From: Synechococcales cyanobacterium PMM_0082
GTDB taxonomy: Bacteria > Cyanobacteriota > Cyanobacteriia > Pseudanabaenales > Pseudanabaenaceae
Direction: 5' to 3'
NCBI GenBank assembly: GCA_949127865.1
Contig: CASBQR010000074.1
Coordinates: forward strand, 1 to 35,938
DNA: 35,938 bases
In this document: one piece after another, positions 1 to 35,938 of the stretch
Layout of the letters: the number at the start of each line of letters is the position of its first letter
Position numbering within the stretch: the first letter of the stretch is position 1
Notes under the pieces: generated by a model
Told to the model about the DNA's origin: nothing
The model's database searches: none
The model's input: only the letters and a program-made list of their open reading frames with translations
Translations under genes and position numbers: made by a program

Positions 1-351
1 CAAGAATATCAACGCGCTAAGGTGACGGTTTTGCCTTCGGTGCATACTAACCTCTACGGAGACTATACTCCCGTTCCCGAACTCATGGGTTTTACACTTC
101 TAGAATCTCAAGCTTGCGGAACTCCTGCAATCTGTACAGATGCTGGGGCAATGCATGAGTTTGTCGATGATGGTAAGACGGGATATGTAGTTAAGCAAAA
201 CTCTGGAGAGGCGATCGCAGATGCTTTAAATAAACTCATTAAGTTATCGCCAACAGAATATGTAACATCCCAAACCTGTTGTCGTCAGTGGGTTCATTCT
301 CTGAATTGGAAAACAGTTGTCGAACAACATTTAGAACTATATCAACAATAA
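1..351 (+). CDS. Glycosyltransferase family 1 (GT4-like), C-terminal part; 5' end outside window
   Basis: Open frame runs from base 1 (QEYQRAKVTVLPSVHTNLYGDYTPVPELMGFTLLESQACGTPAICTDAGAMHEFVDDGKTGYVV...); E-x7-E-type donor-binding region typical of GT-B enzymes. Confidence 0.85.
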   Translation, partial: QEYQRAKVTVLPSVHTNLYGDYTPVPELMGFTLLESQACGTPAICTDAGAMHEFVDDGKTGYVVKQNSGEAIADALNKLIKLSPTEYVTSQTCCRQWVHSLNWKTVVEQHLELYQQ

Positions 352-352
352 C

Positions 353-1516
353 TTATGAAAAATTTTGGCTTTCCTTGCGAATAGCTAAATCGTATAGCTT
401 CATTAAGTTCTGCAAATGATCTTCCATAGAAAAATACTCTTCTACCATAAGTTTTCCCTTTAGTCCCATTTTTTGTGCTAAAGACCAATTTCTGGCTAAT
501 TTTTCAATGCTTTGCGCTAGTCCATTAATATCATTTGCATCCACAAGTAAGGCATTTTGAAGGCACTCAACGTATTCAGGAATTCCTCCTACCTTACTTG
601 CAATAATTGGTCTACCCATTGCTGCTGCTTCTAAACTAACAAAGCCAGCGGGTTCATGCCATACCGAAGGAAATATTAACGCTCTTGCTGCTCTTAACAG
701 TTGCATGACTTGTACTGAATCAACCCATCCATGTAAAGTAACTTTATCCTCCAACTTCAACTGACGGATTAGAGATATCAACAACTTTTCTTGTTCTTGA
801 TTACCTGTACCAGCTATATCGAGATGAATTGGCACTTGAACTAAAGCTAGAGCTTTCAGCAACCAGTTCAGACCCTTTTGGGGGGTAATTCGTCCTACAA
901 ACGCAAAATGAGGAATACCTGTATCAGGAGGTGGAGAGTAATCTTGAATTTTAGGAGCAGGTAAATAGAGCATCTCAACTAATGCAGAATTATAACCAGA
1001 GCGAATCATTTGTTGCCTAACAAATTCACTATTAGCGATCGCTGGCAGCTTCGTGAGAGTCTCCATTTCCTGCCAACAGCGTTGAAACTCATCCCGTAAT
1101 ACATGCGGTCGAATGCTGCCGCAGTGGTCTACAACATGCCCCCAGAGACAACCGCCCAGTCCGTAAGGGCGATCGCATGGTTGATGCCAATTTTGCAAAT
1201 ACCGCGAGCCACTAGGACAATAGGGATTGTGACTATGAACAGAACGCACTACTGGCAGTTCTTGTGGCGGTAGCTTGCTAATGGAGGTGTGTAAATGAAG
1301 AATATCTAACTGGTGTAATTCAGCTTGCCTGTAGAGGTCATCATCATCACTGACAAGTACTCTACAATCTTCTGCGACTAGATTGAGGTTAATTGGGCGA
1401 GTATCGAATAAATAAACCCTATGTCCTGCTGCTAATTGAGCTTGGCTAAGGCGATATATATAAGTAGCAATCCCACCAGGATCACTTAAGCCTTTCATAT
1501 AGTGAGCTATACGCAT
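353..1516 (-). CDS. Glycosyltransferase family 1 (GT4-like)
   Basis: 387 aa; N-terminal 'KGLSDPGGIATYIYRLSQ', 'FVGRITPQKGLNWLLKAL', 'IFPSVWHEPAGFVSLEAAAMGRPIIASKVGGIPEYV'. Convergent with the preceding GT, stops almost touching. Confidence 0.9.
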   Translation of the reverse strand: MRIAHYMKGLSDPGGIATYIYRLSQAQLAAGHRVYLFDTRPINLNLVAEDCRVLVSDDDDLYRQAELHQLDILHLHTSISKLPPQELPVVRSVHSHNPYCPSGSRYLQNWHQPCDRPYGLGGCLWGHVVDHCGSIRPHVLRDEFQRCWQEMETLTKLPAIANSEFVRQQMIRSGYNSALVEMLYLPAPKIQDYSPPPDTGIPHFAFVGRITPQKGLNWLLKALALVQVPIHLDIAGTGNQEQEKLLISLIRQLKLEDKVTLHGWVDSVQVMQLLRAARALIFPSVWHEPAGFVSLEAAAMGRPIIASKVGGIPEYVECLQNALLVDANDINGLAQSIEKLARNWSLAQKMGLKGKLMVEEYFSMEDHLQNLMKLYDLAIRKESQNFS

Positions 1517-1561
1517 TAATTATTCACTATTTTTAACTAAATATAAACACGTTAATTAATT

Positions 1562-2347
1562 TTATTCAATTGAAAAAAGTAGGTTTTGCAAAGGAGAATC
1601 AATATCTATACCTTTGTTCTTTGACTTAAGCCCTAACCCTAATAATTTCTGATATAGGGAGTTAACACTGCTTCCATTACCTTCAAGCCAATCTTTATTA
1701 AATTCTAAAAGAATGGAATGAATTTTCCTAGATTCAATAGCTATTCTAGCCCCTTCAATAACATTCGGTTCAAAACCTTCTACATCAATTTTCATTAAGT
1801 CAACATACTCAATTTTATTGTCTTTTAAATATTCGTCTAATGTAAGAATAGGAACTTCAATTGGATGACCACCGTCATTCTTGACCATTGTTGGTGTATG
1901 ATTTCCCCATTTATCATCAGATATATAAAGTTCTATAGTGCCTCTAGAGTTACTAAGACCTGCTTGAATTATGCTAATTTGAGATATATTATTCCTATTA
2001 ATAGTGTCTTCTAATCTGCCATATGCATATGGACTTGGTTCAAATGCTATAACCTTTCCTTCACTTCCAACTAAAGCAGATGCCATAAGAGTGAAATAGC
2101 CGATATTAGCCCCCACGTCTATAAAGGTCATACCTGGCTTGAGATAATTCTTAATCAGGTTTGATTCACATGGCTCAAAAACATTTAAATAAACGCTTCT
2201 TTGAATATAATCGCTTAAATCTAGAGTCAATTTATAGTCATAAAAATTAACATTTTTTTCTCCTACTCTTGGACAGATTAAATGTAAAAATCCTGCTTTA
2301 CGGGGAAAGTTAAACTGGCGAACCCATTCAATAAAAAGCTGTTTCAT
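1562..2347 (-). CDS. FkbM-family methyltransferase
   Basis: 'MTFIDVGANIGYFTLMASALVGSEGKVIAFEPSPYAYGRLEDTI', 'VDLMKIDVEGFEPNVIEGA' are FkbM SAM-methyltransferase motifs. Confidence 0.88.
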   Translation of the reverse strand: MKQLFIEWVRQFNFPRKAGFLHLICPRVGEKNVNFYDYKLTLDLSDYIQRSVYLNVFEPCESNLIKNYLKPGMTFIDVGANIGYFTLMASALVGSEGKVIAFEPSPYAYGRLEDTINRNNISQISIIQAGLSNSRGTIELYISDDKWGNHTPTMVKNDGGHPIEVPILTLDEYLKDNKIEYVDLMKIDVEGFEPNVIEGARIAIESRKIHSILLEFNKDWLEGNGSSVNSLYQKLLGLGLKSKNKGIDIDSPLQNLLFSIE

Positions 2348-2794
2348 TTTTTATTTTAAACCTGTTTAATGATAATTGTATTATTTAACACAATTAATAA
2401 TTATGAAATTTATTGTTCAATTCTTTATCTCGATACAGGGGTTGAATGCTCAATAATTGCGGGCAGAGTTTCTTCGATTTTCATAAGTTTACATCTTTTT
2501 CAAATTTTTCTAAAATGTTCTTCGCCATATAATGCCATTTATAAACTCTTAATTCTGGCGTTAGGTAACAGCAAGATGTTTTGTAAATATACGTAGTTAA
2601 AAACCATTACGGGGATGTAGCGCCCAACCCTGATTGACTGACAAAAGTCCAAGGAAGAGCAAGAGAAAGCATACAGAGAGTGCATTTGGGTAAAAATCAG
2701 GCAAATGCTGGCTTTGAAAAAATGAGCAAAGATCGAAATGTCCAAAAACGCCTCACGACTATATAGTGAACTAAAAAATTTGGGAGTCAATATA

Positions 2795-3140
2795 GCCCTT
2801 GGTCAGATATAAGGCATTTAGGGGTAATGGGCAAGATGATGGGGGGATTAATCGCAACAGGCAGTGTAAATCTGACGAAATAGATCAGCCATTTCAACAC
2901 TAAAGCGGAAATAGCGCAAAGTACGCAGACACAACTATCAGGATGAATGAAGAATCTCTGTATCAACCCCGCAAAGCTATATAGTCCAGTGATCAAAGCC
3001 TATTTAAGCAAATGGCAAGAAGCAGAAATATATCTAAGTTTTGACACCAGTCAACTGTGGGAAGAGTACTGCATTATCTTATCTCATGAGGTCAGGAATA
3101 GTTCCCGCCCATTGCGTAGTGATAGATAAAGTGAATTTCT
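2795..3140 (+). pseudogene. Decayed IS4-like transposase remnant (multiple stops/frameshifts)
   Basis: Conceptual translation: 'WSDIRHLGVMGKMMGGLIATGSVNLTK*ISHFNTKAEIAQSTQ...' then, after a frame change, 'LYSPVIKAYLSKWQEAEIYLSFDTSQLWEEYCIIL', then another frame change 'RSGIVPAHCVVID'. The DTSxLW segment matches IS4-type DDE transposases as I recall them. Confidence 0.75.
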
Positions 3141-3284
3141 CTGAAACCATCAGTGGATAAGCATAAATATCCCAAAGATTATTAGGGGGAAAGGTTATAG
3201 TTTTTAGATAGTTCTATGCCAAAAGTTATTAATTTGGGTATTTCTCTTTAATTCCAAGTTTAGATTTCTAATTAATTTTTCATT

Positions 3285-4781
3285 ATGTCTAAAAAAATAA
3301 TTATCTGGTTTCGCAATGACCTGCGATCGCATGATCATCAACCATTACACCAAGCAGTTCAATTAAACGCCCAGATTATTCCAATCTACTGTTTTGACCC
3401 AAGGACATTTGGACAAACTAACTGTGGGTTTCCAAAAACTGGGGCATTTAGAGCTAAATTTTTATTAGAGAGTCTCATAGATTTAAGGCATAAATTGAAG
3501 ACCTTGGGCAGTAATCTCATCATTCGTCAAGGTTTTCCAGAATTAATCATACCTGAGCTAGCATTAGATATTCAGGCTACAGATGTCTATTTTCATGGGG
3601 AGGCAACTTCCGAAGAGATTAAAGTAGAAACAGATCTTATAAATAATCTTACAAAAATTGGAGTGAAGTCTGTATCCTTCTGGGGGCATTCGCTTTATAA
3701 TCCTGAAGATTTACCTTTTCAGATTTCTAACTTACCTGAACTATTTACGAGCTTTCGGAAGGAAGTTGAAAAATCCTCTATTGTCAATCCCCCACTACCA
3801 ACTCCTGCTCAATTACCTCCTATAGATAATCTGGAAGTTGGTGAAATCCCTACTTTAGGAGAATTAGGTTTTGAACCTGCGATCGCCGATCCTAGGACAA
3901 TTATAAAATTTACAGGCGGTGAAACATCAGGATTAGAGCGACTTGATTACTATTTTTGGCAGAGTGATCTTATAAGAACTTACAAAGAAACTCGAAATGG
4001 AATGCTTGGCGAAGATTATTCTTCAAAATTTTCACCTTGGTTAGCTCTCGGTTGCCTTAGCCCTCGTTACATTTATGCTCAAGTCAAAAAATATGAACAA
4101 GAACGAACTGCTAATGATTCTACCTATTGGCTGATATTTGAACTGCTGTGGCGTGATTATTTTCGATTTATTGCTACCAAACATGGCGATCGCCTCTTTA
4201 AGAGATCAGGGTTACAGGGCATAAATTTACCTTGGTCAGAGGATGGGGGGCAATTTGGACTTTGGCAAACTGGGCAAACTGGATTTCCGTTAATTGATGC
4301 CAATATGCAAGAGTTAGCAGCAACGGGCTTTATGTCCAATCGGGGAAGACAAAATGTTGCGAGTTTTTTAACTAAGAATATGGGAATTAATTGGCAAATG
4401 GGGGCAAAGTGGTTTGAGTCGATGCTAATTGATTATGATGTCTGTAGTAACTGGGGAAATTGGAACTACGCAGCAGGTGTAGGTAATGATGCCAGAGGAT
4501 TTCGCTATTTTAATATTCTCAAGCAATCCCAAGATTATGATCCTGACGGTAAGTATGTAAAACATTGGCTCCCCGCCTTGAAACTAGTTCCGTCTAGGAA
4601 AGTTCACAGTCCTTGGACACTCTTGGATGTCGAACTAGAGCGATCGCAAATTAACATAGGAAAAGATTATCCTAAACCGATTTTAGACTTAGATCGCTCA
4701 GTAAAGGTTAACGAACAAGCCTACAACTCCGCCTGTGGAATCGGTAAAAATGCCCACAAAAGAGAAAATTTAAGACGATAG
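3285..4781 (+). CDS. Cryptochrome/photolyase family protein, DASH type
   Basis: 'IIIWFRNDLRSHDHQPLHQAV', 'CFDPRTFGQT..GFPKTGAFRAKFLLESLIDLR', 'ELLWRDYFRFIATKHGDRLF', 'TGFPLIDANMQELAATGFMSNRGRQNVASFLTKNMGINWQMGAKWFE', 'GVGNDARGFRYFNILKQSQDYDPDGKYVKHWLP'. Confidence 0.93.
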   Translation: MSKKIIIWFRNDLRSHDHQPLHQAVQLNAQIIPIYCFDPRTFGQTNCGFPKTGAFRAKFLLESLIDLRHKLKTLGSNLIIRQGFPELIIPELALDIQATDVYFHGEATSEEIKVETDLINNLTKIGVKSVSFWGHSLYNPEDLPFQISNLPELFTSFRKEVEKSSIVNPPLPTPAQLPPIDNLEVGEIPTLGELGFEPAIADPRTIIKFTGGETSGLERLDYYFWQSDLIRTYKETRNGMLGEDYSSKFSPWLALGCLSPRYIYAQVKKYEQERTANDSTYWLIFELLWRDYFRFIATKHGDRLFKRSGLQGINLPWSEDGGQFGLWQTGQTGFPLIDANMQELAATGFMSNRGRQNVASFLTKNMGINWQMGAKWFESMLIDYDVCSNWGNWNYAAGVGNDARGFRYFNILKQSQDYDPDGKYVKHWLPALKLVPSRKVHSPWTLLDVELERSQINIGKDYPKPILDLDRSVKVNEQAYNSACGIGKNAHKRENLRR

Positions 4782-4786
4782 CAACC

Positions 4787-6292
4787 CTACAAATTTAAAT
4801 ACTGACGAATTGGATTCAGGTCAAGATGATTTTCCAGTAGGTCAGCCATTTGGTTATACATAGTCTGCTGGTGAGTTTGCCAATTTAGCTGAGAAGGTTG
4901 ATATTCGGGAATATTTGCCATCTTTACTAATGCTGCCCGCACCTGACTAGATTCAAATAGTCCATGTAAATAAGTTCCCCAAATCCTTGGCGATCGCACT
5001 CCTTCAGGTTGCTTGTTATCCAGATAGGCAGATTGATTTTGGTATTGAATCTGGAGCAAAGGCTGAATATCTTCGTTTTGTGCAACTAGTTCTGTATGCC
5101 CCATATGAATTTCATATGCCATCCATTGATCGGTAACTTGATCGGTGGCTTGCTCAGAGTACCAATTTGCCTGCACTTGTCGCACTTGTTTGATCGGTAA
5201 AAACTCGGTAATTACAGGTAAAAGCCCTAAACCTGCGACTTGTCCTGCTGAGCCTGCTACCCCTTGCCGATCGCCTAGACTAATTCCCAACATTTGATAC
5301 CCACCACAAATCCCGACTATAGGTATACCTTGACTAGCAGCCCGATTAATTGCCAGATCTAAGCCAGTCTTGCGTAACCACTCTAAATCAGCGATCGTAT
5401 TTTTACTGCCGGGCAGAATAATTAGCTTAGCGTCACTTAACTCCGCCACAGACTGCACCCAACAGGTTTGAACTCCATAATCTAACTGCCAAGGTTGCGA
5501 GTCTTGGGAATTGGAAAGATGGGGAAATCTGATCCACGCAATCTTTGCCCCCACTCCTTTGGTTTCGGCATCTTGGCACAAACTATCTTCACTTTCAGGT
5601 TGCAAATTCCCTTGATAAGGGAGTACACCTAAATAGGGAACCTTGGGAATATAATCCTTAAAATACTTTTCGGCATCAGCAAATAAGCGTAAATCTCCAC
5701 GAAACTTATTAACCACTAAGCCCAGTCCAGCTAACTGAGTAGGTTCTGACATCAGGTGATGAGTTCCGATAATCTGGGCAAATACACCTCCTTTTTCAAT
5801 ATCTCCCACCAATAGCCACCGACCTTTTAAGTGCATAATTGGTCGTAAATTCACTAAATCACGGTGCATTAAATTAAGCTCAACTGGACTACCTGCGCCT
5901 TCTAGCAATAAAACATCGCAGCGATCGCCCCAAAAATCTAAACATTCACACACAGTCTGCCACAGAGTTTCAATATGTTGATAGTAGTCAATAGCGGCAA
6001 TATGTTGTCGAGCTTCACCCATCACTACTAATTGTGAAGTCCCTGCCCCTGATGGTTTGAGCAAAATTGGATTCATCTGGGCGATTGGGCGCATTCCACA
6101 GGCGATCGCTTGCACAGACTGAGCGCGACCAATTTCCCCTCCTTCAAGGGTAACGTAGGAATTATTCGACATATTTTGAGCCTTAAACGGAGCCACATTT
6201 ATCCCTTGCCGTCGCAACCATGCCCCCAAAGCCGTAACCATCCAACTTTTACCCGCATTAGATGAAGTTCCTAAAACCGAAATTGCTTTCAT
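4787..6292 (-). CDS. cobQ: Cobyric acid synthase (adenosylcobyrate amidotransferase)
   Basis: 'MKAISVLGTSSNAGKSWMVTALGAWLRRQGINVAPFKAQNMSNNSYVTLEGGEIGRAQSVQAIA', 'GICGGYQMLG', 'GTYLHGLFES'. ORF track opens at 6328; MKAISV start (6292) fits the family better. Confidence 0.95.
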   Translation of the reverse strand: MKAISVLGTSSNAGKSWMVTALGAWLRRQGINVAPFKAQNMSNNSYVTLEGGEIGRAQSVQAIACGMRPIAQMNPILLKPSGAGTSQLVVMGEARQHIAAIDYYQHIETLWQTVCECLDFWGDRCDVLLLEGAGSPVELNLMHRDLVNLRPIMHLKGRWLLVGDIEKGGVFAQIIGTHHLMSEPTQLAGLGLVVNKFRGDLRLFADAEKYFKDYIPKVPYLGVLPYQGNLQPESEDSLCQDAETKGVGAKIAWIRFPHLSNSQDSQPWQLDYGVQTCWVQSVAELSDAKLIILPGSKNTIADLEWLRKTGLDLAINRAASQGIPIVGICGGYQMLGISLGDRQGVAGSAGQVAGLGLLPVITEFLPIKQVRQVQANWYSEQATDQVTDQWMAYEIHMGHTELVAQNEDIQPLLQIQYQNQSAYLDNKQPEGVRSPRIWGTYLHGLFESSQVRAALVKMANIPEYQPSQLNWQTHQQTMYNQMADLLENHLDLNPIRQYLNL

Positions 6293-6385
6293 AATTTGCA
6301 GTAACTTGGTTGTGAAAAGCGATCGCATTTAGCTAAAGTATAATGAATTTAACTTTTCTAATCGCCGAGCTTTATAAATATAAAA

Positions 6386-7255
6386 ATGGTAGTTAAACCC
6401 GACTGGCTCAGAGTAAAAGCTCCCCAATGGCAAAGAGTAGGCAGCGTTAAAGAAACCCTACGAGACTTAGGCTTGAATACCGTGTGCGAAGAGGCATCCT
6501 GCCCTAATATTGGTGAATGTTTTAGCATTGGTACCGCCACATTTCTAATTATGGGTCCTGCCTGTACCCGTGCCTGTCCCTATTGTGACATTGACTTTGA
6601 GAAAAAGCCCCAAGTCCTTGACCCTACCGAACCCGATCGCCTAGCCGAAGCCGTAAAAAGATTGAGCTTAAAGCACGTTGTCATTACCTCAGTTAATCGA
6701 GATGATTTAGCCGATGGTGGAGCCTCCCAGTTTGTGAAATGTATTGAGAGGATTCACACCCTTACGCCCAACACCACAATTGAAGTTCTAATTCCCGATC
6801 TATGTGGCAATTGGCAGGCACTAGAAATAATTCTATCTGCTCATCCCAATGTCCTGAATCACAATACCGAGACTATCCCCAGACTATACAAACGCACCCG
6901 TCCACAAGGGGATTACCAAAGGACATTAGAGCTACTGCGCCGCACTAAAGAGCTTGCCCCTTGGGCATATACCAAATCTGGGCTAATGGTTGGTTTGGGC
7001 GAAACCGTTGATGAAGTGATCGAAGTCATGGCAAATCTACGCAGTAGTGATTGTGATATTTTAACCATTGGGCAATATCTCCAACCATCCCAGAAACATC
7101 TTGATGTTCAAGAATTTGTGCATCCCGATCGCTTTGCCAATTGGCAGAAAGTAGGAGAATCTATGGGATTTCTACAGGTTGTTTCTTCACCTTTAACTCG
7201 CAGTTCCTACCATGCCGAAGAAGTCCAAAAACTTATGCAACTATATCCCCGCTAA
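6386..7255 (+). CDS. lipA: Lipoyl synthase
   Basis: Radical SAM with both cysteine motifs: '[12 protein letters not shown]' and 'CTRACPYC'; '[28 protein letters not shown]', '[10 protein letters not shown]', '[10 protein letters not shown]'. Confidence 0.96.
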
Positions 7256-7333
7256 TCTGATTTACTAAATAATCAGAATTAATTTTGCAGAATTGGTAGA
7301 TTATAAATATACGCGATGTGCAACTACAACCAA

Positions 7334-7415
7334 CCCTCATCCCCTTCTCCTGCCCTGGGAGGAAGAAATCATCAAAGTCCCTCTCTCGCTCTGGGACAGG
7401 GATTCAGGGTGAGGG
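7334..7415. repeat. Intergenic palindromic repeat, copy 1 (CCCTCATCCCC...GGGTGAGGG)
   Basis: Ends CCCTCATCCCCttctcctgccctgggag ... ccctctctcgctctgggacaggg...GGGTGAGGG are complementary overall; related copy at 21757-21854. Confidence 0.75.
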
Positions 7416-7451
7416 CAATCAAAGAAGTCACACATTACGTAAATATATAAA

Positions 7452-7479
7452 TTGGTAGTTTAGTCAGTAAAACTACCAA
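7452..7479. promoter_or_regulatory. 10-bp perfect inverted repeat (hairpin or operator) upstream of the 7528 ORF
   Basis: TTGGTAGTTT-agtcagta-AAACTACCAA. Confidence 0.5.
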
Positions 7480-7527
7480 GGTAAAGTTAATGGGTTTTCA
7501 TCTCACTTTAATAATGCTTACTTACTT

Positions 7528-7899
7528 ATGAATACATTTCAAAGATTTAAAGAGAGTTCTAACGACAATTTTGAAGAAAAACTAAATAAACTCTGTGCCG
7601 CGATCGCCGTGATTGCCCAAAGTGTGGATGAATTAAAAAATATCACCATTGAGCAGGGTAAAAATGTGGAAAGGGCTTTACAGCTAGCCGAACATCAACA
7701 AGCAGGCATGAATAAATTTGTAGATGCTTTCTACGAACAGGCTAAGTCCGTTACAGAGTTATTACTTTCTTTAAAAGAGTCCACGGAAGCCGCCAGAAAC
7801 TTGGCTAAGGCGGGGGAATCTTCCCAAGCGATCGCCAAATCCCATCAAGAAGCAATCCGTGAGTTACTCCAAGAATTACGCCAAAGTCGAAACAATTAA
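7528..7899 (+). CDS. Small predicted coiled-coil protein of unknown function
   Basis: 123 aa, almost wholly helical/heptad-like ('LNKLCAAIAVIAQSVDELKNITIEQGKNVERALQLAEHQQAGMNKFVDAF...'); no catalytic motif recognised. Confidence 0.7.
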   Translation: MNTFQRFKESSNDNFEEKLNKLCAAIAVIAQSVDELKNITIEQGKNVERALQLAEHQQAGMNKFVDAFYEQAKSVTELLLSLKESTEAARNLAKAGESSQAIAKSHQEAIRELLQELRQSRNN

Positions 7900-7969
7900 T
7901 TGGTAAATCTTTTGAATCTTTGATAGAAGGGGTTTTACATCTAATTTTTCGCTAACAAGTAATAACTTT

Positions 7970-8029
7970 TTGAAATTACTAATTGATACTAATGTTTTAG
8001 TTAATTATCTTAATTCTTATGAGATTTAG
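7970..8029 (+). pseudogene. Relic of a PIN-domain (VapC-like) toxin N-terminus
   Basis: In-frame translation LKLLIDTNVLVNYLNSYEI* matches the canonical PIN-domain start '(M)KLLIDTNVLVDYL'; terminates after 19 codons. Confidence 0.6.
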
Positions 8030-8101
8030 AAGTAATGTTATGATACGTTTGCAGAGCATTTTCGTATCCCATACTAATTCGTAGTCTAAATTCACAGAAA
8101 T

Positions 8102-9322
8102 ATGGTTGGTAATGTTCCAATTAAAGAATTTGACGGTTCTAAGCAGACCAAGTTTTTTGATGCCCTAAAAAACACCCAATTCAGTGGACAATTTCTCCTA
8201 GAAGATCCCACAGGGCAAAAATGGATTTTTTATTTATATCTGGGACGACTTTTGTACGCCACTGGTGGAGTTCATCCTGTAAGACGTTGGTTTCGTAATC
8301 TGGGCGCTTATTGTCCTCATATAGACCGTCCGACATTACGAGAAATGACTACCCTCTCAGATAATGAGGCTAAAAGTTTAGCAGGCTGTTGGGAATATGA
8401 ATTGTTGCGTTTATGGGTAGAGACCAAACAAATTACCCGTGAACAAGCAGCCCAGATTATTAGGGCTATGGTTTGTGAAATTTTATTTGATGTGACCCAA
8501 GCCTCGCAGGTCATCTTTTTAACCGAAACAACTACCCCACTCAAACAGCAATTAGTATTTTTAGATACCCGTACGCTAGTTGCAAATGTGGAAAAGCAAT
8601 GGCTAGGCTGGCAAAAAGCTAAGGTTGCCGATCGCTTACCTAACCAAGCTCCTATCATTAAAAACCTAGAGCAACTGAGACAACAAACTTCTCCTGCTTC
8701 CTATCAGGCATTAGTGCGGCTCTTAAATGGCACCTACACCCTACGGGATATTGCTCTCAATCGCAAACGGGACATTGTCGATATAATTACTTTACTTCTA
8801 CCCTATGTGCAGGCAGGAATTGTGGAACTCCATGATGTTCATGATTTACCTATCCCTATTCATAATTTACCCCAAGCGGCGATCAAGCCTCCAGAAGTTA
8901 GTTTTAGCGAAAATGATCTTAATATTCCATTAATTGCTTGCATCGATGATAGCCCTGCCGTATGTCAAGCCATGGAAAAGATTTTGACGAGTGCTAAGTT
9001 TAGATTTATTGCTATTCAAAACCCCTTACGGGCGATCACCACTTTATTAGCGCGTAAACCTGATTTAGTATTTCTCGATCTGGTTATGCCTGATACTAAT
9101 GGTTATGAGATTTGCGCCCAACTGCGTAAGACCTCATTATTTCGAGACACTCCCATTATTATTTTAACTGGCAACGATGGAGTCATAGACCGAGTTAGAG
9201 CCAAAGTGGTAGGCTCATCGGACTTTCTGGCAAAACCTGTAAATGCCGAAACAGTCTTATCTGTGGTGTATAAACATCTTAAATATTCAGATAAGATGAG
9301 CAAGTCAACAGTGGTAGGGTAA
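8102..9322 (+). CDS. PatA/PixG/PilG-like response regulator (PATAN-type N-terminus + C-terminal receiver)
   Basis: N-terminal 'FFDALKNTQFSGQFLLEDPTGQKWIFYLYLGRLLYATGGVHPVRRW' (PATAN-like); C-terminal REC 'ACIDDSPAVCQAMEKIL...KPDLVFLDLVMPDTNGYEICAQLR...PIIILTGNDG..DRVRAKVVGSSDFLAKPV'. Confidence 0.9.
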   Translation: MVGNVPIKEFDGSKQTKFFDALKNTQFSGQFLLEDPTGQKWIFYLYLGRLLYATGGVHPVRRWFRNLGAYCPHIDRPTLREMTTLSDNEAKSLAGCWEYELLRLWVETKQITREQAAQIIRAMVCEILFDVTQASQVIFLTETTTPLKQQLVFLDTRTLVANVEKQWLGWQKAKVADRLPNQAPIIKNLEQLRQQTSPASYQALVRLLNGTYTLRDIALNRKRDIVDIITLLLPYVQAGIVELHDVHDLPIPIHNLPQAAIKPPEVSFSENDLNIPLIACIDDSPAVCQAMEKILTSAKFRFIAIQNPLRAITTLLARKPDLVFLDLVMPDTNGYEICAQLRKTSLFRDTPIIILTGNDGVIDRVRAKVVGSSDFLAKPVNAETVLSVVYKHLKYSDKMSKSTVVG

Positions 9323-9378
9323 GTTATTTTTAACTTATCTTTTTTGTTAATTATTAATTTTTAGAGGAAGATGGCATC

Positions 9379-9741
9379 ATGAGTGTGGTTTTAATAGTTG
9401 AAGATACATTAACGCAACTAGAGATTATCTCTGGCTGTTTGCGTAAGGGCGGATTTACAGTTATAACTGCGGCAAGTGGGGAAGATGCCTTAACTATGAT
9501 TACTTCCCAAAAACCTGACCTCATTGTTTTAGATGTGGTTCTACCTGGACGCAGTGGCTTTGAAGTTTGCCGCGATCTTAAAGGTGATGAAAAAACTAAA
9601 ATGATTCCCGTGATTCTATGTTCCACTAAGGGTAGTGATATGGATAAATTTTGGGGAATGAAGCAAGGGGCTGATGCCTACGTTTCTAAGCCTATTGATC
9701 AAGAGCATCTAGTTAAAACTGTTAAACAATTGATTAAATAA
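9379..9741 (+). CDS. CheY-like single-domain response regulator (PilH/PixH position)
   Basis: 'VLIVEDTLTQLEIISGCLRKGGF...KPDLIVLDVVLPGRSGFEVCRDLK...IPVILCSTKGSDMDKFWGMKQGADAYVSKPI'. Confidence 0.93.
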   Translation: MSVVLIVEDTLTQLEIISGCLRKGGFTVITAASGEDALTMITSQKPDLIVLDVVLPGRSGFEVCRDLKGDEKTKMIPVILCSTKGSDMDKFWGMKQGADAYVSKPIDQEHLVKTVKQLIK

Positions 9742-9807
9742 ACTAATTTAAATAAACAATTTATCAGACTTTTAGAAGATAGAGGCTTTATAGCAAAACA
9801 AAAAAAC

Positions 9808-10347
9808 ATGATGTCTAACCCTTTATCCCCTATTGAATTGGCTTCTCAAAACATTGATACTCTTAGTGAAGAGCAAGATGAATATAAAGGGCAGCAGTTT
9901 CTGCAATTCACGCTTTTACCTAATACCAATGTTTTGCTGTCTCTAGAGCAGATGGTAGAAGTTTTGAGTGTACCGATTCCCCAGATTGTGCCGATTCCCC
10001 AGCTACCAGAGTGGGTAATGGGAATTTATAATTGGCAAGGGCAAATTCTGTGGTTAGTAGATTTAGGACGATTAATTGGGCTATCTCCAATCTATGAAAA
10101 AGCAACAGTTAACTATTCGGCGATCGTGATTAAACAGAAAGGTAAACCCAATAATTTAGGCTTACTGGTGCATAGGGTTGAGGATATTGAGTGGGTTAAT
10201 CCAGACTTAATTGAGTCTCCACCTGCGTCTGAAGTTAGTACCGAGCTATTGCCTTTCTTGCGAGGATTTTTACCTAGTAGTAATGACAACATCATGGTAA
10301 TTCTGGACAGTGAATCAATCTTTGCGGCAATGCCCCAGAGTGAATAA
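9808..10347 (+). CDS. CheW-like scaffold protein (PilI/PixI position)
   Basis: 'QFLQFTLLPNTNVLLSLEQMVEVLSVP', 'LPEWVMGIYNWQGQILWLVDLGRLIGL', 'NNLGLLVHRVEDIEWVNPDLI'. Confidence 0.9.
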   Translation: MMSNPLSPIELASQNIDTLSEEQDEYKGQQFLQFTLLPNTNVLLSLEQMVEVLSVPIPQIVPIPQLPEWVMGIYNWQGQILWLVDLGRLIGLSPIYEKATVNYSAIVIKQKGKPNNLGLLVHRVEDIEWVNPDLIESPPASEVSTELLPFLRGFLPSSNDNIMVILDSESIFAAMPQSE

Positions 10348-10398
10348 CAGCATTAATTAAATAGGTAGCATGAATTTTATTTTTGTGAGGTTTTAGTC

Positions 10399-12630
10399 AT
10401 GGCTCAGTCGATAAAAACAAATAATTTTAGCCTTGGGCGAAGATTTTCAAAGCTAGGCTTAAAGAATAAAGCCACAATTTTAGCGATCGCCATTGGTACC
10501 ATTCCCGTAGTGGCGATCGGTTTATTTGGCTACCTGACAGTAAGTCAATCGCTCACTGGGCAGGCACTAGAACGCAATAAAACTAAAACCTTACAGGTAT
10601 CAGATAAAATTAATCGATTTATGTTCGAACGCTTTGGTGATATTCAAACCCTTGCTACCTTTGACCTATTTACAGATCCTAGCCTTAAGGTTTCAACTAC
10701 TCAAAAAGCAGCATCCTTAGAGCGCTTTATTAAAACATATGGTGTTTACAATAATATTACAGTTGCTAACCTAGACGGCAGTACATCCTTTGGCAATACT
10801 AACAGTGATACGCCCAAGGGATTTAGCTTTAAGGAGCTAGATTACTTTATAGCAGTGTCAAAGAATAATCAGCCCGTGATTGGGTTTCCTCGTCTTTCCA
10901 AAATCACAAAAAAATTCTCGTTATTTGCCGCCGCTCCCATCAAAATTAATGGCTCAACTAATGCTGTAATCCGCACTCGCATTCCCATTGGCAAATTAGA
11001 TAATATTTTGAAGGACTTTGTCATCGCTGGAGATGATTATTACATTGCCGATTCAAAAGGAAGGGTTTTTTCTACTTCCGACAATGAAGCCTCAGATAAA
11101 GTGATTTCCGAAGTTTTTCCCATCTTAGGTACTCAACCTCCTACCAGTGATCCCGTTGTAAACTTTCATGACTTCGATCACCTTATCGGGGGATTTAACC
11201 AAAATGAAGAAGTAATTGCCTATGTTACTTCAACTACCTTAGATGGTTTACCTAACCTGAACTGGACGATAGTTGTAACCACCCCGACAAGTGTGGCACT
11301 GGCAGCCCAGCGCAATTTATTAATTTTAATTATAATCGGTACATTCATTACTATAGTTTTAGTCGCAATTATTGCTACTTGGCTAGTAAACCGTGCCACA
11401 AAACCTATTACCGAAGCGGCAGAAGCAGTAGGGAAAATCGGACTAGGACAACTCAAAACCCGATTAGTAGTAACAGGTGAGGATGAGCTAGCAGTTTTGG
11501 GAAATAATATTAACCTCATGACCGAGCAGTTAGAGATTCTGCAAAAAGAACAGGAACTGGAAGTACAGAGAGTTGAACAGGCTCGGCAAGAGGCAAGATC
11601 TGAAGCTGATGCTGGAGCCGAAGTCCAAAAACAAGAAAAGGAAAAGCTCCAAGCTAGCGCCCTACGGTTGCTGATGGAAGTTGACCCGATCAGTAAAGGC
11701 GATTTAACGATTAGGGCGAGGGTAACAGATGATGAAATTGGCACTCTGGCTGACTCCTACAACTCTACGGTTCAAAGTTTGCGCCAAATTGTAGTTCAAG
11801 TTCAAGCTACAGCGCAACAGGTAGTAGATACAACTAGCTTTAACGAACCATTGGTAAAATCCTTATCCCAAGCTGCTCTGCGTCAAACTGAGGATATGGC
11901 GATCGCCCTCACTAGAATTCAAGAAATGGCGTTATCTATTCAAACTGTATCTGATAATGCCCAAACCGCCGAAGATTTAGTAGAGAAAGCTGCCATTACC
12001 CTAGAAGCTGGAGATGCGGCGATGAATCGTACCGTAGATGGAATTTTAACCATTCGCAATACGGTATCTGAAACCTCGGAAAAAGTTAAACGACTAGGTG
12101 AAGCCTCTCAAAATATTTCCCGCGTTGTCAAATTAATTAGCGGGTTTGCGGAACAAACTAATTTATTGGCTTTGACTGCCTCCATTGAAGCTGCCAGAGC
12201 AGGGGCGCAGGGTAGAGGATTTGCGGTGGTTGCCGATGAAATTCAGGTTTTAGCACAACAGTCGGCAGAAGCCACGGCAGAAATTACCGATCTGGTGGCA
12301 GAAATTCAGCTAGGTACAAGCGATGTGGGCTTGGCAATGGCAGCAGGGACGATTCAAGTAGATATTGGGACGAAGTTAGTAGAAGAGGCGAGGGCGAACT
12401 TAACGGAAATTGCGATCGCCTCAGTGGAAATTAATAATCTAGTTGAAGCGATCGCCCAAGCTACTGTGACTCAATCTCAAAGTTCAGAAATTGTTAAAGA
12501 TACTATTACTGATGTGGCAGCGATCGCCGCTCAAACCTCCACGGATAGTAATCAAGTATCTAACGCATTCAAAGACCTCCTAGAAGTTGCCCAAAAGCTG
12601 CAAACAAGTATGGGACAGTTTAAGGTATAA
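10399..12630 (+). CDS. Methyl-accepting chemotaxis protein 1 (dCache-like periplasmic sensor, HAMPs, MCP signalling domain)
   Basis: Two TM segments ('[22 protein letters not shown]', '[25 protein letters not shown]'), HAMP, MCP hairpin '[34 protein letters not shown]'. Confidence 0.93.
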
Positions 12631-12632
12631 AT

Positions 12633-12857
12633 ATGGACACGGATGTATCTATGAAACCTAATTATGCTGAGAAGACTCGCCCCGAACTGCGTAAGTATGG
12701 GCTTTCCCACACCGACGATCAAGATGCTTTTTATGCTTTTGTCGATCTATGCCATGCCGAAAATCCTAATCCTAGAGTTTTATCCCTAGATCGCCTAGAG
12801 GAAGAAATTTTCGAGATCTTGCAAGAAAAAGGCTTGATTAAGTCAGAAAACCTGTAG
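12633..12857 (+). CDS. Small DUF6887-like protein of unknown function nested in the taxis operon
   Basis: 74 aa 'MKPNYAEKTRPELRKYGLSHTDDQDAFYAFVDLCHAENPNPRVLSLDRLEEEIFEILQEKGLIK'; starts 2 nt after the MCP1 stop (alternative start 12651). Family call from memory of 'MKPNFxxMTxxELRxYVLxHRDDxEAFYALMD' proteins. Confidence 0.65.
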   Translation: MDTDVSMKPNYAEKTRPELRKYGLSHTDDQDAFYAFVDLCHAENPNPRVLSLDRLEEEIFEILQEKGLIKSENL

Positions 12858-12903
12858 AAGTAGTTTGAAGTGAGTTAAGGGTATAAAGTTTAAAGCGATC
12901 GCT

Positions 12904-15825
12904 ATGACAAAAACAAATCAAGATAATTTATCTAAATCTAAAGGCTACGGTTTTAAATTCTGGCAAAACCTAAGTATTCGCTGGAAGCTAACCTTAGTCA
13001 TTCTCTTAGCGGCGGGTGTACCTGTATTGGTGGTGACTCAAGTTAACTTACAATACGCCCGAAATTCATACTTAGACAATCTGAAAACTACTCTTAAGGA
13101 AAAAGGCACTTTATTTACAACGGATTTTGTGCAGTGGGGACTAGAAGAGGCTAAAAGTGAAGCTAATGCCATTGCCCAGTCAGTACAAGTCGGCAAGATC
13201 GATCTAACCCAACCTCGCGAAGTTACGAAAAATCAAGCATTTCTGCAATCCCTTCTGCAAGTCTCTAGCCAAGATATAGCGCCCGAATCTATTAAAAACT
13301 TTAAGCTGATTACCGATGCCCAAGGTCGAACCATAGCCCAAATCGCTCAAGTTATAGGTCAAGATTTCACCATAAATCCCAAAATATTACCTCTAGGGGA
13401 GATTAGCCAGCCAGCCTATAGAACCGTAAACTTACCCGCAGGCATTGCGATCGCCGATTTAGAAATAGTTAAACAAAGCCTAAGTACGAAAAAACCCTTA
13501 GGTGGCACCGAACTAGTTAACAGTAATATCTTAAAATCCCTAGGCTTGGCAGATCAAGCAGCGATCGCCCCTCGCGCCCAGGTTACCCAAGGACTAGCCC
13601 CAGGCAAAGCCCCTGCCCCCGACGGCACCTTTGATATCGAGCAAGGCAGAAGTGGACTAGCAAATATTGCAGTTACGCCAATTATTATCAATGGACGCAC
13701 GGTCGGCACTGTGGTTGTCGGACAGTTACTTAATCGAAATTATGGGATTCCCGAAGGATTTCAGAAAAAATTAAACGTCCCAGTTGCGACAATATTTGCC
13801 CAAGATTTTCGAGTTAGCACCACCGTTCCCTATGTTGATCCCAATACTAAGAAGCAAGATGGTACTAGAGCGATCGGCACTAGAGTATCCCAAGAGGTAG
13901 CGGAAATTGTGCTTAAAAGCCGCCAAATCTTTTTAGGGGAAGCTAATATTATCGGCTCAAATTATTTAACCTTCTATGAGCCTTTGTATAATCATCAAGA
14001 CAAAGCAATCGGTATATCTTTTATTGGTACATCCTTAGCAGAGGTAGAAAGCAATCTTAATAATTTACTTTTTCAAAGCTATGCCATCGGAATAATTAGC
14101 CTGATCGTCATTGGATTCTTAGCGGGATTCTTGGCTAAGGCAATTTCCAAACCCCTGACTGCCTTAACAAATTACTCCAAACAGATCGGTGCAGGTGACT
14201 TTTCTAACAGAATCGAGCAAACTTATAGCAATGATGAAATCGGCACCTTGAATTCTGAAATGCAGAAAATGGCAACAGGGATTCAAGCTAATGCGCAAAG
14301 TTCAAAACTCCAACTAGCGATCGCTGATAGTGCTAGATCTAGTCGAGATATTAACCTGATTTTTGACTTAACAGTGAATGGAGCCAAGGGAATTTTAGGC
14401 GTAGATCGGGTTGTGGTTTATCAATTTAATGATGACGGCGGCGGTACAATTGTGGCAGAAGCGATATCTGATGATAATTTACCAAAAGCACTTAATGACA
14501 AAATCGAAGATGCCTGCATTAGCCAAGAATTAATAGAGGCATATAAAAAAGGTCGGGTTGTGCCGACACGGGACGTATTTAACGCTGGATTTCATCCCGA
14601 TCACCTAGATTTAATGAAACGCCTAGACATCAAAGCCAATCTCGTCACACCGATTGTTACAGGCGATCAATTATTAGGGTTACTAATTGCTCACTATTGC
14701 TACAGTACCCACGATTGGCAGGAAACAGAAATTAGTATTCTCCGCCAAGTAGCATTGCAACTGGGACTGGCAATTGAGCGGGTGAATTTTATCCAAAGTC
14801 AAGAATCCGAGGTAGAACTCCAAAAACAACAAAAAGAAAATCTGCAAAAGCGGGCAATGGAATTATTAATCGAAGTAGATCCTATTAGTCGAGGGGATTT
14901 AACGGTGCGGGCTAACGTGACAGAAGACGAAATTGGTACCGTTGCCGACTCCTATAATGCCATGGTCGGAAGTCTAAGGCGGATTGTGGCTCAAGTGCAA
15001 ACTGCTTCCCAACAAATGACAGATAGTACCACTTCTAGTGAGTCATCGGTATTAGGGTTATCCAAAGAAGCAGTCCGTCAGTCCCAAGAAATTAATATCT
15101 CCCTAGATCGCATTCAAGAAATGTCCCAATCCATCCGCACAGTTACCGCCAGTGCCCAAGAAGCTGAAGGTTTGGTACAGCAATCAAACGTGACTCTACT
15201 CGAAGGAGATGAAGCCATGAACCGCACTGTGGAAGGGATTTTAGCGATTCGCTCTACGGTGGCAGAAACTTCTAAAAAAGTGAAAAGGTTAGGTGAATCT
15301 TCCCAAAAGATTTCAAAAGTAGTTAACCTCATTAGTAGCTTTGCTGAACAAACTAACCTGTTGGCATTAAATGCGGCAATTGAAGCGGCGAGGGCGGGAG
15401 AAGAAGGTCGTGGTTTTGGAGTAGTTGCGGATCGGGTGCGATCGCTTGCCCGTCAATCTACTGCTGCATCGAGGGAAATTGAAACCCTAGTTGCGGAAAT
15501 TCAAGCGGAAACCAATGAAGTGGTAACTGCTATGGAATCTGGGACGGAGCAGGTGGTAATCGGGACAAAGCTGGTAGAAGAAGCTCGCCAAACCTTAAAT
15601 AAAATTGGTGAAGCCAGTGCCCAAATCAATACCCTTGTAGAAACAATTTCCCAAGCATCCCAAGCGCAGTTCACAGCCTCAGAAATTGTATCTGATTCTA
15701 TTAGTGATATCGCTGCGATCGCCCTCAATACGTCCACCGAGGCAAATCAAGTATCTAATTCCTTCCAAGAGCTACTCCAAATAGCCCAAGAGCTACAAAA
15801 AAGTGTAGGACAATTCAAAGTTTAG
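12904..15825 (+). CDS. Methyl-accepting chemotaxis protein 2 (Cache-like sensor, HAMP, CBCR-type GAF, MCP signalling domain); PixJ-like
   Basis: 973 aa; GAF '[34 protein letters not shown]...[90 protein letters not shown]'; MCP '[37 protein letters not shown]'. Confidence 0.93.
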
Positions 15826-15864
15826 TTAAAAACATTCTCAAACAGATCTACCCATAAGATTGCC

Positions 15865-18249
15865 ATGAATCCAAATCCTACCCAAATCAGTGACATCTCT
15901 CTTTCTAACGCAAGTTCTGGCTCAGAGCGGATCCAGCTAACTCCTAAGCCTAAGCTTTTCCAAAAGTATTATGATTTACCAATTAGAACTAAGCAATTAA
16001 TCAATTTAGGTATTGCTCAATTAGTCTCTGTGGTGGGATTAGTAGGGAGTGCAGCTTTACTCAACCAAACTCAGGGATACAAGCAATTAGAAAGTCTAGC
16101 AAAGTCAGAACTAGCCGTAGTCGATATTAACTACAATATCAAAGTCAATCAAATGGGATTTGGATTTCGAGGGCAATCGGACAACGCCAATATCATTACG
16201 GCAGCAAAGCTAGCTAGGCAAGGTAACCCTTTACCTGAAGCTTTACAGGTTCAAGTTGCTAAAATTTTGCAAAATGAAGTTAAAGCTCGCAAAATCGAAT
16301 ATGCCACCTTAGTCGGTAAAGACCTCAAGATTCTGGTTTCTGCCAATGCTAATCGCCAAGGTGAAATTTTTGATCCAGAGGGTTTGGTTACAAAGATATT
16401 AAATACACCCGATGGGCAGATCAGAACTACAGAGATTGTAAGTTGGGAGGAATTAAAAAAAGAGAATCCGCCGCTTCCTCAAGGATTTGCTAATCAAGAG
16501 GCTCTAATTCGCTATACTTTTACCCCTGTTAAAGACCCTGCTACGGGTGAAGTGATCGGAGCGTTGGTCTCAGGGGATATAGTAAATAATAAATTACCAA
16601 TTGTTGAAGGCACCTTAAAAGCCTTTGGTGGTGGCTATACTGCGGTTTATTTTCGTAAGAAATCTGGGGATATCGCTTTAGCAACATCATTAAATGCACC
16701 CAAGGGCAATGAATTAAATCAGGAATTACAAAAAATTAATCAGCCTCTATCTGAGCCTGCAGTTTTGAATGAGGCGATCGCTGCTAAAGGTACGCCTGTA
16801 ACCGACCGAATTAGGCAAAATCAGGTTAACTCTACTGTGGCGACTAAGGCTATTCTTAATTCCAAAAATGAACCTGTAGCTTTATTGGTGCAAGCAACCC
16901 CTGAAACCGAATTAGAAGCCTTAACTGCCAACACCTTGCTTCTACAATTGGTGATAGCTATTTTGGTACTTGTTATTAATATACCTCTAGCAATTATTCT
17001 GGCTAATGCCATCTCTAAACCAATTAAAAAGCTCCAAGATAATACTAAAAACTTCTCCGAAGGCGATCGCAATGCCCGTTCAGAAGTCTTTGCTGCTGAC
17101 GAAGTGGGACAGTTAACAGTAGTATTCAACGAAATGGCAGATCAGCTACAAGAGGTAATTGATAATCAAGAAGGGGAGTTTGAAAGATTAGAATTGGCTA
17201 GGGCTTTAGCTAGAAGTGAAGCTGATGCTGGGGCAGAAGTCCAAAAACAAGAAAAGGAAAAACTCCAAGCTAGCGCCTTACGATTGCTAATGGAAGTTGA
17301 TCCGATTAGTAAGGGAGATTTAACAGTTAGGGCAAGGGTAACAGAGGATGAAATTGGCACTCTAGCTGATTCCTACAACTCCACAGTACAGAGCTTACGG
17401 GAAATTGTAACTCAAGTGCAATCTGCTTCTCAGCAAGTACTAGCCACCACCAATAGTAGTGAAATATCCATTCAATCCCTAGCCACAGAAGCACTGAGCC
17501 AAGCCCAAGAAATTACAAATGCGCTTAAACAAGTAGCGGAAATGTCTGATTCCATCCAAGACGTTACATCCAAAGCCGCTAAAGCTGAAGTAGCGATCGC
17601 TGAGGCAACGGATACTGTAAAAGAAGGGGAAGCTGCCATGACCCTCACCGTAACAGAATTCCAAGCAATTAGTAATACTGTGACTGAGACTGCGGAAAAA
17701 GTGGAACGGTTGGGTGAATCTTCCCTAAAGATTTCGCAAATCGTTAACCTGATTGGCTCTTTTGCCGCCCAGACTAATATTTTGGCACTTAATGCTTCGA
17801 TGGAGGCAGCGAGGGCAGGAGAAGAAGGGCGAGGTTTTGCGGTGGTTGCGGATGAAGTGCGATCGCTAGCTCGGCAATCGGCGAAAGCTACTAATGAAAT
17901 TGAAAAACTGGTGGCAGAAATTCAAGCTCAAGCCCAAGACTTAGCAGCAGCCATGAAAATTGGGGCAAAACAGGTAACTACAGGTACCCAAATTGTCGAT
18001 ACCGCTCGCCAAAGCTTAGATAAAATTTCCATAGTTAGTGCTCAGATTAATAGTTTAGTCGAAGCGATCGCTACTGCCGCAGTTAGCCAAGCTCAAACCT
18101 CTGAATCTGTAACTAAAACTATGAATAAAGTAGCAGCGATTGCTGATAATACTTCTGATGGAGCTATTCACGTTGTGGACGGCTTTAAGGAACTATTAGC
18201 TCTGACTCAAAAATTACAATCCAGTGTGCAAAGGTTTAAAGTAAAGTAA
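15865..18249 (+). CDS. Methyl-accepting chemotaxis protein 3 (Cache-like sensor, HAMP, MCP signalling domain)
   Basis: TM '[26 protein letters not shown]', HAMP, MCP hairpin '[40 protein letters not shown]'. Confidence 0.93.
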
Positions 18250-18306
18250 AACCTCTAAAAAGTACAAAAGTTTAAAAGCTCCAACTGTTAATCATGGCGA
18301 CTAATT

Positions 18307-21300
18307 ATGACTATTGATGCTGATATTCGGGATCAGGCTTACCAGTTCTTCATCCAAGAAGCACCTGAACTTTTATACGTAATCGAGACAGAGTTAGTAA
18401 ACCTGGTCGAAGGACGTAGTACAAATAAAATCCACAACATGATGCGCGCAGCCCATTCCCTCAAAGGTGGCGCAGCTAGTGTGGGACTCCCAGTTATTAG
18501 CCAACTGTCCCATCGCCTTGAGGACTTTTTCAAGACCCTACACCATGAAGAGCTAGTCATTGATCACGAGCTTGAAGGTCTATTTCTAGAAGCCTTTGAC
18601 CTGCTCCGCCTCAGCCTCAATCAGCAGATCGATACAGGTAATATTGATCCAGACCACATTGCTGAAGTTGCCGCCCCGATTTTAACTAATATTGAAACCA
18701 AACTTGGTGACTTTTTAGGTTCAGAAACCGAACTTCCTAATTCCATTGATTTAGGTGTAGATATTGCCCTATCAATTTTTGAAGTCGATATTGCTGAAGG
18801 CTTAGAAAACCTCAGAAATGTTTTGGATCATCCCCAAGAACATATCGTCGCTGGAGAATTAAGAGCGCAAGCAGAAGTGTTTAGTGGCATTTCTGAACTC
18901 TTAAATATGCCAGGTTTAGCAGCGATCGCCCATGCTACTATTGCTGCCCTTGATGCTAATCCTAGTATGGTTACAGAGATAGCTCACTATGCGATCCAAG
19001 ACTTTGAGGCAGCTCGTCAAGGGGTAATTGCGGGCGATCGCACCCAAGGCGGAAAACCATCGGCACAATTATTGGAACTAGGTACCTCTCAAGAATTAGC
19101 AACCGATTTTAGTGATTTAGATGATTTATTTGGCGATCGCCCACAGGATTTAGACTTCATATTCGCCGATCCCGTCGCTGCTCTACCCCCAGAACCTGAC
19201 CAATTAAGCGATGAATTCGATCTAGATGATTTATTAGGCGACATACCTACGAATGATATTAGGGAAGAATTAACCGAAGAAGTAGAACTTGAAAAATCCT
19301 TCAATTTAGCTGATATTTTTGAAGTAGAAGTACCCGATTCAGACCTTGATGATGTCTTTGAGAATGACATATTACTGGATTTAGATGATATTTTCACAGA
19401 AAAAGAAACTTCAGATGAGAGCTTCCTAGAAGAAGATCATGAAAATCTTCCCCTTGGCTTTGATGATGTATTTGGAGATGGTGATTTACTAGATTTAGAT
19501 AATGTATTTGGGCAAGAAGAGTCGATAGAGGAGATTGGGCAAACGCCAGATAGCGAAAATCTCCCCATTGGCTTTGATGATGTGTTTGGCGGTGAAGAAA
19601 TTGATGCAGATCAGAGTTTCTCTCTCGATGATGTCTTTGGTGGGATGACTCTCCCCGCAAACTTAGTTGAAATCACCGTTGACGATACCATTGTTCAGGA
19701 TTTCCCCATAGTCGCCAAACAAGTTACAGAAGCAAGTGTCGAATTAGCAGAACTACCAGAGCAAATCCTCAAATCTGAAGTAATTATACCTGCCAAATTT
19801 GCTAAATATACTTCTCCTGCACCTATATCTTCGCCAACAGCAGAGTCGCAGCTTTCCGTTCGGATTAATATTGATCGCCTAGAGCAGATGAATAACTTAG
19901 TAGGTGAACTCGTAATTAACCGCAATGTGCTTTCTCTGCAAAATGAGCAACTCCAAGAAATTGTGCTAGAACTGCTCCGTCGTTTTCATAAATTTAAGAA
20001 TATTTCAAATCGCCTACGGACTTTGGCTGATCAAACTGCGGCTTCTAGCGATCGCTCTATCACTACCACTACAAGGAATTCCAGCTATGCCCAAACCACG
20101 GATTTTGACTCTTTGGAACTAGATACCTACGGGGAACTATACACCGTCATGCAATCGGCGCTAGAGGACTTAGCCCAAATTGAGGAAACCGTAGAAGATG
20201 TAACACTGCTTTCAACCCAATCTACCCAAACCCTAGAGGATCAACGCCAAACTGTGACAAGGCTCCGAGATGATCTACGGTGGGCAAGAATGCTACCTCT
20301 CAGTGAAGTCTTAAATCGCTTCCCCCGCAATATTCGAGATCTGTCTAGTAAATATAAAAAACCAGTGGATCTGAAACTCAGTGGAACAGGCGTACTGGTG
20401 GATAAAGCCATCCTTGAAAAATTATACGATCCCCTCCAACATCTCCTGCGAAATGCCTTTGACCATGGGATCGAATCTACTTCTGCCCGCCTAGAACAAC
20501 AAAAAACCGAACGGGGACAAATTGAAATTCGTGCCTATTATCAAGGTAGCCAAACCCTAATTGAAGTGCGGGATGATGGACAGGGTATTAACTTAGAGCA
20601 GATTCGGCGTAAGGCTATTAGTCAATCTCTAATTACGAGAGATCAACAACTTACAGACTCGGAATTACTAGATGTGATGTTTCAACCAGGATTTTCTACC
20701 GCCGACCAAGTTAGTGAGCTGTCAGGTAGGGGTGTGGGTCTAGATGTGGTGCGATCGCAAATTCAAGCATTAAAAGGTTCTGTATCCGTAGCATTTACCC
20801 AAGGGCAAGGTACGACTTTTACCCTCAAGATTCCCCTAACTTTGAGTATTACTAATTTACTAATTTGTGTAGTTGGTACCAATGTCTTGGCGATCGCCTC
20901 TAGTAGCATCGAAAAAATTGTTGTTCCCCTAGCGTCCCAAGTTAAAAAGTTTGAGGGTCAGAGATTGCTCGACGATATTATTCCCATTCGCCACCTTTCC
21001 GAGTTCTTAAACTACCAATGCCCTTTACCAGAAAGTTTGCCTAATACCAGTTTGGTGTCTGTCCCGACTCCCGCCGATTGGGCATTACCCCTATTGCTAA
21101 TTCGGCGCAATCAAGATCTAGTTGCCCTCGAAATTGATCGCATTATCACCGAGCAGGAACTAGCAATTAAACCTCTAGGAGCAGGGATCGCCCCGCCTAC
21201 ATTTATTTACGGTTGCACAATCTTGGGTGATGGCAGTTTAATTCCAATCATTGATAGCCAAGAAATTTTAGGTCAAGTAAATCGACCAGAAGCGATCGCC

Positions 21301-21711
21301 CCAATTACCCAAACTCAAGCAGCAACCTTACTAATTGTCGATGATTCCATTGCCCTGCGCCAAACCCTCGCCCTTACTTTACAAAAAGCAGGTTTTAGAG
21401 TTTTACAGGCAAAAGATGGACTAGAGGCGATCGAGCAACTAGAAAAAAACTCGACAATTCAACTGGTAATTTGTGATGTGGAAATGCCTAATATGAATGG
21501 TTTTGAGTTCTTAACCCATCGTCGTCAAAATTCTAATCTCAATCGAGTACCTGTAGTCATGCTGACCTCGCGCAGTAGTGACAAACACCGACGCTTGGCT
21601 ATGCACCTTGGGGCTTCATCCTACTTCACTAAACCATATCTAGAGCGAGACTTTATTGCAGCCATTAAAGATACTTTGATTCCTCAAGCTGCCTTTAGTT
21701 TGAGTTCTTGA
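18307..21711 (+). CDS. CheA-type hybrid histidine kinase with C-terminal receiver (PilL/PixL-like)
   Basis: Hpt 'MMRAAHSLKGGAASVGLPVISQLSHRLEDFF'; HATPase N/G boxes 'HLLRNAFDHGIES', 'VRDDGQGI', 'GRGVGLDVV', 'GTTFTLKIPLTLS'; CheW-like region; REC 'LLIVDDSIALRQTL...LVICDVEMPNMNGFEFL...VVMLTSR...FTKPY'. Confidence 0.95.
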   Translation: MTIDADIRDQAYQFFIQEAPELLYVIETELVNLVEGRSTNKIHNMMRAAHSLKGGAASVGLPVISQLSHRLEDFFKTLHHEELVIDHELEGLFLEAFDLLRLSLNQQIDTGNIDPDHIAEVAAPILTNIETKLGDFLGSETELPNSIDLGVDIALSIFEVDIAEGLENLRNVLDHPQEHIVAGELRAQAEVFSGISELLNMPGLAAIAHATIAALDANPSMVTEIAHYAIQDFEAARQGVIAGDRTQGGKPSAQLLELGTSQELATDFSDLDDLFGDRPQDLDFIFADPVAALPPEPDQLSDEFDLDDLLGDIPTNDIREELTEEVELEKSFNLADIFEVEVPDSDLDDVFENDILLDLDDIFTEKETSDESFLEEDHENLPLGFDDVFGDGDLLDLDNVFGQEESIEEIGQTPDSENLPIGFDDVFGGEEIDADQSFSLDDVFGGMTLPANLVEITVDDTIVQDFPIVAKQVTEASVELAELPEQILKSEVIIPAKFAKYTSPAPISSPTAESQLSVRINIDRLEQMNNLVGELVINRNVLSLQNEQLQEIVLELLRRFHKFKNISNRLRTLADQTAASSDRSITTTTRNSSYAQTTDFDSLELDTYGELYTVMQSALEDLAQIEETVEDVTLLSTQSTQTLEDQRQTVTRLRDDLRWARMLPLSEVLNRFPRNIRDLSSKYKKPVDLKLSGTGVLVDKAILEKLYDPLQHLLRNAFDHGIESTSARLEQQKTERGQIEIRAYYQGSQTLIEVRDDGQGINLEQIRRKAISQSLITRDQQLTDSELLDVMFQPGFSTADQVSELSGRGVGLDVVRSQIQALKGSVSVAFTQGQGTTFTLKIPLTLSITNLLICVVGTNVLAIASSSIEKIVVPLASQVKKFEGQRLLDDIIPIRHLSEFLNYQCPLPESLPNTSLVSVPTPADWALPLLLIRRNQDLVALEIDRIITEQELAIKPLGAGIAPPTFIYGCTILGDGSLIPIIDSQEILGQVNRPEAIAPITQTQAATLLIVDDSIALRQTLALTLQKAGFRVLQAKDGLEAIEQLEKNSTIQLVICDVEMPNMNGFEFLTHRRQNSNLNRVPVVMLTSRSSDKHRRLAMHLGASSYFTKPYLERDFIAAIKDTLIPQAAFSLSS

Positions 21712-21756
21712 TATTCCCCTTGCTTTAGTCGCTGATATTACGAACAAGTTAAGTGT

Positions 21757-21854
21757 CCCTCATCCCCAAAACCCTGCTCACCACCTGGGAGAATCGGAGT
21801 AAGTCCGTTTTTCTTGTTCCCTCTCTCCTTCTGGCAGAGGGCTAGGGTGAGGGG
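21757..21854. repeat. Intergenic palindromic repeat, copy 2 (CCCTCATCCCC...GGGTGAGGG)
   Basis: ccctcatccccaaaaccctgctcaccacctgggag...ttccctctctccttctggcagagggctagggtgagggg; lies between convergent cheA and the 434-aa ORF. Confidence 0.75.
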
Positions 21855-21865
21855 CGTAAAGTTAG

Positions 21866-23170
21866 CTATTGGGAGTTGGCTTCTAGCTGATCAAACTTAT
21901 TCTTGGCAAACAGTCTTAATTTTTGAGCTTTAGGATAACTGGTTGTCTCTTTTTCAACTTTATCTAAATCATTGATAATGGCTTGAAGCTGAGAAATAGT
22001 GCGATTACGATCAAAAGATTTAATGTCATTGGGAGTACTTGCCAAGAGGGTTTCGATCCGATTTTGAGCGCTCTCCAAAGCAACAGCCGCATTTTGTTCA
22101 GCCTTTCTCTGTACTGTAATCTGCCCTTTAATTGCCGTATATTCAGCTATAAGTTTTCGGGCTTCAGCATATCCATTCAAGTCTTGGGGGGAGATTTGAT
22201 TGAGGTCGTCAATTGCTATTTGCCATAACTTTTCAATTTCTTGCCATTTATCGACAGTGTGTGGGGGATTTTGTCCAATTAAAGTTGCTTGCCTTGAAAA
22301 CTGTTGAGCAGAGGAAATTAAGGTGTTTACTTTCTCGGTATTCGCAGCTAATCCTACGACTTCATTGAATTCTCGTTCATAACTATTTAACTTTTGTTGG
22401 GCGCTCTTTCCTGCCCAAGTGCGATCGGGGATTTCCTCCATTTTATCGAGGGTTGATCGCCACAACCTTGCTGCTGCTTGCTTGTCGGTCGGACTGGCGG
22501 CTTGTTGATATGCTGTTTTCGCAGTTATAAGTTCCTGTTCTCCCATAACAAGTAAAGATTGGGCATTCTTTTCCTGAAACACCTTTGCTTCTAGTCGTCC
22601 TACCTGTTCCCGAATTTGTTGAAACCGATATCGAGAAAATCGCCAACCATATCCGCCATAATCAATCCATTCATCCACAGAATTTAATGGAATAGCATCG
22701 AGACTGTCTTTCCCTTCTTTTAGTTTTTGCGCTCCTTGTTCAATATCAGAGGCGCTTGTAGGTCGTTCAATTAACTGTTCAGCTTGTTCAATCAGTTCAA
22801 GCGATCGCTTAAAATTATTCTCAATATTAATCTGACTCGGCAACAATAAAAAAGGCACAGTTCTGGAGACGGGCTGGCGGATCGCAGGGTAGGGTAAATT
22901 TATGATGTAGAGAACGGCTGATGGAATGCCAACTAGAAGAGATAGTGAGATCAGTTTGCCCATCCACTTCGGTTTTAATTTTGGCTGATTTGATTTTAGC
23001 TGAGATTGCTTTTGAACCAGAAGAGCCTCCTGTTTTAATTGCGTTTCCAGTTGGATTAATTGTGATTTAGGATCTGATTTTTGAGGTGGCAAAGAACCTA
23101 AATTGACAGGAGGAGGAGTTGGAGAACTCTTTGGACGGATACGATTCAACAGATTTACTAATATGCCCAT
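21866..23170 (-). CDS. Conserved-type cyanobacterial membrane-anchored coiled-coil protein, unknown function
   Basis: 434 aa; Pro-rich N-terminus, one TM ('LISLSLLVGIPSAVLYIINLPY'), long helical C-terminal region. Confidence 0.75.
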   Translation of the reverse strand: MGILVNLLNRIRPKSSPTPPPVNLGSLPPQKSDPKSQLIQLETQLKQEALLVQKQSQLKSNQPKLKPKWMGKLISLSLLVGIPSAVLYIINLPYPAIRQPVSRTVPFLLLPSQINIENNFKRSLELIEQAEQLIERPTSASDIEQGAQKLKEGKDSLDAIPLNSVDEWIDYGGYGWRFSRYRFQQIREQVGRLEAKVFQEKNAQSLLVMGEQELITAKTAYQQAASPTDKQAAARLWRSTLDKMEEIPDRTWAGKSAQQKLNSYEREFNEVVGLAANTEKVNTLISSAQQFSRQATLIGQNPPHTVDKWQEIEKLWQIAIDDLNQISPQDLNGYAEARKLIAEYTAIKGQITVQRKAEQNAAVALESAQNRIETLLASTPNDIKSFDRNRTISQLQAIINDLDKVEKETTSYPKAQKLRLFAKNKFDQLEANSQ

Positions 23171-23190
23171 AAAAGCAAGAATTTTAAGAT

Positions 23191-24051
23191 TTACTTTTTA
23201 CCCCAACCAAAGAATCCACCTTTTTTCTCCACTTTTTTGGTCGGCTGAGGTGGAGAAGTCATTTGTTTTATATATTTCAAAGCAGTGGGTTCTTTGGGAT
23301 CGAGTTTTAAGGCTTTTTGGAAACTATTTTTTGCCATGATCGTGACGTTTTGATTCAGATAAACTACTCCTAGTTGAGCAAAGAGGGATGCATTATCTGG
23401 ATCGAGTTTTTCACCATTTTTTAATTCTTTCAGGGCTTCTGACCATTGTTTTTTGTTAATAAAAACTTCTGCCATCTGTAAATTGCGATAGGCAGGAGAA
23501 ACCTTGGGAAGCTCAACGGTTGGCGGCGAGAAGTTTGTGAAATTATCCAGAAAGTCTAGTTCTTGGGTCATCACATAAACTAAATTTAATTCACTTAGAT
23601 CGGCAATACGGTCTAGAACCAGATCTAAGGAGTCATATTGATGGTTAGCAATTTCCTCAAAGTATTTAACGTAGGTATTTTCGTGAGAATATTTAAGCAG
23701 TTTTTTAGCTAATTCACATTGAAGATCGGGGGTATCACCTTTGAATTTTAGTCTTTGCCCCAATAATCTTAAGGTGGCAAGGTGTTCTTTCCGATCGTGA
23801 TCGCTATACAAAACCTTATAGGCGGGGTTTACCAATTTGGCTAAATACTTTTCTGCTAGATCAGTTTCGGCAGCACCAGCATTAGCATGGGCAAGATCGG
23901 GATGTAAAAGCCGAGCTAGTTGCAGGTATCTATTGCGGAATTTTTCCCCATCCATAGTAGTTAGGGGCAGTCCTAAAACAGCATAATGATCGGTGACCTT
24001 ATGGGTATAAAGTCCTCTATTGATTTTGAATAATCGTATTTGCTTAAACAC
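23191..24051 (-). CDS. J-domain protein with C-terminal TPR-like repeats
   Basis: 'HYAVLGLPLTTMDGEKFRNRYLQLARLLHPDLAH' (HPD motif intact); TPR-like 'AEVFINKKQWSEALKELKNGEKLDPDNASLFAQLGVVYLNQNVTIMAKNSFQKALKLDPKEPTAL'. Confidence 0.88.
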   Translation of the reverse strand: MFKQIRLFKINRGLYTHKVTDHYAVLGLPLTTMDGEKFRNRYLQLARLLHPDLAHANAGAAETDLAEKYLAKLVNPAYKVLYSDHDRKEHLATLRLLGQRLKFKGDTPDLQCELAKKLLKYSHENTYVKYFEEIANHQYDSLDLVLDRIADLSELNLVYVMTQELDFLDNFTNFSPPTVELPKVSPAYRNLQMAEVFINKKQWSEALKELKNGEKLDPDNASLFAQLGVVYLNQNVTIMAKNSFQKALKLDPKEPTALKYIKQMTSPPQPTKKVEKKGGFFGWGKK

Positions 24052-24139
24052 TGGTTTTCCCCTTGAGCCTTACTTTAAGTTTACCTATTTATCAATGTGA
24101 ATTAAGCGTGATCTTTTTTAGGATAATATAATCAATCAC

Positions 24140-25402
24140 TTATGCTAGATTATTCCACCGCTCTGCTGCAGTAGCGATCGCTTCATTAGTATTTTTTTGT
24201 TTGAGCATAGACACCTGTAACTCTTCATAGATAATTTTACGCAGATTTTCCAGATTTTTAACAGGAGGAATCAATACTTCTGATTGTTTGAGTTGAGAAG
24301 CACTGACAATTCGGGCTTTGGTATAGGTGGGTGCATCCTTGGGTAGTTCCGTGAAAAAGGGATCGGCAGCAGCTTTAATTGTGGAAGGTAGAGAGTTTTC
24401 AACCTTAGAAAAACTAAGTTGATTGGCATCATTAGTCAAAAAAGTCGCAAATTTTAGAGCTAAGTCTGGAGATGGTGAACTTTTAGGCACAACTACATTC
24501 ATCACTGCGGCACTTTTTTTGCCTGTGTCCCCAGAAATCTGCACAGAAACATCAGAAACTTTGGCAATATCGGGAGCATTTTGGGCGACTATCTTTAAAA
24601 ATTGGGGACCAGTAATTAAAACTGCCAATTCTCCTGCTTGATAGAGTTCGATTGCTTTGCGATGTCCTTCAGTTAAAATTTCACGGGGAATTAATTGCTG
24701 ATCAAATAAATTTACCCAATAGTTAAAGGCATTTTTGCCTGCATCGGTATTAAAAGCGGCTTTGCCATCTGGGGTTAATAATTCCATCCCCATTTGCACC
24801 ATAGATTCTAGTACCTGAGTGCCATCCATCGTCAGCATAAAGGCATATTTACCAGTTTTAGCTTTGATCTGCTCAGCGGCGATCGCTAATTGAGCGTAGG
24901 TTTGGGGCGGCTCCTTTAATCCTGCTTTAGCAAATAGATTACGGTTATAAATAGTTACATCGGTAGATACATACCAAGGCAGCCCAAAGGTCGTAGTTCC
25001 CAGTTGATTGGCTTTCCAAATATTCGGAAAATATAGTGCCTGCTCTTCGCTCGAAATTGCCGCTTGCATATCCACAAGGGCATTTTTTTCGGCTAACTTT
25101 GTGGCAAATTGGGGATTGAGGTTGGCGACGTCGGGGGCAGTACCAGAGGCGATCGCACTTAAAATCTTTTGTTCCATATCTGCCCAAGGTATATCTACCC
25201 ATTCCACGATCGCCTGTGGGTTGATCTCCGTAAATTTAGCAATTAATGCCGTCATGTAATCATTAAAAGTCGGCTTTAGCTGCATTGTCCAAAAGACAAT
25301 CTTGGTCTTGTCTGATGAGACTTGACTGGTTTGACTACTGGCACAGGCTCCTAACCAAAATAGCGGGAGAGTTTGAATAATGTGGCGGCGTGACCATCTC
25401 AT
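24140..25402 (-). CDS. Extracellular solute-binding lipoprotein, family 1 (sugar ABC transporter type)
   Basis: 'MRWSRRHIIQTLPLFWLGACASS' (RR + lipobox-like LGAC), 'KIVFWTMQLKPTFNDYMTALIAKFTEINPQAIVEWVDIPWADMEQKILSAIASGTAPDVANLNPQFATKLAEKNALVDM'. ORF track opens at 25429. Confidence 0.88.
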   Translation of the reverse strand: MRWSRRHIIQTLPLFWLGACASSQTSQVSSDKTKIVFWTMQLKPTFNDYMTALIAKFTEINPQAIVEWVDIPWADMEQKILSAIASGTAPDVANLNPQFATKLAEKNALVDMQAAISSEEQALYFPNIWKANQLGTTTFGLPWYVSTDVTIYNRNLFAKAGLKEPPQTYAQLAIAAEQIKAKTGKYAFMLTMDGTQVLESMVQMGMELLTPDGKAAFNTDAGKNAFNYWVNLFDQQLIPREILTEGHRKAIELYQAGELAVLITGPQFLKIVAQNAPDIAKVSDVSVQISGDTGKKSAAVMNVVVPKSSPSPDLALKFATFLTNDANQLSFSKVENSLPSTIKAAADPFFTELPKDAPTYTKARIVSASQLKQSEVLIPPVKNLENLRKIIYEELQVSMLKQKNTNEAIATAAERWNNLA

Positions 25403-25544
25403 GGGCATAGTGTAGAAAAATTTGGACACAAATAACTAAACCAATGTTACATCCAGTCTGGATGATGTCAACTTTTAAGGGTTTTGAACACCCTAATGCT
25501 CCGAGTTTACAACCCATCAAGTTCATAAATATTTTAAAGCAGTA

Positions 25545-25616
25545 TTTTTTAAGTTCACGCTCATTTTTATTTGCCCTATTTATACGGAAAATTTACCAGA
25601 ACTATTGGGAAGAGAT
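25545..25616 (-). repeat. Partial duplicate of the mutS2 3' end (direct copy of 26611-26682)
   Basis: 72-nt ungapped alignment with about 9 mismatches: ...TTAAGTTCACGCTCATTTTTATTTGCCCTA...ACGGAAAA...ACCAGAACTATTGGGAAGAGAT. Confidence 0.9.
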
Positions 25617-25692
25617 GGCAAACTCTGCTAAGGCTTTGACTGCGGGTGGAATGATAGCGATCGCTGAACATGATTTATTTCAAAGATTTAGA

Positions 25693-25836
25693 GCATTAAC
25701 TAAAGGTAAAATCACTTTTCGACGATGTTAATGGCAGATCGGATTGTGGTTTTAGAACAGGGAAGTTATGGAAGTTGGCGCTCATTGAGAATTAATAGCG
25801 TTAAATGGTTTGTATCATCAGATGCTTATTTTGTAA
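25693..25836 (+). pseudogene. Relic of the C-terminus of an ABC exporter ATPase
   Basis: 'ALTKGKITF...TMLMADRIVVLEQGSY' then a 1-nt frame shift to 'EVGAH*ELIALNGLYHQMLIL*' (in-frame TGA), matching the MsbA/HlyB-type tail 'ALTKGRTTFxIAHRLSTxxxADRIVVLExGxxxEVGxHxELxxxxGxYxxL'. Confidence 0.8.
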
Positions 25837-25858
25837 GCTGCTAATTATCTGATTTAGA

Positions 25859-26209
25859 CTAAAGTCTTGCGAATCTAATTTGATGTTCGGTTATGACTAT
25901 ATATCTATCTGGTAGTTGTTCTAAATGGCTATTTAAAAGTTTAGATAAAACAGCAATTTTATTGGAAGAACGCTCATCAGAAAGTCTCATTAAAACTATG
26001 CCTCTATGCGATCGCTTGTCACGATAAATTTTTTCACCAAAGTCTTTATCATTTGTAATTAACACCCAATTTTCAGAAAATGCTTTTTGAAGCACTAAAT
26101 CATCGGATATACCTCTTGCTTCATCATAAACAGAGAATACCTCATATCCTTGACCATGAAGCCATTGAGCAACTCTGGTGCCAGTACTTTCATCAACTAA
26201 AAATCGCAT
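25859..26209 (-). CDS. DUF5615 PIN-like toxin-type protein
   Basis: 'MRFLVDESTGTRVAQWLHGQGYEVFSVYDEARGISDDLVLQKAFSENWVLITNDKDFGEKIYRDKRSHRGIVLMRL'; start abuts the DUF433 stop. Confidence 0.9.
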   Translation of the reverse strand: MRFLVDESTGTRVAQWLHGQGYEVFSVYDEARGISDDLVLQKAFSENWVLITNDKDFGEKIYRDKRSHRGIVLMRLSDERSSNKIAVLSKLLNSHLEQLPDRYIVITEHQIRFARL

Positions 26210-26443
26210 CTAAGCTGTTTCTTGTAAGGGAATGAAAGAAGTTTCCTGAAGAAACCTTGCAGCAAATAGTAAGCAAGCCCTGATGTCTTCTTCCGTTAGC
26301 CCCTCATACTCATCCAGAATATCGGCAACACTGGCACCATTTCCCAAAAGTTTTAAGATATACTCAACGGTCAATCTTGTGCCTCGAATGACTGGCTTAC
26401 CAACCATAATGTTGGGGTTAGTGACAATGTGTTGGAGGATCAT
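26210..26443 (-). CDS. DUF433 antitoxin-type protein
   Basis: 'HIVTNPNIMVGKPVIRGTRLTVEYILKLLGNGASVADILDEYEGLTEEDIRACLLFAARFL' is canonical DUF433. Confidence 0.93.
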   Translation of the reverse strand: MILQHIVTNPNIMVGKPVIRGTRLTVEYILKLLGNGASVADILDEYEGLTEEDIRACLLFAARFLQETSFIPLQETA

Positions 26444-26594
26444 GTTTGAACTCCTATAGCTAATAGATAAAATTATATAGCAGTACTAATTCTTTTGTGG
26501 AATAGTTATGTACTGACTACTGCTAGGTATGATTGCATAAATAGCTTTTTTAAGATATGAGATAGACAATATCTTATCTCAAGCATTTTGACAT

Positions 26595-28655
26595 TTATAT
26601 TGCTTCCACATCTTTTAAGTTCACGCTCATTTTCATTTGCCCTAGCCTTACGGAAAACTCACCAGAACTATTGGGAAGAGATAAGACCTGAGCCACTTTA
26701 TCTAATTTAGGAATACGAACCCGATCGCCTACTTTAGGAATGTATTTAACTGCTTCTATAGGAACAGAAGGTTGTTTTTGCTGCGAAGGAAGATGCATTT
26801 TGCCGATTTGTACCATTCTCTGATCGGAGTGCTGGGCAGATTGTGGCGATTGATCTCCTGCTTGGAGTTTACGAATTACTCTATTTATTTCTTTTTTTGC
26901 CTGATTAATGGCAGCAGTAACTTCCATTTCTTGTTTTGCCCGCAGTTCTTGGTATTGCGATCGCAATTGTTGGGATTTATTGCTGATCTCATTGTGTAAT
27001 TTTTCCATTTCCGCTAAAAGGATAGTGGCATCTTGGGTTTTTTCGGTTTGGCGGCGGCGTTGTGCTTCTAGTTCCGCAATGACTAGATTAATTTCATTAG
27101 AACCATAACCGACATGATTTTGGGCATCATCAATAATATTTTCTGGTAATCCTAAACGGCGAGCGATCGCTAAAGCATTGGAACGTCCAGGAATTCCCCA
27201 AAGGAGCTTGTAAGTCGGAGCTAGCTGCACATCATCAAATTCGACGGAGGCATTCTCAAATTGGGGATTTTGATATTTTAAGGTTTTTAATTCGCCAAAG
27301 TGAGTGGTAGCAACGGTTAAATTAGCTGAATTAGCCAGATGTTCAAGTAATGCTGTGGCGATCGCACTTCCTTCTGATGGATCAGTACCAGCACCGACTT
27401 CATCAAGAAGTACCAAACTTGTAGGCGTAATTAGCTCTAGAATCTTACCAATGCGGCGAATATGCCCCGAAAAAGTCGAAAGATTTTGCTGTAAAGATTG
27501 TTCATCACCAATATCTGCCAAAATTAAATCAAACCACGGCAGTTCCACAGGCTCACGGGCGGGGATAAACATTCCAACTTTTGCCATAACCGCAGCGAGT
27601 CCAAAGGTTTTAAGGGTTGCGGTTTTACCACCAGTATTTGGTCCAGTAATGACAACGACTTTGATGTCTGGAGAAATCAATACATCCACAGGTACTACGG
27701 TTCTACCACTTTCGTTTTGCTCTTGCCACACTAAAAGCGGATGGCGTAAGTTTCGCAGGGTGATAGCTTGAGGATTTTGAGATAGAGTCGGCGGGTTGGC
27801 TTTTAACCAATAACCATATCTAGCACGGGCGATCGCCAGATCAACTTCAGTCAAAATAGCTAAAAGTCTAGATAAGTCTTCAACTACGGCGGTAACTTTA
27901 GCACTGAGATTACTTAAAATTATTTCGATTTCCCTCTGTTCCCTTGCCACTAGTTGCCGTAAATCATTATTGCCAGAGACCACAGAACTAGGTTCAATCA
28001 ATAGAGTCAAGCCACTGCCCGAAGCATCATGGACTATGCCAGATATTTGATCTTTGTGGGAAGCTTTGACTGACAATACATAGCGATCGCCCCGTTGGGT
28101 AATGATATTTTCTTGGAGCGCACTATTTTTACGTTGAATAATTCCCTGTAAGGTACTAAAAATTTTTTCTCGAACTTGATGGGCTGACCTGCGAATATTA
28201 CCTAACTTTTCCGATGCCCTTTCTAAGACAGTGCCGCCTTCTTCGATGCAATGATAGATTTCTTTTTCTAGATCGGGATAGGTGCGAACTTCACTTACTA
28301 ATGTTTGGAGAACAGGACAGTTTTCTGAATTATCTAAACTGCGTCTGAGGTTTCTAGCTCCTGCAAGGGTTGTAGCGATCGCAAATAATTCTAACGGCGA
28401 TAAAATTCCTTGGACTTCTGCCCGTGCCAAGGCTCCAGATATATCCTGCACTCCCTCAAGGGATAATCCACCTGATAATTTAGTTTCGAGATTATATGCC
28501 TCTTGCGTTTGCGTTAATAGCTCTTGGCTACGCTGATAGGTTGAAGGAATTACTAAATGATTAGCGGCGATCGCTCCTAATTTTGTAGCTGCAAAGGTAG
28601 ATAAATGCCGACATAACCGTGACCATTCCAATAGTTCTAAAGTCTCTGACTGCAT
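26595..28655 (-). CDS. mutS2: MutS2 family protein, Smr domain absent
   Basis: 'VVITGPNTGGKTATLKTFGLAAVMAKVGMFIPA', 'LLDEVGAGTDPSEGSAIATALLEHL', 'ATTHFGELKTLKYQNPQFENASVEFD', 'GRSNALAIARRLGLP'; ends after a KOW-like segment '...VGDRVRIPKLDKVAQVLSLPNSSGEFSVRLGQMKMSVNLKDVEAI'. Confidence 0.93.
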   Translation of the reverse strand: MQSETLELLEWSRLCRHLSTFAATKLGAIAANHLVIPSTYQRSQELLTQTQEAYNLETKLSGGLSLEGVQDISGALARAEVQGILSPLELFAIATTLAGARNLRRSLDNSENCPVLQTLVSEVRTYPDLEKEIYHCIEEGGTVLERASEKLGNIRRSAHQVREKIFSTLQGIIQRKNSALQENIITQRGDRYVLSVKASHKDQISGIVHDASGSGLTLLIEPSSVVSGNNDLRQLVAREQREIEIILSNLSAKVTAVVEDLSRLLAILTEVDLAIARARYGYWLKANPPTLSQNPQAITLRNLRHPLLVWQEQNESGRTVVPVDVLISPDIKVVVITGPNTGGKTATLKTFGLAAVMAKVGMFIPAREPVELPWFDLILADIGDEQSLQQNLSTFSGHIRRIGKILELITPTSLVLLDEVGAGTDPSEGSAIATALLEHLANSANLTVATTHFGELKTLKYQNPQFENASVEFDDVQLAPTYKLLWGIPGRSNALAIARRLGLPENIIDDAQNHVGYGSNEINLVIAELEAQRRRQTEKTQDATILLAEMEKLHNEISNKSQQLRSQYQELRAKQEMEVTAAINQAKKEINRVIRKLQAGDQSPQSAQHSDQRMVQIGKMHLPSQQKQPSVPIEAVKYIPKVGDRVRIPKLDKVAQVLSLPNSSGEFSVRLGQMKMSVNLKDVEAI

Positions 28656-28771
28656 TTAGTTGATTAGATTATAAATACTACGTTTTTCTATTGTAGGTTG
28701 TTAATCTCTGAGTAAATCAGCCCAACCCCCACAAGTGGCTAAAGCTAGGATTTAGAGTTTCGATCATTTTT

Positions 28772-29314
28772 CTAATCTTCTGCTTTGCTGATATTTTTTA
28801 AGTCTAGCGATCGCATTAATTCCGCTAATTCATCCTTATGTCCTCGCACCCATAATTGAGTATTGGGTCTAAGTTGCAAGCTGATTTGTTCCATGCGATC
28901 GGCACCATTCCAATAAAATAAACCTGCACCAATGGCTGTAAAACCCGCAATCTCGGCGATCGCTAACCAGTTATCACTAAAAAACGGCACTAAAATTGTT
29001 AACACCAAACCTAAACATCCCATGCCGATCGCAGCAACAATTACCAAAACCATAGTTAAGAAAATGCTAGGGCGAACTCTACCCGTCAAGGTTACTAATT
29101 CTTGAGTGCGATCTAAGTTCACAACTTGATAGCCCCGTCCTTTGAAATAATCTCTGGTTTTGCTTAATAATTGATCTTCATTAAAATTCACACTACTCAA
29201 AATCATCTCTGTGGTTCGGTCTTTAACTGATGATTTTAAAAATGATAGGAGTCCCACCATTAAAACAGCAGTCAAAAGTAGGGTTGAGGTCAGAACCTGA
29301 TCTGTGAAATCCAT
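28772..29314 (-). CDS. CCB1-like (cofactor assembly of complex C) membrane protein
   Basis: TMs plus 'FLKSSVKDRTTEMILSSVNFNEDQLLSKTRDYFKGRGYQVV...LVTLTGRVRPSIFLTMVLVIVAAIGMGCLGLVL'. Family from memory; internal start MDFTDQ at 29314 avoids overlap with the divergent gene. Confidence 0.55.
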   Translation of the reverse strand: MDFTDQVLTSTLLLTAVLMVGLLSFLKSSVKDRTTEMILSSVNFNEDQLLSKTRDYFKGRGYQVVNLDRTQELVTLTGRVRPSIFLTMVLVIVAAIGMGCLGLVLTILVPFFSDNWLAIAEIAGFTAIGAGLFYWNGADRMEQISLQLRPNTQLWVRGHKDELAELMRSLDLKNISKAED

Positions 29315-29409
29315 AGCTAGTGACATAATATGATCTATGGTTAAATCATAGCCTCTGGATATATATCTGCGTACATAATTCTGAGGCGGATTACGATTAG
29401 CAAAAATCA

Positions 29410-31539
29410 ATGAAAGCATATTCAATTAGCACCTTCTCTCTTAGAAGAGTTGTAAATAAACACTTAGTTACGGTAATTTCTACTTTTTCGTTGGTTATTG
29501 GTGGAGTCGCAATCTATACCTTCACCCAGCCCTTTATGTATGAATCTAGAGCCTCTTTTTTAATTGAAAATACCGTTGATGGAGAAAATAATCTGGCGAC
29601 CCAAGCCACTATTCTTAGCAGTAGTCCGATTATTGAGACCGCATTACCCAAAATTACTACTAATCTTTCTAAAGCAGATTTACTAAAGCAAATTTCGGAA
29701 AATCTCTACATTACCCAAGCTCAGAATGCCAAGGTTTTAAATATTTCCTACCGCGATCGCAGCCCCAAAGCAGCTAGTGATATTTTGCAAGCGCTCCTCA
29801 CCACCTATAAAGCCTACGGGGTCACTAAAGCCAGTCAATCCACCCAACTAATCCAAAGTAAAATCCCAGAGGCTAAAAAGCAATTGGAATTAACTTCTAA
29901 TGCCCTGACAAGATTTCGTCAACAAAATAATATTACTGACCCTGATACCTACGCTGCCGCTATTTACACGATGAAGCAAGGGTTAGAAACCCAAACCCAA
30001 GAACTGCAAATTAAAATGGCACAATCCCAACGGCAACTGCAAGAACTGCAACGCCAAGTGGGAAGACCCGCCGATGTCGCCCTGAGTAATGCCATTCTCA
30101 GCCAAGATAGCAATTATCAAGTTTTAGTTAAACAATTTCAAGAGGCGCAGACTAATTACTTTTTAGAACGCACCAGATTTCAAGAAGCTCACCCACGAGT
30201 TCAAGCCTTGCGCGATCGCCGCGATCAAATCTATAGCCTGATGCAAGCTCAAGCCCAAGCAATTTTAGGTACTAGTGCTAATGATACCAATGTCACGATC
30301 GAAGGCACATCTAGTATTAAGCAAAACCTTGCCACTCAACTATTTGAAACCCAAACCCGCATTGCCACCCAAACCGCAGAATTAGGTAGTCTTAAAGCTG
30401 CTCAAGTTCGAGTAGAACAGGTGTTTGCCCAAATTCCGCAACTACAGCAAACCTATGTGGAACTGCAAAGACAGTTTAAGCAAGCTTCGGATTATCTAAC
30501 GCAACTGAGTCAAAAATTGGAAGAAATGAAAATCCTAGAAGCAAGGGAAACAAGTTCTTGGCAAATTTTAGAATCTCCAAGTATTCCCACCTTTCCTGTT
30601 TCACCCAATGTGTTATTAAATTTAATTCTTGGTGGACTCAGTGGCATATTTTTAGCAGCAGTAATCGTAGTTATTTTAGAAAGTAGTAATAATCGCCTGC
30701 AAGAGGTTTCGCAAATAAAAGCCATGAGCGATTTACCTGTCCTAGGAGCCATCCCTTTTCTCACGATTAATGCCAAGCTTCTATCTCCATCTTTAGAATT
30801 AACATCATCACAGGCATTTTTGCCACCCAGTTATAGTCATTCCGCATTTACAGAGGCGGTTAATTCTTTAGCATTAAATATTCGCAATCTAGCATCCCAA
30901 AGAGTTCTAAAATCCATCGCTTTTACCTCTTCCATTCCCTCTGAAGGCAAAAGTACCTTAATTTATAATCTGGGTTTAACCCTTGCCAGTTTGGGACACA
31001 AAGTTTTATTAATTGATGCCGACATGAGAAAACCAACTCTGCATACTCTGGCAGGGATTACGAATAAATTAGGATTATCTCAAGCGATCGCCACTAAACT
31101 CCCTTGGCAACAAATTATTCATAGTGGTGATCAGTCGCAATTTTCCGAAGGCTATCTGCATATCATTACCGCAGGGGCAACACCACCCAACCCCATGATT
31201 CTATTGGAGTCTCATAAATTCCAAAGACTCTTAACCGAATGGCACCAAATCTATGACTATGTTTTAATTGATACCCCGCCCATTGTTGGTATTACCGATG
31301 CTCAAAGCCTTGCGCCCAAGATGGATGGTGTAGTTTTAGTAACTGCGATCGAAAAAGCGACAAAACAGGCGATCGCTCGGGCTATGGAAATTCTCAAAAT
31401 CAATAACTGTAAAGTCGTAGGAATACTTGTTAACCTTGTTGATAAAAATGACACTACCTATTGCCACGACTACTCTACTTCTAACTATTACAATCAATCC
31501 TCTCAACCATTACTGAGTTCAAGTAATTCTGATTCTTGA
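29410..31539 (+). CDS. Wzz-type polysaccharide co-polymerase fused to a BY-kinase (CpsD/CapB family)
   Basis: N-terminal Wzz ('FTQPFMYESRASFLIEN'), coiled coil, TM, then 'IAFTSSIPSEGKSTLIYNLGLTLASLGHKVLLIDADMRKPTLH' (Walker A/A'), 'YDYVLIDTPPIVGITDAQ' (Walker B), C-terminal Tyr-rich tail. Confidence 0.94.
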   Translation: MKAYSISTFSLRRVVNKHLVTVISTFSLVIGGVAIYTFTQPFMYESRASFLIENTVDGENNLATQATILSSSPIIETALPKITTNLSKADLLKQISENLYITQAQNAKVLNISYRDRSPKAASDILQALLTTYKAYGVTKASQSTQLIQSKIPEAKKQLELTSNALTRFRQQNNITDPDTYAAAIYTMKQGLETQTQELQIKMAQSQRQLQELQRQVGRPADVALSNAILSQDSNYQVLVKQFQEAQTNYFLERTRFQEAHPRVQALRDRRDQIYSLMQAQAQAILGTSANDTNVTIEGTSSIKQNLATQLFETQTRIATQTAELGSLKAAQVRVEQVFAQIPQLQQTYVELQRQFKQASDYLTQLSQKLEEMKILEARETSSWQILESPSIPTFPVSPNVLLNLILGGLSGIFLAAVIVVILESSNNRLQEVSQIKAMSDLPVLGAIPFLTINAKLLSPSLELTSSQAFLPPSYSHSAFTEAVNSLALNIRNLASQRVLKSIAFTSSIPSEGKSTLIYNLGLTLASLGHKVLLIDADMRKPTLHTLAGITNKLGLSQAIATKLPWQQIIHSGDQSQFSEGYLHIITAGATPPNPMILLESHKFQRLLTEWHQIYDYVLIDTPPIVGITDAQSLAPKMDGVVLVTAIEKATKQAIARAMEILKINNCKVVGILVNLVDKNDTTYCHDYSTSNYYNQSSQPLLSSSNSDS

Positions 31540-31629
31540 GGAAGGGGTTTCAAAAAACGGTAAAATCCCCCATGAATAGTAGTAGCTAGATAAAATGGCA
31601 TACTAGTAGTGAAGTCTATTTATAAATCC

Positions 31630-32388
31630 ATGACCTCAGTTCAAGATAACTTAGCTATTAAGCCGCTCCAAACTGTTACACCCTTAGTAATTCAACTAGA
31701 CCAAGTCTATAAAATCTATGGCATGGGTGATACCGAAGTAACGGCTCTGGCGGGGGTAAGCTTGGAAATCGCCAAGGGTGAATATTGCTCAATCATGGGA
31801 GCCTCAGGATCGGGGAAATCGACAGCCATGAATATTATTGGTTGTTTAGATCGCCCGACCTCAGGCAATTACTTTCTTGATGGCGAAAATGTGGCTGATT
31901 TAGAGGAGTCAAAACTAGCTAAAATTCGGAATCTCAAGATCGGGTTTGTGTTTCAGCAGTTTCATCTTTTATCCCAACTCAGTGCTATGGAAAATGTGAT
32001 GTTACCCATGGCATACGCAGGAATTAAGGGTAGTGAAAGGAGCGATCGCGCAGCAACAGCCCTCAAAAAAATGGGATTAGGACATAGATTAAATAACAGA
32101 CCCAATCAACTATCAGGTGGACAACAACAACGAGTAGCGATCGCTCGTGCCATTGTCAATCAACCCGTACTTATACTTGCCGATGAACCAACAGGTGCTC
32201 TCGATTCTAAAACTACAGAAGAAGTTATAAATATTTTTAGTGAGTTGAATGCTAGTGGGATCACAGTGGTTATGGTAACTCACGAACCAGATGTAGCTCG
32301 TCATACTAACCGCATTGTGTGGTTTAAAGATGGGGAGGTGGTACATTCCAACCTTGCGCCTGCGGATTTGGGGCAGTCTTTGCATTGA
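31630..32388 (+). CDS. ABC transporter ATP-binding protein, MacB/LolD/DevA type
   Basis: 'GASGSGKSTAMNIIGCLDRPTSGNYFLDGENV', 'QQFHLLSQLSAMENVMLPM', 'LSGGQQQRVAIARAIVNQPVLILADEPTGALDSKT', 'VVMVTHEPDVA'. GTG start at 31609 also possible. Confidence 0.94.
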   Translation: MTSVQDNLAIKPLQTVTPLVIQLDQVYKIYGMGDTEVTALAGVSLEIAKGEYCSIMGASGSGKSTAMNIIGCLDRPTSGNYFLDGENVADLEESKLAKIRNLKIGFVFQQFHLLSQLSAMENVMLPMAYAGIKGSERSDRAATALKKMGLGHRLNNRPNQLSGGQQQRVAIARAIVNQPVLILADEPTGALDSKTTEEVINIFSELNASGITVVMVTHEPDVARHTNRIVWFKDGEVVHSNLAPADLGQSLH

Positions 32389-32409
32389 TTTATAATCTTT
32401 AAAATTGTC

Positions 32410-32427
32410 AGGTAATAATTATCACCT
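32410..32427. promoter_or_regulatory. 18-bp near-perfect palindrome upstream of the FIST gene
   Basis: AGGTAATAATTATCACCT, one mismatched pair across the dyad. Confidence 0.4.
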
Positions 32428-32526
32428 CATAGGCTAAAACCCTTTTGCTATATCATTACAAGGATATCAATCACGCCCACACAATGCAAAAGCACCAGCT
32501 AGGCAAATTAATGAAGAGGATCATAT

Positions 32527-33726
32527 ATGAAATGGGTTAGTGGCATTTCTACTAAAGTTTCATTAGAAGCAGCAGTAAAAGAAGTAACACATAAAGTCCT
32601 AGAAGAATTGGCGGGGCGATCGCCAGATTTTGGGATAGTTTTTATTTCCAACACTTTTGCTAGTGAATATCCTCGATTAATGCCCTTATTGGCAGAAAAT
32701 ATTAAAATTAAGCATTTAATTGGTTGCTCAGGTGGCGGCATTGTTGGCGATGGTCAAGAACTAGAAGACGTGACCGCATTATCATTAATGGTGGGTAATA
32801 TTCCCAATGCGGGGATTAGAACCTTTCATATTGTCGATGAAAATTTGCCAGATATGGATAGCTCGCCCGATCGCTGGCAGGAATTAATTGGAGTCAGCCC
32901 TTACGAAGAGGAACCAAATTTTGTAATCTTAGCCGATCCTTTTTCCTTTGCAGTTAGTGATTTTTTACAAGGTTTAGATTTTGCCTATCCCCATGCAGTT
33001 AAAGTTGGTGGTATGGCAAGTAGTGGTGGAGTTGGCGCTAATGCTTTATTTTGCAATTCTCAAGATGGGAAATATCAAATTTATCGCAATGGTACCGTAG
33101 GTGCAGTAGTTTGGGGGGATATAGTCATTGATGCAGTTGTAGCTCAGGGTTGTCGTCCCATTGGGCAGCCTTTACAAATTTCTGAGTGCGATCGCAATAT
33201 TATTATTTCCCTTGACGATCAGTCGCCTCTAGTTGCTTTACAAAATATTGTGAATGAATTAGATGAAAGCGATCGAGATTTGGCGCAACACTCTTTATTT
33301 GTAGGAGTAGTGATGGATGAGTTTAAGCCCTTACTAGAACAAGGTGATTTTTTAATTAGAAATATTATTGGCGTTGATCCTAGAAGTGGAGCGATCGCCA
33401 TTGCGGACAGAATGCGTCCTGGACAAAGAATTCAACTACATTTACGCGATCGTCAAGCTTCAGCCGAAGATTTGAAAGATGCTTTAATTCGCTATAAAAG
33501 AGAACATAACACTGACCATGCTTGCGCCGCTTTACTTTTTGCCTGTATGGGTAGGGGTGAAAAACTCTATGGTAAAACTGGTTTTGATTCTGATTTATTT
33601 CGCACCTATATAGGCGAAGTGCCAATTAGTGGCTTCTTCTGTGGTGGCGAAATCGGTCCCGTTGGTGGTACCACTTTTGTCCATGGCTATACTTCTTCCT
33701 TCGGCATCTTTAGGGATAGGGGTTAA
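32527..33726 (+). CDS. FIST-domain signal transduction protein (FIST_N + FIST_C)
   Basis: 'VLEELAGRSPDFGIVFISNTFASEYPRLMPLLAENIKIKHLIGCSGGGIVGDGQELE', 'LADPFSFAVSDFLQGLDFAYPHAVKVGGMASSGG', 'ALLFACMGRGEKLYG...VPISGFFCGGEIGPVGGTTFVHGYTSSFGIF'. Confidence 0.92.
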   Translation: MKWVSGISTKVSLEAAVKEVTHKVLEELAGRSPDFGIVFISNTFASEYPRLMPLLAENIKIKHLIGCSGGGIVGDGQELEDVTALSLMVGNIPNAGIRTFHIVDENLPDMDSSPDRWQELIGVSPYEEEPNFVILADPFSFAVSDFLQGLDFAYPHAVKVGGMASSGGVGANALFCNSQDGKYQIYRNGTVGAVVWGDIVIDAVVAQGCRPIGQPLQISECDRNIIISLDDQSPLVALQNIVNELDESDRDLAQHSLFVGVVMDEFKPLLEQGDFLIRNIIGVDPRSGAIAIADRMRPGQRIQLHLRDRQASAEDLKDALIRYKREHNTDHACAALLFACMGRGEKLYGKTGFDSDLFRTYIGEVPISGFFCGGEIGPVGGTTFVHGYTSSFGIFRDRG

Positions 33727-33757
33727 TTAAGCCTAAATCTACAGGAACCACCTATCC
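33714..33757. terminator. Candidate bidirectional hairpin across convergent stops
   Basis: GGATAGGGGTT ... AACCACCTATCC pair with one bulge and overlap the stop codons of the FIST and kinase genes; no clear U-tract. Confidence 0.35.
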
Positions 33758-35308
33758 TAAACATAGCTTTTGTGCCCAGTCATCTAAAACAGCTTTTAAT
33801 TGCTTGGGACGAACCGGCTTAGTCATAAAGCCCTGCATACCGGCATTGATACATCGCTGGCGATCCGCTTCTGATGCACCTGCAGTTAAAGCAATAATTA
33901 CGGGGGCATCTGCAAATTTTTGTAAGATCTGCTTAGTAGCTTCAATGCCATCCATTTTAGGCATTTGCACATCCATGAGAATAATGTGGTACAAATTTGC
34001 CTCTAAAGCCGCTAAAACTTCTAGCCCATCTCCCGCCACATCAACGGCATAACCCATTTTATTTAAAATCCTGACTAAAACTTTTTGATCGACGAAGCTA
34101 TCTTCAGCCAGTAAAATCTTGAGGTTTGATGCTGATTCTGATTGATGGTTTTCTAATATGCTTGGGCGATTGCCTGACAAACTGGTGAAATGATGATCAA
34201 TTTCAGAAGGAATACTGAGGGTAAAAGTTGTACCTTCTCCTAATTTACTGATTACTTTAAGATCTCCTCCCAATAGTGAAGCAAAATGTTTACTAATTGA
34301 TAATCCCAAGCCAGTACCATCTTCAAACTTAACCCCAGTTTTTACAAAAGGTTCAAAAATCTCATCTATTTCGAGCAGGGGAATTCCTCTACCTGTATCT
34401 TCTACTTCAAAAACTATGTGAGAAGCTTGCCCCAATATATCTTTAGCTATAAACGTATATACGGTGATGCTCCCCACTTGCGTAGATTGGATCGCATTAT
34501 TTAATATATTTACCAATATTTGCCTAAGCTTAATTTCATCAGACTGTATACATATTGGTACTTCTTCGGCAATTTTAAAAATTAGCTCTAGATTTTTTCT
34601 TTCTGCCTTGGGATTAAAAATATGGATTAGGTCATTAATCATCTCGCGCAGGACAAAAACTTTTTTATCAATTTCTAGGCGATGAGACTGAATTTTAGAC
34701 ATTTCCAAAATGTCATTGACTAAAGATAAAAGGTGCTTACCACTTTCATAAATAATTTCCGTATACCCCCGTTGCTCTATAGTGAGCAATTTATCCCAGC
34801 TCATTAATTGCGAGAATCCTAAAATTCCATTTAAGGGAATCCGCAGTTCGTGACTAATTCGAGTTAAAAATTCACTTTGAGATTTAATTGCTAAATCCGA
34901 TGTATTTTTACTTTTTTGAAGCTTAATTTCTAGGTCTAAGTTCTGTTGCTTTAGCAGCTTAATTCGATGACTATGTTGTAAGCGATCGCTAACATCCCTC
35001 ATAAAAATAGATGCAAAAATTGATGTTTCTAATTCTGCATAGTCTCTCAGCGAAATCACAGGAATATCTGGGTATTTATTTCCCATAATTTCATATATAT
35101 TTTCTAAATTCTCTATATCTCCACCTAAAATTATTAAATCTCCAAGGTCAATATTTGCTTCATTAATTGTGATTTCTTGTCTTGTTTCTTGGAGTTGAAT
35201 TACTTCGATTGAGCAATTCATTTTTAGCAAAAGACTGCACACATCCGAATTTGCTAAGATATTATTGATGATTGTGATATTTCTAGGCTTAAAATCCAAC
35301 ATAGACAT
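33752..35308 (-). CDS. Hybrid histidine kinase (N-terminal receiver-like region, HisKA, HATPase, C-terminal receiver)
   Basis: 'SEFLTRISHELRIPLNGILGFSQLMSW', 'LVNILNNAIQSTQ', 'VEDTGRGIPLLE', 'GTGLGLSISKHFASLLGGDL', REC 'ILLAEDSFVDQKVLVRILNKMGY...HIILMDVQMPKMDGIEATKQI...VIALTAG...GFMTKPVRP'. Confidence 0.93.
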   Translation of the reverse strand: MSMLDFKPRNITIINNILANSDVCSLLLKMNCSIEVIQLQETRQEITINEANIDLGDLIILGGDIENLENIYEIMGNKYPDIPVISLRDYAELETSIFASIFMRDVSDRLQHSHRIKLLKQQNLDLEIKLQKSKNTSDLAIKSQSEFLTRISHELRIPLNGILGFSQLMSWDKLLTIEQRGYTEIIYESGKHLLSLVNDILEMSKIQSHRLEIDKKVFVLREMINDLIHIFNPKAERKNLELIFKIAEEVPICIQSDEIKLRQILVNILNNAIQSTQVGSITVYTFIAKDILGQASHIVFEVEDTGRGIPLLEIDEIFEPFVKTGVKFEDGTGLGLSISKHFASLLGGDLKVISKLGEGTTFTLSIPSEIDHHFTSLSGNRPSILENHQSESASNLKILLAEDSFVDQKVLVRILNKMGYAVDVAGDGLEVLAALEANLYHIILMDVQMPKMDGIEATKQILQKFADAPVIIALTAGASEADRQRCINAGMQGFMTKPVRPKQLKAVLDDWAQKLCLG

Positions 35309-35387
35309 CTAGTGAGTTATTGGGGTTAGCTACCTGAACCTCCGTTAATCTTAATAGTAAAAACAGAGGAAATATATAGATTTAATT

Positions 35388-35816
35388 ATGTTAAAGAACA
35401 TATTCAATACTTTAATTAGTTGCTTAATCATGTTCTTAGTGGTGGCTTTTTTAATGATACCAAGTACCGAGACTGCAACTGCCACGCAACGTCGGATTGT
35501 TCAACCACAAAATGGAGCACCAATTCTATCAGGATTAATTAATGGAGAGCAATGGCTAAAAACCATACCTGATTCCAGAATCGCATACTGTAATGAAGCT
35601 TTTGTCGCATTCCGGGCTTCCCCATCCCAAAGCTATATCATTAGCTCTAACGTCCAGAGTCTAACTGCGGCAGGTTTGTGCGATCGCATAGATCAATATT
35701 TCAGCATCGAAGAAAACCTTGAATCCCGACTAGCTACTGCCGCAGCGATCGCCCCATTATTATTTGCCGACACCCCTATTGGCACGAAATATAATCAAAC
35801 TGAACCCTTAGATTAA
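35388..35816 (+). CDS. Small predicted secreted/membrane-anchored protein, unknown function
   Basis: N-terminal hydrophobic signal 'ISCLIMFLVVAFLMIPSTETATATQ', then a soluble domain with two Cys. Confidence 0.65.
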   Translation: MLKNIFNTLISCLIMFLVVAFLMIPSTETATATQRRIVQPQNGAPILSGLINGEQWLKTIPDSRIAYCNEAFVAFRASPSQSYIISSNVQSLTAAGLCDRIDQYFSIEENLESRLATAAAIAPLLFADTPIGTKYNQTEPLD

Positions 35817-35827
35817 AAAACAAAAAA

Positions 35828-35857
35828 TTTACAAAAGTAAACAAAAGGGTGTAGTAT
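35828..35857 (+). promoter_or_regulatory. Candidate sigma70-type promoter for the psbA-like gene
   Basis: TTTACA - 18 nt - TAGTAT, about 55 nt upstream of the ATG at 35913. Confidence 0.4.
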
Positions 35858-35912
35858 TAGGCACATAGGGAAACCTAATAAATAAATATACATAACCAAA
35901 ACAGCAATTATT

Positions 35913-35938
35913 ATGACCACAACAGTACAAAGACGCGA
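35913..35938 (+). CDS. psbA: Probable photosystem II D1 protein, first codons only (truncated by window edge)
   Basis: ATG ACC ACA ACA GTA CAA AGA CGC GA = MTTTVQRR(D/E), matching the D1 N-terminus MTTTLQ(Q/R)RE. Only 26 nt available. Confidence 0.55.

Follow-up and report, generated by a model that had tools for sequence, protein, structure and literature searches.

How does a CheA kinase choose and hold its substrates when the docking domain is missing? In model systems, the P2 domain of CheA captures CheY. P2 is missing from more than half of CheA kinases, in which the stretch between the Hpt and the dimerisation domain appears unstructured, and slowed phosphotransfer in E. coli has been cited beside its absence (PMC10782961). 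Here, we study a cyanobacterial kinase in which a short acidic-hydrophobic peptide recurs within this stretch. A countable and conserved peptide in an unstructured region is a testable handle on substrate choice by P2-less CheAs, as well as on specificity among paralogous chemosensory systems within one cyanobacterial cell. If the docking role discussed below is true, it would also be a bacterial example of multivalent linear-motif signalling.

The window, i.e., the whole analysed stretch of 35,938 nucleotides, is a single contig of a 2.7-Mb cyanobacterial genome (232 contigs, 85% complete). All features given below are on its forward (+) strand. The kinase is a CheA-type hybrid of 1134 aa (18307..21711; ORF, Pfam, AlphaFold2), in which Hpt, a conserved helical module, a disordered linker, H-kinase_dim, HATPase_c, CheW and REC follow each other. 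That is, Hpt, dimerisation, HATPase_c, CheW and REC are found in a single protein (Pfam), as in Tfp-type hybrid CheAs. The N-terminal module (18307..19077; Pfam, ortholog comparison) is kept across cyanobacteria and combines the Hpt (aa 12-87) with a second helical module, which ends with GDRTQGGKPS and extends to about aa 250, between the Hpt and the motif segment. The C-terminal REC (aa 1009-1120; 21331..21666; Pfam) is a possible in-cis partner of the linker.

The genes ahead of the kinase provide further candidates. A PATAN (DUF4388)-REC response regulator (8102..9322; Pfam), whose gene order is kept in related loci, and a stand-alone CheY/PilH-like receiver (9379..9741; Pfam), which is 45-70% identical to its counterparts in most related clusters, are candidate docking partners. 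They are followed by a CheW-like adaptor (9808..10347; Pfam, related loci) as an alternative partner and by three MCP chemoreceptors (10399..18249, with starts at 10399, 12904 and 15865; ORFs, Pfam). The window thus holds the PATAN-REC, CheY-like REC, CheW and MCP genes of a Tfp-class operon, and these genes recur in most related loci having sufficient upstream DNA. The same layout is described for cyanobacterial tax operons controlling type IV pili (PMC5812497). A 74-aa DUF6887 ORF (12633..12857; Pfam) lies between the first and second MCP genes. No homologue of it was found in 80 related loci, such that it is unlikely to be a general ligand; from this comparison it looks like a local insertion.

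Nine [LF]D[DFN][VIL][FL] motifs and one degenerate copy, all in frame, occupy aa 271-445 (nt 19117-19641). Copies 1 to 3 read LDDLFG (aa 271, 19117..19134), LDFIFA (aa 282, 19150..19167) and LDDLLG (aa 306, 19222..19239). The degenerate copy LADIFE (aa 334, 19306..19323; within FNLADIFEV, aa 332-340) was read from the translation. It is followed by copy 4, LDDVFE (aa 347, 19345..19362), copy 5, LDDIFT (aa 359, 19381..19398), copy 6, FDDVFG (aa 385, 19459..19476), copy 7, LDNVFG (aa 397, 19495..19512), copy 8, FDDVFG (aa 423, 19573..19590), and copy 9, LDDVFG (aa 440, 19624..19641). Copies 6 and 8 are part of the near-duplicate blocks ENLPLGFDDVFGD (aa 379) and ENLPIGFDDVFGG (aa 417), an ENLP[LI]GFDDVFG pair with 34/39 identical bases. 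The preliminary description of this DNA had listed about nine motifs within 19110-19650 as well as two near-duplicate blocks; all nine are present in frame inside this range and the blocks are real. Its placement of the array after the Hpt region and before the kinase core is right as well, except that the second helical module also precedes the array.

We then asked whether the array could be spurious. For the strict motif [LFIVM][DE][DE][VILM]FG, the window linker holds 4 copies compared to 0.003 expected from shuffles, i.e., the array is not a product of chance. Tandem Repeats Finder (TRF) reports no DNA array in this region except a 2.5-copy 9-base match at 19108-19128, and the copies show a mean pairwise pS of 0.73 and pN of 0.22, a ratio that is biased downwards since the copies were picked by sequence. 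The copies are therefore alike in protein but not in DNA, apart from the near-duplicate pair. A coding or DNA-repeat artefact is ruled out: the copies are in frame, the kinase is conserved over its full length and synonymous sites have diverged between copies.

Next, we studied the linker that carries the copies (aa 263-520; 19093..19866; AlphaFold2, composition). It is strongly acidic, with 29% D+E, 3.5% K+R and a net charge of -65; the array segment itself has 35% D/E and 2% K/R. Based on a shallow alignment of 30 related kinases, AlphaFold2 assigns pLDDT values below 50 to aa 263-288 and 290-520 (ten-residue block means 26-39), with few, very short helical calls and no stable structure, compared to mostly 80-95 for the folded domains. 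Within this single-chain prediction from a shallow alignment, the motifs are of low confidence and show no order on the REC of the kinase itself. The Pfam search gave no match to a P2/CheY-binding domain in the stretch from Hpt to dimerisation domain. A known repeat or domain family was considered and rejected for the linker, since nothing in Pfam matches it up to E = 5 and nothing among PDB sequences up to E = 10. The motif segment is thus predicted to be disordered. This agrees with the earlier view that the motif spacing does not resemble a folded domain, for which a disorder prediction had been suggested as a check; the confident fold that would have contradicted it was not seen.

To assess conservation, orthologs were gathered with the N-terminal module (aa 1-257), a motif-free bait, such that the sample is not selected for the motif. 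Sample 1 comprises 81 linkers (80 loci and the window), with approximate borders from pattern matching; a few of them hold extra domains or end at a contig edge, and the L116 linker includes masked sequence. Here, the strict motif occurs 77 times compared to 0.09 in composition-preserving shuffles and is present in 33 linkers, while the looser core occurs 211 times compared to 13.6, with 62/81 linkers carrying it. An unsupervised reduced-alphabet scan of the 81 linkers returned acid-acid-hydrophobic-F-G as the top enriched 5-mer (85 vs. 0.43). Similar results are observed for sample 2 (40 orthologs from 18 families; organisms partly shared with sample 1), where the strict motif is found 25 times (0.03 in shuffles) in 9 families and the core 69 times (3.6 in shuffles) in 13. 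The motif is widespread in cyanobacterial orthologs and not peculiar to this genome. That is, the survey of cyanobacterial CheA linkers suggested by the preliminary description finds the motif conserved with variable copy number.

The consensus is about [P/A]-S-L-[DE]-[DE]-[IV]-F-G. Core positions 1-6 read L/I, E/D, D, I/V/L, F and G after a weak P-S and carry 2.1, 2.0, 1.3, 2.4, 4.6 and 2.0 bits, where the search itself demanded the Phe of position 5 (100% F); flanks reach 0.15-0.7 bits. In pairwise ortholog comparisons, the motif Phe is identical in 74% of cases vs. 36% for other linker Phe, and core positions in 52% vs. 34% for residues of the same types at other linker positions. Since ortholog pairs are not independent and the alignment favours matched motifs, we use these differences but no p-value. 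Copy number ranges from 0 to about 19, with many linkers having none or one; L117 from Synechocystis salina LEGE 00031 has one strict copy, L114 has six, L057 and L100 have ten core copies each, and L082 reaches about 19 by a looser pattern. The smallest spacing between copies is 12 residues. Array growth via unit duplication is seen in L228, L229, L215 and L086. In L215, L228, L086 and L057, there is less variation in the core than in the flanks, a comparison biased by the motif-based choice of copies. We read the peptide as a short linear motif because its core is conserved while its flanks diverge; turnover of copy number is in line with this.

We also evaluated how specific the array is. 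Within this genome, degenerate DNA patterns of the motif cluster in this gene and are scattered singletons near control level elsewhere. No second cluster was found among about 100 of the 107 pattern places listed, and lone matches are mostly within folded-looking proteins, among them an LDDVFG in L148, which is no member of the CheA family. Given these single matches and the one cluster among the places listed, we rejected other proteins of this genome as sharing the array. An across-class search at DNA level for two close strict copies, too narrow in design, returned this gene and L195 (G003:C2:3169569-3169636). The latter resembles an RTX-type calcium-binding repeat (DDLFGDRGRDTLIGDAGIDDLFG) and is unrelated to CheA.

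A survey of 23 other CheA proteins turned up the strict motif once. Looser versions are present in the acidic linkers of paralogous CheAs from cyanobacteria. One class of about 1,700-2,200 aa (L176, L177, L178, L180, L186) has very long acidic linkers, which run to more than 1,000 residues in L176-L178. NLDALF, DLDDLFA and DLGDFFA are examples of the peptides in this class, the last in similar form in L176. Other repeats are LEDDFFAEEAIAS, in tandem in L178, and EDLKFDLDAFNLDAEAEPESQETAD in L180. Since looser motifs occur in these paralogs, the acidic-hydrophobic linker style is common to these cyanobacterial CheAs, while the LDD[VI]FG form marks the ortholog group studied here. By eye, no such array is found in a Deinococcus CheA adjoining a PATAN gene, nor in a CheA on plasmid pMIC7113.02. 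At the threshold applied, the nearly complete genome G001 of the same genus shows no match to the N-terminal module of the kinase, and its paralog L169 carries related motifs; the kinase may have been lost or laterally gained within the genus.

The kind of kinase is known. Tfp-class CheAs (P. aeruginosa ChpA; cyanobacterial PixL-type tax operons, with PATAN-CheY regulators) share the Hpt/ATPase/CheW/REC architecture of the present kinase, likewise lack P2 and have the same PATAN-REC/CheY/CheW/MCP cluster. Their unstructured segment is known (PMC10782961), but no description of a motif array was found for them, and a search for the exact motif strings returned no relevant paper; the literature searched holds no earlier description of the array. 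The linear-motif array, whose function we infer, is real, widespread and apparently undescribed, and the kinase carrying it belongs to a known kind.

With several copies of a conserved peptide in a disordered chain, the linker is best read as an array for multivalent docking, and we assign a probability of roughly 0.4 to the reading that it docks a receiver domain of its own chemosensory system. That receivers are recruited near the Hpt, as a replacement for P2, is proposed given the response regulators of the operon and the match in motif spacing to two peptides of E. coli. That is, compared by eye, the CheZ C-terminus DQVDDLLDSLGF (VDDLLDSLGF) and the FliM N-terminus SQAEIDALLNGD (AEIDALLNGD) show the same hydrophobic-[DE]-x-hydrophobic-[LF] spacing outside of a folded domain. 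Both are reported to bind one shared face of CheY (PMC3774744). They differ from the array in being single, terminal and part of a phosphatase and a motor switch protein, respectively, whereas the putative docking motif is internal, tandem and within the kinase itself, with position 5 usually Phe and position 6 often Gly. The likeness spans about five residues and could have arisen by chance. The looser versions in the linkers of paralogous CheAs are in keeping with receiver docking, in which the ligand would be shared by all of these systems.

For such docking, each copy would, once bound, fold into an amphipathic turn or helix whose hydrophobic residues (i, i+3 and i+4) face one way and whose acids face the other. 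Its ligand would be the PATAN-REC and/or the stand-alone CheY-like regulator, possibly also the kinase's own REC, and several tethered copies would raise the local response-regulator concentration near the phosphorylated Hpt. The array would thereby loosely do the job of the folded P2 of E. coli CheA, in kinetic terms as well. Both sit between the Hpt and the dimerisation domain with the same proposed task of holding regulators near the Hpt; P2 is folded and usually present once, whereas here the linker is predicted to be disordered, matches no P2 and offers many peptide copies. A wider proposal, which we hold more tentatively, is that P2-less pilus-class cyanobacterial CheAs recruit response regulators via this undescribed, tandem and copy-variable motif, i.e., a disordered substitute for a folded docking domain that has converged on the receiver binding of CheZ and FliM. 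Among eukaryotes, acidic activation domains and multivalent arrays of linear motifs are likewise acidic and disordered with repeated hydrophobic motifs, which leads to avidity or fuzzy binding. The analogy is one of principle only, with neither homology nor a common partner.

To relate the motif to a receiver, we compared 22 loci with at least two copies to 17 with none. In this phylogeny-confounded test, which covered the stand-alone receiver, residues of the α4-β5-α5 face show no excess difference with motif presence over other residues (p = 0.74). The multivalent P2 substitute that had been suggested beforehand is partly supported, by the disorder, the missing P2 match and motif islands of variable copy number; the negative covariation with the stand-alone receiver speaks neither for nor against docking of response regulators. 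Further points that weigh against receiver docking are the low-confidence motifs left unordered on the kinase's REC, the many orthologs with one copy or none and the different linker in the examined members of family f32. The null result lends something to a rather unlikely alternative, namely that the motifs dock another shared component (the CheW adaptor, the CheW-like P5, the ATPase domain or a receptor tip) such that the linker organises or auto-inhibits the array of receptors and kinases without recruiting regulators. CheW and MCP genes are part of the conserved operon, CheW-like and ATPase domains are present in every kinase checked by Pfam, and motif-like peptides are also borne by paralogous CheAs. 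Yet nothing specific indicates those surfaces, and the best peptide analogy (CheZ, FliM) concerns receiver binding.

The composition of the linker can also be read as hydrophobic stickers (F, L, I) spaced by acids, i.e., a cohesive low-complexity chain that clusters or condenses the kinase, e.g., at the cell pole, or that binds a pole or pilus-motor protein. Arrays of at least 10 copies in some lineages and, in the paralogous class, linkers longer than 1,000 residues would fit. We nevertheless consider this improbable: given its net charge, the linker should be less prone to self-associate unless a basic partner is present, the conserved core has more specificity than stickers would call for and some orthologs have a single copy. 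Still less credit is given to a linker without any binding role, in which an acidic flexible spacer drifted and slippage duplications amplified a peptide. The unit duplications in four orthologs, the lack of conservation in copy number and spacing, and the freely diverging flanks are what such drift would leave. It does not sit well with an identical core recurring in many families within different flanks, with window copies that differ mostly at synonymous sites, with a core varying less than its flanks in four orthologs (subject to the selection bias given above) or with the large enrichment over shuffles. Finally, hydrophobic-acidic short motifs in disordered segments can in general serve as adaptor sites, so that the motifs might control kinase turnover as a degron or protease-adaptor site; many evenly conserved copies and their restriction to CheA linkers in this genome fit this poorly, and we regard it as very improbable.

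Some further features of the ortholog linkers were observed. Several orthologs (L038-L041, L044, L057, L069, L089, L099 and others) have a second, motif-like element, VxSIEQIFxxLP, about 45-85 residues ahead of the dimerisation domain, which was not found in the window kinase. In the examined members of family f32 (L223, L224) as well as in L113 and L230, a folded-looking insert with the motif [LIF]GWF[NY]H... follows the N-terminal module in place of the array; L113 and L230 are apparently duplicates of a single sequence. Cyanobacterial-type chemosensory clusters are found in public MAGs labelled Tatlockia and Candidatus Gracilibacteria (L039, L062, L077); their contigs or labels look misassigned. 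Finally, L084, L221 and L222 have more than one Hpt-containing N-terminal module per kinase, including a segment with three Hpt stretches in L084, which suggests whole-module duplication.
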